A DNA stretch of 64,000 nt, from assembly GCF_005116505.1 (NCBI RefSeq), contig NZ_SWBR01000002.1:186314-250313 (forward strand), given 5' to 3'. This DNA is from Pedobacter polaris. Lineage in GTDB: Bacteria > Bacteroidota > Bacteroidia > Sphingobacteriales > Sphingobacteriaceae. A program made the position numbers and the translations under genes. Below, in pieces: positions 1 through 64,000 of the stretch (position 1 is its first letter; every line of letters starts with the position of its first letter). Under the pieces are notes generated by a model. The model worked only from the letters and a program-made list of their open reading frames with translations, did no database searches and was not told the origin of the DNA.

Positions 1-2
1 AC

Positions 3-1028
3 AGGCAATTAGGGGCTTCTGGTTTAAATGTACCAGTACTTAGTTTCGGTACCGCAACATTTGGTGGTACAAATGAGTTTTTTAAAGCTTGGGGCACAAC
101 CCAAGTAGCAGAAGCTAAACAATTAATTGAACTCTGCATGGAGGCTGGAGTTAATCTTTTCGACACAGCAAATATTTACTCTCGTGGTGTTGCCGAAGAG
201 ATTTTAGGGAAAGCTATTGAAGGCTTAGAACGCGATAAGATACTAATTTCTACAAAAGCTACTTTCTCAATGGGAGATGGAGCAAATGAGTTTGGCTCGG
301 GTCGCTTACACTTGGTTAAACAAGTAGAAGATAGCTTGAAGCGTTTAAATACAGATTACATTGACATATACCATATGCATGGCTTTGATGCCAATACCCC
401 TGTAGAAGAAACCCTTAAAACATTAGATAATTTAATTCAGAGTGGGAAAGTAAGGTATATTGCCTGTTCTAATTTTTCTGGCTGGCATTTAATGAAATCC
501 TTATCAGCTTCAGAAAGGTATGGATGGTCTAAATATATCGGACATCAAGTTTTATATTCCTTATTTGATAGAGAATTTGAATGGGAATTAATGCCTTTGG
601 CAATTGACCAAAATATAGGTACAATGGTTTGGAGCCCTTTGTCATCTGGAAAGTTAGGTGGTAGATACGAAAGAGGAAAGCCAATTCCAACAGACAATAG
701 AATTCAGCAAGGTGGATCTCATGGACCAGAAATAGATCATGAGCGTTTATTTACCATTGTTGATGCCTTAAAGATTGTTGCCGAAGAAACAGAAAAGACT
801 GTTCCACAAGTTGCATTGAATTGGTTGTTGCAAAGACCAACCGTAGCAAACATCATTATTGGTGCAAGAAACGAAGAGCAATTGAAACAAAATTTACAAG
901 CAGTTGGATGGAATTTAACCCCAGCTCAAGTTAAGAGGCTAGATGAAGCTAGTTATGTTTATCCTGCATATCCTTATTGGCATCAGCAACAAAATCCAAA
1001 ATTAGTTCCTCAACCAAAATTTTATTAA
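3..1028 (+). CDS. Aldo/keto reductase, 5' end outside window
   Basis: NAD(P)H-dependent carbonyl reductase of the aldo/keto reductase family, presumably cytosolic. The frame is open from base 3, well before the first ATG at base 138. The codons before that ATG read as a typical family N-terminus (RQLGASGLNVPVLSFGT), so the true start lies a few codons outside the window and 341 residues are visible. The TIM-barrel catalytic tetrad is recognisable: Asp and Tyr in FDTANIYS, Lys in LISTKAT, and His in YHMHGFD. The late segment IIIGARNEEQLKQN fits the cofactor-binding end of the barrel. The substrate cannot be told from sequence. A strong hairpin follows the stop codon, so the gene probably ends its transcript. 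Confidence 0.93.
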   Translation, partial: RQLGASGLNVPVLSFGTATFGGTNEFFKAWGTTQVAEAKQLIELCMEAGVNLFDTANIYSRGVAEEILGKAIEGLERDKILISTKATFSMGDGANEFGSGRLHLVKQVEDSLKRLNTDYIDIYHMHGFDANTPVEETLKTLDNLIQSGKVRYIACSNFSGWHLMKSLSASERYGWSKYIGHQVLYSLFDREFEWELMPLAIDQNIGTMVWSPLSSGKLGGRYERGKPIPTDNRIQQGGSHGPEIDHERLFTIVDALKIVAEETEKTVPQVALNWLLQRPTVANIIIGARNEEQLKQNLQAVGWNLTPAQVKRLDEASYVYPAYPYWHQQQNPKLVPQPKFY

Positions 1029-1044
1029 TCTATAACTAGTTTTA

Positions 1045-1085
1045 AAAATGACGCATTGAAAGAAATCAATGCGCCATTTTTGTTT
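1045..1085 (+). terminator. Intrinsic terminator after aldo/keto reductase
   Basis: Arms 1045-1059 and 1066-1080 pair over 14 of 15 positions (one A/C mismatch) around a 6-base loop. A T-rich tail follows. Confidence 0.75.
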
Positions 1086-1120
1086 TACCACAAAATTAGT
1101 ATCTTCCAAAAAAACTAAAT

Positions 1121-2701
1121 ATGAACAAACTACTTCTGCTATTTCTAACCTTTTTTTGTTTAACAGCTAACGCACAAAATAACTATTGGCAACAAAATCT
1201 TAATTATACAATTGATGTTTCTTTAAATGATACAGACAAATCTTTAATAGGGTTTGAGAAATTAGTTTATAAAAATAATTCACCTTCAAATTTAGATTTT
1301 ATTTGGTTTCATATTTATCCAAATGCGTATAAGAATGAATCAACGGCTATGTTTCAACAAATTAAAAATGACCCATCTCGTAAAAAGAAATTAGAAAAAT
1401 ACAGTTTGGGGAGCATTGAAGGATTAAATTTCAAAGTAAATGGTCAGGTCGCTATAACAGAATCACATCCTAATCCTCAATATATCGATGTAATTAAAGT
1501 TAAACTTCAATCGCCATTAAAACCTGGTGATTCGGTAACCATCACAACAGACTTTAAAGTTACATTACCTACTTATTTCTCTAGGTCTGGATTTGCCGAT
1601 GGCGAATTTATGGTTACACAATGGTACCCAAAACCAGCAGTATTTGATAAAGATGGATGGCACGAATTTCCATATTTAGATATGGGAGAATTTTATAGTG
1701 AATATGCAGATTATAAGGTAAACATTACGCTACCAGCTGAGTATGTAGTAGGTGCAACTGGTATTTTGCAAAATGCAGATGAATTGGAGCAGTATAAAAT
1801 TACTGGGGCTATAAACTATGCACAAAAAACTGATAAGCCTGCCTTATATGTTGCGAAAGATAAAACTGCTAATAAAACATTAAGCTATGTAATGAAAAAT
1901 GTGCCCGATTTTGCTTGGTTTGCAGATAAAAAGTATGTCATCTCTTATGATACCTTAAAACTGGCATCTGGTAAAAGTGTTGATGTTTTTACCTATTACT
2001 ACAATAAAAAAAAGAGCCTTTGGTTACAAAGTGTTGATTATGTTAAAGATGCAGTTAAAAAATATAGTAACTGGATTGGCGAATACGAATATCCTGTGGT
2101 ACAAGTTGTAGAAGGTCCAAAAAACAATGCAAGTGGGGGTATGGAGTATCCAACAATTACTTTAATTACAAGTCCTGATGCAAAACCAGAGTCGTTAGAT
2201 GCCGTAATTACTCATGAGGTTGGACACAATTGGTTCATGAGTATTCTGGGCAACAATGAAAGGGCAAATACTTGGCAAGATGAAGGACTGAATACTTACT
2301 ATCAATTTAGGTATGAGGCAGAGAAGTATAAAACAAATTCTATTTTTGGTGATGCTTTGCCTGCAAATGTCAAAGCTTTACCTGTAGATCAGTTTCAAGC
2401 AGCTATTTACAATGCAATTATGGGTATCCCAATGAAACCAGCAATTGCAACTTCTGCAGAGAAATTTGCAACATCTGATGATTATGGAATTACATCTTAT
2501 GTTAAAACTGCTTTATGGATGTATTTATTAGAAGCTAGTGTTGGAAGAGATAAAGTAGATAATGCTTTTAAAGCTTATTTTAACGAGTGGAAAAACAAAC
2601 ATCCGTCACCACAAGACATGAAAACCTCTTTTGAAAAATCATTAGGAACTAATTTAGATAGCTTTTTTGAATTATTAAATAAAGAAGGGTCATTTAAATA
2701 A
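1121..2701 (+). CDS. Secreted M1 family metallopeptidase
   Basis: Zinc aminopeptidase of family M1 (gluzincin). A signal peptide (residues 1-19, ending TANAQ) sends it to the periplasm or cell surface. The zinc site is complete: HEVGH at 365-369 and the third ligand Glu388 exactly 18 residues later, in the sequence NTWQDEGLN. SGGMEYP, about 30 residues upstream, is the GxMEN-type exopeptidase motif, here with Tyr in place of Asn. At 526 residues it is shorter than classical M1 enzymes (around 850-900) because the C-terminal ERAP-like domain is absent, as is common in Bacteroidetes. It stands alone after a terminator and converges on the osmC-like gene with only 3 bases between the stop codons. 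Confidence 0.9.
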   Translation: MNKLLLLFLTFFCLTANAQNNYWQQNLNYTIDVSLNDTDKSLIGFEKLVYKNNSPSNLDFIWFHIYPNAYKNESTAMFQQIKNDPSRKKKLEKYSLGSIEGLNFKVNGQVAITESHPNPQYIDVIKVKLQSPLKPGDSVTITTDFKVTLPTYFSRSGFADGEFMVTQWYPKPAVFDKDGWHEFPYLDMGEFYSEYADYKVNITLPAEYVVGATGILQNADELEQYKITGAINYAQKTDKPALYVAKDKTANKTLSYVMKNVPDFAWFADKKYVISYDTLKLASGKSVDVFTYYYNKKKSLWLQSVDYVKDAVKKYSNWIGEYEYPVVQVVEGPKNNASGGMEYPTITLITSPDAKPESLDAVITHEVGHNWFMSILGNNERANTWQDEGLNTYYQFRYEAEKYKTNSIFGDALPANVKALPVDQFQAAIYNAIMGIPMKPAIATSAEKFATSDDYGITSYVKTALWMYLLEASVGRDKVDNAFKAYFNEWKNKHPSPQDMKTSFEKSLGTNLDSFFELLNKEGSFK

Positions 2702-2704
2702 ATA

Positions 2705-3106
2705 TTAGCTTGTTAGAATTTTAATCGGGTTAGATAATAATTTGTGAATTGGGCACTTATCTGCAATTACCACTAATCTTTCACGTTGCTCTTGAGTTAT
2801 TGGGCCAAGAAACTCTATTTTTCTTGTAATAGTGGTTTCTTTGCTCATTTCTTCTTCTTTGCAAATGGCTAAGTCTATTTTAATTGCTTCCAATGGGATT
2901 TCTTTTCTATCAGCATACATTCTAATGGTAATGGCCGTACAACTACCCAAACTAGCTAGAAGTAACGCACCTGGCGACATTCCTTCATCTGTTCCGCCTA
3001 ATTCTGTTGGTTCGTCTGCATAAATTAAATGACCACCAGCATAAACTTTAGTTTTGTATTTAGATTGATCTAATTCTGTTATTGCAGTAATAATTGAAGA
3101 ACTCAT
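2705..3106 (-). CDS. OsmC family protein
   Basis: OsmC/Ohr-fold protein, probably a thiol-dependent peroxidase or related stress protein in the cytosol. The two family cysteines are present: Cys56 in LASLGSCTA and Cys118 in DKCPIHKLL. The 133-residue length is normal for the family. It is divergent from the thioesterase gene (43 bases between starts) and convergent with the M1 peptidase. The OsmC and Ohr branches cannot be separated safely by eye. The DKCPIHK pattern is usual in the YhfA/OsmC branch. Confidence 0.9.
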   Translation of the reverse strand: MSSSIITAITELDQSKYKTKVYAGGHLIYADEPTELGGTDEGMSPGALLLASLGSCTAITIRMYADRKEIPLEAIKIDLAICKEEEMSKETTITRKIEFLGPITQEQRERLVVIADKCPIHKLLSNPIKILTS

Positions 3107-3149
3107 AATAATAATTTAATGGCTAAATTTACCATAAACATAATGTAAA

Positions 3150-3593
3150 ATGGAAGAACAAAATGAAACTCAGCAACGATTAATTAATTTTCAATCATTT
3201 ACTGGAAAAGAAATTACAAATTCACCTTCTCATTTTATGAATTGGCTAAAACCAACATTAATTAATGCTGAACGTGGAACATTACACTGTAGCTATTTGG
3301 TTAGGAAAGAAATGACAAATCCTTATGGTATTTTACATGGGGGAATTACTGCTGGAATTATTGATGATCTAATTGGTGCTACAGTATTTATATTAGGCTT
3401 AAATACCAGATATACAACCATAAATAATAATATAGATTATTTTGCGACGGCAAATGAAGATGATATAATTACTGCAAAAACCTCAATTGTAAAGCAGGGA
3501 AGAACAATTATAAATTTACAATGTGAAGTTTTCTTGCCATCTAAAAATAGACTAATTGCTAAGGGATATTCTAATATGTTGAATGTTGGATAA
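3150..3593 (+). CDS. PaaI-type hotdog-fold thioesterase
   Basis: Single-domain hotdog thioesterase of the PaaI/YdiI group, which hydrolyses acyl-CoA thioesters in the cytosol. The signature is YGILHGGITAGIID (residues 59-72), with the HGG turn at 63-65 followed by the long hotdog helix and acidic residues. At 147 residues it has the usual length. It is transcribed divergently from the osmC-like gene. The substrate is unknown; the neighbours are not paa genes. Confidence 0.88.
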   Translation: MEEQNETQQRLINFQSFTGKEITNSPSHFMNWLKPTLINAERGTLHCSYLVRKEMTNPYGILHGGITAGIIDDLIGATVFILGLNTRYTTINNNIDYFATANEDDIITAKTSIVKQGRTIINLQCEVFLPSKNRLIAKGYSNMLNVG

Positions 3594-3760
3594 GCGTTGA
3601 TTTATGTCAATAGTTTGTAGTTAATTGCTTGGTGATAAATTAAAGACTATCAACTATTTACCATCAACTACTCTTTAAAAAGATTTCTTAATAAAAACTT
3701 AATTTTAGCTAAACAATTGGTTTGTAAGTTTGTTACTACATCACCCTAAACCAAAATACC

Positions 3761-4015
3761 ATGTTGAACAATTATTTAAATCTCCAGTTTGATGTTAAAG
3801 GTAAAACCTTTAAAGGTTTTTGTATGAGAATTCAAGACGATTTTCATGTAACTTATGCGGTTATTTTAGAAGATTGTCATTCGTTTTGCATTTGGTTAGA
3901 CGAAAAAACTGCAAAATGGTATTCATCTAAGTTTACAAATTTAGATCCTAGTGTTTTAGATCAAATTATTGGTAAAATAGACGTTAAAGAAGAGACGCAG
4001 TATCTGGTTTCTTAA
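3761..4015 (+). CDS. Small conserved-looking hypothetical protein
   Basis: An 84-residue protein I do not recognise. It has no signal peptide or membrane segment, and is mixed polar/aromatic with two Cys-His-rich turns around EDCHSFCIWLD. Codon use resembles that of its neighbours, and a TAAGTTTG promoter-like -7 element lies at 3725-3732, 28 bases before the ATG. Both points support a real gene. It is isolated between the thioesterase and a SusC gene. Confidence 0.65.
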   Translation: MLNNYLNLQFDVKGKTFKGFCMRIQDDFHVTYAVILEDCHSFCIWLDEKTAKWYSSKFTNLDPSVLDQIIGKIDVKEETQYLVS

Positions 4016-4061
4016 TTCTAATACAATTTATATTTAAATTCATTCTTAATACACTGTTGTG

Positions 4062-4111
4062 TTAAGTTTAAGTTAATGATTTTTTGTAATTTTCATTAAA
4101 CTTAAACTTAA
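4062..4111. promoter_or_regulatory. 18-bp inverted repeat in the SusC leader
   Basis: Arms 4062-4079 and 4093-4111 are complementary except for one extra A in the right arm. The core is TTAAGTTTAAGTTAATGA, and the loop is 13 bases. It ends 10 bases before the SusC start codon, so it is either an operator or an mRNA leader hairpin. Confidence 0.5.
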
Positions 4112-4121
4112 TTCACAGATT

Positions 4122-7100
4122 ATGAACAGAAAATTTATCCTAATTCTATTCGGATTCTTGCTGTTTGCCACAGTAACTTTTGCCCAAAAAACAATAAGAG
4201 GTAAGGTTGTTGATGCTACAGATGGTAAAGGCATTCCTGGTGTAAGTGTACTTGTAAAGGGCACAACATCTGGTGCAACAACTCAAACAGATGGGTCATA
4301 CGCTATTAATGTGCCATCAGATGGTACTACCTTGGTTTTTAAATATCTCGGTTTTGCTACGCAAGAGGTTGCAATTGGTAGCAAGTCAGAAATTAATATT
4401 ACCCTAGCTTCTAGTGCAGAAACTTTAGAAGGTGTTATTGTAACTGCACTTGGTATAAAACGTAGTGAGAAATCAGTAGGTTATTCCGTACAAGTAGTAA
4501 AGGGAGGAGATTTAACTATGACTAAAGATAACAATGTTATCGGTGCCCTAGCGGGTAAAATAGCTGGCGCACAAGTTACTGGATCTTCTGGTGCGAACTT
4601 AGGTGGAACGCAAAAAATTAAATTGAGAGGAGTAAATTCTGTTACAGGTGGCGGTAGCCCTTTAATAGTAATTGATGGTACACCGTTTAATAATGGGAAC
4701 TTTAGTAATTCGGACGCAAACGGAGTAGACCTTGGAAACTTAGCACAAGATTTAAACCCAGAAGACATTGAAACTATCAGTGTTCTAAAAGGACCAGCTG
4801 CTGCAGCCTTGTATGGCTCTAGAGGCCAATACGGTGCAATTTTATATACCACAAAAAAAGGTAAAGAGGGAAAGATGACAGTAGAGTTTAATACTTCTAA
4901 TATGATGGAAAAGGTTGGGAATTTTACGCCTATGCAAAATATATATGGAGTTGGTAACAATCAAACTTTTTTAACTTTTGGTGCTACAACACCGCTTTCT
5001 GGTCAAAAGTATGTTACTGGAAACGACGAGAGTTGGGGGCCTAAAATGGATGGTACACCTATAAGGATGTATTTTTCATTTTATCCACAAGATTCTAGAT
5101 TTGGACAATTAACACCCTTTTCACCACAGCCTAATAACATTAAAGACTTTTATGAAACTGGTTTTAACACAAACAATGGTATAACAATAGCTGGCGGTAA
5201 TGAAAAGATAAATTTAAGGCTAAGCTATAATAATACCTATATCAAAGGAACCTATCCAAATACAAATTTAAAAAGGAACAATTTAGGTTTATCTTCTTCT
5301 ATAAAAATCACAGAAAAACTAACAGCTGGAGCAAACTTGAACTACGCAAACAATGATGGCATAAGACCAGTACAAGGTTATCAAGGTTCTTTCACGGGGG
5401 CATCTCAGTGGTTTCAAAGAAATATAGATATTAAAGAATTAAAAGATTACAAATATCCTGATGGAACGATTAAGAACTGGAATGTTAATCCTAGCACTGC
5501 AGCAGCAACTGCAGGTATTATTTTAACTAATAATCCTTCAGACTGGAATAATCCATATTTTGATGCCTATGAAAATTTAAATCTAGATGATAGAGATAGG
5601 TTTTTTGGAGATATCAATTTATCGTATCAAGTATTGCCAGAACTAAAATTATCTGGATTTGTAAGGTCGGATATGTATGTGCAACGTTTAAGAAACTATA
5701 GAGCTTTAGGAGGGAGGTTTATCGGAGGAACTGCAGATGGATATTCAGAAGGGAAATATCAAAATACAGAAAATAATTATGAGTTTTTAGCGCAGTATAA
5801 CAAAAGTTTTGGAGACATTTCCTTAAATGTTAATGCAGGAGCGAACTTGTTAACTCAAGAGTATTCTTATCTCTCTCAATCTACGGCTGGTGGTTTAGTT
5901 AGCCCAGGATGGTTTAATATCGCAGCTTCCGTTGATAGACCAGTTGCAAACGGTTATTTAAGAAAAAAGCAAGTTAGGAGTGTTTATGGCATGGCGTCTT
6001 TAGGGTATAAGGATATTTATTTTATAGATGCGACTATCAGAAATGATGTTTCTTCAGCTTTGCCTAGTAACAATAATTCATATGTTTATCCATCAGTTTC
6101 GGGTAGTGTTGTATTTAGCGAGTTGCTAAAATGGAAGCCACTGAGTTTTGGTAAATTTAGGATGTCATACGCTGTAGCTGGTTCAGATCTATCTGCATAC
6201 GAAATTTCCCCTGTATATGTAGCAGGTACAGTGTATACGGGTACACCAGTTATTAATACTCAGACATTACCAAGTGTTTTAAGAAATCCGAATATAGAAC
6301 CTTCTTTTGCTAATTCTTTTGAAGTAGGAACTGAGTTGAAGTTTTTAAATAATAGGGTTGGTCTTGATTTTACTTATTATAATCAACTTAATGAAAATCA
6401 AATCATTAACTTGACGGTTTCTCCTGCAAGTGGTTATGGTGCAACTGTTGTTAATGCTGGTAAAATTAGAAACAAAGGGATTGAACTATCTTTGAATGCA
6501 ATCCCTATAAAATCAAATAATTTTACTTGGAATACTGTATTAAACTTTAATAAAAACAACAATATGGTAGAGGAATTACATCCTGATGTTAAGCTATTAA
6601 CTTTAGGTAGTAATGTGTACTCAAACCAGACCGTATTCTTATATGCAGAGGAAGGTAAAGAATTTGGATCTATCGTTGGCCCAGGCTACGCAAAAGATCC
6701 GTCTACTGGCAAAATATTATTGGATGCAGCAGATCAACCAGTTCGTCAATTAGGCGTTGATTTTGGATCTGCTATTCCTGATTTTACAGGCGGCTTTAGA
6801 AACACTTTTAAATATAAAAACCTTGATCTTGGTGTGATGATTGACTTCCAAAAAGGTGGAAATTTTATGAGTTGGACAAATATGTTGGCTGCAAAAGCAG
6901 GTACAGCAGAAATAACTGCCGCTATGAATGATAAAGGATTTAACATAAGAGAACCATTAGCTAATGGGGGAGGTGTAAAAGTAAGTGGGATATATGCTCC
7001 CGGAACAATAAAAACTATTAATAGTGTACCTACTAACGTGGGTGGGCAAGAATTTACTGGTTATGTTGATGCTAGGGAATACTACAGGAACAGATTGGGT

Positions 7101-7379
7101 ACTTATATTTACGATGAGTGGATTTATGATGCTTCATACATCAAACTTAGAGAAGTTACGTTAGGTTATACATTATCTAATAAGCTGCTAGCCAAAACCC
7201 CTTTCTCTTCTGTTAGAATTGCTGCTATTGCTCGTAATCCATTAATGATATGGCAAAAAGCCCCTAAAGGTGTAGATCCTTCAGAATTATCATCTGGGAG
7301 CGGATCTGTTAGCTGGATAGAAAAGGGTGAATTACAAACGGTTAGATCATTTGGATTTAATTTAAGTGTTAAGTTTTAA
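4122..7379 (+). CDS. SusC/RagA-type TonB-linked outer-membrane transporter
   Basis: TonB-dependent outer-membrane importer that pairs with a SusD lipoprotein to import glycan or peptide fragments. Domain order: signal peptide 1-22 (ends TFAQ); a carboxypeptidase-regulatory-like beta domain (about 23-105, IRGKVVDATDGKGIPGVSV); a plug domain (about 105-245) with the family segment VLKGPAAAALYGSRG; then the beta-barrel to the aromatic C-terminus (LSVKF). At 1085 residues it is of typical size. The SusD partner starts 11 bases downstream. No glycosidase or peptidase lies in the same operon, so the ligand is not evident. An inverted repeat sits in its leader. Confidence 0.95.
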   Translation: MNRKFILILFGFLLFATVTFAQKTIRGKVVDATDGKGIPGVSVLVKGTTSGATTQTDGSYAINVPSDGTTLVFKYLGFATQEVAIGSKSEINITLASSAETLEGVIVTALGIKRSEKSVGYSVQVVKGGDLTMTKDNNVIGALAGKIAGAQVTGSSGANLGGTQKIKLRGVNSVTGGGSPLIVIDGTPFNNGNFSNSDANGVDLGNLAQDLNPEDIETISVLKGPAAAALYGSRGQYGAILYTTKKGKEGKMTVEFNTSNMMEKVGNFTPMQNIYGVGNNQTFLTFGATTPLSGQKYVTGNDESWGPKMDGTPIRMYFSFYPQDSRFGQLTPFSPQPNNIKDFYETGFNTNNGITIAGGNEKINLRLSYNNTYIKGTYPNTNLKRNNLGLSSSIKITEKLTAGANLNYANNDGIRPVQGYQGSFTGASQWFQRNIDIKELKDYKYPDGTIKNWNVNPSTAAATAGIILTNNPSDWNNPYFDAYENLNLDDRDRFFGDINLSYQVLPELKLSGFVRSDMYVQRLRNYRALGGRFIGGTADGYSEGKYQNTENNYEFLAQYNKSFGDISLNVNAGANLLTQEYSYLSQSTAGGLVSPGWFNIAASVDRPVANGYLRKKQVRSVYGMASLGYKDIYFIDATIRNDVSSALPSNNNSYVYPSVSGSVVFSELLKWKPLSFGKFRMSYAVAGSDLSAYEISPVYVAGTVYTGTPVINTQTLPSVLRNPNIEPSFANSFEVGTELKFLNNRVGLDFTYYNQLNENQIINLTVSPASGYGATVVNAGKIRNKGIELSLNAIPIKSNNFTWNTVLNFNKNNNMVEELHPDVKLLTLGSNVYSNQTVFLYAEEGKEFGSIVGPGYAKDPSTGKILLDAADQPVRQLGVDFGSAIPDFTGGFRNTFKYKNLDLGVMIDFQKGGNFMSWTNMLAAKAGTAEITAAMNDKGFNIREPLANGGGVKVSGIYAPGTIKTINSVPTNVGGQEFTGYVDAREYYRNRLGTYIYDEWIYDASYIKLREVTLGYTLSNKLLAKTPFSSVRIAAIARNPLMIWQKAPKGVDPSELSSGSGSVSWIEKGELQTVRSFGFNLSVKF

Positions 7380-7390
7380 TTTGTAATACG

Positions 7391-8818
7391 ATGAAAAAAA
7401 TAATTATAAAAGGACTAAGCTTGATATTGATATTAGGATTAGTAGTTCCAGGATGTACAAAGTTTGACGAAAACTTAAATAAAGATCCAAATAGTGCAAG
7501 CCAGGCTTCTGGTACTAGGCTTATTGCAAATACTATGTTGTATTTACCTGGAATAAGTTCAAATGCATATGGTGTCCATTATCCGCAATACTTATCGCTT
7601 ACCACGTTCCCGAATAATGCTCGATATATAGAAACAAATTTCAGTTTCTCATCATGGTACTTAGCTTTAACTAATCTAGAAGTCGCGTTAAACTCTACTT
7701 TGGAACCAACAGAAGGTTTAATAGATAATCAAAAAGCGGTAGCAAAAATTTTAAAGGCGTATATATTTTGGCATATGACAGATAGATGGGGAGATATTCC
7801 ATTTTCAGAGGCACTTCAAGCAGGTGCTAATTATGTGCCTAAATATGATAAGCAAAAAGACGTTTACAATGGCCTATTTAAACTCTTGGATGAAGCCAGT
7901 GCCCATATTACGGTAACTACTGCGGCTGGCAACATTAAGAATGATATTATGTATGCTGGTAATATAGACAGATGGAGGAAACTTGGCAATACCATTCATA
8001 TGCTAATGGCGTTACGTCTTTCGAAAGTTGATCCAGTTACAGGCAAAGCTGAATTTAATAAAGCATTGGCAAGAGGTATTATGACTGCTAATACTGATAA
8101 TTTTGCTTTTCCACATTTAGCTCAGGCAGCACATCAAAATTTTTGGTACAATTCTTTTACAAGTTTAGGAAGACAATGGTATGCAGTAAGTAAGCCTTTA
8201 GTAGATTATATGAAACCTTTGGCAGATCCAAGGTTGCCTATTTTTGCTGATAAAACAAGTGCTACTAATGATTATGTAGGCTTAGCTTATGGATTATCAA
8301 CCGACTCTCCGCCAGCTAACTTCTCATTGTTAGGTGCGAATTTGCGTAAACAAGATTCTCCTGTTTATTTGGTGACATATTCACAAGCATTATTTGCTTT
8401 AGCAGAAGCGGCAAAATTAACTTGGATTACCGGCGGAGATGCTACTGCCGCTACGCACTATAATAACGCAATTACAGAGTCTATCAGACAATGGACTGGC
8501 ACAACTACAGGTGCAACTACTTATTTGGCAAATCCTAGTGTAGTTTATTCTCCTACTAATGCAATTAAGCAAATAGCTACAGAAAGATGGGTACATTTAT
8601 TTTTGCATGGTTACGAAGGCTGGGCAGAATGGAGAAGAACTGGATTTCCAGTTTTAACAGCTGCTCCAGGAGCTAATGGTGATCTAATTCCGAGAAGAGA
8701 AGGGTATCCTGTAAACGAACCTCAAATTAACAGGATAAGTTATAATGCTGCAGTAGCTGCATTTCCGTATGGTGGTACCGATGGTTTAAATGCAAGAGTT
8801 TGGTGGGATAAACCATAG
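7391..8818 (+). CDS. SusD/RagB-type surface lipoprotein (SusD-like_2 group)
   Basis: Surface substrate-binding lipoprotein that acts as the lid of the SusC channel. The lipobox LVVPGC puts the acylated cysteine at residue 22. The body is helix-rich, with TPR-like segments and the usual late segment TERWVHLFLHGYEGWAEWRRTGFP spread over residues about 395-420. The gene is in an operon with the preceding SusC (11-base gap) and ends before a strong terminator. The sequence type resembles the SusD-like_2 branch, which often binds non-starch ligands, including peptides. Its ligand is not known. Confidence 0.92.
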   Translation: MKKIIIKGLSLILILGLVVPGCTKFDENLNKDPNSASQASGTRLIANTMLYLPGISSNAYGVHYPQYLSLTTFPNNARYIETNFSFSSWYLALTNLEVALNSTLEPTEGLIDNQKAVAKILKAYIFWHMTDRWGDIPFSEALQAGANYVPKYDKQKDVYNGLFKLLDEASAHITVTTAAGNIKNDIMYAGNIDRWRKLGNTIHMLMALRLSKVDPVTGKAEFNKALARGIMTANTDNFAFPHLAQAAHQNFWYNSFTSLGRQWYAVSKPLVDYMKPLADPRLPIFADKTSATNDYVGLAYGLSTDSPPANFSLLGANLRKQDSPVYLVTYSQALFALAEAAKLTWITGGDATAATHYNNAITESIRQWTGTTTGATTYLANPSVVYSPTNAIKQIATERWVHLFLHGYEGWAEWRRTGFPVLTAAPGANGDLIPRREGYPVNEPQINRISYNAAVAAFPYGGTDGLNARVWWDKP

Positions 8819-8852
8819 TTAATTAACAGCTTTCAATTGGCAAATTGAATAA

Positions 8853-8883
8853 TGTCATACTGAGCCGTCGAAGTATCGAAGGA
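8853..8883 (+). repeat. TGTCAT-type dispersed intergenic repeat, copy 1
   Basis: Begins TGTCATACTGAGCCGTCGAA. A diverged inverted copy lies at 8996-9024, and shorter relatives sharing the TGTCAT start occur at about 14838, 18662, 52247 and 59788 of this window, always between genes. Confidence 0.55.
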
Positions 8884-8893
8884 TAATATCAAT

Positions 8894-8930
8894 AAAAAAG
8901 TCCCATTCTACAAAGAGCGGGACTTTTTTT
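8894..8930. terminator. Bidirectional intrinsic terminator after SusD
   Basis: Arms 8894-8904 (A-run then GTCCC) and 8919-8929 (GGGAC then T-run) pair perfectly. T-rich tails face both directions, so it can stop the SusCD transcript and any minus-strand reading. Confidence 0.8.
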
Positions 8931-8995
8931 ATTGGAAGCGCAATGGCAATGCAATTTTTTAAGTTTGTTCCTGCTTTGCGCTAAATCTTTTTTGA

Positions 8996-9024
8996 TTGTC
9001 CTTCGACTACGCTCATGATGACAT
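8996..9024 (-). repeat. TGTCAT-type dispersed intergenic repeat, copy 2
   Basis: Read on the minus strand it begins TGTCATCATGAGCGTAGTCG, the same pattern as the copy at 8853 in opposite orientation. Confidence 0.55.
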
Positions 9025-9220
9025 CAAAAAAGGATATCGCTCCAATCAGGGCTATGATTATCGGATGTGCAATTAGCTGTTAATAATTCAAAAGACCTGC
9101 GTATTCTAAACCTGACATACGCGAAAATCTCTCGATCCTTCATCGAGAATTGTAGCATTGGCAGGACTTACATTAATAGTATTATTGCTTTTGCTTTACT
9201 GATAATTTAGAGATAAAAAT

Positions 9221-10501
9221 TTATAAACTACTTCCAAAAAACAAATAAGCCAAGCCTATTGCGGTACAAACGCCCACCAAATCTGCCAATAACATTGCAC
9301 CAACCGCATAACGAGTATTTTTTACAGAAATAGAACCAAAATAAACTGCTATTACATAAAAAGTGGTATCCGATGCACCCTGAAAAATTCCAGATAATTT
9401 ACTTGCAAATGAATCGGCGCCGTAAGCTGTCATTGTATCAACCATCATCCCCCTTGCCGCACCACCACTTAAAGGCCTAATTAAGGCAGTAGGTAAGGCT
9501 TCAACAAAACGAGTATCTGAACCAAAAAACATAAATATTTTCTTGATGCCTAAAATAACAACATCAAAAGTTCCACTAGTACGCAACATGCTTATGGCTA
9601 CCAACATTCCAACTAGGTAGGGGATAATTTTAACCGCTGTTTCAAATCCATTTTTAGCACCATCAATAAAAGCATCAAAAACATCAATCTTTTTATAAAT
9701 ACCACCTAAAACAATTAGTAAAAAAACAAGTAAAATAAGTCCATTACTTAATATCCCAGAGAAGGATTTAATGCCGTCTGCATTTAAAGAGGTTACATAT
9801 AAAACCAATAATGCAATAAGGATGGAAATACTTAAAATCCAACCAATAATAACAGGTTGAAATAAATTGATCTTTTGTTTAAAAGATACAATTAGCATAG
9901 CTGCCATTGTACCAACGAATGTTACAATTAAACATGGTATAAAAATATCTGTAGGGTCTGATGCATTTTGAGACGCACGTATGGCGATTACACTTACAGG
10001 AATAAGACTTAAACCGGCAGCGTGTAAACACAAAAACATTAACTGTGAGTTACTTGCGGTATCTTTATTGGGGTTTAGTTCTTGTAAACTTTCCATTGCT
10101 TTTAAGCCGAAAGGTGTTGCAGCATTGTCTAGTCCTAATAAATTAGCAGAAAAATTCATAATCATATGTCCCATTGATGGATGACCTTTTGGTATTTCTG
10201 GAAAAAGTTTAGAGAAAAATGGACCAACAATTCTAGACAATAAGCGAATACCACCAGCTCTCTCTGCAATACTCATGAAGCCCATGAACAAAGCAAGAAT
10301 TCCGATAAGCTTTAAGCACAACTCTACTGATGTCCAGCAAGTTTCAATTATTCCATTTACCTTTGTTAAGTTGGTAGGGTCATCGGCTTTGCCAACAACC
10401 ATCCAGCTAAAAATTTCGGTTTGACCGAAGAAAAAACATTTTATACCAGCAACAACAATTGCTACAATAATAAAACCAGACCAAATTCTACTTAATGCCA
10501 T
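9221..10501 (-). CDS. Fused SpmA-SpmB-like nucleoside recognition domain membrane protein
   Basis: Polytopic inner-membrane protein of 426 residues with two nucleoside-recognition (Gate) domains, corresponding to SpmA (first half) and SpmB (second half) of Bacillus fused in one chain. The second half carries the typical segment RPLSGGAARGMMVDTM followed by GADSFASKLSGIFQGASD. About ten hydrophobic segments are visible. In spore formers SpmA/B affect spore-core dehydration. In non-sporulating Bacteroidetes the role is unknown, and transport or gating is a reasonable guess. It stands alone, with 95 bases to the next gene on the same strand. Confidence 0.88.
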   Translation of the reverse strand: MALSRIWSGFIIVAIVVAGIKCFFFGQTEIFSWMVVGKADDPTNLTKVNGIIETCWTSVELCLKLIGILALFMGFMSIAERAGGIRLLSRIVGPFFSKLFPEIPKGHPSMGHMIMNFSANLLGLDNAATPFGLKAMESLQELNPNKDTASNSQLMFLCLHAAGLSLIPVSVIAIRASQNASDPTDIFIPCLIVTFVGTMAAMLIVSFKQKINLFQPVIIGWILSISILIALLVLYVTSLNADGIKSFSGILSNGLILLVFLLIVLGGIYKKIDVFDAFIDGAKNGFETAVKIIPYLVGMLVAISMLRTSGTFDVVILGIKKIFMFFGSDTRFVEALPTALIRPLSGGAARGMMVDTMTAYGADSFASKLSGIFQGASDTTFYVIAVYFGSISVKNTRYAVGAMLLADLVGVCTAIGLAYLFFGSSL

Positions 10502-10596
10502 TCGTTTTTAATTTTGATGTTGAATGTAGTATTTTTTTAAAGCAATTTTTCATTTGTATATAATGTTTTTTAATGGTAATGAAGCTATCATGAGTT

Positions 10597-11769
10597 TTAG
10601 TTTCTTAGCGGTAAGCTCATGATGGTTCCATTTTCAAAAGACAAAATTATGTTGTCTCCTTCAAATAATTGAAAATTAGCATTTTTAAATAGAATAATTT
10701 CTCCCTTAAGCAGGTAATTAGTTGCAGATAAAGTATGATAGGCATCACAAAAGCTTAAATCACCTATATCTTGAATAGCATACGTTTTAGCTGTACTAAA
10801 TCCATCAGCTGTTGCACATTCTTCATAATTAATGCCTATACTCACTTCAATTCCATTTAAATTCACATTATGAATTAGATAATGAAAAATCTGTTTATTG
10901 TTTTTAGGAATAGCAAAGTAATTTTTAGTGTCTTGTGTTTCAAAACTTTTACTGGCAATTGAAATTATTCCAGATAGGATAGAAGCGAAGTAGTATTTCC
11001 TAATTTCTTGCTTTTCGAAATCATTTTGGTAACCACCAGCCTCAATTAATATAGTTGATGTGCCAGCTTTTTGAAAATTATCTCCAAAAGCCCTTGGCTC
11101 GAATTCATCGTCAAATAAACCAATCTGTCCTGGTAAATATTTGTCTAAATCCTTAAACATATCTGCAATCACTAACATCGCGTGTTGTCTAGTTTCATCA
11201 ATATTTAATTCTTCATCAATTGCAGGTGCAAGAAAAGACAATGTTGCAGGTTTTAATGTTTTAGTAACGCTCCAAGTAGTTAATTGATCGTGCAAGTTAA
11301 ATCCAAAATCAGGATTAATATCTGCTCTGCATTGCTTTAATATTTTAGCTTCTGGACTAGTTTCTTTTAGAAAATCCCTATTGATATCAATTTGCTGGAT
11401 ATTTCTCCTTGTAAAAACCTCAGCCCCATCAGGATTAACCATAGGGATGATATGCAGTTGGCAATTCTCAGTTAGCAGTTTTATTAACTCATTATCGCTC
11501 TGCAAAAAGTTAAACAAATCAAATAAAGCCATAGTTCCTGTGGCTTCATCACCATGCATTTGGCTCCATAGCATAATTTTTGTTTTGCCTTTTCCCCAAC
11601 TAACAAGGTTGATGCTTTTTCCATTTACAGACTTTCCTAACTCCTTAATTTCAAAAGCAGATGGAAGCTTTGTTAATAATTCAACAATATCTTTATGTTT
11701 AAAAAAGCGGTCTTTTAACCGCTTTTCTTTAAATATTGCGTAATTATTTATTACAGATTTAATGTTCAT
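10597..11769 (-). CDS. M14-family zinc carboxypeptidase-like protein
   Basis: Metallo-hydrolase with the M14 carboxypeptidase fold. Zinc ligands can be placed at His72 and Glu75 (QMHGDEATG) and His160 (FNLHDQ). The substrate-binding Asn130-Arg131 pair is in DINRDF, and the general-base Glu243 is in LIEAGGYQ. There is no signal peptide or membrane segment, so it looks cytosolic, unlike secreted digestive M14 enzymes. It may trim cell-wall peptides or amidated compounds, but the substrate is not evident. It lies 51 bases downstream of the S9 peptidase start region and on the same strand as its neighbours. Confidence 0.85.
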   Translation of the reverse strand: MNIKSVINNYAIFKEKRLKDRFFKHKDIVELLTKLPSAFEIKELGKSVNGKSINLVSWGKGKTKIMLWSQMHGDEATGTMALFDLFNFLQSDNELIKLLTENCQLHIIPMVNPDGAEVFTRRNIQQIDINRDFLKETSPEAKILKQCRADINPDFGFNLHDQLTTWSVTKTLKPATLSFLAPAIDEELNIDETRQHAMLVIADMFKDLDKYLPGQIGLFDDEFEPRAFGDNFQKAGTSTILIEAGGYQNDFEKQEIRKYYFASILSGIISIASKSFETQDTKNYFAIPKNNKQIFHYLIHNVNLNGIEVSIGINYEECATADGFSTAKTYAIQDIGDLSFCDAYHTLSATNYLLKGEIILFKNANFQLFEGDNIILSFENGTIMSLPLRN

Positions 11770-11820
11770 TTGTGATTGTCAAATAAAACTGTCAACTGTT
11801 AATTATAAACTGAGAACTGA

Positions 11821-14691
11821 TTAAGGTTTTTCGTCTGTCAACTCAAATCCCCAAGTTTTTCCTTTTTCTGTTGCAGGAATACCACCAACCATCCAAACTG
11901 GTGCTTTTACACCTTTTAAATAATAATCAAAAAACTGTTGTTCACGAATTTGAATATCTTTTCTGTTTTGACGTTGCACCAAGTTGTGTGCTTCGTTGTT
12001 ATAGTTTAACAACCAAACTGGCTTGCCTAAACGTTTTAAACCAGTAAACATTTCAATACCTTGATACCAAGGCACAGCTCCATCAGCGTCGTTACTCATT
12101 ACCACTACAGGAGTATTCACCTTTGGGAAATTAAATAATGGAGAATTTTCGATATATAATTCTGGCTTCTCCCATAAAGTTGCACCAATTCTACTCTGTG
12201 TTTTTTCATATTGAAATTGTCTATTCATGCCACTTTCCCAACGAATACCACCATAAGCAGAAGTCATGTTTACAACTGGAGCACCTGCCCAAGCGGCTGC
12301 ATACATATTGGTTACAGTTATTAAATGTGCAACTTGATAACCTCCCCAACTTTGACCTTGAATACCAATTTTAGAACCATCTACCCATGCGTTTTTCTTT
12401 AAACTTTCTACACCAGAATTGATGAACTCTTCTGCAGATTTACCCGGATGACCAATTTCGTAACTGATATCTGGTGCAAAAACTAAATAACCATTACTTA
12501 CAAAAAATGGAATATTTAAACGAGAAGGAGTAGGGGCAGGAGCATTATAAGCATACAATCCGTCAGATAGTTTTTCATAGAAATAAACAATCATAGGGTA
12601 TTTTTTATTGGGATCGAAATTTTCTGGCTTGTATAAAATACCTTCAGATTTATAACCTTTTGGTGTTGTCCATTTTACTAATTCTGCAGTTCCCCAGTTG
12701 TATTGAGATTGTTGTGGGTTTGTGCTGCTTAATTTGGTGGCAGTTTTTAATCCATCTCTAGAAACATATACATCAGGTGAATTAGTGTAATTTCCTTTAT
12801 CAAAAATATAAGCATCAGCATTTTTAGCTTTTACCAAATTAGAATAAGTCATCGGAGCCATAATTACCAATTCCGGCGCTTTACTATCATTAATTCCTTT
12901 GCGATAAAAACCACGTTCTTTTGTAGTGTTGTTAAAAGCATCTAACCATAACACATCTTTTTTTGTAAAAAATCTATCATCCGGATTTACACGTTCAACC
13001 CTAAAAGTAAGGTTATTCGTTCTTCCAAATCCATTAGTGAAGTTTTTTGGTGCAGACTTACCATCTGGCGAAAATTGCCAAATATCATAACGGTCATATA
13101 AATAAACAGCTTTATCTTCTTCAGACCAACCTGCTATGCCATAACTGTTTGGTAGTGCAGGAACATCATTTTCTTCGTTATAGAATTTAATATTCATACC
13201 TGCATTTAAAATTGTCTTTTTACCTGTAGCAACCTGGTATGTATTCCAAGACATGTCTTTCTCATTGTAATAAATGATATAATTGCCATCTGGAGATGCA
13301 GATGCATTGCCATCTAAACTCTCAATTATCTTTTTACGAGCGCCAGTTTTAATATCCACCAAATAATAATCTCGAACAGTGCCGCCAGTCCATTGAGATG
13401 CAATGCGATTTCCATAATCTGTTGATGCCAATACGAAAGCAGCATTACCTTCATTTACAAGTGTTGCATCAGGTAATTTTGCATCAGTTAAAGGAACAAT
13501 TCTTGGATCTACGCTGTAAATATCAATTGCAGTTAGGTAACTTCTTTTAGATTCTCGGTCTGCATTTTTTAATTGCATTGATTGTAAATAATCATCTTTA
13601 TAACCCCAAATGTCTAGTTTGGCATTTTCAAAATCTACCAGAGTTGTATCTTTTGCCTTTTTAATAGGGGCAATGCCGAAGAATAATTTATTTCCATCTT
13701 TACTAAAGGTTACTTTACCATCACCGCTAACTGCAAACCTTTGTGGCATACCAGTCATGTCATTATCTACTAAAATTTGTGCAGTATCTAAAGTTGGTGA
13801 GTTATAATAAAGATTAAAGTCTTTGATTTCTGTTTTTTCAGGACTTGTTTCCCCTAAAAATGCCAAACGCTCACTATCATCATCAAATACAAAGCTTTTA
13901 AAGTTTCCTTTTGCTTTCACTAGTGTTTTTAAAACTCCTGTTTCATTATTTAATAAAAAGACACCCATTGGGGCTGTTTTCTCTTTTTTAGAGCCAGAGC
14001 AGGTAAAAACTAGTTGTTTGCCATCTTTGCTAAAAGCATAGTCTGTTACAAATTTATAAGTGCGCTCAATACCAGTTGTTAAATTTTTAACAATCAAATC
14101 AGTACCTTCCTTTGCTGTACTAGCACCTGCAGGTTCATCATCTGCAAAGTAATCTGCATCATTTTTGTTTTCTTGTGTTTGTGTAGTTTTAGTTTTTTTA
14201 CTTGTATCTACAGGCTTTTCTAAATTATAGGCTAAAATAGAGGCTCCATTTTCTGGAAATTTAAAAGACTTTACTCTGGGGATTTTAGAAATAGCTGTTG
14301 TAGTTAGGTTAACTATGCCTAAAGTATCTTTTGTCATTTCATCTGGTTTTTTCTTTTTGATTTTTGCCAATCTTGTATCCTTATATAAAGGTTTAATGGC
14401 AAAAGCTGCAAATTTACTATCAGCACTAAATAATGATGAACTAGCAAAACCTTGTTGAGCGGCTGTACCTCTGGATACTTTAATTTTTTGAGCTGTTGAG
14501 GTTTGTTGAAAGTATAAGTTTGGATCGCCTTCTTGTTGGGTTATGCTATAGGCAGCCCATAATCCATCGTTTGAAAATTGTTTAATACCAACAGATTCCC
14601 AAGTATCGTAAACAGAATGATCTAATGGCTTTTTTTGCCCATAAGCTATACTAGCAAACAATAAAAAAAGGATGGTTAGTTTTTTTTGCAT
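11821..14691 (-). CDS. Secreted S9 family serine peptidase (prolyl oligopeptidase type)
   Basis: Exported serine peptidase of 956 residues: signal peptide 1-19 (ends IAYGQ), a long beta-propeller region, and a C-terminal alpha/beta-hydrolase domain from about residue 690. The catalytic triad is readable: Ser781 in GQSWGGYQ, Asp870 (Asp868 is adjacent) in SNDADGAVP, and His902 in NNEAHNL. A low-complexity Lys/Thr/Asp-rich insert lies near residues 165-190. Such enzymes release dipeptides or clip oligopeptides in the periplasm. It is larger than the DPP-IV-like paralogue at the other end of the window (723 residues) and only distantly similar to it. Confidence 0.9.
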   Translation of the reverse strand: MQKKLTILFLLFASIAYGQKKPLDHSVYDTWESVGIKQFSNDGLWAAYSITQQEGDPNLYFQQTSTAQKIKVSRGTAAQQGFASSSLFSADSKFAAFAIKPLYKDTRLAKIKKKKPDEMTKDTLGIVNLTTTAISKIPRVKSFKFPENGASILAYNLEKPVDTSKKTKTTQTQENKNDADYFADDEPAGASTAKEGTDLIVKNLTTGIERTYKFVTDYAFSKDGKQLVFTCSGSKKEKTAPMGVFLLNNETGVLKTLVKAKGNFKSFVFDDDSERLAFLGETSPEKTEIKDFNLYYNSPTLDTAQILVDNDMTGMPQRFAVSGDGKVTFSKDGNKLFFGIAPIKKAKDTTLVDFENAKLDIWGYKDDYLQSMQLKNADRESKRSYLTAIDIYSVDPRIVPLTDAKLPDATLVNEGNAAFVLASTDYGNRIASQWTGGTVRDYYLVDIKTGARKKIIESLDGNASASPDGNYIIYYNEKDMSWNTYQVATGKKTILNAGMNIKFYNEENDVPALPNSYGIAGWSEEDKAVYLYDRYDIWQFSPDGKSAPKNFTNGFGRTNNLTFRVERVNPDDRFFTKKDVLWLDAFNNTTKERGFYRKGINDSKAPELVIMAPMTYSNLVKAKNADAYIFDKGNYTNSPDVYVSRDGLKTATKLSSTNPQQSQYNWGTAELVKWTTPKGYKSEGILYKPENFDPNKKYPMIVYFYEKLSDGLYAYNAPAPTPSRLNIPFFVSNGYLVFAPDISYEIGHPGKSAEEFINSGVESLKKNAWVDGSKIGIQGQSWGGYQVAHLITVTNMYAAAWAGAPVVNMTSAYGGIRWESGMNRQFQYEKTQSRIGATLWEKPELYIENSPLFNFPKVNTPVVVMSNDADGAVPWYQGIEMFTGLKRLGKPVWLLNYNNEAHNLVQRQNRKDIQIREQQFFDYYLKGVKAPVWMVGGIPATEKGKTWGFELTDEKP

Positions 14692-14837
14692 GGTTTATAA
14701 ATAATTTTAATGGTTAGTCTTATCGAATGCTAAAAGTTGCAAATTTTAAGCATAATTTCATCATGTGTATGCCAAATTTTACATAAAAGTAGAATGTTTG
14801 CTCTTGTAAAGAAATTAATAACTCATTAAAAAAATAG

Positions 14838-14864
14838 TTTGTCATTTCGACTTTGGAGGAATCT
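14838..14864 (+). repeat. Dispersed intergenic repeat (GGAGGAATCT type), copy A
   Basis: Begins TTTGTCATTTCGACTTTGG and ends GGAATCT. It is nearly identical to 18662-18687, differing mainly at one base (TTTCGA against TTCCGA). Both are intergenic. Confidence 0.7.
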
Positions 14865-14956
14865 ATAAGTTAAAATTACTGTACTCCAAATTTCTTTTTT
14901 ATCGCATTATGATACCTAATCAAGTTGGGTATGACTGATTCGGAATTGGAGTAAAT

Positions 14957-15006
14957 AAAAAAAGCCGCAGATGTTCAGATTTAATTCTGCGCATCTGTGG
15001 CTTTTT
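14957..15006 (-). terminator. yidC terminator
   Basis: Arms 14959-14973 and 14992-15006 form a 15-bp stem with one G-U pair. Read on the minus strand a run of T follows, correctly placed 66 bases after the yidC stop codon. Confidence 0.8.
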
Positions 15007-15072
15007 AATTATCAGTTGGCAATTAGCAGTTCTGAATCCAAAACTGAAAACCTTTAACTCTGTACTGAAAAC

Positions 15073-16884
15073 TTATTTCCCTTTTTTCTCTTGGGTTTTA
15101 GCTTGAGCTTGAGTTCTCATGTAATCATCTAAACGAGCTTGGAACTTAGATTTTTTCTTTTCTGCCTGTGGTTTGGTTTTGTTTTCTTGTAAAATGGCGT
15201 GGATCTTGTCATCATTAACCATTTTTCTAATTAAGTATTGTTGCAAGAACGTAAACATATTCGCTAAGAAATAGTAATAGTTCAAACCTGCTGGGTAACT
15301 ATTCAAAACTCCTAAGAAAATGATTGGCATTATGTAACCAATGTATTTCATTTGGCCTGTAGCACCAGAAATTTGGTTGTTAAAATAAGTGTAAATTAAT
15401 GTAGAAATGGTCATCAAAATACACATCAAACTCAAGTGATCTCCAATGAATGGAATGGTAAAACCAAATTTAATGAAATCATCATAAGTTGATAAATCAT
15501 GCATCCATAAGAAGCTTTCTCCTCTTAATTCGAATAAGTTAGGGAAGAAGAAGAAAAACGCCATTACAAAGGGTAGCTGTAATAGCATAGGTAAACATCC
15601 ACCTAACGGATTAACCCCTACTTTTTTATAGAGCTTTAGATATTCTTGTTGTAAAAGTGTTGCATTGTCTTCACCCACTTTGGCTTTAATCTCATCCATT
15701 TCTGGTTTTAAGATTCTCATTTTAGCCATTGAGATGTATGATTTATATGTTAATGGAGACATTGCTATTTTAAGCAATACAGTTAAAACCAAAATGATTA
15801 ATCCATAACCCCAACCAAAGCTTTCTAAGAATTGGAATACTGGTAATACAATGAATCTATTGATGTATTTTAATGGCCAGTAACCCATGTCAACTTGTTT
15901 CTCAATGTCTTGACCTTGAGCTTTTAAGTTGTCAAATTTGTTATCACCAAAGTAAAACTTCATCGCATAGTTTTGCGTAGCTAGGTGCGTGTATGGGAGT
16001 TGCATATTTGCGCCATACCATTTTACCTTACCGGTATCAGTTAATACCTTAACTTCTAACTCACCTTTTTCAAAAGGAACTTGTGGAATTAATACTGCTG
16101 AGAAAAATTGTTGTTTAAATGAAAACCATTCAATTTTACCTTCTTTTAGTTCTTCTTTTTTATCTCCACCCATACCTAAATGGTCTGGGTTTTCACCTAT
16201 ATATTTATAGTAAGGAGCAGAGTGCTCTTGCTCTTTTTTAGCAGATTTTTCTTGTTCTAATAAAGTAGTTTCCCAGTTTAAAGAAACATTGTTTCCTTGT
16301 ACAATCTGGTTTAAACCATTTAAATTAATGTTAAAACCAACATTATTGCTTCCTGCTTTAACATCATAAACAAACTCAATAAACTTATCTGCACTATAGT
16401 TGGCACGCATGCTAATGCTATTTGCAGTTTTTGTAGCAGTTGTAAAATAAAGATTATTAGTGTTTACAATTTTACCATCGATATTGATATTTAAGCCAAA
16501 TTTGTTTTCGTTGCCTTTAAATAAAATAACAGGTTTTTTAGAGTACGTAACTTCCTTTTTTAATTCAACAGCTAAAATTTTACCACCCAAATTGGTGAAT
16601 GTTAATTTTAATAAATCGTTCTCTAAAACTGATGTTTGTTCAGCTCCGTTAATATTGCCACCAAATGGCCCTTTTAACGTAGTTGTATCTGGTTTAACTG
16701 AATCTGCTGGCTTAATGGCTACCACAGCTGGTGTAGCTTTTGCTGCTTTTACTTTACTTAATGAGTCGGCGGTAATTTTTTCTCTTTCTTTTTTAATATC
16801 TGCCTCGCTAGGCTTCATAAAAAAAACAGAAGCCCCTATAATTATCATGATTAGGAAGAGCCCTGTAAATGTATTTCTATCCAT
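15073..16884 (-). CDS. yidC: Membrane protein insertase YidC
   Basis: Inserts and folds inner-membrane proteins, with or without SecYEG. The layout of this 603-residue protein is that of Gram-negative YidC: an N-terminal membrane anchor (about 5-22), a large periplasmic beta-sandwich domain (about 70-350), then the conserved 60KD_IMP core. The core carries GWGYGLIILVLTVLLK, SPLTYKSYISMAKM and NPLGGCLPMLLQLP, with further membrane helices to about 575. The C-terminal tail is strongly basic (Lys/Gln-rich), fitting ribosome contact. It starts 20 bases after the pyrG stop codon, so pyrG-yidC is probably one transcript ending at the terminator downstream. Confidence 0.97.
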   Translation of the reverse strand: MDRNTFTGLFLIMIIIGASVFFMKPSEADIKKEREKITADSLSKVKAAKATPAVVAIKPADSVKPDTTTLKGPFGGNINGAEQTSVLENDLLKLTFTNLGGKILAVELKKEVTYSKKPVILFKGNENKFGLNINIDGKIVNTNNLYFTTATKTANSISMRANYSADKFIEFVYDVKAGSNNVGFNINLNGLNQIVQGNNVSLNWETTLLEQEKSAKKEQEHSAPYYKYIGENPDHLGMGGDKKEELKEGKIEWFSFKQQFFSAVLIPQVPFEKGELEVKVLTDTGKVKWYGANMQLPYTHLATQNYAMKFYFGDNKFDNLKAQGQDIEKQVDMGYWPLKYINRFIVLPVFQFLESFGWGYGLIILVLTVLLKIAMSPLTYKSYISMAKMRILKPEMDEIKAKVGEDNATLLQQEYLKLYKKVGVNPLGGCLPMLLQLPFVMAFFFFFPNLFELRGESFLWMHDLSTYDDFIKFGFTIPFIGDHLSLMCILMTISTLIYTYFNNQISGATGQMKYIGYIMPIIFLGVLNSYPAGLNYYYFLANMFTFLQQYLIRKMVNDDKIHAILQENKTKPQAEKKKSKFQARLDDYMRTQAQAKTQEKKGK

Positions 16885-16904
16885 TATGTTGTTTTAAACT
16901 TGTA

Positions 16905-18863
<1,959 letters not shown>

Positions 18864-19628
18864 CTATAACAAAAACCCATACAAATTCTTCTTTATGTCC
18901 TCTATTTTGCGAGGTTTTTTCTTGTCATCGTATCTGGTATACATTTCAATTAACTTTTTGAATTCTTTCTCATTATCTGCTCTTTTGCCTTTTGTAGGCT
19001 GAGAAATTTCATAAATAGGAACATTTACTGCTTCAACTTTTGTAGCAAACCATGTTGTGTTATATCTTGGGATGGCTAAGCCCAATATCATTCCAGGTAA
19101 ACCAGTAAATCCCTCTGGACCACCTTTTAATAAAATTTCATCTGTATAAAATGCAACAACATATACACTGTCATTAATTACAGCAATTGCTTTTCTGCAA
19201 TCGTAACCTGCAATTTTTCTAACATCGTGCATTATTTTCCAGTCTAAATTCGGAATGGTATCTGGTAAAATATAATCTTCACCCATAATTGATTTTTTAA
19301 TTACACGAGACTTTTTACTAATGTCTGTATACATTTCGGCGGTATTCTGACCAGATGAAAAGGCAAACATATTATCACTTACATTGCTTTCTTTTTTCTG
19401 AGCTTTATAACTAGCCGTTGTTTCGTTAAAACTGTAATCCCAGAGCGTAATTACATATTTTTTCATTTTATCTTTAGCATCATCAGATATCCATGTATTG
19501 TTAGCCATCTGACGTTGTAAGTTTAACTTCTTCTCATAAGTAATTTTTGCACTCGTTACGAACTCATTTTGAGCTTTAACACCTATTATTAAGAAAGCCA
19601 GTAGGAATGTTAATATTGATTTTTTCAT
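18864..19628 (-). CDS. GLPGLI family exported protein
   Basis: Bacteroidetes-specific exported protein of unknown function, named after its motif. Here the motif reads GFTGLPGMILGL, in the second half. A signal peptide follows the chosen start (MKKSILTFLL, ending VKAQ). The start used is the second of two adjacent ATG codons (19628). A longer frame to 19655 would put extra charged residues before the signal peptide and overlap the upstream gene. The gene directly follows the TonB-receptor-like gene, whose stop codon is at 19633-19635. GLPGLI genes are often found in this arrangement, suggesting a joint role at the outer membrane. Confidence 0.88.
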   Translation of the reverse strand: MKKSILTFLLAFLIIGVKAQNEFVTSAKITYEKKLNLQRQMANNTWISDDAKDKMKKYVITLWDYSFNETTASYKAQKKESNVSDNMFAFSSGQNTAEMYTDISKKSRVIKKSIMGEDYILPDTIPNLDWKIMHDVRKIAGYDCRKAIAVINDSVYVVAFYTDEILLKGGPEGFTGLPGMILGLAIPRYNTTWFATKVEAVNVPIYEISQPTKGKRADNEKEFKKLIEMYTRYDDKKKPRKIEDIKKNLYGFLL

Positions 19629-19632
19629 CATC

Positions 19633-22410
19633 TTATTTTTTATCTGCTTTAGCAAAATTTCCGCTTAAATTGTAAGTTAATCCTATTAAAAAGTATCTAG
19701 GTATGTAACTGTATGTTGATTCATTGATGTAATTGCCACTAACATATCTATTATAGCCAATTTTTTCATTTAGAATATCAGAAACCGAAAGCTTCATTTC
19801 TAATGCATCTGTTTTTAACATTTTTTTAGAGAGGTAAGCATTCCAAATATATACGTTTAATGGAGTTTTAAATGATGCATTTGGTGGTCTGTATGATAAT
19901 GAAATTGAGGTATTGAACTCGGTTTTATAAGGCAATTGAATTGTTCCATTTATTTCGTGATTGTGGGTAAATGTTTTACCATTATTAATTGATCCAGTTG
20001 TAGAATTGCTATTTTGGAAATTAAATGATGGTCTATAACTTAAATTTACTTTTTGTGTGTAGTAACTCACATTTGGCGTAAGCGATATATTTTCATTAAA
20101 ATTCTCGTTTTTAACCTTGTTAATAATAGAGACAGAAGTTGAAGCATTATACCCAACACTTATGCTCGTTCTAAGGTGAAGTTTACTAAAACCTTTTTGA
20201 TAAGATGCATTAGCATACATGCTTTTATTACCATTTAGGTTAATGTAACTTGTAACCGTTTTGTTGGAGGTTAAATCTACAGTTTGAGTAGAGACAATGG
20301 CATTATTTGTAAAGTTATAACTAATATACCCATACATAAATTGCTCTGATTTAAATTGATAACTGTTAAAATTAAAACTGAAATTGTTGCTAAAAGATGG
20401 TTTCAGATTTAAATTACCAACTATTTCATATAATGGATTGCTGATTTGCCTAATTGGCTGCAATTGATCAACTCGTGGTTGATTGGTACTTCCACTATAG
20501 TTGATTGAAAAACTAGTGTTTTTACTTAATTTATAATTGAAATTACTTCTAGGTGCCCAGTTTAAATAATTACGACTAAACTTATTGTTTCTATCTAAAT
20601 CATTTAAATCAAAACTAGTTTGCGTAGCTTCAACACCACCTGATAAAGAGAATTTTGTTGCCCTAAATTGTAGCACTACTTTAGCAATATTAGAGAAGTT
20701 ATTGAAATCGAAGTTATTACTTAAAGAATCGATACGTTTTCTATTTAACAAATTGTCGTAAACCATTTTATTACTTGATGATTCAATAGTTTTAAAACTA
20801 TAAGCTGTTTGTAAAGACCATTTTTTACCTAATGGTTCTGTGTAAGAAAATCTTGCTCCTAAAGAGGTTTGCTTACCAGAATTGTCCTTAAAGAGATCTA
20901 AAGTCCTAGTATTATCAAGTGTACCTGCAGGTTTATAGAAATCTGTAATATTTAAACTGTTTTCAATACTGCTATTGTTCTGCGTTTCCGGCTGTAAATC
21001 TATTGATAAGGTTCTTCCTTTCTTTTTAGATTTTCTGGTGTAATTAATATTTCCATTAAATAATTCACTATCTCCATTACCACTAGTGATTTGATTGTTT
21101 CTGCTTGCAAATAAACCAGCCTCATTTGTAGATTGACTGTAATTGATGGCATTGTTTTCACTTGTGTTCTTTTTTCCGGCAAAAGAGATTTTCATGGTGG
21201 ATAATGAATCAACAAATATTTCAAAATTTCCCTTCAGATTTTGAATTGTCTTTCTAGTATTATCAGTAGTTCTACCAGAGTTAAAAAAAGAAGTTCCATC
21301 TGGAAGTAAGTTTTGACCGTTTGATGTTCTATTGTCTAAAACTCGATTGTCATTATTTTTGTAATTTAGTTTTAAGCCTAGTTTATTTTCATTCCATTTA
21401 TCAGAAAAGTGAGCGCCAAAAGTAGTATAATCTGGCAAACCATTAGTAGGAGAGAAGTAATCATCCGAATCTCCGGCAGACATATATGAAATTGTACTAC
21501 CATCATCAAGTACTTCAATCATATCGTAATCTCCACCTTTTAGTTTAGACATTGCAGCTGTAATTTTCGAATCTTGATTTAAATTAGATGAATTACCATA
21601 AACAGCCGCTTTCAGTTTACCTTTATAAACCCCAAACATACCTCCTATATTTTTATAATGATCTAGGTCACTATTGGCGTCCAATGTAGAGAGGTAGCCA
21701 TTTTTAGCGTTGTCTTTTAATTTGATGTTGATAATTTTTTCTTTTTTTCCATCCTCAATCCCGGTTAATTCAGTCTCCTTACTTTTTCTATCATAAACTT
21801 GAACTTCTTTAACCGCACTGGCCTTTAAATATTTTGTAGCTAGCAATGGATCATCACCAAAAAACTCTTCGCCCTCTACCAAAACAGTATTTACATCTTC
21901 TCCTGCTGCTTTAATTGCTCCATTTTTATCAACTTCTATTCCTGGTAACCTTCTAAGTAGGTCTTGTACATTAGCATTGGGTTGCACTTTAAAACTATCT
22001 GCAGCAAATACAATGGTATCACCTTTCATTTTTATAGCTGCCTGTCTTTGAGCCTGAATGATTACCTCATTTAGTAAAAATGTTTTGGTTTCCATGTGAA
22101 TAGAACCAAGATTAAATTTAGAACTATCCGATAATCTAATGTCTCTTACATAATCGGCCATTTTTGGATAAGAAATGAGCAAGGTATAGTCTCCATTTTT
22201 TAAGTTTTTCATTTCATATTCGCCTTTGGCATCAGCTCTTACAGACATTACAAGAATAGAATCTTTAACTCTAATTAATGAAATAGAACTGTTTTGTAAT
22301 TTCTTTTTTTGTAGGGTATCTACTACAGAACCTTTAATACTAGCTTTTTGAGCAAAAACAGTAACAATAGAAAAACTCAGGATGAAAATTAAGAATAGTT
22401 TTTTTAGCAT
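19633..22410 (-). CDS. TonB-dependent receptor-like outer-membrane beta-barrel protein
   Basis: Outer-membrane protein of 925 residues: signal peptide 1-21 (ends VFAQ), a carboxypeptidase-regulatory-like domain (about 22-105, IKGSVVDTLQ), a plug-like domain (about 115-230, DLLRRLPGIEVDKNGAI), then a long beta-barrel. It lacks the SusC plug signature and has no SusD partner, so it belongs to the outer-membrane beta-barrel family usually paired with GLPGLI proteins. A possible minus-strand promoter is TTG (22472-22474) with TACTTTCG (22448-22455), close to but not matching the consensus. The ligand is unknown. It forms an operon with the GLPGLI gene. Confidence 0.88.
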   Translation of the reverse strand: MLKKLFLIFILSFSIVTVFAQKASIKGSVVDTLQKKKLQNSSISLIRVKDSILVMSVRADAKGEYEMKNLKNGDYTLLISYPKMADYVRDIRLSDSSKFNLGSIHMETKTFLLNEVIIQAQRQAAIKMKGDTIVFAADSFKVQPNANVQDLLRRLPGIEVDKNGAIKAAGEDVNTVLVEGEEFFGDDPLLATKYLKASAVKEVQVYDRKSKETELTGIEDGKKEKIINIKLKDNAKNGYLSTLDANSDLDHYKNIGGMFGVYKGKLKAAVYGNSSNLNQDSKITAAMSKLKGGDYDMIEVLDDGSTISYMSAGDSDDYFSPTNGLPDYTTFGAHFSDKWNENKLGLKLNYKNNDNRVLDNRTSNGQNLLPDGTSFFNSGRTTDNTRKTIQNLKGNFEIFVDSLSTMKISFAGKKNTSENNAINYSQSTNEAGLFASRNNQITSGNGDSELFNGNINYTRKSKKKGRTLSIDLQPETQNNSSIENSLNITDFYKPAGTLDNTRTLDLFKDNSGKQTSLGARFSYTEPLGKKWSLQTAYSFKTIESSSNKMVYDNLLNRKRIDSLSNNFDFNNFSNIAKVVLQFRATKFSLSGGVEATQTSFDLNDLDRNNKFSRNYLNWAPRSNFNYKLSKNTSFSINYSGSTNQPRVDQLQPIRQISNPLYEIVGNLNLKPSFSNNFSFNFNSYQFKSEQFMYGYISYNFTNNAIVSTQTVDLTSNKTVTSYINLNGNKSMYANASYQKGFSKLHLRTSISVGYNASTSVSIINKVKNENFNENISLTPNVSYYTQKVNLSYRPSFNFQNSNSTTGSINNGKTFTHNHEINGTIQLPYKTEFNTSISLSYRPPNASFKTPLNVYIWNAYLSKKMLKTDALEMKLSVSDILNEKIGYNRYVSGNYINESTYSYIPRYFLIGLTYNLSGNFAKADKK

Positions 22411-22579
22411 ATGAGAGTGTATGTGTTTGATTTTTTGTGTGTTATAACGAAAGTAGCCTTAATTAAAAACGCAATTTGTTAAAGTCTTGTTAATTAATGT
22501 TAAATACTATTGGTTAAGAATGCTTTGCTAATATATAACTAATTTATTAGTTTTTGTATGTTCAACTAAAATTTTAGTC

Positions 22580-22608
22580 AAAAAAAATGCCCAGCATAAG
22601 CTGAGCAT
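22580..22608 (-). terminator. Terminator of the GH16 utilisation operon
   Basis: On the minus strand ATGCTCAGC, loop TTAT, then GCTGGGCAT is followed by eight T. The 9-bp stem has one G-U pair. It lies 22 bases after the GH16 stop codon. Confidence 0.85.
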
Positions 22609-22629
22609 TAATAGGGGAGATTTTAAATT

Positions 22630-23511
22630 CTATTTTTCTATCATCTTATAATAGCGTACATAATCAATTTCAAATTTTTGTGGAAAAATACTATCGTCAA
22701 TTCCTTGAGCGCCACCCCAATCTCCACCAATAGCTAAGTTGAGTAGTACATGGAATCTTTTGTCAAAAGGCCAAACTTTATAACCAGTACCTTCATTGGC
22801 AAATTCGAAAACTAACACATTATCAAAGTATCCTCGAACTGCATAAGGTGTCCAATCTACTCTATACAAATGGAAAGCCGTACTTGCATCAGCAATCAGC
22901 TTACTGCTGGTTTTAGCCGTATTGATTTTGAAGTAGTATGCTTCTGTATGCGTACTAAAATGAACTTTGTTCTGATCGTAACCAACGTGTTCCATGATAT
23001 CTATTTCACCTGATTTTGGCCAATCTCCATAAGAACGGTCTGTTGGTAACATCCAAATCGCTGGCCAAGTTCCCTTTCCAGTTGGGAGTTTTGCTTTCAC
23101 TTCAATTCTGCCATAAGTTACATCCATTTTATTTCTGGTTACCAAGCGGGTAGAAGTGTAAGCCATACCGTTTAAGTTTTCTTTTTTTGCAGTAATGGTT
23201 AGCAATCCGCCTCCAACATTTACATTTGAGGGAGAATTAGTATACAATTGCTTCTCATTGTTACCCCAACCAGATCCACCCAAATCATAATCCCATTTGG
23301 TATCCAAAGGTAATCCTGTATAATCAAATTCATCAGACCAATTTGGTGTAGCCTCAAAGGTCCAATTTTTGTCTACAACAACTGTTGGAGTAGGCGGAAT
23401 AATAATTGGTTCTTCTACACCTTTTCCAGAAGAACAAGATTGACAAGATAAGATTGAGCCTGCACTAAGTGCAATTAGAAAGAACCCTCTTCTTTTAGTT
23501 ATAAATTTCAT
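22630..23511 (-). CDS. Glycoside hydrolase family 16 lipoprotein (beta-glucanase type)
   Basis: Endo-acting beta-glucanase of family GH16, probably on laminarin-like beta-1,3- or mixed-linkage beta-1,3-1,4-glucan. The catalytic motif GEIDIMEH gives nucleophile Glu169, helper Asp171 and acid/base Glu174, in the form with the extra Met (bulged strand) typical of laminarinases. Substrate-cleft tryptophans surround it (GTWPAIWMLP). A lipobox (SILSC, Cys23) predicts surface or outer-membrane anchoring. At 293 residues it is a catalytic domain with a short linker. It is last in the SusC-SusD-PKD-GH16 operon and provides the main clue to the substrate of that locus. Confidence 0.93.
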   Translation of the reverse strand: MKFITKRRGFFLIALSAGSILSCQSCSSGKGVEEPIIIPPTPTVVVDKNWTFEATPNWSDEFDYTGLPLDTKWDYDLGGSGWGNNEKQLYTNSPSNVNVGGGLLTITAKKENLNGMAYTSTRLVTRNKMDVTYGRIEVKAKLPTGKGTWPAIWMLPTDRSYGDWPKSGEIDIMEHVGYDQNKVHFSTHTEAYYFKINTAKTSSKLIADASTAFHLYRVDWTPYAVRGYFDNVLVFEFANEGTGYKVWPFDKRFHVLLNLAIGGDWGGAQGIDDSIFPQKFEIDYVRYYKMIEK

Positions 23512-23525
23512 AGTAGCTTAATTTT

Positions 23526-23557
23526 TTACAGTCTGGTTAACTAAAACCAGACTGTAA
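23526..23557. other. Intercistronic hairpin between PKD gene and GH16 gene
   Basis: A perfect 13-bp inverted repeat (arms TTACAGTCTGGTT at 23526-23538 and its complement at 23545-23557, 6-base loop) fills the 55-base gap between the two genes. No T-run follows on the minus strand, so it is more likely an mRNA-stability or processing hairpin than a terminator. Confidence 0.6.
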
Positions 23558-23566
23558 GATTATATC

Positions 23567-24979
23567 TTATTTAAATTCGAAATCGTCAATATAGAAGATA
23601 CCAGGATGCGGATGACCTTCACCACCTAATTGGACAACTATTTTATCGTAAAGTGTTTGTGCAGCGGATGCAGAATAATCAAATTCTAATTGGATCCATT
23701 GGTTTTGTTGAGTAATTGAAATCGTTTTAACAATTTCTATTTGAGTTTGCCAAGCATTACCACCTAATAATGAGTTTTGAAGTTTAACAGAAACTTTTGG
23801 CTCAACCTTAGTAAAATCATTTGCACCAGAAACAAATACTTTTAATCTAATTTTATTTTTAGCTGCCAAATCAAAACGATAAGGCATAGTAACATTTAAG
23901 TTCCCGTATTGTCCATCATTTCCTGTTCTTTTTTCATAATAACCAACAGTAGCTGATGTGTTTACGCCAATTTTAAATGGATTTGTATAACCTCTTGAGA
24001 AATCTATATTCTCAGCATTCCATGTAACCGTACCAGTTGCTTGAAAATCGTCTGAGATGTTTGCTGGTTGCATTGGTTTCTGCACCGGAGGTATAACTGG
24101 TCTAACATATCCTTTTCTAATTAATTTTAAATACCAAGCATTACCAGCATTGGATTTATCTAAACATCTTAACCACATTTCATCAGCTGTTAAGGTTAGA
24201 ATTTGATATTGCGATACGCCTAAGTAATATGATATAAATCCATTATTGCTAATAGTGATATATTTTTTACCATTATTTTCGGTGATCAACCAAGTCATGT
24301 TAGTGGGAGGTGTATAATTTACAGTTGGGTCACTGCTTCCGGTTGGCCCACCAATACCTGGTGCATTAGATGCATTTGCAAAGGTTGTTCCATTATTAGC
24401 ATAAGTATACTTTAATGAGTTCATGTTAAAAGTCATCTCATCATCGTAAAATCCATTTGTTGCTTTTTCATTTGGACCAGCTTGATACCAGTTAGGTTCT
24501 TGTAATGCAATCTCACCAACACCTAAGTGACCAACTTGCGTTTGATCTATAACCCAAATTTTGCCATTGGCATTAGTTAAACCACCAGAAAGTAAAGTAA
24601 AAGCTGGATCGGTTAACATTGCTGGATTTGTGTTTGCAATTGTAATGGTCTTGGTACTTGATGCATATCCACCATCAGTAACTATGGTTAGTTTAACGGT
24701 ATATGTACCGGCTAAAGGATAAGACGCTTGTGCAGAGTTGCCTTCTGCAGTTGCTCCATTACCAAAATCCCATATTGCTTTAAAACCTGGAGATGTATTG
24801 GTAAATTGGACAATATTTGCATTTGCTGTTGTTGGAGTAGCCGTGAATTGAACCTGGGCTGAAGTAGGAGCTGCTCCCAATTCGCCATCAGTCTCTGATT
24901 TTTTACAAGACCCCAATAGTAACATCATACCTAAACTAATCCAGATTGATGTTTTTATAGTGTTTTTAAATGATTTCAT
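23567..24979 (-). CDS. PKD-domain surface lipoprotein (putative glycan-binding protein)
   Basis: Lipoprotein of 470 residues with Cys25 in the lipobox LLGSC. A PKD domain follows (about 45-118, with IWDFGNGATAEGN and the closing YPLAGTYTVKLTI). The rest is beta-rich, with a carbohydrate-binding-module-like C-terminal domain ending GIFYIDDFEFK. No catalytic motif is visible. Its place between SusD and the GH16 enzyme is that of surface glycan-binding proteins (the SusE/F position), so a role in holding beta-glucan at the cell surface is a reasonable inference. Binding itself is not proven by the sequence. Confidence 0.85.
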   Translation of the reverse strand: MKSFKNTIKTSIWISLGMMLLLGSCKKSETDGELGAAPTSAQVQFTATPTTANANIVQFTNTSPGFKAIWDFGNGATAEGNSAQASYPLAGTYTVKLTIVTDGGYASSTKTITIANTNPAMLTDPAFTLLSGGLTNANGKIWVIDQTQVGHLGVGEIALQEPNWYQAGPNEKATNGFYDDEMTFNMNSLKYTYANNGTTFANASNAPGIGGPTGSSDPTVNYTPPTNMTWLITENNGKKYITISNNGFISYYLGVSQYQILTLTADEMWLRCLDKSNAGNAWYLKLIRKGYVRPVIPPVQKPMQPANISDDFQATGTVTWNAENIDFSRGYTNPFKIGVNTSATVGYYEKRTGNDGQYGNLNVTMPYRFDLAAKNKIRLKVFVSGANDFTKVEPKVSVKLQNSLLGGNAWQTQIEIVKTISITQQNQWIQLEFDYSASAAQTLYDKIVVQLGGEGHPHPGIFYIDDFEFK

Positions 24980-24990
24980 TTTCTTGATGA

Positions 24991-26499
24991 TTAATTATAA
25001 CCTGGATTTTGTTTAATAATTCCTTTGGTAATGTCAATTTCAGTTTGAGGAATTGGTAAATACTCGCTTTTATTAGCTTTAAAACCAACAGTGCCTAAAA
25101 CTGTAACAGCTTTACCAGTACGTACCAAATCAAAGAAACGATGACCTTCTGTTGCCAATTCTAATCTACGCTCATTGTAAATATTATCAAGCGTAACAGC
25201 AATAGAACCTAAACCAACTCTGCCCCTTACAGCATCTAATAGCTCTTTAGCTCTGGTAGGGTTTGTACCAGTTTTAACCAAAGCCTCGGCTTGCATCAAG
25301 TATGTATCAGCTAATCTAATTTCTATCTCATTAATTGGCCAATTTTGTTCGGCAACGCCACTAGCTGAGCGATAAGCTTTTAAAGGAGCATATTTTTTAA
25401 TAAAATAATCTGTGTTTTGATAACGGGCATTGTAGGTTGCACCACCAGCTTTTAAAGCAGTACCATCTATTATAGTTGCACTAAAGCGTGGGTCTGTTTT
25501 TAAAGCATTAACTAAATCTAAGGTAACAGGACAGAAACCCCAACCACTAGAGTATGTATCGCCATTATAGCTATCCATTCCAATAAATTGGGTTCCAACA
25601 TTTCCTTCACCACCATTAATCCAACCCCAATCTCCCCAAGCAGCATTGTTAGAATGAGGGATTTCTAAAATAGATTCAGTGTTGAATTTATTGGCAGGGT
25701 TAAAAATATCTGCATATACAGGCATTAAATTATAGCCATATACATTACCAACTTTATTAATGTCTTCAAACAAAGTAATAGCTTCGGCTAATTTTGCATT
25801 GTCATTTTGGTACAATAAAACTTTACCTAGTTGTGCTTTTGCCGCACCCATAGAAATTCTGCCTTTTTCTGTAGCAGAAATAGTAGGAGGTAAGCCAGGA
25901 TAAGCCTCTCTTAAGTCTTTTTCTATTTGGGCATAAATTTGAGCAGGAGTAGATTGAGCCTGATTGTATAAATCTGCAGTAGGTAAAACAGTTATAATTA
26001 ATGGCACCCTACCAAATAATCTTACTAGATCAAAGTAAAAATAGGCCCTTAAAAACTTTGCCTCTGCAGTTACTCTGGTTTTAAAAGGAACACTTAATGT
26101 TGTGGCATTTTCAATCTTGCTTAAAATTAAGTTAGCACGGTTAATACCAGTAAAGTTTTTATTCCATAATCCACCTTGCGGGCCAATTCTAGAATCCATA
26201 TTAAAATTGTCAAAAGCAACCCAATTAGGTTGATCAGATGCATTACTTCCGCCAGCCCAAGTATCGTCTGATGCTGCACTTAATAACGGCATTTTCATGG
26301 TATAACCACCTGTTGTTCCCCATTGCATTACATCGTAAACAGAGATTATGCCCTGCATTACTTCAGTTTCATTTTTGTAGAAGTTGTCTTCGAGCGCAGT
26401 TCCCTTTGGGGTAAGCTCCAAGAAATCTTTTTTACATGATACGAAAATCTGCATGATCGCAACTATTGCGATTGTACATTTTATATATTTATTTTTCAT
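24991..26499 (-). CDS. SusD/RagB-type surface lipoprotein
   Basis: Substrate-binding lid of the SusC transporter encoded just upstream. The start chosen is the second of two adjacent ATG codons (26499). The longer frame to 26526 would add a charged stretch before the signal peptide and overlap the SusC gene. The lipobox is IFVSC, followed by KKDFLELTPKG, the classical SusD beginning. Late in the protein, the RRLELATEGHRFFDLVRTGK region and the C-terminal PIPQTEIDI segment are typical of RagB/SusD. About 502 residues. It is second in the GH16 utilisation operon, 13 bases after SusC. Confidence 0.95.
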   Translation of the reverse strand: MKNKYIKCTIAIVAIMQIFVSCKKDFLELTPKGTALEDNFYKNETEVMQGIISVYDVMQWGTTGGYTMKMPLLSAASDDTWAGGSNASDQPNWVAFDNFNMDSRIGPQGGLWNKNFTGINRANLILSKIENATTLSVPFKTRVTAEAKFLRAYFYFDLVRLFGRVPLIITVLPTADLYNQAQSTPAQIYAQIEKDLREAYPGLPPTISATEKGRISMGAAKAQLGKVLLYQNDNAKLAEAITLFEDINKVGNVYGYNLMPVYADIFNPANKFNTESILEIPHSNNAAWGDWGWINGGEGNVGTQFIGMDSYNGDTYSSGWGFCPVTLDLVNALKTDPRFSATIIDGTALKAGGATYNARYQNTDYFIKKYAPLKAYRSASGVAEQNWPINEIEIRLADTYLMQAEALVKTGTNPTRAKELLDAVRGRVGLGSIAVTLDNIYNERRLELATEGHRFFDLVRTGKAVTVLGTVGFKANKSEYLPIPQTEIDITKGIIKQNPGYN

Positions 26500-26512
26500 C
26501 ATTCTATTTTTA

Positions 26513-29500
26513 TTAAAAACCAACATTTAACCCTGCAAAAAATGTCCTAGCCTGCGGATAAAATCCACGGTCAACACCATAACTGCCACCACCAATCTCT
26601 GGATCGTAACCAGTGTATTTTGTGAATGTAACTAGGTTGTTGGCCATCACATAAAATCTAAGTTTGTTTAATCCAGCTTTGCTAACCAATTTTGTTGGTA
26701 AAGAATAACCAATCTGCAAAGTTTTAATTCTGAAATATGAACCATCTTCTAAAAATAAGCTAGATACACGACTGTAGTTTTTATTGTCATCTTGAAGTGT
26801 TAATCGAGGAGTAACATTACTTGTTCCTTCACCTCTCCATCTATCTAAAATTGCAGTAGTGTAGTTTGCAGTTGGTAAATCAAATCTTCTTAATGCATTA
26901 AATACCTGATTACCAGCAACACCTTGACCTAACATAACGAAATCAAAACCTTTGTAAGCTGCATTAATTGTAAAACCGTAGGTGAAATCTGGGGTTGGAT
27001 CACCAATAATTTCTCTATCATTATCGCTAATTAAACCATCACCATTTAAATCGATGAATTTAATATCTCCTGGCTTAGCATTAGGTTGAACTAAAGCGCC
27101 TCCGGCATTTTTATAGTTATTTATTTCTGCCTGATTTTGGAATAAACCATTGCTTCTATAGCCATAAAATGATCCAATTGCATGGCCAATTACAGTACGT
27201 GTAACTTCTAATCCTTGAGGTGTTACAGTCTGCCCTCCTAAGAATTCTTTATCATCACCTAAGAAATCGATATTGTTTGTTAAGAATGAGCCATTTGCCG
27301 CAACTTTGAAAGAAAATTCTCCAATTCTTTTGTTGTAACCAAGCTCTAATTCGAAACCTTTATTAGATAAATCTGCAATGTTACCAATAGGACCAGAGTT
27401 ACCTACATAACCTGGTACTGCAATTTGCAACAACATACCTGATGTTTTTTTGTGATACCAGTCTGCAGTAATTGTGAAGTTGCCAAATAAAGTTGCATCT
27501 AAACCAATATCAGTAGAAGATGTTTCTTCCCATCTCAAATCTGGATTTGATAATGCATCAGGACTAACGCCATTGTTTAAACCTGCTGATGTTCCTAAAG
27601 TGTAATTTCTTCCACCACTTACTGTAGATAAATATCTAAAATCTCCAATATTATCATTACCGGTAATACCATAAGATCCTCTAAACTTTAAAAAAGTAAC
27701 TACTTTGTTTTGAGGGAAGAAACTTTCTTTACTGGCAATCCACCCCACAGAACCTGAAGGGAAGTAACCATATTTGTTATTCGGGCCAAAACGTGATGAA
27801 CCATCTCTACGAACAATTCCAGTAAATAAATATTTTTCATTGTAATCATATGTTAAACGAGCAAACATGGAGTTTAAAGTGTTTAAGTATTCACCACCGT
27901 AAAAAACATCGTTAGTTCTTGAAACCGGAAATTGTAAAGAAGCATCTTTTAGGTTATTAACTGGAATGCCATCCTTAGAGCCGCCATTGGTTTCACCTTT
28001 GTTTTTTTGAGCAGAATAGCCTAATAAAACAGTAAAGTTGTGTTTTTCAATTGCTTTATTATAGCTAATTGTATTTTCTAAAGACCAAAATAAACCTCTA
28101 TTTGAATTTCTGTTATAAGAAGTAATTGTTGTTTGGTTAATTGAATTTAAGAAATAGATAGGAGTGAAGCCTTCGTTACCCCAAAAAGCTAAATCAACAC
28201 CGCCTTGTGATCTGATTTTTAAGCCTTTTATAGGTTCAACCTCTACAAATGCATTTCCTACAACTTTGTCAGACCAACCTTTTCCTTGAGCAACAGCTAA
28301 TGCGGCTATAGGGTTTAGAATTTCAGATTGAGCATAAGATGAAATCCCATAAGGTAAGCCTTGTGAATTTCTAACAACAGGATTTCCAGTATATAATGGT
28401 AAATTATATTTTGCAGGATCTGTTTCTACTATTGGAGTAAGTGGATCAATGTTTATAGCTCTATTAAGTGGAGAACCATATTCTGTATTTGTACTTACAC
28501 CAACAGAATTGGTTCTGGTATAACCAATTGTTTGTCCGAATTTGATTGCTTTAGTTATCTGGTGCTCTGAATTGAAACGAGCTGTAAATCTTTTGTATTG
28601 TGAATTGTCAGACGCAACAATACCATCTTGATCAAAATAACCAAATGAACTGTAATAAATTGATTTTTCTCCACCACCACTTAAGCTTAATTCATGGTTT
28701 TGAATTTTTGCACTATTATTAAATATTGCTGATTGCCAATCTGTTCCAACACCATATTGAGATGGGTTTGGAAAACGTGGCGCTGCAACATTTGGATTTG
28801 CAGCAAACTCTGCTTCATTATATAAGGTAGCATATTGAGTTGCGTTTAGTAAATCTAACTTCCTTGCTGGAGCTTGAGTTCCTAAATAGGTATTGTAATT
28901 TACACTCATTTTACCACTTCTGGTACCTTTTTTTGTTGTTACAATAACAACTCCATTTGCAGCTCTAGCGCCATATATCGCTGCTGAAGCGGCATCTTTT
29001 AAAACCTCGATAGACTCAATGTCAGATTGGTTAAGGTAATCAATACCACCGCCAACTTGCACACCATCTACTATGTATAATGCATCACTATTGTTAATTG
29101 AAGTTGTACCTCTAATCCTTAACGTTGCTCCATCACCTGGTTGTCCAGAACTAGTTGTAATTGTTAAACCAGCAGTTCTACCTTGTAAAGATTGCTCAAT
29201 ACGCATTACTGGCATGTTTTCTAGATCAGATGCTTTAACTTGTGAAATGGCACCTGTAACTATACTTTTCTTTTGTGTGCCATAACCAACAACAACAACC
29301 TGTTCTAACTCATTTTCTGTGTCTGTTAGTACTACATTGATAGGTTCGTTGCTATTAATCGCAAACGTTTGCGTAGCCATACCAATTTGAGAGAAAACCA
29401 ATACTGTACCAGCCTTTGGTACTTTGATTCTAAACTCTCCATTCTGGTTAGTCGCTACACCAATTTTAGTGCCTTGAATTAATACGGAAACACCAGGGAT

Positions 29501-29614
29501 CGGTAGGCCGTCTTTAGAAGTTACTTTCCCTGATACATCAATTTCTTGTGCCCGAACGGACAAAGAAAAAAGCATGGAAAACAGCAAAAGAATGAACGTA
29601 GATTTTCCTTTCAT
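26513..29614 (-). CDS. SusC/RagA-type TonB-linked outer-membrane transporter
   Basis: TonB-dependent importer for oligosaccharides released by the locus. Domains: signal peptide 1-22 (ends VRAQ), a carboxypeptidase-regulatory-like domain (about 24-105, VSGKVTSKDGLPIPGVSVL), a plug domain with the SusC segments VVVGYGTQKK and VLKDAASAAIYGARAANGVV, then a beta-barrel to the C-terminal phenylalanine. 1033 residues, normal for the family. First gene of the SusC-SusD-PKD-GH16 operon. A good promoter lies 87 bases upstream, with an inverted repeat just after the predicted transcription start. The divergent gene encodes the likely regulator. Confidence 0.96.
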   Translation of the reverse strand: MKGKSTFILLLFSMLFSLSVRAQEIDVSGKVTSKDGLPIPGVSVLIQGTKIGVATNQNGEFRIKVPKAGTVLVFSQIGMATQTFAINSNEPINVVLTDTENELEQVVVVGYGTQKKSIVTGAISQVKASDLENMPVMRIEQSLQGRTAGLTITTSSGQPGDGATLRIRGTTSINNSDALYIVDGVQVGGGIDYLNQSDIESIEVLKDAASAAIYGARAANGVVIVTTKKGTRSGKMSVNYNTYLGTQAPARKLDLLNATQYATLYNEAEFAANPNVAAPRFPNPSQYGVGTDWQSAIFNNSAKIQNHELSLSGGGEKSIYYSSFGYFDQDGIVASDNSQYKRFTARFNSEHQITKAIKFGQTIGYTRTNSVGVSTNTEYGSPLNRAINIDPLTPIVETDPAKYNLPLYTGNPVVRNSQGLPYGISSYAQSEILNPIAALAVAQGKGWSDKVVGNAFVEVEPIKGLKIRSQGGVDLAFWGNEGFTPIYFLNSINQTTITSYNRNSNRGLFWSLENTISYNKAIEKHNFTVLLGYSAQKNKGETNGGSKDGIPVNNLKDASLQFPVSRTNDVFYGGEYLNTLNSMFARLTYDYNEKYLFTGIVRRDGSSRFGPNNKYGYFPSGSVGWIASKESFFPQNKVVTFLKFRGSYGITGNDNIGDFRYLSTVSGGRNYTLGTSAGLNNGVSPDALSNPDLRWEETSSTDIGLDATLFGNFTITADWYHKKTSGMLLQIAVPGYVGNSGPIGNIADLSNKGFELELGYNKRIGEFSFKVAANGSFLTNNIDFLGDDKEFLGGQTVTPQGLEVTRTVIGHAIGSFYGYRSNGLFQNQAEINNYKNAGGALVQPNAKPGDIKFIDLNGDGLISDNDREIIGDPTPDFTYGFTINAAYKGFDFVMLGQGVAGNQVFNALRRFDLPTANYTTAILDRWRGEGTSNVTPRLTLQDDNKNYSRVSSLFLEDGSYFRIKTLQIGYSLPTKLVSKAGLNKLRFYVMANNLVTFTKYTGYDPEIGGGSYGVDRGFYPQARTFFAGLNVGF

Positions 29615-29648
29615 AACAAATAATTTAAGTTTATATTTTGGTTAATAT

Positions 29649-29692
29649 TATTTGTCTAGTTTTTAGATAAAACCTGCCAACTTAGACAAATA
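29649..29692. promoter_or_regulatory. 10-bp inverted repeat, candidate operator of the GH16 locus
   Basis: TATTTGTCTA (29649-29658) and TAGACAAATA (29683-29692) form a perfect inverted repeat with a 24-base spacer. The proximal arm is 8 bases from the SusC -7 box, so bound protein would sit over the transcription start. It lies in the intergenic region shared with the divergent HTH regulator. Confidence 0.5.
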
Positions 29693-29700
29693 CGTTAAAA

Positions 29701-29733
29701 CAAATATAAACTCACTATTACCCTTTTGTCAAA
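29701..29733 (-). promoter_or_regulatory. Bacteroidetes-type promoter of the SusC-GH16 operon
   Basis: On the minus strand TTTG (29733-29730), a 21-base spacer, then TATATTTG (29708-29701) match the -33/-7 consensus TTTG...TAnnTTTG. The leader to the SusC ATG would be about 80 bases. Confidence 0.6.
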
Positions 29734-29890
29734 AAAACACCCACTACAATACCCATACAAGAACAACTTTTTTCTTTAAAAACGATAAGAATATGCAATG
29801 TTTAACCACAACATTAATAAATTTATTATCTTCATGTTAGTTGTAAGAAATTTACAATAGCCAAATATAGAACCTATACTTTTGAATGAA

Positions 29891-32782
29891 ATGAGATATA
29901 CTTTTCTCTTGTTTTTTGTGGTGTTATTGCCTTCGTATTTTTTAAAAGCCCAGGGTCCAATAGGTTTACCCCAGGTTAGTAGCTATAGCAGCTTACAATA
30001 TAAAGGTGGCACCCAAAATTGGGGTATTGCGCAAGACAAAAATGGAATTTTATATTTTGCAAATAATGAAGGCCTTTTAACCTTTAATGGCGCTTACTGG
30101 AAATTATACCCTTTACCCAATAAAACTATCGTTAGATCTGTTAGAATTGATGACAGTGGCAAAATTTATGTTGGAGGTCAAGATGAAATGGGATATTTCT
30201 TTCCTAATCAAAATGGTTCGCTTATCTATCATTCTTTAAAGAATTTAATTCCAGAAGGCGAAAAGCAGTTTGCAGACATCTGGGACATTTATATTTTAAA
30301 TAAGGAAGTATATTTTAGAATAGTAAATAAGATTTTTAGATTAAGTAATAACAAAATTGATGTTTACGTTACTCGAAATGCATGGGTTTACATGGGTAAT
30401 GTGAATAAAGAAATCCTTGCTCAGGAGAATAAAATTGGTTTAAAATATTTTAAAAATGGCGAGTGGCTAATGAAGTGTGATGATAAACGCATTCTAAATG
30501 TTAACATAACTTCTATCTTACCTTACAATGCTGATACCTTACTAATCACCACACTAAAAGATGGGTTATTTCTATTAAAAGGAAATAAGCTGATTAAAAA
30601 ACAAACCATTAACGATAAAATATTCTTGAATGACCGTATCAATTGCGCAATTCAAATCAATGAAAGCTTATATGCATTAGGTACTACTTCTTCTGCCTTA
30701 TTAATTATCAATAAAGAAGGTAAAATAGAAAGGCAGTTTTCTTATGCTGAGGGTTTGAATAATAATAACATTAGAAGTGTATTGTTAGATCAGCATCAAA
30801 ATTTATGGCTTGGTTTAGATGATGGGATCTCATTCATTGCATTTAATAGTGCAATCAAGCATATTTATCCTGATAGAAACAAACAAGTCTCCAGTTATGC
30901 AACTAGAATTTTTAATAACAAACTTTATATAGGAACATCGAATGGATTGTTAGTAGCGCCGATAAACACTAATCTAGATGATTTAAGTAATACACAAGCA
31001 AAATTTACAGAAGTAACCAATACCAAAGGGCAAACGTGGGGTTTAGCAGAAGTTAATAAGCACTTATTATTAGCGAATGAAGATGGAGGTTTTGTTGTTA
31101 ATGGTTCTTCTGCCCTTCAACTATACACAGGTTTAGGAACTTGGCTGTATTCTTCATTATCCAAAGATAAAAATGATGACAATGTAGTAGCTGGAACATA
31201 TACAGGTTTGCAGCTAATAAATTATAAAGATGGAATATTTAGTGCCAAAGGGACTTTATCTGCTTTAAATGAGCCGCTTAGGTTTATTGCTGTAGATCAA
31301 AAGTTGAATTGTGTTTGGGCATCTCATCCCTACAGGGGCATTTACAAATTGGACTTATCCATAGATAGAAAAAGGATAATAAAAACCACTTTACTAACTA
31401 AAGATGATGGTTTGCCATTAACACTCTACAATTATATTTTTGCAATAAAAGATAGAATTGTTGCATCAACTGCTGATGGAATTTATGAATATAATCCTAC
31501 TAAGAAAAGATTTTATCAAAGTTCTTTTTTTAGGCCAATGTTTAGAAATTTATCAATTCAATTTTTAAATGAAGACCAAGATGGGAATGTTTGGTTTGTT
31601 TCTGAAAAGCGGGTGGGGGTAGTTGATTTTAAGCATAAAAATGACAATAAGAACTTCAATATTGTAGAATTTCCAGAACTCACTTCTAAGGTTTTGGCTG
31701 GTTTCGAAAATATTTATCCATATAATGATAGAAATATTTTTATTGGAGCAAATAAAGGTTTAATTCATATTGATTACCGAAAGTATGCTGCTAATATTTA
31801 TAAGCCTAATATTCTTTTAGGTCAGATAAGGATAATTGGTAAAACTGATAGTGTCTTTTTTGGTGGCTATTTTCCAAAAGATAGAAAAACTATGCCTAAG
31901 TTATCTTACGAGTTTAATTCAATGCATTTCGAATATTCTTCAACTTTATTTGAGCAAAGGGAAAATATAGAGTATAGTTATCAATTAAAAGGATACGACG
32001 AAGATTGGTCTGTTTGGAGTAGCAAAAGTGAAAAGGACTACACCAATTTACCACATGGGAAATATAATTTTTTAGTTAAAGCTAGAAACAATTTAGGCAA
32101 TGAATCTATACCTACCAGTTACAGCTTTACAATTTCACCAGCGTGGTATAGAAGTAATCTAGCTTATGTATTTTATATCTTGTTTTTTGGATTTCTTGTA
32201 TACCTTTTAATTAAACTTCAAGAGAAAGAACATTTAAAAGAGCAAGATGATTTAAGACAAAAACATCAATTAGAAATAGAGCGTAATGAGCAGCAGATTA
32301 CAAAGCTCCAAAAGAAACAATTAGAAGCTGATGTTGAATTTAAAAATAAGGAACTAGCAACTACCACTATGCACTTGGTGCAGAGAGGAAAGCTTTTGTC
32401 TAAAATTGGAGATGAGCTTTTACCTTTGGTTCAGCAGTCTACAAGTAAGGATACTGCAAATGATTTAAAGAAAGTAATTAGGTTATTAAACGAAGCAAAA
32501 AAACTAGATAGCGATTGGGATCAATTTGCCATACACTTTGATCAGGTACATGCAAATTTCTTAAGCAATTTAAAAGATAAATACCCTAATCTTAGTCCAA
32601 ATGATTTAAAGCTATGTGCCTATCTCAAATTAAATTTATCATCTAAAGAAATTGCACAACTTTTAAATATTACACCTAGAGCCGTAGAAGTAAGCAGATA
32701 CAGGCTAAGGAAAAAATTGAATTTGAAACCCGAAATAAATTTATTTGATTTCTTGCTTAATGGTTCATCTAAACCAACTTAA
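29891..32782 (+). CDS. Membrane-anchored propeller/Y_Y_Y sensor with LuxR-type HTH regulator
   Basis: Single-chain sensor-regulator. After a signal sequence (ends FLKAQ) come repeated two-component-regulator propeller blades (to about residue 640), a triple-tyrosine Ig-like domain (about 690-750, ending just before the membrane) and one membrane helix near residue 765 (YVFYILFFGFLVYLLIK). A charged coiled coil follows, then a C-terminal LuxR/GerE-like HTH (SSKEIAQLLNITPRAVEVSRYR). No histidine kinase or receiver domain is present, so signal and DNA binding are joined in one molecule. The ATG at 29891 was preferred to an in-frame TTG three codons earlier. A TACTTTTG element at 29877-29884 would leave almost no leader. 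Divergent from the SusC-GH16 operon, which it probably controls. Confidence 0.9.
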   Translation: MRYTFLLFFVVLLPSYFLKAQGPIGLPQVSSYSSLQYKGGTQNWGIAQDKNGILYFANNEGLLTFNGAYWKLYPLPNKTIVRSVRIDDSGKIYVGGQDEMGYFFPNQNGSLIYHSLKNLIPEGEKQFADIWDIYILNKEVYFRIVNKIFRLSNNKIDVYVTRNAWVYMGNVNKEILAQENKIGLKYFKNGEWLMKCDDKRILNVNITSILPYNADTLLITTLKDGLFLLKGNKLIKKQTINDKIFLNDRINCAIQINESLYALGTTSSALLIINKEGKIERQFSYAEGLNNNNIRSVLLDQHQNLWLGLDDGISFIAFNSAIKHIYPDRNKQVSSYATRIFNNKLYIGTSNGLLVAPINTNLDDLSNTQAKFTEVTNTKGQTWGLAEVNKHLLLANEDGGFVVNGSSALQLYTGLGTWLYSSLSKDKNDDNVVAGTYTGLQLINYKDGIFSAKGTLSALNEPLRFIAVDQKLNCVWASHPYRGIYKLDLSIDRKRIIKTTLLTKDDGLPLTLYNYIFAIKDRIVASTADGIYEYNPTKKRFYQSSFFRPMFRNLSIQFLNEDQDGNVWFVSEKRVGVVDFKHKNDNKNFNIVEFPELTSKVLAGFENIYPYNDRNIFIGANKGLIHIDYRKYAANIYKPNILLGQIRIIGKTDSVFFGGYFPKDRKTMPKLSYEFNSMHFEYSSTLFEQRENIEYSYQLKGYDEDWSVWSSKSEKDYTNLPHGKYNFLVKARNNLGNESIPTSYSFTISPAWYRSNLAYVFYILFFGFLVYLLIKLQEKEHLKEQDDLRQKHQLEIERNEQQITKLQKKQLEADVEFKNKELATTTMHLVQRGKLLSKIGDELLPLVQQSTSKDTANDLKKVIRLLNEAKKLDSDWDQFAIHFDQVHANFLSNLKDKYPNLSPNDLKLCAYLKLNLSSKEIAQLLNITPRAVEVSRYRLRKKLNLKPEINLFDFLLNGSSKPT

Positions 32783-33303
32783 CAACACTTATAATAAATT
32801 TTTACTTGGTTGTTTTTAGTAGACCAAGCAATATAAATGCTCTTATCTTTACCTAAACTATAATAAAAACCATTTAATTTTGTTTGTTTAAGTTCATCGT
32901 AAAAGGCTTTATCTGGTGTGTTATTGTCTAATTCTTGATCTTCAGTTATGGCAGGTTCAAGAAAGTGTTCCTCCTCAAAGAAAACGTTAATCTGTTCATT
33001 TATGAACTTAATTTTATCGTTTTCTTTTTTTAAATCTTCGCTCGCTAAATAACTTTTTAAAAGTTCAGCTGTTTTAATTTGTTTATGATAAATCTGGCTC
33101 CCTTTAAAGTTAGTAATGGTAAAATTTAATACCATATCTGAAGATTTCTTTCCAGTTAAAGTAAGCTTAAAAGTGTCTAGGTTAACTGTATCGGTAAAAG
33201 CTTGTAATTTCGTCTTTTCAGTTATAGGATCAACTTTCTTTTCAGTATTACAGGAAGTAAAAGCTAGAAAGGCAAATAAAAGTAGGAGGTAAGACTGTTT
33301 CAT
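32779..33303 (-). CDS. Hypothetical lipoprotein
   Basis: A 174-residue protein I cannot assign to a family. A clear lipoprotein signal (LLLFAFLAFTSC, Cys18) predicts membrane anchoring. The mature part is charged, has no internal membrane segment, and ends in two cysteines (KIYYKCC). Its stop codon overlaps that of the convergent regulator by 4 bases. It does not look functionally tied to the utilisation locus. It could be cotranscribed with the kdsB gene upstream, which ends 39 bases before its start. Confidence 0.75.
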   Translation of the reverse strand: MKQSYLLLLFAFLAFTSCNTEKKVDPITEKTKLQAFTDTVNLDTFKLTLTGKKSSDMVLNFTITNFKGSQIYHKQIKTAELLKSYLASEDLKKENDKIKFINEQINVFFEEEHFLEPAITEDQELDNNTPDKAFYDELKQTKLNGFYYSLGKDKSIYIAWSTKNNQVKIYYKCC

Positions 33304-33342
33304 AGGTGTTATCGATTTAACAACCGAAGATAAAAAAATATC

Positions 33343-34125
33343 CTAAAAAATTATTTTTTGTAAATCTTCAGGCGTATCGATAGCTATGGTTTCTATTCCC
33401 GTAACTTTTGTTTGTATTTGATAACCATTTTCTAACCAACGTAATTGCTCTAAACTTTCGGCTAATTCTAATGAAGATGGGGCTAGCTTGGTAATTTCTA
33501 GTAAGGTTTGAGTTGTATAACCGTAAATACCAATGTGTTTATAAAATTGATGAGTGGTTACCCAATCTTCTTTTTTTTCCGCATTGCGGAGATATGGAAT
33601 TGGATGGCGGCTAAAATAGATAGCCTGCTGGTTAGCATTAATTACCACCTTAGGAATATTTGTATTAAAGAGCTCATCATCACCATGAATTTCTTTAATT
33701 AAAGTAGCAAGTTGAATATTTTTATCTGTAAAACAAGAACGAACCAAAGCGATTTGTGCCGGATCAATAAAAGGTTCATCGCCTTGAATATTTATTACCA
33801 CATCATAACCAGGAAGCTTCAGTGCAACCTCAGCACAACGATCTGTTCCGCTTTGGTGTTTCGTGTCAGTCATTATTACTTCGCCTCCAAATGCTTTAAC
33901 AACAGAAGAAATTCTTTCATCGTCAGTAGCTACAACAACTTTATCTAAATCACACTTTTTAGCTTGTTCGTAAACGCGTTGGATCATTGTTTTTCCAGCA
34001 ATATCAACCAAGGGTTTTGCTGGAAAACGCGTTGAAGCGTAGCGAGCCGGAATGATACCTAGAGTTTTAACCCCTAAATCCCCTGAAGGGGACTTTGTAT
34101 TTCTATCTTGGATGTGATGAGCCAT
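33343..34125 (-). CDS. kdsB: 3-deoxy-manno-octulosonate cytidylyltransferase
   Basis: Activates KDO as CMP-KDO for lipopolysaccharide inner-core synthesis, in the cytosol. Family motifs: GIIPARYASTRFPAKPL near the N-terminus, VVVATDDERI, TDTKHQSGTDRCAE and VINIQGDEPFI. Normal KdsB begins almost at the GIIPARY motif. Here the nearest usable start is ATG at 34125, giving about 22 extra residues, several of them (KSPSGDLGVKT) encoded by a palindromic repeat element. A still longer frame to 34194 would run through the other arm of that element and overlap the kinase gene, so it was rejected. Confidence 0.93.
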   Translation of the reverse strand: MAHHIQDRNTKSPSGDLGVKTLGIIPARYASTRFPAKPLVDIAGKTMIQRVYEQAKKCDLDKVVVATDDERISSVVKAFGGEVIMTDTKHQSGTDRCAEVALKLPGYDVVINIQGDEPFIDPAQIALVRSCFTDKNIQLATLIKEIHGDDELFNTNIPKVVINANQQAIYFSRHPIPYLRNAEKKEDWVTTHQFYKHIGIYGYTTQTLLEITKLAPSSLELAESLEQLRWLENGYQIQTKVTGIETIAIDTPEDLQKIIF

Positions 34126-34168
34126 AAAATTACTTTGGGTTAGAAATTCCCTTTTAGGGGGTTGGGGG
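34069..34168. repeat. Paired palindromic element, copy A (inside kinase/kdsB junction)
   Basis: Left arm 34069-34095 (ACCCCTAAATCCCC, then TGAAGGGGACTT) and right arm 34146-34168 (TTCCCTTTTAGGGGGTTGGG) enclose a loop containing the kdsB start codon. The right arm supplies the last residues and the stop codon of the kinase gene. Same design as copies at 37843 and 42331. Confidence 0.75.
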
Positions 34169-34780
34169 AAACAATCCGTTAATCTCCGCTTCAATAGATT
34201 GGATGATAGAACCTAAATCTTCTGGATTATTCGTAAAATCAAGCTTATCCTTATCTAAAATTAGAAGTTTACCCAGACTATAGTTTTTAATCCAAGCTTC
34301 ATATTTTTCATTCAGTTTAGATAAATAATCTATGCGGATGCTAGCTTCATATTCTCTTCCTCTGCGTTGTATATTGTTTACTAAAGTAGGTACAGATGCT
34401 CTTAAGTAAACCAGCAAATCTGGTGGTTTAATAAATGAAGTGATATTCTCGAAAATTGCTTTGTAATTATCATGATCGCGAGAAGTCATTAAGCCCATTT
34501 CGTGCAAGTTTTCAGCAAAAATGTGGGCATCTTCATAAATTGTACGGTCTTGAATCACATTGCGTTGATTGGTCTCAATCTCTACAATTTGCTGAAAACG
34601 ACTATTTAGAAAGTAAATTTGAAGGTTGAAACTCCATCGTTTCATATCACTATAAAAATCTTCTAAATATGGGTTATTATCTACAGCTTCGTACAAAGCT
34701 TCCCATCCGTAGTTTTTAGCAAGTAAACCTGTTAATGTTGTTTTACCTGCTCCTATGTTGCCAACTATTGCTATGTGCAT
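34154..34780 (-). CDS. Deoxynucleoside kinase
   Basis: Phosphorylates deoxynucleosides for nucleotide salvage; dNK/DCK family. The P-loop GNIGAGKTTL is at residues 7-16, the lid and ERS-like motif reads QDRTIYEDAHIF, and the family length (208 residues) is normal. In related Bacteroidetes this gene often sits near trpS or folate genes; here trpS is next upstream (81 bases). The C-terminal residues FPPTP and the stop codon fall inside a palindromic repeat element, which suggests the element inserted at the 3' end and replaced the original terminus. Confidence 0.9.
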   Translation of the reverse strand: MHIAIVGNIGAGKTTLTGLLAKNYGWEALYEAVDNNPYLEDFYSDMKRWSFNLQIYFLNSRFQQIVEIETNQRNVIQDRTIYEDAHIFAENLHEMGLMTSRDHDNYKAIFENITSFIKPPDLLVYLRASVPTLVNNIQRRGREYEASIRIDYLSKLNEKYEAWIKNYSLGKLLILDKDKLDFTNNPEDLGSIIQSIEAEINGLFPPTP

Positions 34781-34861
34781 ATATTAGTATTGAGATTTGC
34801 GTATTGTGTATTGCGATTGTGCCATTTTAGCACAGCCTTTACATTACACAATACTACTAAA

Positions 34862-35860
34862 TTAAAAACTTTTAAACCCTATTAATTCTCTAACTTCTCT
34901 AATGGTTTTTTGTGCGCTCTCTCGAGCTTTTAAAGCACCATGCCTTGCCACCTGGCGGAGGTAAGAAGTATCTGCAGCAATTTCATTGATACGTTCACGC
35001 ATTGGCGTTGTGGTAATGATCATGTCTTCTGCCAATTGTTTTTTAAAATCGCCATAACGGATGGCCATTTTGTTATATTGCTCATCAAAATGCGCTAAGG
35101 TGTCTGCTGATGAAACAATTTTCATTAAATCGAATAGGTTTTGAATTGCTTCTGGCTTTTCTTGATATTCTGCAGTAGGGCCACTATCTGTAACAGCTCT
35201 AGAAACTTTTTTACGAATAATTTCTGGTGTGTCAGATAAATAAACGGCATTACCTTCACCTTCAGATTTACCCATTTTACCTTTACCATCCAGACCTGGT
35301 ACTTTTACCAAATTTTTAGAATAGCTAAAGGCATATGGTTCTGGAAAATAATCTTGATTATATAAACGGTTAAAACGATTACCAAAAGTACGAGCCATTT
35401 CTAAATGCTGTTCTTGGTCTTTACCAACCGGAACCTTTGTAGCTCTATGTATTAAAATATCTGCAGCCATTAATACAGGGTAAGTTAATAAACCTGCATT
35501 TACATTATCCGGATTAGCACGAACCTTATCTTTAAATGAGGTACTACGTTCTAATTCACCCATATATGCATTCATATTTAAATACAAATATAATTCAGCA
35601 ATTTCTGGCACGTCAGATTGTACATAAATTGTACTTACTTCTGGATCGATACCACAAGCTAAATATTCAACCAGAACATGTTTTACATTTCCATGTAAAT
35701 CTCCAGGCGTTGGATGCGTAGTAAGTGAATGTAGATCGGCAATAAAAAAATAGCAGTTATAGTCATGTTGCATTTGCACGAAGTTTTTTACTGCTCCGTA
35801 GTAATTTCCTATATGTAATTTTCCAGTAGAACGAATTCCACTTAGTACTGTTTCTTTCAT
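34862..35860 (-). CDS. trpS: Tryptophan--tRNA ligase
   Basis: Charges tRNA-Trp; class I aminoacyl-tRNA synthetase of 332 residues, the usual bacterial length. The HIGH-like motif is KLHIGNYYGA near the N-terminus, and the KMSKS-like motif is KGKMGKSEG in the middle. QSDVPEIAELYLYLN and HRATKVPVGKDQEQHLE are typical TrpS segments. No T-box leader is visible upstream. It is probably the first gene of a short minus-strand run with the kinase and kdsB genes. Confidence 0.97.
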   Translation of the reverse strand: MKETVLSGIRSTGKLHIGNYYGAVKNFVQMQHDYNCYFFIADLHSLTTHPTPGDLHGNVKHVLVEYLACGIDPEVSTIYVQSDVPEIAELYLYLNMNAYMGELERSTSFKDKVRANPDNVNAGLLTYPVLMAADILIHRATKVPVGKDQEQHLEMARTFGNRFNRLYNQDYFPEPYAFSYSKNLVKVPGLDGKGKMGKSEGEGNAVYLSDTPEIIRKKVSRAVTDSGPTAEYQEKPEAIQNLFDLMKIVSSADTLAHFDEQYNKMAIRYGDFKKQLAEDMIITTTPMRERINEIAADTSYLRQVARHGALKARESAQKTIREVRELIGFKSF

Positions 35861-36000
35861 AATTGCCGAAATTAAGAAAAAACATAGGAATGGATTTGAA
35901 ATATTTATTTTTTGTAATAAAATGAGGTGTTTTTATGAAAATTAATTAGGCTTGTTCAAAAAATGAGAAATAGATTTTCTTAATTTGTACTTTTACTTAA

Positions 36001-36726
36001 ATGATTAAATTGCTTAAAAGAATACATTCCATTTATTTTTCTTTTTGGATTGTATTTTTCTTTTTCCTTTTTTGGCCACTTTATTATTGGGGAACACGAA
36101 GGCCGAGTCGCTATTTGGCGCTTAATAAAATTAGAGCAGTACATGCTTTTTTGTCCACAGCTTTGTCGGGTGTGTTTTTTCGTTTTAAATTTGAAAAACC
36201 CCTTGACAATCAAACTTATATTTATTGTGCTAACCATACTTCTAACCTAGATATTGTTTTGTTTTGCCTTTTGGCCAAAGGGAAATTTCATTTTATGGGT
36301 AAAGAAGAACTGATGAAAAACCCAGTATTAGGCATTTTTTTTAGAACAATAGATGTGGCTGTTTCTAGAGATAGTAAAATATCTGCATTTAGAGCATTTA
36401 AAAAAGTTGGTGAAAATTTGGATAGAGGAATGAGTTTGATCATTTTTCCAGAAGGAAGGATAGATGATTTATATCCTCCAGTATTACATGAATTTAAAAA
36501 TGGACCATTTAGGCTGGCGATAGAACATAACATCCCAATTGTACCTGTAAGTATTATAAATTTATGGGAGATAATGTGGGATAGTGGTTTTAAATACGGA
36601 ACAAGACCAGGTATAGGAGAAATTTATGTGCATGAACCAATTTCAACTGTTATCTTAGCAACCGAAAGCGCTGATGTTTTAAAGGAAGAGGTTTTTAATA
36701 AAATTAATAGTAAGCTACAGAGATGA
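36001..36726 (+). CDS. Lysophosphatidic acid acyltransferase-like protein (PlsC family)
   Basis: 1-acyl-sn-glycerol-3-phosphate acyltransferase family, which makes phosphatidic acid at the inner membrane. Catalytic motif I is NHTSNLD (His79 to Asp84), motif III is FPEGRIDD, and a hydrophobic N-terminal helix (about 11-30) anchors it. 241 residues, as expected. The stop codon overlaps the gatC start (ATGA), so the two genes are translationally coupled. Whether it is the only PlsC in this organism cannot be known from this window. Confidence 0.9.
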   Translation: MIKLLKRIHSIYFSFWIVFFFFLFWPLYYWGTRRPSRYLALNKIRAVHAFLSTALSGVFFRFKFEKPLDNQTYIYCANHTSNLDIVLFCLLAKGKFHFMGKEELMKNPVLGIFFRTIDVAVSRDSKISAFRAFKKVGENLDRGMSLIIFPEGRIDDLYPPVLHEFKNGPFRLAIEHNIPIVPVSIINLWEIMWDSGFKYGTRPGIGEIYVHEPISTVILATESADVLKEEVFNKINSKLQR

Positions 36727-37016
36727 TAATAGATAAAGAAACCGTACATAAGGTTGCCGATTTAGCTAGAATAGCCATAAAAGAAGAGGAAGTAGGGGCT
36801 TTAACTAAAGAAATGAACAAAATACTTACGTTTATGGAAAAGTTAAATGAGTTAGATACTACAGGAGTAAAACCACTTGTGTATATGAATGAAGAGGTTA
36901 ACGTTTGGAGAGAAGATGTAGTTAAACATGAAATTAGCGTAACAGACGGTTTAAAAAATGCTGCAAAACATAACGAAAGCTTCTTCTTCGTGCCTAAAAT
37001 TATAGAAAAACAATAA
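36723..37016 (+). CDS. gatC: Aspartyl/glutamyl-tRNA amidotransferase subunit C
   Basis: Small stabilising subunit of GatCAB, which converts misacylated Glu-tRNA-Gln or Asp-tRNA-Asn to the correct amide. 97 residues, with the family beginning VHKVADLARIAIKEEEV, the ILTFMEKLNELDT helix and the C-terminal FFFVPKIIEK. It overlaps the acyltransferase stop codon by 4 bases. GatA and GatB are not in the window. Confidence 0.95.
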   Translation: MIIDKETVHKVADLARIAIKEEEVGALTKEMNKILTFMEKLNELDTTGVKPLVYMNEEVNVWREDVVKHEISVTDGLKNAAKHNESFFFVPKIIEKQ

Positions 37017-37085
37017 AGTCCTAATGAAAAATAATTCTACACTGTAACATTGGGTAGGTAAGTTTGGTCTAAAAAAGAAAAAACA

Positions 37086-37844
37086 ATGCAGAAAGCACTA
37101 ATCAACATTAAAGATATAGGTCGTAAATACGTAATTGGTACAGAAGTAATTCACGCTTTAAAATCTGTAAGTTTAGATATTAATAAAGGTGAATTTGTTG
37201 CTTTAATGGGGCCTTCTGGTTCTGGTAAATCTACCTTAATGAATATCTTAGGTTGCTTAGATACACCAAGTAAAGGCGATTATATTTTAAATGGGGTTAA
37301 TGTTAGTCAAATGAGTGAAAACGAATTGGCTGAAGTGAGAAATAAAGAAATTGGCTTCGTTTTTCAAACATTTAACTTATTACCACGCTCAACTTCATTA
37401 GATAATGTAGCACTGCCTTTAATTTATGCTGGTGCCGGAAAAAAAGAACGAGATGCTAGAGCTACTAAAGCACTAGAAAATGTTGGTTTAGGTAATCGAA
37501 TTACACACAAACCAAATGAGCTTTCTGGAGGGCAGCGTCAACGTGTTGCTGTAGCAAGAGCATTAATCAATAATCCATCAATTATTCTGGCAGATGAGCC
37601 TACAGGTAACTTAGATACCAAAACCTCTATCGAAATTATGGGTTTACTTGAAGAAATTCATAGTAAAGGGAATACCATTATTTTGGTAACTCACGAAGAA
37701 GATATTGCACAACATGCACATAGAATTGTGCGTATGCGTGATGGTTTGATCGAAAAAGACTATGTAAATGATGATATCAAAACTGTGTCACCCCGTTTAT
37801 CTCACTTAGATAAAAAAGGTGATGATTTTGAGAACATACAATAA
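37086..37844 (+). CDS. ABC transporter ATP-binding protein, LolD/MacB type
   Basis: ATPase of a type VII (MacB/LolCDE-like) ABC transporter. Walker A is GPSGSGKST, the Q-loop region is [11 protein letters not shown], the signature is [15 protein letters not shown], and Walker B is [12 protein letters not shown]. 252 residues, one domain. The MacB-type permease gene 3.2 kb downstream (41089) is a candidate partner, although the two genes are not adjacent. The stop codon TAA (37842-37844) is immediately followed by a palindromic repeat element. A TAAGTTTG element (37059-37066) lies 20 bases before the ATG but lacks a clear -33 box. Confidence 0.93.
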
Positions 37845-37912
37845 ACCCCTAAATCTCCTAAGGGAGACTTTGGTATTTTTTAACATTTAATTCCCCTTTA
37901 GGGGCTAGGGGT
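37843..37912. repeat. Paired palindromic element, copy B
   Basis: Left arm 37843-37873 (ACCCCTAAATCTCC, then TAAGGGAGACTT) and right arm 37889-37912 (TTCCCCTTTAGGGGCTAGGG). It fills the whole gap between the ABC ATPase stop codon and the ATG of the cobalamin adenosyltransferase, so its purine-rich end forms the sequence just before that start. Confidence 0.8.
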
Positions 37913-38461
37913 ATGAAAATTTATACAAAAACTGGCGATAAGGGTCAAACCTCACTAATTGGAGGTACGCGTGTACCCAAGTACCATGTTCGCATTGAAA
38001 GCTATGGAACAGTTGATGAGTTAAATTCTTACATTGGTTTAATTATGTGCCAAGACATAGAAGCACATCATCAACAGATTTTAAAAGAGATCCAAGATAG
38101 GTTATTCACAATTGGATCTTCATTAGCATCAGACCCAGAAAGGTCAAAAATGAAAATTCCTGATTTGTTAGAGAGCGACATTTCTCTGTTAGAAAAAGAA
38201 ATGGATAGCATGAATGATGTGTTGCCAGAACTTAAACATTTTATCTTACCAGGGGGAAATACAATTGTATCTTATTGTCATTTAGCTCGTTGTGTTTGTA
38301 GAAGAGCAGAGAGATTAACAGTTCATTTAGCAGAAGAAAGTTTTGTTGACAGCAATATTACAATCTATTTGAACAGATTAAGTGATTATTTGTTTGTTTT
38401 GGCACGAAAACTGAATGCAGATGCTAAAACAGTAGAAAACATTTGGATACCGCGCTTGTAA
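37913..38461 (+). CDS. ATP:cob(I)alamin adenosyltransferase, PduO type
   Basis: Adenosylates corrinoids to give adenosylcobalamin. It has the PduO-type N-terminal signature (IYTKTGDKGQTSLIGGTRV), the SYGTVDELNSYIG segment and the helix with CRRAERLTVHL. 182 residues, the normal length of the single-domain enzyme. The ATG directly abuts the end of a palindromic repeat element, whose GGGGCTAGGGG sequence could act as an unusual ribosome-binding region. Stand-alone in its neighbourhood; no other cobalamin genes are present. Confidence 0.92.
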   Translation: MKIYTKTGDKGQTSLIGGTRVPKYHVRIESYGTVDELNSYIGLIMCQDIEAHHQQILKEIQDRLFTIGSSLASDPERSKMKIPDLLESDISLLEKEMDSMNDVLPELKHFILPGGNTIVSYCHLARCVCRRAERLTVHLAEESFVDSNITIYLNRLSDYLFVLARKLNADAKTVENIWIPRL

Positions 38462-38478
38462 AATGGTGGAAAAAAATA

Positions 38479-38511
38479 TTTGTTTTGCTCGTTTTTTTTA
38501 ACATACTTTTG
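38479..38511 (+). promoter_or_regulatory. Promoter of the DUF2795 gene
   Basis: TTTG (38479-38482), a 21-base spacer and TACTTTTG (38504-38511) match the Bacteroidetes -33/-7 consensus. The ATG is 37 bases downstream. Confidence 0.6.
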
Positions 38512-38547
38512 CGCAAATAGAAAATAGAATAATTTAATAATAAGAAT

Positions 38548-38769
38548 ATGTATTGGACATTAGAACTAGCATCGCACTTGGAAGACGCTCCATGGCCTGC
38601 AACAAAAGACGAATTAATTGATTATGGTATTCGTTCTGGTGCACCTGTAGAGGTGATTGAGAATTTACAAGCCTTAGAAGATGATGGTGAGCCTTATGAA
38701 ACGATTGAAGAAATCTGGCCAGATTATCCGACAAAAGACGACTTCTTCTTTAACGAAGATGAATATTAA
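38548..38769 (+). CDS. DUF2795 domain-containing small acidic protein
   Basis: A 73-residue, very acidic protein of the DUF2795 family, recognised from MYWTLELASHLEDAPWPATK and the C-terminal PDYPTKDDFFFNEDEY. Near-identical proteins are widespread in Sphingobacteriia and Flavobacteriia, but I know of no function. It has its own promoter and terminator, so it is a single-gene transcript. The family name fits by sequence; everything else is unknown. Confidence 0.9.
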   Translation: MYWTLELASHLEDAPWPATKDELIDYGIRSGAPVEVIENLQALEDDGEPYETIEEIWPDYPTKDDFFFNEDEY

Positions 38770-38784
38770 ATCTTAAATGATTAT

Positions 38785-38815
38785 AAAGCCCACGATTAAA
38801 TCGTGGGCTTTTTTT
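38785..38815 (+). terminator. Terminator of the DUF2795 gene
   Basis: AAAGCCCACGATT (38785-38797), a one-base centre and the complementary arm to 38811 form a perfect 13-bp palindrome followed by a T-run. Confidence 0.88.
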
Positions 38816-38910
38816 ATTTTCCAGAACAATTTAGAGATTGCAGTTGTTAATGGTTAGGAAATCAAATAAATGAATTCGTAATCAATTATTAACTAAAAAA
38901 CAAAAAAGTC

Positions 38911-39063
38911 ATGGGAAATCTACTTTATGTAATCGCAGTAATCTTAGTAATCATTTGGGCAATTAGCTTCCTCGGAGGTTATTATACTGGTGGTATAATT
39001 CACACTTTATTGGTTATAGCAATTATTGCTATCATCTTAAGAGTTATTAGAGGAGCCGCCTAA
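38911..39063 (+). CDS. Lmo0937-family small membrane protein
   Basis: A 50-residue hydrophobic protein starting MGNLLYVIAVILVIIWAISF, with a GGYYTGG turn and a second hydrophobic stretch ending RVIRGAA. This is the pattern of the lmo0937 family: two short membrane segments around a Gly-rich turn. Such genes are frequent in Bacteroidetes and are often stress-induced in other phyla. No function is established. An inverted repeat (39072-39107) follows the stop codon. Confidence 0.85.
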   Translation: MGNLLYVIAVILVIIWAISFLGGYYTGGIIHTLLVIAIIAIILRVIRGAA

Positions 39064-39071
39064 TCATAAAA

Positions 39072-39107
39072 TTGGTCATTTCGGATATTTATTGTTCGAA
39101 ATGACCA
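39072..39107. terminator. Hairpin between convergent lmo0937-type gene and ispD
   Basis: TGGTCATTTCG and CGAAATGACCA form a perfect 11-bp stem around a loop of about 14 bases. T-runs are weak on both sides, so termination is likely but not certain. Confidence 0.5.
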
Positions 39108-39135
39108 TTTAGTTATTTGCCACAAATGAAATAGG

Positions 39136-39801
39136 CTATTTCAATAAAAAACTTGCTAATTCTAAGTCTTCAGGATAGGTAATTTTAAGGTTGTGCCTTT
39201 CTCCTTCAATTAGATTTATTTTGAAGCCGGCCTTTTCTACTACAGAAGCATCGTCTGTAAACTTAGTTTTGTAATGTTGCTGGTAACCTTTTCTTAATTG
39301 ACTAATTTCAAATGCTTGAGGTGTTTGTATTAAAACTAAATCATCCCTATTCACAATTTTACTTTCAGTCTCTGATTTTATCTTCCTTACGGAATCACTC
39401 GGCTTAATATAGGTAATGGCGTTACCTTTTTCTTCGGCAACTTCATAAGCCCTGCAAATTAAACTAGTGCTAACCAAGGGTCTAACAGCGTCATGAACAG
39501 CTACAATTCCTTCCCCCTTAATAGTCATTAAACCATTCCTCACAGAGTAAAACCTTTGTTCGCCTGCATTTACCAACAAATAAGGTATGTCAAAATCATA
39601 TTTCAAGCACAAATCTTTCCAGTACTGATGTAAATCTGGATGCAGAACAAGAATAATTTCGGGTTTAAATGAACATGAAATGAAAGCCGAGATGGTGTGC
39701 ATAAGCACTGGCTTGTTCTTAAGCAATAAAAATTGTTTAGCTATTACATTCTGCATCCGCTTACCGGAGCCGCCACCAACAATTATTGCATAATATTTCA
39801 T
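39136..39801 (-). CDS. ispD: 2-C-methyl-D-erythritol 4-phosphate cytidylyltransferase
   Basis: Third enzyme of the MEP isoprenoid pathway, forming CDP-methylerythritol. Motifs: IIVGGGSGKRM at the N-terminus, IVAVHDAVRPLVS in the middle and TDDASVVEKAG near the end. The start was taken at ATG 39801, which gives a normal N-terminus (MKYYAIIVGGG). The frame to 39828 adds residues not seen in the family and runs into an inverted repeat. It lies 74 bases downstream of queA on the same strand. Confidence 0.94.
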   Translation of the reverse strand: MKYYAIIVGGGSGKRMQNVIAKQFLLLKNKPVLMHTISAFISCSFKPEIILVLHPDLHQYWKDLCLKYDFDIPYLLVNAGEQRFYSVRNGLMTIKGEGIVAVHDAVRPLVSTSLICRAYEVAEEKGNAITYIKPSDSVRKIKSETESKIVNRDDLVLIQTPQAFEISQLRKGYQQHYKTKFTDDASVVEKAGFKINLIEGERHNLKITYPEDLELASFLLK

Positions 39802-39820
39802 TGTATAAGGATCAAAATTA

Positions 39821-39859
39821 AGTATCAAGTAGCAAGATACAATCTCGATACTTGATACT
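39821..39859. repeat. Inverted repeat between queA and ispD
   Basis: AGTATCAAGTA (39821-39831) and TACTTGATACT (39849-39859) pair perfectly around a 17-base loop that itself contains further GATAC copies. It may end the queA transcript weakly; the T-run on the minus strand is poor. Confidence 0.5.
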
Positions 39860-39874
39860 CGGTACTTTTGTCTA

Positions 39875-40924
39875 TTATATAATTAACATTGCATCGCCAT
39901 AGCTATAAAAGCGATACTTTTCTTTTAACGCTACTTGATAGGCATTCATTACATTTTCATAACCACCAAAAGCACTAACCATCATTAATAATGTAGATTC
40001 TGGTGTATGGAAGTTAGTAATCATGCAATTCGCAATGCTGAAATCATAAGGAGGGAAAATAAACTTGCTTGTCCAATCGTTCGCAGGTTTTAATCTTCTG
40101 CCAGATGAAACAGCTGATTCTATTGCACGCATTGAAGTTGTACCAACAGCACAGATTTTTCTCTTATCATCTAAAGCTTTGTTTACAATACCAACAGCTT
40201 TTTCATCAATAATGAATTGCTCAGAATCCATTTTATGTTTGGTTAAATCTTCCACTTCAACTGGTCTAAATGTTCCTAAACCAACATGTAACGTCACTTC
40301 AGCAAAATCTACACCTTTTAATTCTAAACGTTTCATCAACTCTCTGCTAAAGTGCAATCCAGCTGTAGGAGCTGCAACAGCGCCTTCATGTTTTGCGAAA
40401 ATTGTTTGGTAGCGCTCTTTATCTTGCTCTGTAGCTTTACGTTTAATGTATTTTGGAAGTGGAGTTTCTCCTAAAATTTCAACATTTTTTCTGAATTCTT
40501 CATCAGTGCCGTCAAATAAGAAACGGATGGTACGACCACGAGATGTAGTGTTATCTACAACTTCAGCAACTAATAAATCATCATCACCAAAATATAATTT
40601 ATTACCGACACGAATTTTACGAGCTGGATCTACAAGCACATCCCATAAACGTAATTCTTTATTTAATTCGCGAAGTAAAAAAACTTCAATAGTTGCACCA
40701 GTTTTTTCTTTATTACCATATAATCGAGCAGGAAATACTTTAGTGTTGTTAAGAATCATCACATCCTTATCATCAAAATAACCTAAAACGTCTTTAAAAA
40801 TCTTATGCTCAATCTTGCCACTATCTTTGTGCAAAACCATTAAACGGGCTTCGTCTCTATTTTCTGCAGGAGTATTCGCTAAAAGCGATTCTGGTAAATT
40901 AAACTTAAATTGAGATAACTTCAT
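39875..40924 (-). CDS. queA: S-adenosylmethionine:tRNA ribosyltransferase-isomerase
   Basis: Penultimate step of queuosine synthesis on tRNA: transfers and isomerises the ribosyl part of S-adenosylmethionine to preQ1 in tRNA. Family segments: [22 protein letters not shown] at the N-terminus (spread over residues about 7-28), [35 protein letters not shown] and [18 protein letters not shown]. 349 residues, normal. A TAAATTTG element on the minus strand (40952-40959), 28 bases upstream, could be the -7 box. It has no preQ1-type riboswitch that I can see. Confidence 0.96.
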
Positions 40925-41088
40925 GTTTCTTTAATGTAGTAAATTAGGGCGCAAATTTACGAATTATAATTTTGTTTTTTATAATTTAAATTTATACACT
41001 TCCTATCGAAAATTGTTTTTGAATGTATTTTTTATAATATACTTTAAGACCTGTAACCTTTTTAAGTATTTTTGGTCTAAACAATACT

Positions 41089-42333
41089 ATGATGATATTT
41101 AGACTAATAGGCGAAAGTTTCAGGTTTGCATGGGACGCACTTCGCCAAAACAAACTTAGAACAGCTTTATCTCTATTGGGCATCACTATTGGTATCTTTA
41201 TCATCATTGCCGTTTCTACAGGCGTTGATACAATGCGTGATAAAATTCAAAGCAGCGTTGATAAATTAGGCTCAAATACATTATTTGTTCAAAAATGGCC
41301 ATGGATTTTTAGTGATAATTTTCCATGGTGGAAATATGTAAATAGACCAGAACCTTCTCTTAGAGATTATTTAGCCTTAAAAGATAGGATGGATATGGCA
41401 AAGGGCGTTTGCTATGAAGTTTCGGCAAATAACCGTACTATAAAGTATAGAAGTAATTCTGTAGAGGGTGCAAATTTAAACGCTGCTTCTCAAGAATATG
41501 ATCAAACATGGGATTTAGTGTTTCAAGAAGGTAGATATTTCACGGACAATGAAGGTCAATCTGGTTCTCCAGTTTGTGTATTAGGTGCCGAAATTGCAGA
41601 AGGATTATTTGATGGCGACAATCCTATTGGAAAGCAAATTAAAGTAATGGGACGAAGGATTACTGTGATTGGAGTTTTCAAAAAAGAAGGAGAGGACATG
41701 ATGGGAATGTCTCAAGATAAAAACGTGCTTATTCCATTAAATTTGGCAAAAGGTATTTTTGATGTAAATAACGAAAGATACAACCCACAAGTAACGGTAA
41801 GAGGAAAAGATAGTATAAGTTTAGATGAAGTAGAAAGTGAACTGAAAGGGCAAATGCGTTCTATTCGTCGTTTAAAACCAGGACAAGAAGATGATTTTTC
41901 TTTGAATAAAACCACGATGTTGTCTAATCAGTTAGATATTATGTTTGGGGTAGTAAATATTGCTGGTCTTATTATTGGTGGATTCTCTGTCTTAGTGGGT
42001 GGTTTTGGGATTGCAAACATTATGTTCGTTTCAGTAAAAGAAAGAACAAATATTATAGGAATTCAAAAATCATTAGGCGCAAAAAGATATTTCATATTAT
42101 TGCAGTTCGTGTTTGAGGCTATTGCATTATGCCTAATGGGCGGTTTGCTAGGTTTAGGACTAGTTTATATCCTTACAGTTGTTTTTACTAAGCTGTTAGA
42201 TGTAGAAATTATCCTTTATTTTAGGAATATAATTAAAGGAATTGGTTGGTCTGTAGGTATCGGCTTAATTGCAGGATTTTGGCCAGCTTATGCCGCGTCA
42301 AGGTTAGATCCAGTAGAAGCGATAAGGTCGTAA
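41089..42333 (+). CDS. ABC transporter permease, MacB/FtsX type
   Basis: Type VII ABC transporter permease: an N-terminal membrane helix (about 25-45), a periplasmic MacB_PCD domain (about 50-280), then the FtsX-type three-helix domain (about 285-414) with SVKERTNIIGIQKSLGA and the end FWPAYAASRLDPVEAIRS. 414 residues. It lacks its own ATPase domain, so it needs a separate partner such as the LolD/MacB-type ATPase at 37086. A TATTTTTG element (41068-41075) lies 14 bases before the ATG. Its stop codon is directly followed by a palindromic repeat element. Confidence 0.92.
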   Translation: MMIFRLIGESFRFAWDALRQNKLRTALSLLGITIGIFIIIAVSTGVDTMRDKIQSSVDKLGSNTLFVQKWPWIFSDNFPWWKYVNRPEPSLRDYLALKDRMDMAKGVCYEVSANNRTIKYRSNSVEGANLNAASQEYDQTWDLVFQEGRYFTDNEGQSGSPVCVLGAEIAEGLFDGDNPIGKQIKVMGRRITVIGVFKKEGEDMMGMSQDKNVLIPLNLAKGIFDVNNERYNPQVTVRGKDSISLDEVESELKGQMRSIRRLKPGQEDDFSLNKTTMLSNQLDIMFGVVNIAGLIIGGFSVLVGGFGIANIMFVSVKERTNIIGIQKSLGAKRYFILLQFVFEAIALCLMGGLLGLGLVYILTVVFTKLLDVEIILYFRNIIKGIGWSVGIGLIAGFWPAYAASRLDPVEAIRS

Positions 42334-42473
42334 ACCCCTAAATCCCCTAAAGGGGACTTAAGCCTATATAGTCTTTATATTACAAATAAAAAGAGCTTTA
42401 CAATTTTGTAAAGCTCTTTTTGTATCGTATTATCTGCAATTTGCAAAGTCCCCTTTAGGGGATTTAGGGGTTA
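42331..42473. repeat. Paired palindromic element, copy C, between convergent genes
   Basis: Left arm 42331-42360 (TAAACCCCTAAATCCCC, then TAAAGGGGACTT) and right arm 42446-42473 (AAGTCCCCTTTAGGGG, then ATTTAGGGGTTA) are near-perfect inverted copies. The TAA of the left end is the permease stop codon, and the TTA of the right end is the aminotransferase stop codon. Confidence 0.85.
42388..42421. terminator. Bidirectional terminator inside copy C
   Basis: AAAAAGAGCTTTACAA (42388-42403), 2-base loop and the exact complement (42406-42421) form a 16-bp stem with T-runs in both directions. It serves both convergent genes. Confidence 0.88.
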
Positions 42474-43667
42474 ATTTAATTTAGCTAAAGCTTCTTTAAT
42501 TCTTCTTAAAGCCTCAATTAGACTTTCGTCTGATGCAGCGTATGATAAACGGATGTAATTGTTGTTGCCAAAAGAATCGCCACCAACTGTTGCCACATGA
42601 CCTACATTTAATAGGTATAAAGCTAAATCTGCTGAATCTTTAATTACATTTCCATCAGCATCTTTTTTGCCGAAAAATGAACTGATTTCTGGGAAAAAGT
42701 AAAAAGCTCCATCTGGTAAATTTGTTTTTACACCAGGAATGTCATTTAACAATTCATAAACCAATTGTCTACGTCTAGCAAATGATTTTTTCATTTCTAA
42801 AACAGTCTCCAAACCTTGCTCATAAGCAACAATACCAGCACGTTGTGCGATAGAACAAGTTCCAGAAGTTGTTTGGCCTTGCATTTTATCATTAGCGGCG
42901 GCTATTTCTTTATTTGCAGCAATGTAACCCAATCTCCAACCAGTCATTGCAAATGCTTTAGAAAAACCATTAACAATAATTACACGGTCTTTAATGCTGT
43001 CAAATTGGGCAATAGATTCATGGCTATCTACAAAATTGATATGCTCATAAATTTCATCTGAGAGGATATAAAGGTCTGGATATTTTTCAAAAACTTTAAC
43101 CAAAGCTGCCAACTCATCTTTACTATAAACACTTCCTGTTGGATTACATGGAGATGAAAACATAAAAAGCTTAGATTTTGGAGTGATAGCAGCTTCAAGT
43201 TGTTCAGGAGTTATCTTAAAATCACTTTCAATATCAGTATCAATAAAAACAGACTTACCTTCTGCCAATACCACCATCTCAGAATAAGAAACCCAATAAG
43301 GAGTAGGAATGATTACTTCTTCTCCAGGGTTAATTAAAGTTAAAATAACATTAGATAAGGATTGTTTTGCACCTGTTGAAACAACAATTTGAGAAATATC
43401 ATAATCTAGATTATTCTCTCTTTTAAGCTTATTAACGATTGCCTGACGTAATTCAGGATATCCGGGTACTGGAGAGTAACGCGTATAATTTTCGTCTAAA
43501 GCTTTCTTAGCAGCTTCCTTTACATGCTCTGGAGTGTTAAAATCTGGTTCGCCAATGCTCAAACTAATAATATTAATTCCTTTGGCTGCTAATTCGCGAC
43601 CAAGTTTGGTCATTTTAAGTGTAGCGGACTCTGATAAGTTGTTGATTCTTTGTGATAAAACTGCCAT
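42471..43667 (-). CDS. Pyridoxal-phosphate class I aminotransferase (aspartate aminotransferase-like)
   Basis: Fold-type I aminotransferase, most similar in pattern to the aspartate aminotransferase of the AspB/I-gamma group. The PLP-binding Lys237 is in GFSKAFAMTGWRLGY. The N-terminal LSIGEPDFNTPEHV, SPCNPTG and the C-terminal NNYIRLSYAAS (substrate-binding Arg) are present. The start was set at ATG 43667 (MAVLSQRIN), giving 398 residues. The longer frame to 43715 runs through the promoter. A good promoter lies just upstream. Substrate specificity (Asp, or a broader range) is not certain. Confidence 0.92.
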   Translation of the reverse strand: MAVLSQRINNLSESATLKMTKLGRELAAKGINIISLSIGEPDFNTPEHVKEAAKKALDENYTRYSPVPGYPELRQAIVNKLKRENNLDYDISQIVVSTGAKQSLSNVILTLINPGEEVIIPTPYWVSYSEMVVLAEGKSVFIDTDIESDFKITPEQLEAAITPKSKLFMFSSPCNPTGSVYSKDELAALVKVFEKYPDLYILSDEIYEHINFVDSHESIAQFDSIKDRVIIVNGFSKAFAMTGWRLGYIAANKEIAAANDKMQGQTTSGTCSIAQRAGIVAYEQGLETVLEMKKSFARRRQLVYELLNDIPGVKTNLPDGAFYFFPEISSFFGKKDADGNVIKDSADLALYLLNVGHVATVGGDSFGNNNYIRLSYAASDESLIEALRRIKEALAKLN

Positions 43668-43685
43668 AATATTTTTGTGAATGCG

Positions 43686-43715
43686 CAAATATAAAAATCC
43701 AATGCTATTAGGCAA
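43686..43715 (-). promoter_or_regulatory. Promoter of the aminotransferase gene
   Basis: On the minus strand TTG (43715-43713), a 19-base spacer and TATATTTG (43693-43686) match the Bacteroidetes consensus. The -7 box is 18 bases before the ATG. Confidence 0.6.
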
Positions 43716-43781
43716 TAAAAAAGATAGTTTTTCTTAAAATTACGTAGCTAAACTGTACTTTTGAGCTCTTAAAAAATCAAT

Positions 43782-44759
43782 TTGCAACCAAAAAAGAAAG
43801 CCATACTTATTTCACTTTGCGTAAGCATCATTTTGATGTTAGCAAAGTTTGTTGCTTATTTCTTAACAAATTCTAATGCTGTTTTAACTGATGCTGCAGA
43901 AAGCATAGTGAATGTAATTGCAAGTGCATTTGCCTTTTATAGCATTTATCTAACAACACTTCCAAAAGATGAAAATCATCCTTATGGACATGGGAAGGTA
44001 GAGTTTTTTTCTGCTTTTGTAGAGGGGATTTTAATTGGTGTTGCAGGAATAGTCATTGTTTTCAAATCAAGTTATGATTTGTTCTATCCAAGTGCAATAA
44101 AACAGTTATATGATGGTGCAATTATTATTGGCTCAACTGGTTTGGTTAATTTGATTATTGGCTTTTATCTAATTAATACAGGCAAAAGAAATAATTCAAT
44201 CACATTAGAAGCTGACGGTAAGCACTTACTTACAGACTCTATTAGTAGTGCAGGATTGGTAGTTGGTATTGTTTTAATTCAATTGACAGGGATTTATTGG
44301 TTGGATGGGGTAATTTCTATTGCTCTTGGTTTATATATTATTTTTAATGGGTATAAGCTAACAAGAAGATCTGTTGGAGGCTTAATGGATGAAAGTAATA
44401 TTGGATTGGTAAAAGACATTGTATCTATATTACAAGCAAATAGACAAGAAAGCTGGATAGATGTGCATAATTTAAGAGCACAACAATATGGTGCTGATTT
44501 GCACATAGATTGCCACGTTACACTTCCATATTATTTCGATCTAAATGCTGTGCATCAAGAAATATCAAATATTGATAAATTAATTAATGTTTCTAGCTCT
44601 CACCAAACAGAGCTTTTTATACATGCAGACCCTTGCTTGCCAGCTTGTTGCAATTATTGCAAAATGTCAAACTGTGGGGTAAGACAAGAGGAGTTTAAAG
44701 GAGAGATTGGTTGGAACATGGAAAATGTAACAAAAAATCAAAAACATTTTAGCCAATGA
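43782..44759 (+). CDS. Cation diffusion facilitator transporter with Cys-rich tail
   Basis: Metal/proton antiporter of the CDF family (Zn2+, Fe2+, Mn2+ or similar), inner membrane, with about six helices in the first 200 residues. AVLTDAAESIVNV and HPYGHGKVEFF are the metal-site motifs. The cytoplasmic C-terminal domain is followed by an unusual tail with five cysteines (Cys285, 289, 290, 293, 298 in DPCLPACCNYCKMSNC), a likely metal-binding segment. The start is a TTG at 43782. There is no in-frame ATG between the preceding stop codon and residue 19, and a TACTTTTG element sits 18 bases upstream. First gene of a five-gene operon, overlapping the Nudix gene by 4 bases. Confidence 0.92.
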   Translation: MQPKKKAILISLCVSIILMLAKFVAYFLTNSNAVLTDAAESIVNVIASAFAFYSIYLTTLPKDENHPYGHGKVEFFSAFVEGILIGVAGIVIVFKSSYDLFYPSAIKQLYDGAIIIGSTGLVNLIIGFYLINTGKRNNSITLEADGKHLLTDSISSAGLVVGIVLIQLTGIYWLDGVISIALGLYIIFNGYKLTRRSVGGLMDESNIGLVKDIVSILQANRQESWIDVHNLRAQQYGADLHIDCHVTLPYYFDLNAVHQEISNIDKLINVSSSHQTELFIHADPCLPACCNYCKMSNCGVRQEEFKGEIGWNMENVTKNQKHFSQ

Positions 44760-45193
44760 GTTATTTCAATGTTAGAGTTTATGGCTTGCTTATCAATGGT
44801 AATAATGAGATTTTAATAAGTGATGAGTATGAAAATGAGCAATATTTTTCTAAGTTCCCTGGTGGAGGGTTAGAGCTGGGTGAAGGCTTGATAACTGCAC
44901 TAAAACGTGAATTTATGGAAGAGTGTAATGCCGAGATTGAAGTAACAGGTCATTTTTATACTACAGATTTTTACGAGAAATCTTCTTTTAACAACAGTCA
45001 GGTAATCAGTATTTATTATTTGGTTAAAGAACTGCACCCACTTCAATTGAATTTTAAAACTACCGTATTTGACTTTGATGAAAACACTAATCAATCTTTT
45101 AGATGGGTTAATCTCAAAGATTTGTCTGAAGATAGCGTGACCTTCAAAACAGATAAAACAGTAGTTGCACTCTTAAAAAAAACAATCTCTTAA
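44756..45193 (+). CDS. Nudix hydrolase
   Basis: Hydrolyses a nucleoside diphosphate linked to another group. The Nudix box is complete: GGLELGEGLITALKREFMEE, then CN, where Asn replaces the usual Gly near the end. 145 residues, a single domain. The start codon overlaps the CDF stop codon (ATGA), and the stop codon is 2 bases before the next ATG, so translation is coupled. The substrate is unknown. Being in one transcript with bioA and a metal transporter gives no clear hint. Confidence 0.9.
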   Translation: MSYFNVRVYGLLINGNNEILISDEYENEQYFSKFPGGGLELGEGLITALKREFMEECNAEIEVTGHFYTTDFYEKSSFNNSQVISIYYLVKELHPLQLNFKTTVFDFDENTNQSFRWVNLKDLSEDSVTFKTDKTVVALLKKTIS

Positions 45194-45195
45194 TA

Positions 45196-46077
45196 ATGGA
45201 AGAGAAAATTTTATATTATTTAATGCCTGTTTTTAAGTTAGTCCTCTTTCTAGCACTAGCATTTATTTGTTTCTTTCCAACATTGATGGTTCTAACATTT
45301 GATTTTATACCATTTGATGAGACCTCTATATATACTCAAATTTTTTACGAATTTGGAGTTGCCTTATCTGTTGTTGGCGGACTTTTAATGACTTTTTACA
45401 TTTTAAAAAATTACGATTTAACAAGTGTTTTCATTGTTAAAGAAAAAGCTGTATCTGGATTTTTAAAAGGGAGTTTAATTGGGTTTGGAATTTTAGTTAC
45501 ATGTTCAGCCTTGGCTTATTTTAATGGGAATGTAGTATTTTCACTTGGAAAGATTAGTATAGCTACATTTTCTCTTTATATTATTTATTATATCATTGTT
45601 GCAATTTTTGAAGAATTGCTTTTTAGGACATTCCCTTTAAGAGTTTTTTCAGAACGGTATCCAACTATTTTAGCTATTGTTTTAACTAGTGGTTTATTCG
45701 GATTGGCACACCTAGGTAATGTTGGTTTTACATGGCTTGCTATGTTAAATATAACTTTAGCAGGTTCTTTATTCGCCTTATTTATTTTGCAAAAAAGAAA
45801 CATTAGTTGGGCCATAGGCATTCATTTTGGATGGAATTTTACACAGGGAACTTTATTGGGTTATCAAGTTAGTGGTACCCATTCTCCAGGTGTGCTTTCC
45901 GCAAAACCCATAGGATTGGAGTACCTGTCGGGAGGTGTTTTTGGAATTGAAAATTCGATATTTTGTACAGGTGTAATGGTTATTTTAATACTCATTTTAA
46001 TGATGTCTATTAAAATTGAACCAATTAATGAAAATGATATTTATGAAGAAATAGAAGAGGAGATAGAAGCAACATGA
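45196..46077 (+). CDS. CPBP family intramembrane glutamic protease
   Basis: Membrane protein of the CAAX-protease/bacteriocin-processing (CPBP, Abi) family with about seven hydrophobic segments. The three active-site motifs are in order: EELLFRTFPLR (paired Glu and Arg), FGLAHLGN (His) and GIHFGWNFTQG (His/Asn). 293 residues with an acidic C-terminal tail (EEIEEEIEAT). Stop overlaps the bioA start codon (ATGA). The substrate is unknown; such proteins often process membrane peptides or confer self-immunity to bacteriocins, but no bacteriocin gene is seen here. Confidence 0.9.
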   Translation: MEEKILYYLMPVFKLVLFLALAFICFFPTLMVLTFDFIPFDETSIYTQIFYEFGVALSVVGGLLMTFYILKNYDLTSVFIVKEKAVSGFLKGSLIGFGILVTCSALAYFNGNVVFSLGKISIATFSLYIIYYIIVAIFEELLFRTFPLRVFSERYPTILAIVLTSGLFGLAHLGNVGFTWLAMLNITLAGSLFALFILQKRNISWAIGIHFGWNFTQGTLLGYQVSGTHSPGVLSAKPIGLEYLSGGVFGIENSIFCTGVMVILILILMMSIKIEPINENDIYEEIEEEIEAT

Positions 46078-47342
46078 GTTTAGTAGAAAGAGATAAAAAA
46101 GTAATTTGGCATCCTTATACCCAGATGAAAGATGCTCAAAATCCCATTCCAATAGTTAGGGGGGAAGGTGTTTACGTTTTTGATGACCAAGATAAAAAAT
46201 ACATAGATGCAGTTTCATCTTGGTGGGTAAATATTCATGGGCATGCACATCCATACATAGCAGAAAAGGTTTCAGCGCAGCTTAAAGAACTGGAACATGT
46301 AATTTTTGCAGGGTTTACACATGAACCCGCAGTTAAACTCGCAGAACGATTACTGCCTCTTTTACCAGGAGAACAAGCTAAAATATTTTATAGCGACAAT
46401 GGTTCTACTGCAGTAGAAGTAGCCTTGAAGATGTGCTTACAGTATTGGAATAATTCTGGCAATACGCAAAAAAAGAAAGTTTTAGCTTTTAAGGATGCCT
46501 ATCATGGAGATACTTTTGGAGCAATGTCTGTTAGTGGCAGAAGTATTTTTACAAATCCTTTTAATGATTTATTATTCGATGTAGAATTTATTGATCTCCC
46601 AACTGCAGCTAATATTTCTGAACTCAAAACTAAAATCTCTAAGCTTCAAACTCAACTTTCTTGTTTCATATTTGAGCCCTTAATTTTAGGTGCAGGTGGA
46701 ATGCAGATGTACGAGGCAAAATATCTTGATGAACTTCTAAAAGTTTGCCAAGAAAATGATGTCTTAACTATTGCAGATGAGGTAATGACTGGTTTTGGCC
46801 GTACAGGAACTTATTTTGCTTGTGAACAATTAATATATAAACCTGATATATTCTGCTTAAGCAAGGGCCTAACGGGCGGTACAATGCCAATGGGGGTTAC
46901 CAGTTGTGGTGAGAAAGTTTTCAATGCTTTTTTGAGCGATGATAAATTGAAAACCTTATACCATGGACACTCATTTACTGCAAATCCAGTTGCTTGTGCG
47001 GCCTCGTTAGCAAGTTTAGATATTTTATTGGCTGATGAAACTTTAGCTAATATCAAAAGGGTAGAAGCGCAACACAAAGAATTTTTTAAAAGAATAGAAG
47101 ACCACCCAAAAGTTAAAACGATTAGGCAAACAGGAACAATCATTGCCATAGAATGGCAAACCGGAAATGATACTTCTTATTTAAATGGATTGAGAGATCA
47201 GCTTTATAATTACTTTTTAGCCAAGGGAATTATTCTTCGCCCATTAGGAAATATCATTTATATCTTACCTCCTTATGTCATTTCAAATAATGATTTGGCG
47301 TACATTTACCAAACAATTCAACAAGCATTAGACGAAATTTAA
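46074..47342 (+). CDS. bioA: Adenosylmethionine-8-amino-7-oxononanoate aminotransferase
   Basis: Converts 7-keto-8-aminopelargonate to 7,8-diaminopelargonate in biotin synthesis, with S-adenosylmethionine as amino donor. BioA-specific IWHPYTQMKDA lies near the N-terminus, SSWWVNIHGHAH follows, and the PLP Lys264 is in CLSKGLTGGTMPMG. 422 residues, normal. It is the fourth gene of the operon and overlaps the CPBP stop codon. The diiron-type protein begins 2 bases after its stop. No other biotin genes (bioB, bioD, bioF, bioC) are in the window. Confidence 0.95.
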   Translation: MSLVERDKKVIWHPYTQMKDAQNPIPIVRGEGVYVFDDQDKKYIDAVSSWWVNIHGHAHPYIAEKVSAQLKELEHVIFAGFTHEPAVKLAERLLPLLPGEQAKIFYSDNGSTAVEVALKMCLQYWNNSGNTQKKKVLAFKDAYHGDTFGAMSVSGRSIFTNPFNDLLFDVEFIDLPTAANISELKTKISKLQTQLSCFIFEPLILGAGGMQMYEAKYLDELLKVCQENDVLTIADEVMTGFGRTGTYFACEQLIYKPDIFCLSKGLTGGTMPMGVTSCGEKVFNAFLSDDKLKTLYHGHSFTANPVACAASLASLDILLADETLANIKRVEAQHKEFFKRIEDHPKVKTIRQTGTIIAIEWQTGNDTSYLNGLRDQLYNYFLAKGIILRPLGNIIYILPPYVISNNDLAYIYQTIQQALDEI

Positions 47343-47343
47343 T

Positions 47344-47961
47344 ATGCACCTATCCTCAATTTTAGAAAAAATAGTTAATGATAACACTTTACATTCCAAA
47401 TGGTTAAATACTTTATCCTATATGGAAAATGCAGGTGCAAAAAAAATATCAGCTTCTGAACATAAAGAAGAAGTGACTTTGTTGATTTTAAAACATGCAG
47501 CTGAAGAACATCGCCATGCCTATTATTTAAAAAAGCAATTAGCTAAGCTTGATGAAAATTTTTGTAAAACATATAGCAATGCTGAATTATTAGCGCCAAA
47601 TTATACCAAATACTACTTAAACACACTAGATGTTCAAGTTTGCAGGTATTTGAAGGATAATTTTAACCTCTCTGGTTATGATTTAAAATTTGCAGCTTAC
47701 CTATTTGTTACTTATGCCATTGAAGTTAGAGCAGATGAGCTTTATCCAATTTATCAGGACGTTTTATCGGCAAAAGATAGTCGTGTAACAGTTAAATCAA
47801 TTATTTTAGAAGAAGAAGGTCATTTAGAGGAAATGCTTAACCAATTGCGAGAATTTTCTCCCGATTGGGAAAAACACGCTCAAGAAATCATTAAAATAGA
47901 GCAAAAAATGTTTAATGATTGGATGATTGGGTTGCAGGAAGAATTAACAATCGTTGCGTAG
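47344..47961 (+). CDS. Ferritin-like diiron-type four-helix protein of unknown function
   Basis: I do not recognise this 205-residue protein as a named family. It is almost entirely helical and carries the ligand pattern of ferritin-like diiron proteins: Glu28, Glu55-x-x-His58 (AEEHRHAY), Glu127 (AIEVRADE) and Glu157-x-x-His160 (EEEGHLEEM), one set per helix. There is no signal peptide or membrane segment. It begins 2 bases after the bioA stop codon and is the last gene of the operon, followed by a strong hairpin. It could be an oxygenase, an oxidase or an iron-handling protein. A link to biotin synthesis is only suggested by position. Confidence 0.8.
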   Translation: MHLSSILEKIVNDNTLHSKWLNTLSYMENAGAKKISASEHKEEVTLLILKHAAEEHRHAYYLKKQLAKLDENFCKTYSNAELLAPNYTKYYLNTLDVQVCRYLKDNFNLSGYDLKFAAYLFVTYAIEVRADELYPIYQDVLSAKDSRVTVKSIILEEEGHLEEMLNQLREFSPDWEKHAQEIIKIEQKMFNDWMIGLQEELTIVA

Positions 47962-47973
47962 TTTTAATAGCTA

Positions 47974-48014
47974 AGTTTCATTATTGATAGTAAGTTTCTA
48001 TCAATAATGAAACT
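47974..48014. terminator. Hairpin between convergent operons
   Basis: AGTTTCATTATTGATAG (47974-47990), a 7-base loop and its exact complement (47998-48014) form a 17-bp stem after the diiron gene and before the convergent DUF4097-like gene. T-runs are short. Confidence 0.65.
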
Positions 48015-48039
48015 AATTCAAGTGGTACTATTAACCTAA

Positions 48040-48774
48040 CTAATTATTAGATCTTCTTAAATAGATATTACCATACGATGAGCTTAAATCATAGGAAGGC
48101 CCTTTTCCTGGTTCAGCCGTAATTGAGGTAAAATAGCTACTATCTTTCTTTTCTGTGGCTGTTAATTGCAAATTGCTGTAAATTTTTCCGTAACGATTGG
48201 TCAATTTAATTTTTCCAATTTGGCTTTCATTCATACTGGCATCAATACCGCCATAAGTAGCTTCAATAGCTGAAGGTGCTTTAAAATCTATCAGTTCAAT
48301 CATTCCATAAGTAGATTTTATGGTTGAAAAAGTGGAAGATGGTACTTTAACCTCAAGATTTACTGTAAAATTGCGTTGCGTATAAAATGAAGCATTTTGA
48401 AGAGCACTGTTTTCTTTCTTGTAGTTTTCAAAATCTTGCTTTGTTGGGAAACTAGTTTTTATTCCGTTGGCAACTACATAATATTGATTAGGAATTTTTT
48501 CCCAGTCTATTCTATTGCGAATAGAAACAGTATTGTTTACTACAGAATCACGTAAAATGAATGCATCAATGTGTTCTCCATCTTCAGTGCTCACAGTTGC
48601 AACAATAGAAACTTCATTTTTATCCCAACTGCTTATTTTAATTATTTTAGGATAATCGAAATGCAAATTAATCTCTTGGCCTTCTTTTACTGGATAACTT
48701 TTGGTTATTTTATTTTGAGCATGTACTATAAGTGATGATAAAATAAAAAATAGTATTGTGAATATTGTTTTCAT
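48040..48774 (-). CDS. Exported DUF4097-like protein
   Basis: Exported protein of 244 residues with a clear signal peptide (ends IVHAQ). Its C-terminal half is beta-rich and repeats short blocks of the type STYGMIELIDF, TYGGIDASMN and NRYGKIYSNL, the ladder pattern of DUF4097/putative auto-transporter adhesin domains. It is probably a periplasmic or outer-membrane-associated beta-helix. Downstream of a similar gene and the ECF sigma factor. A terminator-like hairpin (48795-48819) separates it from the upstream gene, so its expression may be lower. The function is unknown. Confidence 0.78.
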   Translation of the reverse strand: MKTIFTILFFILSSLIVHAQNKITKSYPVKEGQEINLHFDYPKIIKISSWDKNEVSIVATVSTEDGEHIDAFILRDSVVNNTVSIRNRIDWEKIPNQYYVVANGIKTSFPTKQDFENYKKENSALQNASFYTQRNFTVNLEVKVPSSTFSTIKSTYGMIELIDFKAPSAIEATYGGIDASMNESQIGKIKLTNRYGKIYSNLQLTATEKKDSSYFTSITAEPGKGPSYDLSSSYGNIYLRRSNN

Positions 48775-48794
48775 AATATGTCTGTTAAATAAAA

Positions 48795-48819
48795 AGTCCC
48801 ATCTATGATGAGACTTTAA
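48795..48819 (-). terminator. Attenuating hairpin between two DUF4097-type genes
   Basis: On the minus strand AAAGTCTCATC, loop ATA, then GATGGGACTTT with one mismatch, followed by several T. It may end or reduce transcription from the upstream gene. Confidence 0.6.
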
Positions 48820-48827
48820 AGTTTGGT

Positions 48828-49751
48828 TTATTTTTCTCTTAAGTATACGTTTTTGTAGGTTGATTTGAAGATAAAATCAATACCTCCACCATTTAGCTTG
48901 CCTTTAATTTGGTCGCCGCTACCATATGTTCCTATAGAATACGTTAAGCCATTACCTGATGTTATTATAGTTCCGCCTGTTGCTCTAGCTGGAGTACTAC
49001 CGCTTTCTGTTTTTGTAGTAATACTACCACTTGTTGTTTGAGCTCCATTAATTGTATAAATGCCTCTATCAGTCTTTCTATCTGATTCTGTTTTCTCGAA
49101 GTCGATTTTAAACTCTTTTCCAGCATATAATTTTCCATAACTAGTGCCAAGTTCAATATTTGCTTTACTGCTAGAAGGCATGGCAACATCTACATAGCCG
49201 TAAATTGATATGATAGAGATAGGACCTTTTAATTCGCTATTAAATGTTGCATCAATAGGACTGTGAATGGTTTTAATATTCATCGGACCAGTATTGTTCT
49301 CTAATTTAACTTTATTATAAGTTGTAGAAACTTCTATTTCACCTTTTATGTCTTTAATGAAGAGTTCATCAGAATATAATGTGCTGTTATTTGTAAACGA
49401 AACTTTCATGTTTTGAGGAACCTTAATAGTTATGATGCCAATTGGTTTTTTAGACACCATATTCACAAGGGCTTCTTGTCCATTCTCAGTAACACTAATT
49501 CCCATCCCCGTGTTATCTGTATAACCAGAGCCACTAACGGCAACAAGACCTTTTGCACGTTCGTCTACTTCGTCTATTTTAGCATCTTTACTAGAGAAGA
49601 TTACTTCTTTTCCATCATAGCCTTCAATAATTGCCCCATTGATGTTAAGTTTTAATTGTCCAGTTGATTTTGATAATCGGAACTCTTTCTGTGCATTAGT
49701 GAATAGGCTAGCACATAATAATGTGATTAAAATAATTGATTGCTTTTTCAT
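48828..49751 (-). CDS. Exported DUF4097-family beta-repeat protein
   Basis: 307 residues with a signal peptide (ends FTNAQ). It is beta-rich, with repeated short strands such as NSTLYSDELFIKDIKGEIEV, STYNKVKLE, SIYGYVDVAM and TSYGKLYAGK, the DUF4097 pattern. A Thr/Ser/Gly-rich stretch (about 225-265) interrupts it. It sits in the run sigma factor, HEAT-repeat protein, this gene, second DUF4097-like gene, and is probably a surface or envelope product controlled by that sigma factor. The role is unknown. Confidence 0.82.
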   Translation of the reverse strand: MKKQSIILITLLCASLFTNAQKEFRLSKSTGQLKLNINGAIIEGYDGKEVIFSSKDAKIDEVDERAKGLVAVSGSGYTDNTGMGISVTENGQEALVNMVSKKPIGIITIKVPQNMKVSFTNNSTLYSDELFIKDIKGEIEVSTTYNKVKLENNTGPMNIKTIHSPIDATFNSELKGPISIISIYGYVDVAMPSSSKANIELGTSYGKLYAGKEFKIDFEKTESDRKTDRGIYTINGAQTTSGSITTKTESGSTPARATGGTIITSGNGLTYSIGTYGSGDQIKGKLNGGGIDFIFKSTYKNVYLREK

Positions 49752-49782
49752 TTGTTTTTTTGTGTTTATGTTTCTTTAAATT

Positions 49783-50559
49783 TTATAATTTGTTTTGATT
49801 AAGTAAGATTAGGTATGCCTGATCTTTTACTGCTGCAAAAGTTGTAGGATCGTTTGCCAGTGCATAAAGCTTATCATCAAGTTTTGGATTGTTAGTTTGA
49901 CTAAGTAGTTCAATTAATCCAAGTTGTACTAATGGATCTTTCTGACTTGAAAGCGATTGCATAAACGTATTTCCAACATAGCTATCTTCCGTGTATTTAC
50001 TCATTAAATTAAGTGCAGCTAAACGAACATTACTATTCGAGTCGTGGTTTAGGGATTTCGCCAACTGATCAATGATAGCATAGCTCATTACATTCGATTT
50101 TTGAATGTCGAGTATTGCAGCTAATCTATTACTTGCTGAAGTACTATCAGTTAAGCCTTTATAAGCTGCAAGCATGTTTATCTCTGCATTTTGCTCTTTA
50201 AATTTTCTTTTAGCTGTTACTTTAACTAGTGTTTTTTTAATGTCATTTATAGGTTCAACTTGAATAATCGCTTTTGGCTGGTCAACAATTTCAGGGATTG
50301 TTCTTTTTGTAATCTGCTGTTTATTAATAAGCTGATCCGTACTGTTATTTGTTATAAATAAATAAGTAATTGATATGGTAATCACAATTGAAGCTGCGAC
50401 TAACCATTTATGATTAAGAATTAATCGCATTCCTCCCTTTTCTTCTTTTGCTGCACTCTTTAGTTCTCCTTTTATTTTGAAGAAGATATCTGCAGAGGGC
50501 TCAAGGTTATCGAAGTCGTCGCGATTATCCTCAATATATTTTTTTAATGGATCATTCAT
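49783..50559 (-). CDS. HEAT-repeat membrane protein, candidate anti-sigma factor
   Basis: 258 residues: a cytoplasmic N-terminus of about 48 residues, one membrane helix (about 50-70, WLVAASIVITISITYLFIT), then a periplasmic part with HEAT-like helical repeats (about 130-255, for example NSNVRLAALNLMSKYTEDSYVG). Its start overlaps the ECF sigma factor stop codon by 8 bases. This topology and position are those of an anti-sigma factor, although I do not see a zinc-binding ZAS motif, so the assignment is an inference. HEAT repeats suggest binding of another protein outside the membrane. Confidence 0.75.
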   Translation of the reverse strand: MNDPLKKYIEDNRDDFDNLEPSADIFFKIKGELKSAAKEEKGGMRLILNHKWLVAASIVITISITYLFITNNSTDQLINKQQITKRTIPEIVDQPKAIIQVEPINDIKKTLVKVTAKRKFKEQNAEINMLAAYKGLTDSTSASNRLAAILDIQKSNVMSYAIIDQLAKSLNHDSNSNVRLAALNLMSKYTEDSYVGNTFMQSLSSQKDPLVQLGLIELLSQTNNPKLDDKLYALANDPTTFAAVKDQAYLILLNQNKL

Positions 50560-51109
50560 ATACTTTATCTTTTAATAATAATAAGACTTTCTTTTTTGCA
50601 CGATGGTATTGTGTTCTTACGGTATTGTGTGATATTCCTAACATTGCGCCTATTTCTTCTTGCGGAATGTTTTCGAATAAATAAAGACACATTATCGTTT
50701 TATAACCTTGTGGTAAATTGTCGATACTCTTACGTACATCACTTACCTGGGTTTCAAATAATTCGTTTTCTTGAATGTCATATTCCTTTTCTGCTACTAT
50801 TTCGGTGGTATCTACATCCGAAAATTCAATTTTCTTTTTTCTTAAATGTGAGATGGACCTGTTGATTGCAATTCTTTTAATCCATCCTTCAAAATTTACC
50901 ACATTAGCTAGTTTGTCAATTTCTTTAAAAACAGTTAAAAATGTTTCTTGTAAAATATCTTCAGCTTCTGCTGTGTGTGAAACAATACGGTGTATAGAAT
51001 TATAAATACGCTTTGCATATCTTCCATATAATTCGGAATACCCCAAATCATTATTTGCTTTGCACATAGCAATTAATTCATGATCTGTTTTTTTCTGTAT
51101 TGGCGTCAA
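50552..51109 (-). CDS. RNA polymerase ECF sigma factor (sigma-70 family)
   Basis: Alternative sigma factor of 185 residues with region 2 (about 12-85, AEDILQETFLTVFKEIDKL and FEGWIKRIAINRSISHLRKKK) and region 4 (about 125-178, ENIPQEEIGAMLGISHNTVRT). No extra domain. It is first in an operon with the HEAT-repeat membrane protein, whose start overlaps its stop, and two DUF4097-type exported proteins. This layout suggests an envelope signal that frees the sigma factor from the membrane partner. No matching promoter is evident in the 195-base gap to the thioredoxin gene. Confidence 0.92.
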   Translation of the reverse strand: MTPIQKKTDHELIAMCKANNDLGYSELYGRYAKRIYNSIHRIVSHTAEAEDILQETFLTVFKEIDKLANVVNFEGWIKRIAINRSISHLRKKKIEFSDVDTTEIVAEKEYDIQENELFETQVSDVRKSIDNLPQGYKTIMCLYLFENIPQEEIGAMLGISHNTVRTQYHRAKKKVLLLLKDKVYE

Positions 51110-51304
51110 TTAAATAGTCTTAGAGTATAAACAAAAAACCGTTTCTATAAGGTAGTCGCATTATTAATACTTTTGTTGCATCAACTTAATAAATTTTAAA
51201 ATAAATATAGCCATATCGATTATTGAGATATAATATTTAGAACAAATTAATGAGCTCATCAGAACTTCTTGCCCAAATTATTGTTTTACATAAAATGTTT
51301 TCAT

Positions 51305-51601
51305 ATGTCTAAGTTTTCTGAATTAATAAATGGCGATAAACCAGTTTTGGTAGATTTTTTCGCTGAATGGTGCGGCCCCTGTAAAATGATGGCACCAATT
51401 TTAGATCAAGTTAAAAGTCAAATAGGAGATAAGGCTTCCATTATTAAAGTTGATGTAGATAAAAATAGAAATGCTGCTTCTGCCTATAATGTTCAGGGAG
51501 TACCAACATTAATTTTATTCAAAAATGGCAAACAAATCTGGCGACAAAGTGGTGTTGTGCAGGCAACTCAACTTAAAGACATTATTGAAAGTAATATTTA
51601 A
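51305..51601 (+). CDS. trxA: Thioredoxin
   Basis: Small dithiol oxidoreductase, cytosolic. The active site WCGPC is at residues 22-26 in [11 protein letters not shown], and the cis-Pro region is [14 protein letters not shown]. The start is ATG 51305 (98 residues). A longer frame from 51269 adds a stretch not found in thioredoxins. Its stop codon overlaps that of the convergent phosphoesterase gene by 4 bases. It has no operon partner here and is one of the housekeeping thioredoxins or a general stress form. Confidence 0.95.
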
Positions 51602-52236
51602 ACCTTTACCACCTTTGTAGGTGTAATGGCATAAACTTGCTCATTTGCTTTAGGTTTTACTAAGCTTAAACCAGTAAATACACTAAAAGCTGGCATTACG
51701 GCATAGTCATTGCCAAAATAAAAGCAAGGAAATTTCAAGCTTTGTTTTGCTTTACCAAAAACAGCAACGCCAGGGTGGATATGGCCACTAATTGGATAAA
51801 GGTTCTCTTCTTTACATTTTACAGCATCGTGAATGAAACAAAAACTCGAGGTACAATAACTAGGATCATGAATTTTGATTCCTAAATTTTGATATTGCTT
51901 TTCATCCAACTTATCATGGTTTCCTTTTACTAAAATGAAGTTTAAATTTGAATACTGCAGCTTCCAACGCCCAAAATCATCAACATCAGTATTTACATCA
52001 TGATGAAACATATCGCCATTAATTAATAGTGTTTTTGGTTGAAATCGTTCTAAAAGTATACTTAATCTTTCTAGGTCACCTTGTGCTAGTGTAGATGGAA
52101 CTTGTAAACCAGCTTTGCGAAAGTGGGCAGCCTTACCTAAATGTAAATCACTTATGGCTAAAAGCTCTTGTTGAGGTAAATATATAGCTCTTTCTTTTGC
52201 TAAAATCAGCTCTTCATCTCTAATCGTTATCGTCAT
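51598..52236 (-). CDS. Ligase-associated metallophosphoesterase
   Basis: Calcineurin-like phosphoesterase of the group linked to the DNA ligase/Lhr repair cluster. Metal-binding motifs are [27 protein letters not shown] and SGHIHPG. 212 residues, normal. It probably removes phosphate from nucleic acid or nucleotide ends during repair. It follows the Lhr-type helicase gene on the same strand (94-base gap with a dispersed repeat in between). Part of a four-gene system with the helicase, ligase and exonuclease genes. Confidence 0.92.
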
Positions 52237-52246
52237 CTATTCAGTA

Positions 52247-52281
52247 TTGTCATGCTAAGCTTATCAGAGCATCTATAAATT
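52247..52281 (+). repeat. Dispersed TGTCAT-type intergenic repeat
   Basis: Begins TTGTCATGCTAAGCTTATC and ends AGCATCTATAAATT. It resembles the TGTCAT start of the other intergenic repeats but diverges after it. Located between the phosphoesterase and helicase genes. Confidence 0.35.
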
Positions 52282-52330
52282 AAACACGGCAAAGTTAAGT
52301 GATTTTGCCTTTTGACACGACAAAATTTCC

Positions 52331-54796
52331 TTATTTAAAAACCTCTACCTTCATACGCTCAATACGCTGCTCTAATTCTTCAGAACTCATATTAGCTCGT
52401 AAACTATCTACTTTAATTGGGAAAGATAGGGGTGTAAACCTTTTCGGGTGAGTAATTACAATTGTACTTTGCTGAATGCGATGTAAAGCAGCAGCCAAAC
52501 GGGGTTCTTCTAATTGTTGATAAAAAACTTCATCATAAGCTTGGCGCAACAATAAATTGTGTTTGTCGAAATCGCTAAAAACATTAAAAAATAATCCTGC
52601 AGAAGATTGTAAATGTCTATTTGCTACATATTTACCAGGATATCCTTGAAAAACTAAACCAGAAATGCATGCAATATCTCGAAACTTTCTACGGGCCATT
52701 TCTGTAGAATTAATGCTTAAGGTAATATCTTCAGTTAAATTCTCTGGCGAAAAAACTTCATAGGCAATCGCATCATCCATCGGTATTTCGATATCACTCA
52801 AGAGCTCAAAACCGTAATCGTTCATTGCCAAAGAAAAAGTAATTGGTATTAATTTACTTAAGCGATAAGCAACTAACGCAGCCAGAATTTCATGAACTAA
52901 TCTGCCTTCAAAAGGATAGGCAAAAAGATGGAATCCCTCTTTGTTATTAATTATTTCAACTAATAACTCATCATTTCTAGGCACATGAGAACGTTCTTGT
53001 TGAACCAAAAATATTGGATAAACAGCATTTAATTCTTCTTCTTGATGAGTTTTATTTAAAACCTCATTATATTTTTTTCTTAAAACTGTTCCTAGGTTTG
53101 ATGAAAGTGGCAATCTTCCTCCTAACCAACTTGGCGACATTGCTTTCTTTTGTTTGCTTTTACGAACAATAACTGTCATGTCTTTAATGTGCACAAATTC
53201 GAGAATTCTGCCTGCCAAGGTAAAGCTATCGCCAACTTTAAGCTTAGATACAAAATACTCCTCCACCATTCCAATATATCCACCAGATAAGAATTTAACT
53301 TTCAGCATTGCATCGCTTACAATCGTTCCAATATGTAATCGATGTCGCATTGCAATTTGTCTGCCTTTTACCTTCCAAAGCCCATCTTCTTCATCTTTAA
53401 CTACTTTTTTAAATTCTTGGTAAGCTGTTAGACTATCACCTCCAGAAGTGATGAATTGCATTAACCAAGACCATTCTTGTGGTAAAAGCATTTTAAAAGC
53501 ATGAGTATTTTTCACTTCTTCATAGATAACTTTATCATCAAAACCATCGCCTATGGCTAGTGTCACTAAATATTGAATCAATGTATCGAAAACCATAATT
53601 ACAGGCTCTCTACTTTCAATATTATTTTCTTTTGCAGCTTCTTTAATCGCTGCAGCTTCAACTAGTTCTAAAGCATGAGTAGGTAAAAAATATATTTTAG
53701 AAGTTTCCCCTGGTGAATGACCAGAACGACCAGCTCTTTGCAAAAACCGAGCGACACCTTTTGGGGAACCAACTTGTATAACAGTATCTACAGGTTTAAA
53801 ATCTACTCCTAAATCTAGTGAAGAGGTAGCAATAACAGCCTTCAGCAGACCTGTATGTAAAGCATCTTCAATCCAATTGCGTAATTCAAAATCTATAGAT
53901 CCATGATGGATTGCTATTCTTCCGGCTAATTCTGGCTCCAGATTGAGCAAATGCTGGTACCACATTTCAGATTGGCCACGAGTATTGATAAAGATTAAAG
54001 TTGTTTTACTCTTTTCTATAATTGGCAACAGCTTATAAGCTAATTTTAATCCTAGATGTCCAGCCCACGGCATGGTCTCAATATCATCTGGTAAGATTGA
54101 TTTTATGATTGTTTTTTTATTCAGCTTTGCTTTAATTATAATTCGTTTTGCATTTAAATCGGGCTCAATTACGTCTAAAGCTTCTTCAATGTTCCCTATA
54201 GTTGCAGAAATTCCCCAAACTCGTAAATGTTGTTGCTTGGCGGCTTTTTGTAAACCTTTAATTCTAGAGATAGCCAATTCTACCAAAACACCACGTTTAT
54301 TACCTAAAAGTTCATGCCACTCATCTGCAACAATACACTTTAAAGTTTCAAACAAAGTTGATGAACCTTTTTGCGCTAATAAAAGATGCAAACTTTCTGG
54401 CGTAATAAGCAAAACCTCTGGCATTGATTTTTTCTGTTGCAGTTTTTCTGCCTGAGTGGTATCTCCATTTCGTACACCAACATGCCAGTCGAGTTCAAGT
54501 TCGGTTAAAACTTCTCGCATCGCTCTTGCAATATCTTTCGCTAATGAACGTAAAGGTGTAATCCAGATGAGTTGTAAGCGGTCTTTGGCTTTTTTTTTAT
54601 CCTTTGTGTTGGCTAAATTTATTCCTTCAATTACAACAGCTAAAAATAAAGAAAACGTTTTTCCGAAACCAGTAGGGGCATTAACTAATCCACTATAGCC
54701 TTTGGCATAATAACTCCATGCTTCTTCCTGAAACTTGAATGGTTTTTTATCATCTTTTTTAAGCCAATCAAGAACTTTTTGCTGTCCCTTATTCAT
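52331..54796 (-). CDS. Ligase-associated DEXH-box helicase (Lhr-Core type)
   Basis: ATP-dependent 3'-5' DNA/RNA helicase of the Lhr family, in the branch associated with ATP-dependent ligase. Walker A is NAPTGFGKTF, the DExH box is VADEWHELLG, motif III is GISATIGN, and motifs V-VI are ATSSLDLGVDF and QRAGRSGHSPGE. The Lhr winged-helix/core region and a beta-barrel-like C-terminal domain follow. 821 residues matches Lhr-Core. It is part of the four-gene repair system. An outer-membrane protein gene on the opposite strand separates it from the ligase gene. Confidence 0.95.
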   Translation of the reverse strand: MNKGQQKVLDWLKKDDKKPFKFQEEAWSYYAKGYSGLVNAPTGFGKTFSLFLAVVIEGINLANTKDKKKAKDRLQLIWITPLRSLAKDIARAMREVLTELELDWHVGVRNGDTTQAEKLQQKKSMPEVLLITPESLHLLLAQKGSSTLFETLKCIVADEWHELLGNKRGVLVELAISRIKGLQKAAKQQHLRVWGISATIGNIEEALDVIEPDLNAKRIIIKAKLNKKTIIKSILPDDIETMPWAGHLGLKLAYKLLPIIEKSKTTLIFINTRGQSEMWYQHLLNLEPELAGRIAIHHGSIDFELRNWIEDALHTGLLKAVIATSSLDLGVDFKPVDTVIQVGSPKGVARFLQRAGRSGHSPGETSKIYFLPTHALELVEAAAIKEAAKENNIESREPVIMVFDTLIQYLVTLAIGDGFDDKVIYEEVKNTHAFKMLLPQEWSWLMQFITSGGDSLTAYQEFKKVVKDEEDGLWKVKGRQIAMRHRLHIGTIVSDAMLKVKFLSGGYIGMVEEYFVSKLKVGDSFTLAGRILEFVHIKDMTVIVRKSKQKKAMSPSWLGGRLPLSSNLGTVLRKKYNEVLNKTHQEEELNAVYPIFLVQQERSHVPRNDELLVEIINNKEGFHLFAYPFEGRLVHEILAALVAYRLSKLIPITFSLAMNDYGFELLSDIEIPMDDAIAYEVFSPENLTEDITLSINSTEMARRKFRDIACISGLVFQGYPGKYVANRHLQSSAGLFFNVFSDFDKHNLLLRQAYDEVFYQQLEEPRLAAALHRIQQSTIVITHPKRFTPLSFPIKVDSLRANMSSEELEQRIERMKVEVFK

Positions 54797-54865
54797 TCGG
54801 TATTTTAAGATTAAACAAAAATAAATAGCATTTGTGTTACAGACTTAAATATTATTCAAGCAGAT

Positions 54866-54895
54866 TTTGATAATACAAAATACATATTACTTTTG
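54866..54895 (+). promoter_or_regulatory. Promoter of the outer-membrane protein gene
   Basis: TTTG (54866-54869), an 18-base spacer and TACTTTTG (54888-54895) match the Bacteroidetes consensus, 31 bases before the ATG. Confidence 0.6.
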
Positions 54896-54926
54896 TAGGT
54901 ATAAACGCTCTAATTTTAATTCATAA

Positions 54927-55634
54927 ATGAAAAAGCTATTACTTTCCGTTCTCCTGTTATCTTCTTCAATAACTACTTTTGCACAAAATAATTTTAAAAA
55001 ATCATCAGCATTTATAGAATTAGGTCCAAGTATACCCACTGGCGATTTTGCTTCTAAAGTGGCTTCTGATGAAAAAGCAGGTTTAGCTACTACAGGTTTT
55101 TATTTTGACTTAGGGTATCAATATCAGTTTTCTAAAAACGTTGGGGCAATTGCTATGTTTAATTGGAGAATTAATGGAATTGATAAACAGGCTTTAAACT
55201 ATTCATTACCTACAGGTTCTGGCGGTAGTATGTCTGTTACAACAACAACCTGGAGAATGGCATCCATTTTGGGAGGCTTAAATCAATCGTTTCCATTAAT
55301 TAAAAACGAAAAATTATCAATAGAGTTTAGAGAGTTAGCTGGTGTACAATTTAGTTCATCACCCGAAATAAATGTTAGTTATAATATTCCGGGGGTTGGT
55401 TCTTCATCGGGCAAACAAGAATCATCAAATGCTACATCATTTAGTTATTTGTTAGGATTAGGCTTTAAATATAAATTAAGTAATAGTTTGGGATTAAGAT
55501 TAAACGCAGATTATCATTCGTCTAATCCTAAGTTTACTGTAATTACTTATCCAGCTGATGCTCCGGTAGAACATAAATCTGAACAAAAAATAAGCACAAT
55601 AAATGTTGGTGTTGGACTAGTTATTGGATTTTAA
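54927..55634 (+). CDS. Outer-membrane beta-barrel protein
   Basis: 235-residue outer-membrane beta-barrel of the porin/OmpW-like group: signal peptide 1-20 (ends TTFAQ), alternating hydrophobic strands separated by short turns, and a C-terminal strand ending in Phe (VGVGLVIGF). It has its own promoter. Its stop codon abuts the convergent ligase stop, and its start is 131 bases from the helicase start, so it splits the repair gene cluster in two. Nothing in its sequence links it to repair. A role in the envelope is likely; the ligand is unknown. Confidence 0.88.
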   Translation: MKKLLLSVLLLSSSITTFAQNNFKKSSAFIELGPSIPTGDFASKVASDEKAGLATTGFYFDLGYQYQFSKNVGAIAMFNWRINGIDKQALNYSLPTGSGGSMSVTTTTWRMASILGGLNQSFPLIKNEKLSIEFRELAGVQFSSSPEINVSYNIPGVGSSSGKQESSNATSFSYLLGLGFKYKLSNSLGLRLNADYHSSNPKFTVITYPADAPVEHKSEQKISTINVGVGLVIGF

Positions 55635-57227
55635 TTATTGGCTAGCTATTAGTAACTGCCTCAAGTCATCTAAAGTATTAATTTCATCGGCTTTTTTATC
55701 TTTTCGCCAACGGGCGATGCGTGGAAAACGTAAGGCCAAACCAGCTTTATGTCTTTTGCTCTCGGCTATACCTTCAAATGCAATTTCAAAAACAAGTTCT
55801 GGTTTTACTGTTCTAACCGGACCAAATTTTTCTATTGCATTTTTGTTTACAAATGAATTTACTTCTTTAATTTCTTTATCTGTTAAACCAGAGTAAGCTT
55901 TAGCAATGGTAATGAGTTGCTCTCCATCTCTTACAGCAAAAGTATAATCGGTGTAAAAATTGGCTCTTCTTCCGCTTCCTTTTTGTGCATAAATCATTAC
56001 GGTATCAACGGTGTAGGGGTTTATTTTCCATTTCCACCAATCGCCACGCTTACGTCCGGTATGAAACACCGAATCTAATTTTTTAAGCATTATGCCTTCG
56101 CTATTGATAGCTCTAGCTGTCTCTCTTAATTCAGCCAGCTTTTCCCAACTTTCAAATTCAATAACCGGAGATAATAAAACGATGTCTTTTATTGCTAAAT
56201 TTCCAATAATATCCACTAAAATCTTTCTTCGTTCTGCTAAAGGTTCCTGTCGGATATCTATCCCTTTGTGTTCTAAAATATCATAAGTAAAGAAGCCTAT
56301 TGGTGCATCATTAAGTTGAGATTTATTTATTGTTTTACGGTTTAGTCTTTGTTGTAGCATACTAAATGATTGTACATTTCCATCTTTAACCGAAAGTATT
56401 TCTCCATCTAAAACAGTACCATCTGGTAAATCATCTTTCAAAAAATGCAATTCTGGAAATTGGTCAGTCACTAGCTCTTCACCCCGCGACCAAATAAATA
56501 ATTCGCCATTTCGTTTTACAATTTGTCCACGAATGCCATCCCATTTCCATTCGGCTTGCCAAGCGCTTGTTTCTCCTAAGTTTTCTGGTTCGGTTTCTAA
56601 AGCATAAGCTAAACAAAAGGGGTAAGGCCAAGAATTATCAGTGTTTACGTGGGCGCCAGCAATTAATTCTTGATAAGTGATTTCATTCGGCAACCACTTA
56701 CCCATAATGCTGTGCATTATCTTGCTACTGTCTTCTTCGCCGTGTTTAGCGATAGCATTAACCAACATTTTATTAGAAACTCCAATTCTAAAATTACCAG
56801 ATATTAACTTGTTAAAAATGAAACGTTCTTGCGTATTAAGGCTATTCCAAGCATTTAAAATGTATTCTTTTTTAGCCTCATCTGTTTCTCCATTTAGTTG
56901 AGCAAGCTCGGTAATCCATTGGTGTAAAGGTTTATCAACTGCATTTTCTGCTGGTGGAAGGACCAAAGCAATCGTTTCACTTAAATCGCCTACGCTACTG
57001 TAACTTTCTGAAAATAACCATTCTGGAATTCCACTTAATTCAATTGCCCATTGTTTAATTAAGGCCGTATTTACAGGTCTTTTAGGTTTTTTACCAGTAA
57101 ACATTGCAATAACATAAGGTTTATCTTTATCATTGGCTTCATTAAAATAAGAAACCAATGCTGCAATTTTATCATTTGTTTTATTGCTAAGCTCTAATTC
57201 TTGGATCAGTTGTGAAAATCGCTTCAT
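55635..57227 (-). CDS. ATP-dependent DNA ligase (repair-associated)
   Basis: Joins DNA nicks using ATP. The order of domains is an N-terminal DNA-binding domain (about 1-200), an adenylation domain with catalytic Lys228 in EWKWDGIRGQ, and an OB-fold domain at the C-terminus (about 420-530). 530 residues. In Bacteroidetes and Proteobacteria this ligase is encoded with a metallo-beta-lactamase exonuclease, an Lhr-type helicase and a phosphoesterase. All four are in this window. The ATG overlaps the exonuclease stop codon (4 bases), so the two are coupled. Confidence 0.95.
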   Translation of the reverse strand: MKRFSQLIQELELSNKTNDKIAALVSYFNEANDKDKPYVIAMFTGKKPKRPVNTALIKQWAIELSGIPEWLFSESYSSVGDLSETIALVLPPAENAVDKPLHQWITELAQLNGETDEAKKEYILNAWNSLNTQERFIFNKLISGNFRIGVSNKMLVNAIAKHGEEDSSKIMHSIMGKWLPNEITYQELIAGAHVNTDNSWPYPFCLAYALETEPENLGETSAWQAEWKWDGIRGQIVKRNGELFIWSRGEELVTDQFPELHFLKDDLPDGTVLDGEILSVKDGNVQSFSMLQQRLNRKTINKSQLNDAPIGFFTYDILEHKGIDIRQEPLAERRKILVDIIGNLAIKDIVLLSPVIEFESWEKLAELRETARAINSEGIMLKKLDSVFHTGRKRGDWWKWKINPYTVDTVMIYAQKGSGRRANFYTDYTFAVRDGEQLITIAKAYSGLTDKEIKEVNSFVNKNAIEKFGPVRTVKPELVFEIAFEGIAESKRHKAGLALRFPRIARWRKDKKADEINTLDDLRQLLIASQ

Positions 57228-58255
57228 TTTGTTTCCTCTTTAGGATTTTCATTCACTTCACCAATTACCTCATCATCTTCTGCACCATATTTAGTAGTAA
57301 CTTCTTCAGAGCAGATGCCAATTTCATTTAAATATTTCGAGAAAACAGCAGTAGAGCCATGTGTAACAAATACTTTTTCAGCTTCTGTAGCTTTAATGGC
57401 TGATAATAATCCTGGCCAATCTGCATGGTCGCTTAAAGCAAAACCAGCATCTGCACTTCTCCATCTTCTGCCTGCTCTAACAGCCATCCAACCAGAGCAA
57501 ACGCCAATTGCAGGTTGTTGTAAGCTTTTCACCCATCTTCCATCAGCTAACGCAGGAGGGATGATTATAATGCCTTTTTGCAATTCATCTTTTTTGATGT
57601 CTATATCAATTCTTATCGTTTCAGGTAATTCTACTCCAGCCGCTGCAAAACCTTCGTTTAAATTGGCAATAGAATTATGTACGTAAATTGGGTATTCGCC
57701 AGCTAAGTTTTTAATTAACCTTTGTGCTTTACCCAAACTATAAGCAACCAAAATGCTTGTTTTACCTTTGTTATTATTGTCTTTTACCCAATTCTTTATT
57801 TGCGCAAATATTAATTCTTGCTCTTGCCAAGTATAAATGGGTAATCCAAAAGTACTTTCAGAAACAAAAGTGTGGCATTTTACAGGTTCAAAAGCGGTAC
57901 TAATTCCATCATATTCTACTTTATAGTCACCAGAAACCACACAGATTTCTCCTTTGTATTCTAGCCTAATTTGCGCCGATCCAATTACATGTCCTGCTGG
58001 GAAAAGACTCAGTTTAACACCATTTATATCTATTTCCTTATTGTATGGCAAGGTTTGCACATTATCTTCTAAACCATAACGTTGTTTTAATATGGGCTTA
58101 GTAAGTTCATGGCATAAATAATTCTTATTTCCCCATTTTACATGATCGGCATGGCCATGTGTGGTAACCGCATAATCTACAGGATGCCAAGGATCAATAT
58201 AAAAATTGCCTTGCTTGCAATAAATTCCTCGATTTGTAAATTTTATTAGTGCCAT
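57224..58255 (-). CDS. Ligase-associated metallo-beta-lactamase exonuclease
   Basis: DNA exonuclease of the beta-CASP/metallo-beta-lactamase type in the ligase-linked repair system. The metal site THGHADHVKWG is near the N-terminus, with later motifs SGDYKVEYDG, LSDHADWPGLL and VTHGSTAVF. The start was taken at ATG 58255 (343 residues). The frame to 58279 adds eight residues not typical of the family. It is first in the exonuclease-ligase operon and faces a satD-like gene across a region with four palindromic sites, so a shared regulator is plausible. Confidence 0.92.
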   Translation of the reverse strand: MALIKFTNRGIYCKQGNFYIDPWHPVDYAVTTHGHADHVKWGNKNYLCHELTKPILKQRYGLEDNVQTLPYNKEIDINGVKLSLFPAGHVIGSAQIRLEYKGEICVVSGDYKVEYDGISTAFEPVKCHTFVSESTFGLPIYTWQEQELIFAQIKNWVKDNNNKGKTSILVAYSLGKAQRLIKNLAGEYPIYVHNSIANLNEGFAAAGVELPETIRIDIDIKKDELQKGIIIIPPALADGRWVKSLQQPAIGVCSGWMAVRAGRRWRSADAGFALSDHADWPGLLSAIKATEAEKVFVTHGSTAVFSKYLNEIGICSEEVTTKYGAEDDEVIGEVNENPKEETK

Positions 58256-58298
58256 TTTGCTATTATAACGAACAAACAAACAATAAGTTTTTGTTTTG

Positions 58299-58320
58299 TT
58301 ATCGGCATTTTAGCCGATAA
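58299..58320. promoter_or_regulatory. Operator-like palindrome 1 of 4
   Basis: TTATCGGC, six bases, GCCGATAA: a perfect 8-bp inverted repeat. Lies 44 bases upstream of the exonuclease ATG. Confidence 0.75.
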
Positions 58321-58326
58321 ATACAA

Positions 58327-58348
58327 TTATCGGGTATTTAGCCGATAT
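58327..58348. promoter_or_regulatory. Operator-like palindrome 2 of 4
   Basis: TTATCGGG, six bases, GCCGATAT. Starts exactly 28 bases after site 1. Confidence 0.75.
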
Positions 58349-58354
58349 ATTAAA

Positions 58355-58376
58355 TTATCGGGTAATTAGCCGATAT
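58355..58376. promoter_or_regulatory. Operator-like palindrome 3 of 4
   Basis: TTATCGGG, six bases, GCCGATAT. Starts exactly 28 bases after site 2. Its right end overlaps a -7-like GATATTTG (58372-58379), which is one base off the TAnnTTTG consensus and could be the satD promoter. Confidence 0.75.
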
Positions 58377-58382
58377 TTGGAA

Positions 58383-58404
58383 TTATCGTGCATTTACCCG
58401 ATAT
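58383..58404. promoter_or_regulatory. Operator-like palindrome 4 of 4
   Basis: TTATCGTG, six bases, CCCGATAT. Degenerate copy, starting exactly 28 bases after site 3 and ending 7 bases before the satD-like ATG. Confidence 0.65.
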
Positions 58405-58411
58405 TAGTATT

Positions 58412-59023
58412 ATGATTGCTGTAATAACAGGAGATATAATTAACTCTAGGACATTGCCAGAAGAATGGATAAGTACATTAAAAAGTGCTTTAGAGGGGTT
58501 ATTTGGTGAAAATTTGAAGTGGGAAATATTTAGAGGAGATAGTTTTCAGGTTGAATTAAACGCAAAAGATGCCCTAATAAATGCCATATATATTAAGGCT
58601 TGTATCAAAACGTTAAAAAAGGCAGATGTTAGAATAGGCATAGGTATTGGAAAGAAAAGTATCAGTGCTGAAAAAGTTACTGAGGCTAATGGAGAAGCTT
58701 ACATTAACTCTGGATCTGCTTTTGATACTTTAAAAATAAACAAGACAAATATGGCACTAAAAACTCCTTGGATTAATTTTGATGAAGAAATGAATTTATC
58801 AATTCGTTTAGCATTAATTGCCATGGATAGTTGGGGCCAAATTACTGCTGAAATGGTAAGATATGCTATTGAAAATCAAAATACAAAGCAAGATAAAATT
58901 GCCAAAATATCAGGAAGGAGCCAATCTTCTGTTAGTGAGGCTTTAAAAAGAGCCCATTTTACAGAAATTATGGAGCTAGAAAATAGATATAGAAACCAAG
59001 TGACTAACCTAATTAAAAAATAA
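58412..59023 (+). CDS. SatD-like protein with C-terminal helix-turn-helix
   Basis: Member of the SatD group: N-terminal domain beginning MIAVITGDIINSRTLP, central RGDSFQVEL and VRIGIGIGKK, then a winged-HTH-like end (about 155-190, KQDKIAKISGRSQSSVSEAL). 203 residues from ATG 58412. An upstream GTG at 58388 lies inside the fourth palindrome and was rejected. In streptococci SatD is named for acid tolerance, but its molecular role is unknown. The HTH and the four operators just upstream suggest that it represses its own gene. Its stop shares a base with the next ATG. Confidence 0.85.
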   Translation: MIAVITGDIINSRTLPEEWISTLKSALEGLFGENLKWEIFRGDSFQVELNAKDALINAIYIKACIKTLKKADVRIGIGIGKKSISAEKVTEANGEAYINSGSAFDTLKINKTNMALKTPWINFDEEMNLSIRLALIAMDSWGQITAEMVRYAIENQNTKQDKIAKISGRSQSSVSEALKRAHFTEIMELENRYRNQVTNLIKK

Positions 59024-59724
59024 TGGAAATCGCCTTGCTAAAACTTTTGTTGGCTCATGTATTGGGCGATTTCTTTTTACAACCAAATGCTTGGGTTATA
59101 GAAAAAGAAGATAAAAAACTCAAATCTAATAAGCTTTATCTACATCTTGTAATTCATTCTGCCTTAATCTTTATCATTTTTGCTTCTTTTGATGTTTGGG
59201 CAGTAGCTTTGACAATAGGTTTAGGTCATGGGATTATTGACGCGATGAAGTTGATGTTTCAAAAGGATAAAACAAAAAGAATATGGTTTTTTGTTGATCA
59301 GATATTACATGTAGCCTTAATTATTGCTTGTTGGCAATACTATTTCCATGCTCCAATAAATTTAGGTTTTTTACAAAATAATCAGTTTTGGTTATTCTTG
59401 CTCGGTGCATTATTTTTAACATCGCCTGCAGCTATATTTATTAGGGTAATTATTGCGAAATGGATACCAGAAAAGGCTTCAACCTCATTACAAGATGCAG
59501 GTAAATTTATTGGTATAATGGAACGCTTGCTGATTTATCTTTTTGTATGCACGCACCATTTTGAAGCTGTCGGCTTTTTATTAGCGGCTAAATCTATTTT
59601 TAGATTCGGAGATTTAAAAGACGCACATGACATTAAACTTACCGAGTACGTATTAATTGGGACTTTGTTGAGCTTCGGAATAGCCTTAATTGTAGCCATG
59701 AGCGTATTAAATTTCAATCTCTAA
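59023..59724 (+). CDS. DUF3307 domain-containing membrane protein
   Basis: Polytopic membrane protein of 233 residues with about six hydrophobic segments, recognised as DUF3307 by the N-terminal LLKLLLAHVLGDFFLQPNAW and by GHGIIDAMKLM in the second segment. The start shares a base with the SatD-like stop codon (TAATG), so the two are translated together. This SatD-DUF3307 pairing is one I recall from other Bacteroidetes genomes. The function is unknown. A terminator follows. Confidence 0.85.
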   Translation: MEIALLKLLLAHVLGDFFLQPNAWVIEKEDKKLKSNKLYLHLVIHSALIFIIFASFDVWAVALTIGLGHGIIDAMKLMFQKDKTKRIWFFVDQILHVALIIACWQYYFHAPINLGFLQNNQFWLFLLGALFLTSPAAIFIRVIIAKWIPEKASTSLQDAGKFIGIMERLLIYLFVCTHHFEAVGFLLAAKSIFRFGDLKDAHDIKLTEYVLIGTLLSFGIALIVAMSVLNFNL

Positions 59725-59771
59725 GGTTAAGTGTGGTTCAGCGAAGACCTCAGTTAAGGTAACTGAAAGCC

Positions 59772-59788
59772 TATCGGAAATGACAAAC
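59772..59788 (-). repeat. Dispersed TGTCAT-type intergenic repeat
   Basis: Read on the minus strand it begins TTTGTCATTTCCGATAG, the same start as the repeat at 14838. Lies between convergent genes. Confidence 0.35.
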
Positions 59789-59825
59789 ATTTGAAACAAA
59801 GAGAATAATGAATTGCATTCAACTA

Positions 59826-59860
59826 AAAAGCCTCAAATATTAAATACTTGAGGCTTTTAT
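59826..59860. terminator. Bidirectional terminator between DUF3307 and S9 peptidase genes
   Basis: AAAAGCCTCAA (59826-59836) and TTGAGGCTTTT (59848-59858) form a perfect 11-bp stem with A/T-rich tails on both sides, between two convergent genes. Confidence 0.8.
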
Positions 59861-59880
59861 TATTTAGAGATTTCTCTCTA

Positions 59881-62052
59881 TTATCTTGCGCCTGGAGGGC
59901 AGTTCTCTTTTAAGAATTTAGTAAAAGTTAAGCCTAAATGTTGTCTAGTTCCTTCGCCTTCAGAAATTCCATGTGTACGATTTGGATAACTCATTAATTG
60001 AAATACTTTTTTGTTTTTAATTAATTCATTAATTAACATTTCTGCATTTTGATAATGAACATTGTCATCTCCGGTACCATGTACATACAATAAATTTCCT
60101 TTCAAGTTTTTAGCATAAGTAATAGGCGAACCTTTTACATAAGCATCTGTATTAGGGAAAGGTGTTCCCATATAACGTTCTTGGTAAATATTATCGTAAG
60201 TTAACTGGTTAGCAACCGCAGCTACAGCAATACCAGTTTTATAAATTTCTGGATATTGGAACAATAAGTTAAGTGTTGATGAACCACCACCACTCCAACC
60301 ATGTACAGCAACACGATCCTTATCCATAAATGGATAAGTTGCCAATAGTTTTTTAGTAGCCATAGCTTGATCACGAATATTAATTACGCCTATGTTTTTA
60401 TAAATAGCCTTTCTCCAAGCTGCACCTTTTGGAACTGGAGCACCACGGTTATCCATAGAAATATAGATGTAACCATCCTTAGCCATATCACCTGCATATA
60501 AGCCAGTTGTGCCAGCGCCCCAAACATCAGCAGCAGTTTGGGAAGCAGGTTCACCATACACATAAAATAAAACAGGATATTTTTTTGTAGCATCAAAATT
60601 ATCAGGCTTTTTCATCCAACCATCCATTTCAACACCATCTTCTGTAGTTACTTTAAAAAATTCTACTTTGTTTTTAGGAGGTGTTTGTTTTGCCAATTGA
60701 CTAGTAATGCTTCCATCCATAGAAATTGGTTGGTTTGCCGCAAAGTTCATCCACTCTGTTACTGGAGAAATTACAGAACTATTGTAACTGTGACGAGCAA
60801 ATAATCCATTAGGAGAAATAGAATAACTATGTGTGCCAGGTAAAACAGAAGGAGTAACCATTTCTAATTTACCTTTACCATCTAATTTCGTTTTATATAA
60901 ATATTTTTGAGTTGCATTAGTTGGTGATGCTAAAAAATAAACTGTATTATTTTTTTCATCCACTAAACTTACATCTATTACATCGTAGTTGCCTTTTGTA
61001 ATTAATGTTTCTTTTTTACCATCTCGGCTAATGCGATACAAGTGTGTATAACCGTCTTTATCTGATTGGTAAACAAATTCCTTATTGCCATTTAACCAAA
61101 AAAAGCTGTCTTGAGCATCTATCCAAGCTTTATTATTTTCTTTGTAAATTTCTGCACTAGCTCCAGTTGTGGCATTGGCAACAAATAATTTACTTTCATT
61201 TTGCTCACGATTTAATTGTTGTAAAATTACTTCGTTTGTATTTGGAATCCAATCCATACGAGGGATATAGTGTTGAACATTATCACCAGGAACTGCTAAC
61301 CAGTTTGTTTTCGCAGTTTCAATATCTACAACACCAATTTTGCAAGAAGAAGGATCTTGGCCAACTTTAGGGTATTCTACAGGAACATTAAAAGAATAGA
61401 TCGAATCTGTATTGTTAATCATTAAGAAATTTTTGATTTTGGTTGCATCAATTTCCCAGTAAGCAATAGATTTTCCATCTGGCGACCATCTAAAACCATC
61501 TAAACAGCCAAATTCTTCTTCATAAACCCAATCAAAAGTCCCATTTATCATTCTCGCAGTTCCATTTGTAGTTAATGCTTTTATAGCACCACTTGCTAAA
61601 TCTTCTACATATATATTATGCTCACTAACATAGGCAACTTTGCTACCATCAGGTGAAAATTTAGCAAACATTAATGATGATGCAGGTTTGCCCTTTCCAA
61701 TTTGTTTTAAAGTATTATTTGTAATGTCAGCAACCCAATAGTCTCCACGGCTATCTTGACGCCAAACTCTCTTTGTATTTGTATAAATTAAAGCTTTTGT
61801 ACCATCGCTGGTTAAATCAAAGCTCCTTACATTTAATGGACTAGTTGCGTTTGCAGGTGTTAGCAATTGCCTGCTTACTACTGTTTTGCGATCGTTTTTA
61901 GGTAAAGTAATGGTAACGATTTCTCCACCAGCATTTTGATAATAACTGTTCCCGTCTTTAGTCCAGTTAATGCCACCTCTCTGTGCTTTTACATTGCTAT
62001 TACCAATAAAGGCTACAATTGCAACAGCGATAAATAGTTTAGTTAATTTCAT
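59881..62052 (-). CDS. Secreted S9 dipeptidyl peptidase IV-like protease
   Basis: Exported serine peptidase that releases X-Pro or similar dipeptides. 723 residues: signal peptide 1-23 (ends NVKAQ), an N-terminal propeller with the DPP-IV domain (about 90-460, DWVYEEEFG carries the substrate-amine-binding Glu pair), then the hydrolase domain. The triad is Ser587 in HGWSGGGS, Asp662 in HGTGDDNVH and His694 in PNRTHGIS. The EEEFG segment supports true dipeptidyl-peptidase activity. One base separates its start codon region from the stop codon of the upstream LtaS-like gene, so they form an operon. Confidence 0.94.
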   Translation of the reverse strand: MKLTKLFIAVAIVAFIGNSNVKAQRGGINWTKDGNSYYQNAGGEIVTITLPKNDRKTVVSRQLLTPANATSPLNVRSFDLTSDGTKALIYTNTKRVWRQDSRGDYWVADITNNTLKQIGKGKPASSLMFAKFSPDGSKVAYVSEHNIYVEDLASGAIKALTTNGTARMINGTFDWVYEEEFGCLDGFRWSPDGKSIAYWEIDATKIKNFLMINNTDSIYSFNVPVEYPKVGQDPSSCKIGVVDIETAKTNWLAVPGDNVQHYIPRMDWIPNTNEVILQQLNREQNESKLFVANATTGASAEIYKENNKAWIDAQDSFFWLNGNKEFVYQSDKDGYTHLYRISRDGKKETLITKGNYDVIDVSLVDEKNNTVYFLASPTNATQKYLYKTKLDGKGKLEMVTPSVLPGTHSYSISPNGLFARHSYNSSVISPVTEWMNFAANQPISMDGSITSQLAKQTPPKNKVEFFKVTTEDGVEMDGWMKKPDNFDATKKYPVLFYVYGEPASQTAADVWGAGTTGLYAGDMAKDGYIYISMDNRGAPVPKGAAWRKAIYKNIGVINIRDQAMATKKLLATYPFMDKDRVAVHGWSGGGSSTLNLLFQYPEIYKTGIAVAAVANQLTYDNIYQERYMGTPFPNTDAYVKGSPITYAKNLKGNLLYVHGTGDDNVHYQNAEMLINELIKNKKVFQLMSYPNRTHGISEGEGTRQHLGLTFTKFLKENCPPGAR

Positions 62053-62053
62053 G

Positions 62054-63919
62054 TTATAGTTTTATAAATTGTTGATATACTGTTTGTAAGTAGGATTGTC
62101 CTAATTTAAGATTGTGATTCGTTTTTATAATATCTTTTGAATTGCTATTGTACAAAATATTTTTCCCAATGTTATCAAATGTAACGCAATGGTTATCATT
62201 TACGAAGCCCAAGCCGTTGTCCCAGGTAAAGAAGGCAAAGTGTTTGGTATATGGATTTAATAAGTTTTTACTCCATAAAAAATCTTGATGAGGAATATTT
62301 AATTGTGCCAATAAGGTTGCTGCAATGTCTTGTTGACTACCTATTTGACTTAATTTTTTGCCTTTATATTCATCTTTAATTACATCGCCATAAAAGAGTA
62401 AAGGAATATGGTAGCGCTGAGGTTGAAATATTTCGAACTTGTTTTTTGGATAAAGATGCCCATGATCTGCTACAAATATAAATAGTGTGTTTTTATACCA
62501 TGCTTGTTTTCTAGCTGCAATTAGATAAGAATTAATACACGAATCAGTATAAAAAGCTGTGCTTTTAAACTCTTGAATGATATCTTTTTTACCAAACTTA
62601 GGTGTAGTAGGAACTTCAAAGGGTTCGTGATTGGTTAAAGATAAAATGGTAGAAAAGAAAGGTTGCTTAGTTTGATTGAGTTCTTGCAACTGCCTATTGA
62701 AAACCAGCCCATCATAAGCTCCCCATTTGGAATTCATGTCTTTCTTGTCAAAACTATTTTTATCTATTAGTTTTTGATAGCTGTGACCTAAAATAAAAGC
62801 TTTGTAATTATCAAACTCTGACTCACCACCATAATAAAATGAGGTTTGATAATTGTTTTGGAAAAGCTTCTGACTAATGGCAGGGATTTTCTGCATCTTT
62901 TCAGGCCACTTTACAATACTTCCTGTTCCAAGAGTAGGAAAGCCTGTAAGAGTTCCAATTAAACCTTTGTCAGTTCTGTTTCCGGCAGCATAAATATTAG
63001 TAAATAAAACGCCTTTATTTGTTAAACTGTCAAAATTTGGGGTAATTCCATCTTCGTTTCCAAGTGTTTTTGTTAAGTCTGCTGTAAAACTCTCTAAAAT
63101 AAAAATTACAATATTTGGTCGCTTAGTTTTTAAAATAGAAACCGTTGTATCTTTTTCTACGCTGTATAACTCTGTAATTTCTTTTTCTGCAGTTGCATTA
63201 TCAAAGTATAAGTATGGATTTTTGTTTGTCTTTTTAGATGCTAAAATACTTGAGATTAAATTCCACTCTGTATTTAAGGAAGCATGATTTAAAATCTCAT
63301 ATTTAGAGAAATAGGCCATGCTTTGATTGTTAGGTGCAACATCCCAACCACCTCTAATCAATAAAAAGTTAACACCAAGCAGAATAACAGTAACAATTAC
63401 TTTTAGCCAAAATGGTGTTTTAATAAAGTTAATTTGTTTTTTATTGATTAAAAAGTTCAGGTATAATCCTGACCCAATCAATATAATTAGCACAAATAAA
63501 GACAATAGGATAGGGGAAGAAGCGCTTGAAGCAAATGCTTCATTTGGTGTGTCAACAGCAAATGAAAGTGCTCTCGCATTAACTTTGCTACCCCATTCTC
63601 TATAAATATTAAAATTAATAACAGAAAGCAGACTGAAAACTACAATTAAAATCTTGTTGTAAACTGATGCCCATTTTAAACTGATATGATCTCTTTTAGA
63701 GAAATACCAAATAGAGAAAATAATTAGCGGAATCACGACTAAGTAAGCAGTCATTGATAAATCTAAGCGTAACGCATGGTAAAAGGTAGATAGCTTTTCT
63801 CCAAATGGGAGGCCTCTCAGTTTTTTATGAAAGATAAATAAGAAGATAAATCTATCTAGGGCAAAGAATAATAACCAGAATAAAAAAAATCGTACAAAAA
63901 AAATCAGGCTTTTAAACAT
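62054..63919 (-). CDS. LtaS-like sulfatase-fold phosphoglycerol transferase family membrane enzyme
   Basis: 621 residues: about five membrane helices in the first 200, then an alkaline-phosphatase/sulfatase-fold domain (about 255-560) outside the membrane. ILESFTADLTKTLG brings the metal-binding Glu, GNRTDKGLIGTLTG has the nucleophile Thr, and FVADHGHLYPK the metal-binding Asp-His. Gram-negative relatives transfer phosphate-containing groups to membrane glycans or lipids. Teichoic acid is not expected here, so the acceptor is unknown. Its ATG lies inside a terminator-shaped hairpin. First gene of the operon with the DPP-IV-like peptidase. Confidence 0.9.
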   Translation of the reverse strand: MFKSLIFFVRFFLFWLLFFALDRFIFLFIFHKKLRGLPFGEKLSTFYHALRLDLSMTAYLVVIPLIIFSIWYFSKRDHISLKWASVYNKILIVVFSLLSVINFNIYREWGSKVNARALSFAVDTPNEAFASSASSPILLSLFVLIILIGSGLYLNFLINKKQINFIKTPFWLKVIVTVILLGVNFLLIRGGWDVAPNNQSMAYFSKYEILNHASLNTEWNLISSILASKKTNKNPYLYFDNATAEKEITELYSVEKDTTVSILKTKRPNIVIFILESFTADLTKTLGNEDGITPNFDSLTNKGVLFTNIYAAGNRTDKGLIGTLTGFPTLGTGSIVKWPEKMQKIPAISQKLFQNNYQTSFYYGGESEFDNYKAFILGHSYQKLIDKNSFDKKDMNSKWGAYDGLVFNRQLQELNQTKQPFFSTILSLTNHEPFEVPTTPKFGKKDIIQEFKSTAFYTDSCINSYLIAARKQAWYKNTLFIFVADHGHLYPKNKFEIFQPQRYHIPLLFYGDVIKDEYKGKKLSQIGSQQDIAATLLAQLNIPHQDFLWSKNLLNPYTKHFAFFTWDNGLGFVNDNHCVTFDNIGKNILYNSNSKDIIKTNHNLKLGQSYLQTVYQQFIKL

Positions 63920-63959
63920 TGGCGCAATTTAATAAAAATGCCAAAATAAAAGCCTGATT
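63896..63959 (-). promoter_or_regulatory. Terminator-shaped hairpin over the LtaS-like start codon
   Basis: On the minus strand AATCAGGCTTTTA (63959-63947) pairs perfectly with TAAAAGCCTGATT (63914-63902), which is followed by a U-run. An inner stem TTGGC/GCCAA (63944-63940 with 63923-63919) holds the A of the start codon. Codons 2-6 lie in the closing arm. Confidence 0.55.
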
Positions 63960-64000
63960 CGATAGAAAGCATTATTAAAGGTGATTATTCTCCACCACCA

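Follow-up and report, generated by a model that had tools for sequence, protein, structure and literature searches.

Four regularly spaced palindromes stand directly before a satD-like gene of Pedobacter polaris, in the 64,000-nucleotide stretch of DNA analysed here (the window), and they raise the question of which protein reads them and with what effect on the genes that follow. An earlier note on this DNA had described four 22-bp sites with a 28-bp period, separated by the spacers ATACAA, ATTAAA and TTGGAA and ending 7 bases before the satD-like ATG (58412), and its coordinates and letters proved right to the base (Table 1). In our reading, to which we give a probability of roughly 0.85, the array is the operator of an operon formed by satD and a DUF3307 gene; it would be bound by SatD, which would repress its own operon as a filament and be released by a ligand of its palm domain.

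Table 1. Features of the window that bear on the array, with coordinates on the 64,000-nucleotide stretch
Feature	Position	Strand	Remark	Basis
Palindrome 1	58299–58320	.	TTATCGGC ATTTTA GCCGATAA, perfect 8-bp arms	sequence
Palindrome 2	58327–58348	.	TTATCGGGTATTTAGCCGATAT	sequence
Palindrome 3	58355–58376	.	TTATCGGGTAATTAGCCGATAT	sequence
Palindrome 4	58383–58404	.	TTATCGTGCATTTACCCGATAT; deviant left half-site TATCGT	sequence
Whole lattice, proposed SatD operator	58299–58404	.	eight 6-bp half-sites, alternating orientation, every 14 bp	
Possible core promoter of satD–DUF3307	58372–58379	+	GATATTTG	pattern only
satD-like gene, PF16264	58412–59023	+	203 aa; predicted palm domain and C-terminal helix-turn-helix	
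Predicted palm / nucleotide-cyclase-like domain, SatD residues 1–140	58412–58831	+	D8 and D43 invariant in 28/28	
Predicted recognition helix, SatD residues 171–180	58922–58951	+	172, 173 and 176 track operator address	model
DUF3307 membrane-protein gene, PF11750	59023–59724	+	ATG overlaps satD stop codon	
Divergent neighbour, ligase-associated DNA damage response exonuclease (TIGR04122)	57224–58255	-		

Geometry of the array upstream of satD

The half-sites of the window array, TATCGG/CCGATA, start at 58300, 58314, 58328, 58342, 58356, 58370, 58384 and 58398, exactly 14 bp apart. The gap between half-sites is 8 bp within the palindromes and also 8 bp between them, so that the division into 22-bp sites and 6-bp spacers is one of two readings in this species. 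The exact motif TATCGG-N8-CCGATA occurs three times in the whole 4.57-Mb genome, each time in this array, and palindrome 4 is one mismatch away from it; with up to two mismatches allowed, the motif is no commoner genome-wide than its reversed control (127 against 167 per strand). The helix-face arithmetic of the earlier note, in which 84 bp make 8 turns of 10.5 and bring sites 1 and 4 to nearly the same face, is right for 28-bp arrays but is not kept in relatives with 29-bp spacing.

Loci for comparison were drawn from four sources, using both protein and alignment queries: the 79 of 151 own-family genomes with matches, 40 named loci, 95 of 395 phylum genomes and 100 fetched regions. The resulting 199 loci gave 189 distinct proteins once 10 identical ones had been dropped; the sample leaves out 13 listed phylum matches, mostly weak. 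Of the 189 genes, 159 have upstream an array whose period is 28 or 29 bp, and the 567 stretches taken from the same loci as controls yield 2 (Fisher 3e-129, relatedness ignored). Within 260 bp upstream and with periods of 20–35 allowed, 161 of the 189 regions pass z > 5, and the periods counted after this selection are 28 bp in 122, 29 bp in 37 and others in 2; 17 control stretches pass, with period 28 in 2 and period 29 in 0. In an independent test over 180 bp, all 100 shuffles were beaten by 158 regions out of 189 (periods 28 in 115, 29 in 33, 56–58 in 9 and 15 in 1), and in de novo lattice fits 135 of 189 lie above the best of 567 shuffled fits, all of them at period 28 (105) or 29 (30). 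The earlier note had seen in the array an operator to which one protein binds cooperatively, and had let this claim depend on conservation of motif or spacing upstream of satD-like genes; the comparison leaves the claim standing.

Each of the 159 arrays holds 2–7 sites, mostly 3 (107 arrays), and the steps from site to site are 28 bp (287), 29 bp (85), 27 bp (3) and 30 bp (2). The geometry holds while the letters drift. The 30 satD genes that fail for a 28/29-bp array include several of the most diverged (L188–L192, L196, L197), and in a few of them (L018, L021) copies that are short or irregular can be made out by eye. Beyond the phylum, 28-bp repeats are seen at plasmid- or chromid-borne loci of Vibrio (three copies), Salinivibrio (two records with two copies each) and Pseudoalteromonas (two copies), and a 29-bp repeat at one of Enterobacter kobei (two copies). 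Their letters differ, and two-copy repeats of this kind can arise by chance. The array copies of pEC34A-type plasmids are less regular, and no repeats at 28 or 29 bp were found for the Segatella (L204) and P. fragi (L205) copies. At four loci (L116, L120, L123, L129) the left and right half-sites differ alike in most copies (e.g. TATCAC left, TATCAT right), a consistency that gives these sites a direction.

Control by or for the divergent exonuclease operon was rejected as the main role of the array, since 128 of the 157 satD genes that lack a divergent exonuclease neighbour still have an array (taken here as z > 5 with period 28 or 29); the array follows satD whatever lies upstream. In the window, a ligase-associated DNA repair cluster of exonuclease, ATP-dependent ligase, DEXH helicase and PdeM (51598–58255) adjoins the array, and a separate ORF lies inside this cluster at 54927–55634.

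The SatD protein and the operator address

The window SatD matches PF16264 with 33.4 bits (cut-off 29), its residues 2–200 aligning with positions 2–210 of the 211 in the profile. The AF2 model (pLDDT 93, pTM 0.91) consists of a palm-like domain followed by a helix-turn-helix, and the N-terminal half is predicted to be a palm domain of the GGDEF/cyclase/Cas10-like kind. VIA-align pairs the model with GTP cyclohydrolase III, GGDEF, adenylyl cyclase and Cmr2 structures, at best Z scores of 9.6–9.9 over 110–130 residues and an rmsd of 2.5–3.6, and the best Foldseek E-value is 4.2e-4. By secondary structure, the invariant D8 and D43 lie in the end of strand 1 and the β2–β3 turn, the elements in which palm-superfamily proteins carry metal-binding acidic residues, and they may correspond to these. 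The GG(D/E)EF signature is absent from the 28 aligned SatD proteins, which have RGDxF at the corresponding place. A sequence search of solved structures with query A1 gave weak matches only, to DNA-binding proteins (best E 0.027). In PADLOC the sole match of the window SatD is mad1 (E 0.034), and it is the helix-turn-helix end of the pEC34A SatD that matches CasR/CARF models (best E 8e-5).

Half-sites consist of TAT followed by a three-base address, of which there are 20 kinds in the 135 arrays used for covariation (those of the 159 with a TAT consensus and half-site identity of at least 0.85). The commonest are CGG (52), AAG (11), CTG (10), CGT (9) and TAC (9). The half-site table was built with a bonus for TAT; with the bonus removed, 121 of 159 arrays keep TAT among their best frames. 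Residues 170–178 of SatD change with the address: among proteins of 70–95% palm identity they differ by 0.30 when the addresses differ (16 pairs) and by 0.01 when they are the same (202 pairs), and at 55–70% palm identity by 0.43 (119 pairs) and 0.14 (202 pairs). The remaining C-terminal domain separates the address classes less, with 0.19 against 0.17 and 0.58 against 0.46 in the two ranges. In pairs matched for palm identity, E176, S173 and S172 track the address best of all 203 positions. A tree of the palm domain only, on which the address changes 40 times, places them at ranks 3, 1 and 4 of 186; covariation on the tree is modest (z 2.5–3.3), and G32 ranks second. The SatD proteins of two Pedobacter species whose arrays are TATCTG (L052, L054) read QPLVSGAL where near relatives with TATCGG read QSSVSEAL.

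This covariation of the address with the predicted recognition helix is the main evidence that SatD reads the array. Together with the conserved spacing and the linkage to satD, it supports the earlier note's attribution of the array to the satD-like protein, which very probably binds there and represses its own operon. A SatD dimer would sit on each TATNNN-N8-NNNATA palindrome through its C-terminal helix-turn-helix; adjacent dimers, 28 or 29 bp apart, would touch and form a short nucleoprotein filament; and the filament would cover the core promoter and keep the operon off. Residues 172, 173 and 176 would be the main determinants of the three-base address, which would be particular to each SatD lineage. 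Release of SatD is probably brought about by a nucleotide that the palm domain binds or makes, and production of DUF3307 would then await a signal. Comparative evidence strongly supports a SatD operator lattice; we infer that SatD physically binds it, as a dimer and cooperatively, that it represses rather than activates, that a ligand acts on it, and that DUF3307 does harm once derepressed.

The arrays suggest a rule in which spacing (28 or 29 bp) and anchor (TAT) are fixed while the three-base address varies and can be matched with three residues of SatD, and they offer a natural data set for a recognition code on an array of fixed geometry. SatD would gain a concrete role, as a predicted DNA-binding sensor with a palm domain and a tie to a membrane partner. 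The literature searched held no experiment on a SatD operator, and that on palm-domain regulators and on phage decoys of repressors (titles for the latter) held nothing on SatD.

Control of the satD–DUF3307 operon

The -7 element of Bacteroidetes promoters has the consensus TAnnTTTG. The best match to it in the window, with one mismatch, is the possible core promoter of Table 1, which overlaps the right arm of palindrome 3. Of the 159 array regions 78 contain TAnnTTTG, where mononucleotide shuffles would lead one to expect 21, and 49 of its 108 occurrences start +6 or +8 from a palindrome axis and overlap the right arm; a sigma-70 scan gave no excess over shuffles. In 57 of the 159 arrays the last site ends 7–10 bases before the start codon. 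Both the overlap of the -7-like element with a palindrome arm and the closeness of the last site to the start codon suit a repressor, and both speak against SatD binding the array as an activator, or with either sign depending on a palm-domain ligand. We regard such action as unlikely, even if the sign of regulation does not follow directly from the computations and the ability of palm domains to bind nucleotides makes a ligand switch possible. In S. pyogenes, satD is reported as the single accessory gene whose essentiality score falls in the top quarter, and is present in 178 of 249 genomes (PMC11323703). In our reading, a gene that is accessory yet essential when present suits an antitoxin, or a protein that represses a harmful neighbour, rather than an activator.

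Exact two-site TATCGG arrays are found in 29 of the 79 satD-positive own-family genomes and in none of the 72 satD-negative ones, the placement of the 29 among the 79 having been compared by eye. This absence, and the tracking of the SatD recognition helix by the address, make it highly improbable that satD is controlled by some other host regulator bound to the array.

SatD as autorepressor also fits the make-up of the operon. The DUF3307 gene follows satD in 182 of 189 cases, the commonest offsets being overlaps of 4 bases (57) and 1 base (31). In type II toxin-antitoxin operons the antitoxin gene comes first, and satD–DUF3307 has this order, with a candidate antitoxin-like gene first and the two closely coupled; we know of no SatD–DUF3307 complex. 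The DUF3307 model contains helices only (pLDDT 85, pTM 0.60), and Foldseek found no match to it with E < 0.001, which does not in itself make the fold new. The 44 invariant columns in 24 sequences include several His and Asp residues, and the protein may be a membrane enzyme. PADLOC gave no match for the three DUF3307 proteins searched, nor did the phages collection for DUF3307; PHROGs holds a DUF3307-related family, phrog_2470, and a jumbo phage has been reported with DUF3307 (PMC8504454).

The satD-like and DUF3307 genes are plasmid-borne in several records from Enterobacteriaceae, Pseudomonas and Vibrio (L203, which is pEC34A of 3770 bp, and L202, L205, L209 and L201). They make up a large part of two very small plasmids, as a mobile module. 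Megablast found no pEC34A operon in E. coli genomes.

Arrays of like sites resemble plasmid centromeres, and satD–DUF3307 is carried by small plasmids, including one of 3.77 kb; a DNA-bound SatD and a membrane DUF3307 might on that basis segregate or anchor a replicon. Many copies, however, lie in contigs of at least a megabase with varied neighbours, and the array covers the operon's own upstream region, so that we give a centromere-like site very little credence.

Least probable is that the palindromes are hairpins of a leader RNA, as a riboregulator or repeated terminators: each site could fold and two are terminator-like on the minus strand, but the same change on both sides, keeping the dyad, is seen at only 13 of 233 deviating half-site positions, the window has no Rfam match at 56000–61000 (0 matches), the copies within one array share nearly one half-site, and transcription, as judged from the -7 pattern, probably starts downstream of most copies. 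With so few dyad-keeping changes and no Rfam match, we reject this reading; 211 of the 233 deviations are single-sided, which argues for protein half-sites.

Autorepressors with tandem operators are known; the SatD arrays stand out by a conserved ruler with drifting letters. To our knowledge the Omega repressor of pSM19035 has no palm domain, and it reads seven-base heptads in place of the 28/29-bp palindromes of SatD. Like SatD in the proposed filament, it has been suggested to form polymers cooperatively on operators that hold an array of short repeats (PMC4803016). The same source describes, for YefM-YoeB and other type II toxin-antitoxin operons, autorepression at spaced palindromes whose spacing is needed for cooperative binding; satD–DUF3307 differs from these in that DUF3307 is a membrane protein and the array has 2–7 like sites. 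In Panoptes (mCpol-2TM-beta) a membrane toxin is held in check by a palm-domain protein from the adjacent gene (PMC12657230). The relevant portions of that report mention no DNA-binding domain for mCpol, and the restraint is a cyclic dinucleotide; the beta-barrel of 2TM-beta contrasts with the DUF3307 model, in which all is helical. The Streptococcus SatD (secretion and acid tolerance) shares its family name with PF16264, the family of the window protein; the relevant portions of the reports mention it for acid tolerance, expression and essentiality, and describe no operator there.

Copies of the array away from satD

The 29 genomes with exact two-site TATCGG arrays have them at satD in 27 cases and elsewhere in 4, and in two genomes (G052, G073) they lie away from satD only. 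The off-satD arrays of these two genomes (L327 and L328, about 2990–3060) have similar neighbouring sequence, and the two sites of each array are near mirror images. In G048 the array stands beside phage replication genes and overlaps the end of an ORF. In a prophage of G088 (L210:2986-3033) 24 bases separate the end of a two-site array from the start of the terminase large-subunit gene, which is possibly under the control of the host SatD. Blastn of this prophage region found nothing in the phages collection. Single exact sites were seen at a few further places in the ten genomes searched.

In IMG/VR, scans for two sites with 7–10 bp between them gave 21 stretches for the address CGG, 2 for CTG, 17 for TAC and 67 for AAG, and the gaps for these four addresses are 8 or 9 bp in all. 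The scrambled half-site TATGGC gave 0 and TATGAA 1, at a 10-bp gap; CGG gave 0 at gaps of 10–39. SatD-type arrays at 28 or 29 bp with host-like addresses are carried by 105 distinct viral loci (L220–L324). The period goes with the address as it does in hosts: TAC pairs are spaced 28 bp in 15 of 17 viral and 9 of 9 host cases, and AAG pairs 29 bp in 65 of 71 and 8 of 11. By count and spacing the viral copies are real.

The 4,825 ORFs of the 105 loci, which are parts of records whose remainder could hold a satD, gave no HMM match to SatD or DUF3307, and SatD was found neither in the phages collection nor in viral contigs, the latter searched with two conserved peptides. Phage genes were confirmed in some of the loci (head morphogenesis in L229, DNA polymerase in L231, the ATP-dependent protease family in L264), and the G088 prophage has a terminase and a head protein, its array and terminase being those of L232. 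Among 10 viral ORFs tested against PHROGs, 5 had no match, one other hit a methyltransferase and another a transposase; a sorting domain of Bacteroidetes type is present in L302. These features suggest that host DNA may make up part of some viral records. When 40 of the 105 were searched as whole records, most of them showed, by eye and among the matches listed, a single like array.

Placed against mechanical ORFs from no gene finder, the 86 distinct viral arrays lie inside ORFs (8), in co-directional (44), convergent (20) or divergent (10) gaps, or at an edge (4). There is an excess of arrays in convergent gaps (20 of 74, compared with 49 of 359; p 0.008) and none in divergent ones (10 of 74, compared with 64 of 359; p 0.5), which argues that many viral arrays are not promoter operators. 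No flanking gene is common to them, the 122 flanking ORFs falling into 93 clusters.

It is possible, though we lean against it, that phages carry two-site SatD operator arrays with the addresses used by hosts as decoys that titrate SatD during infection, and that satD–DUF3307 is a phage-facing, antitoxin-like module. Against such decoys, the position of the G088 array is the one expected of an operator for the terminase gene, and titration of SatD should switch DUF3307 on, from which the gain to the phage is doubtful if DUF3307 harms the cell. In a weaker form, phages may borrow the host SatD to repress genes of their own. Were the arrays decoys, the drifting three-base addresses would record an arms race in which the phage counter-measure is DNA and not protein; the phage-borne copies make an orphan operon a candidate player in phage–host conflict. 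Three viral loci carry two different addresses, in L247 side by side (L247:7516-7610), and further viral arrays can be seen at L223:1248-1295 and 4921-4969.
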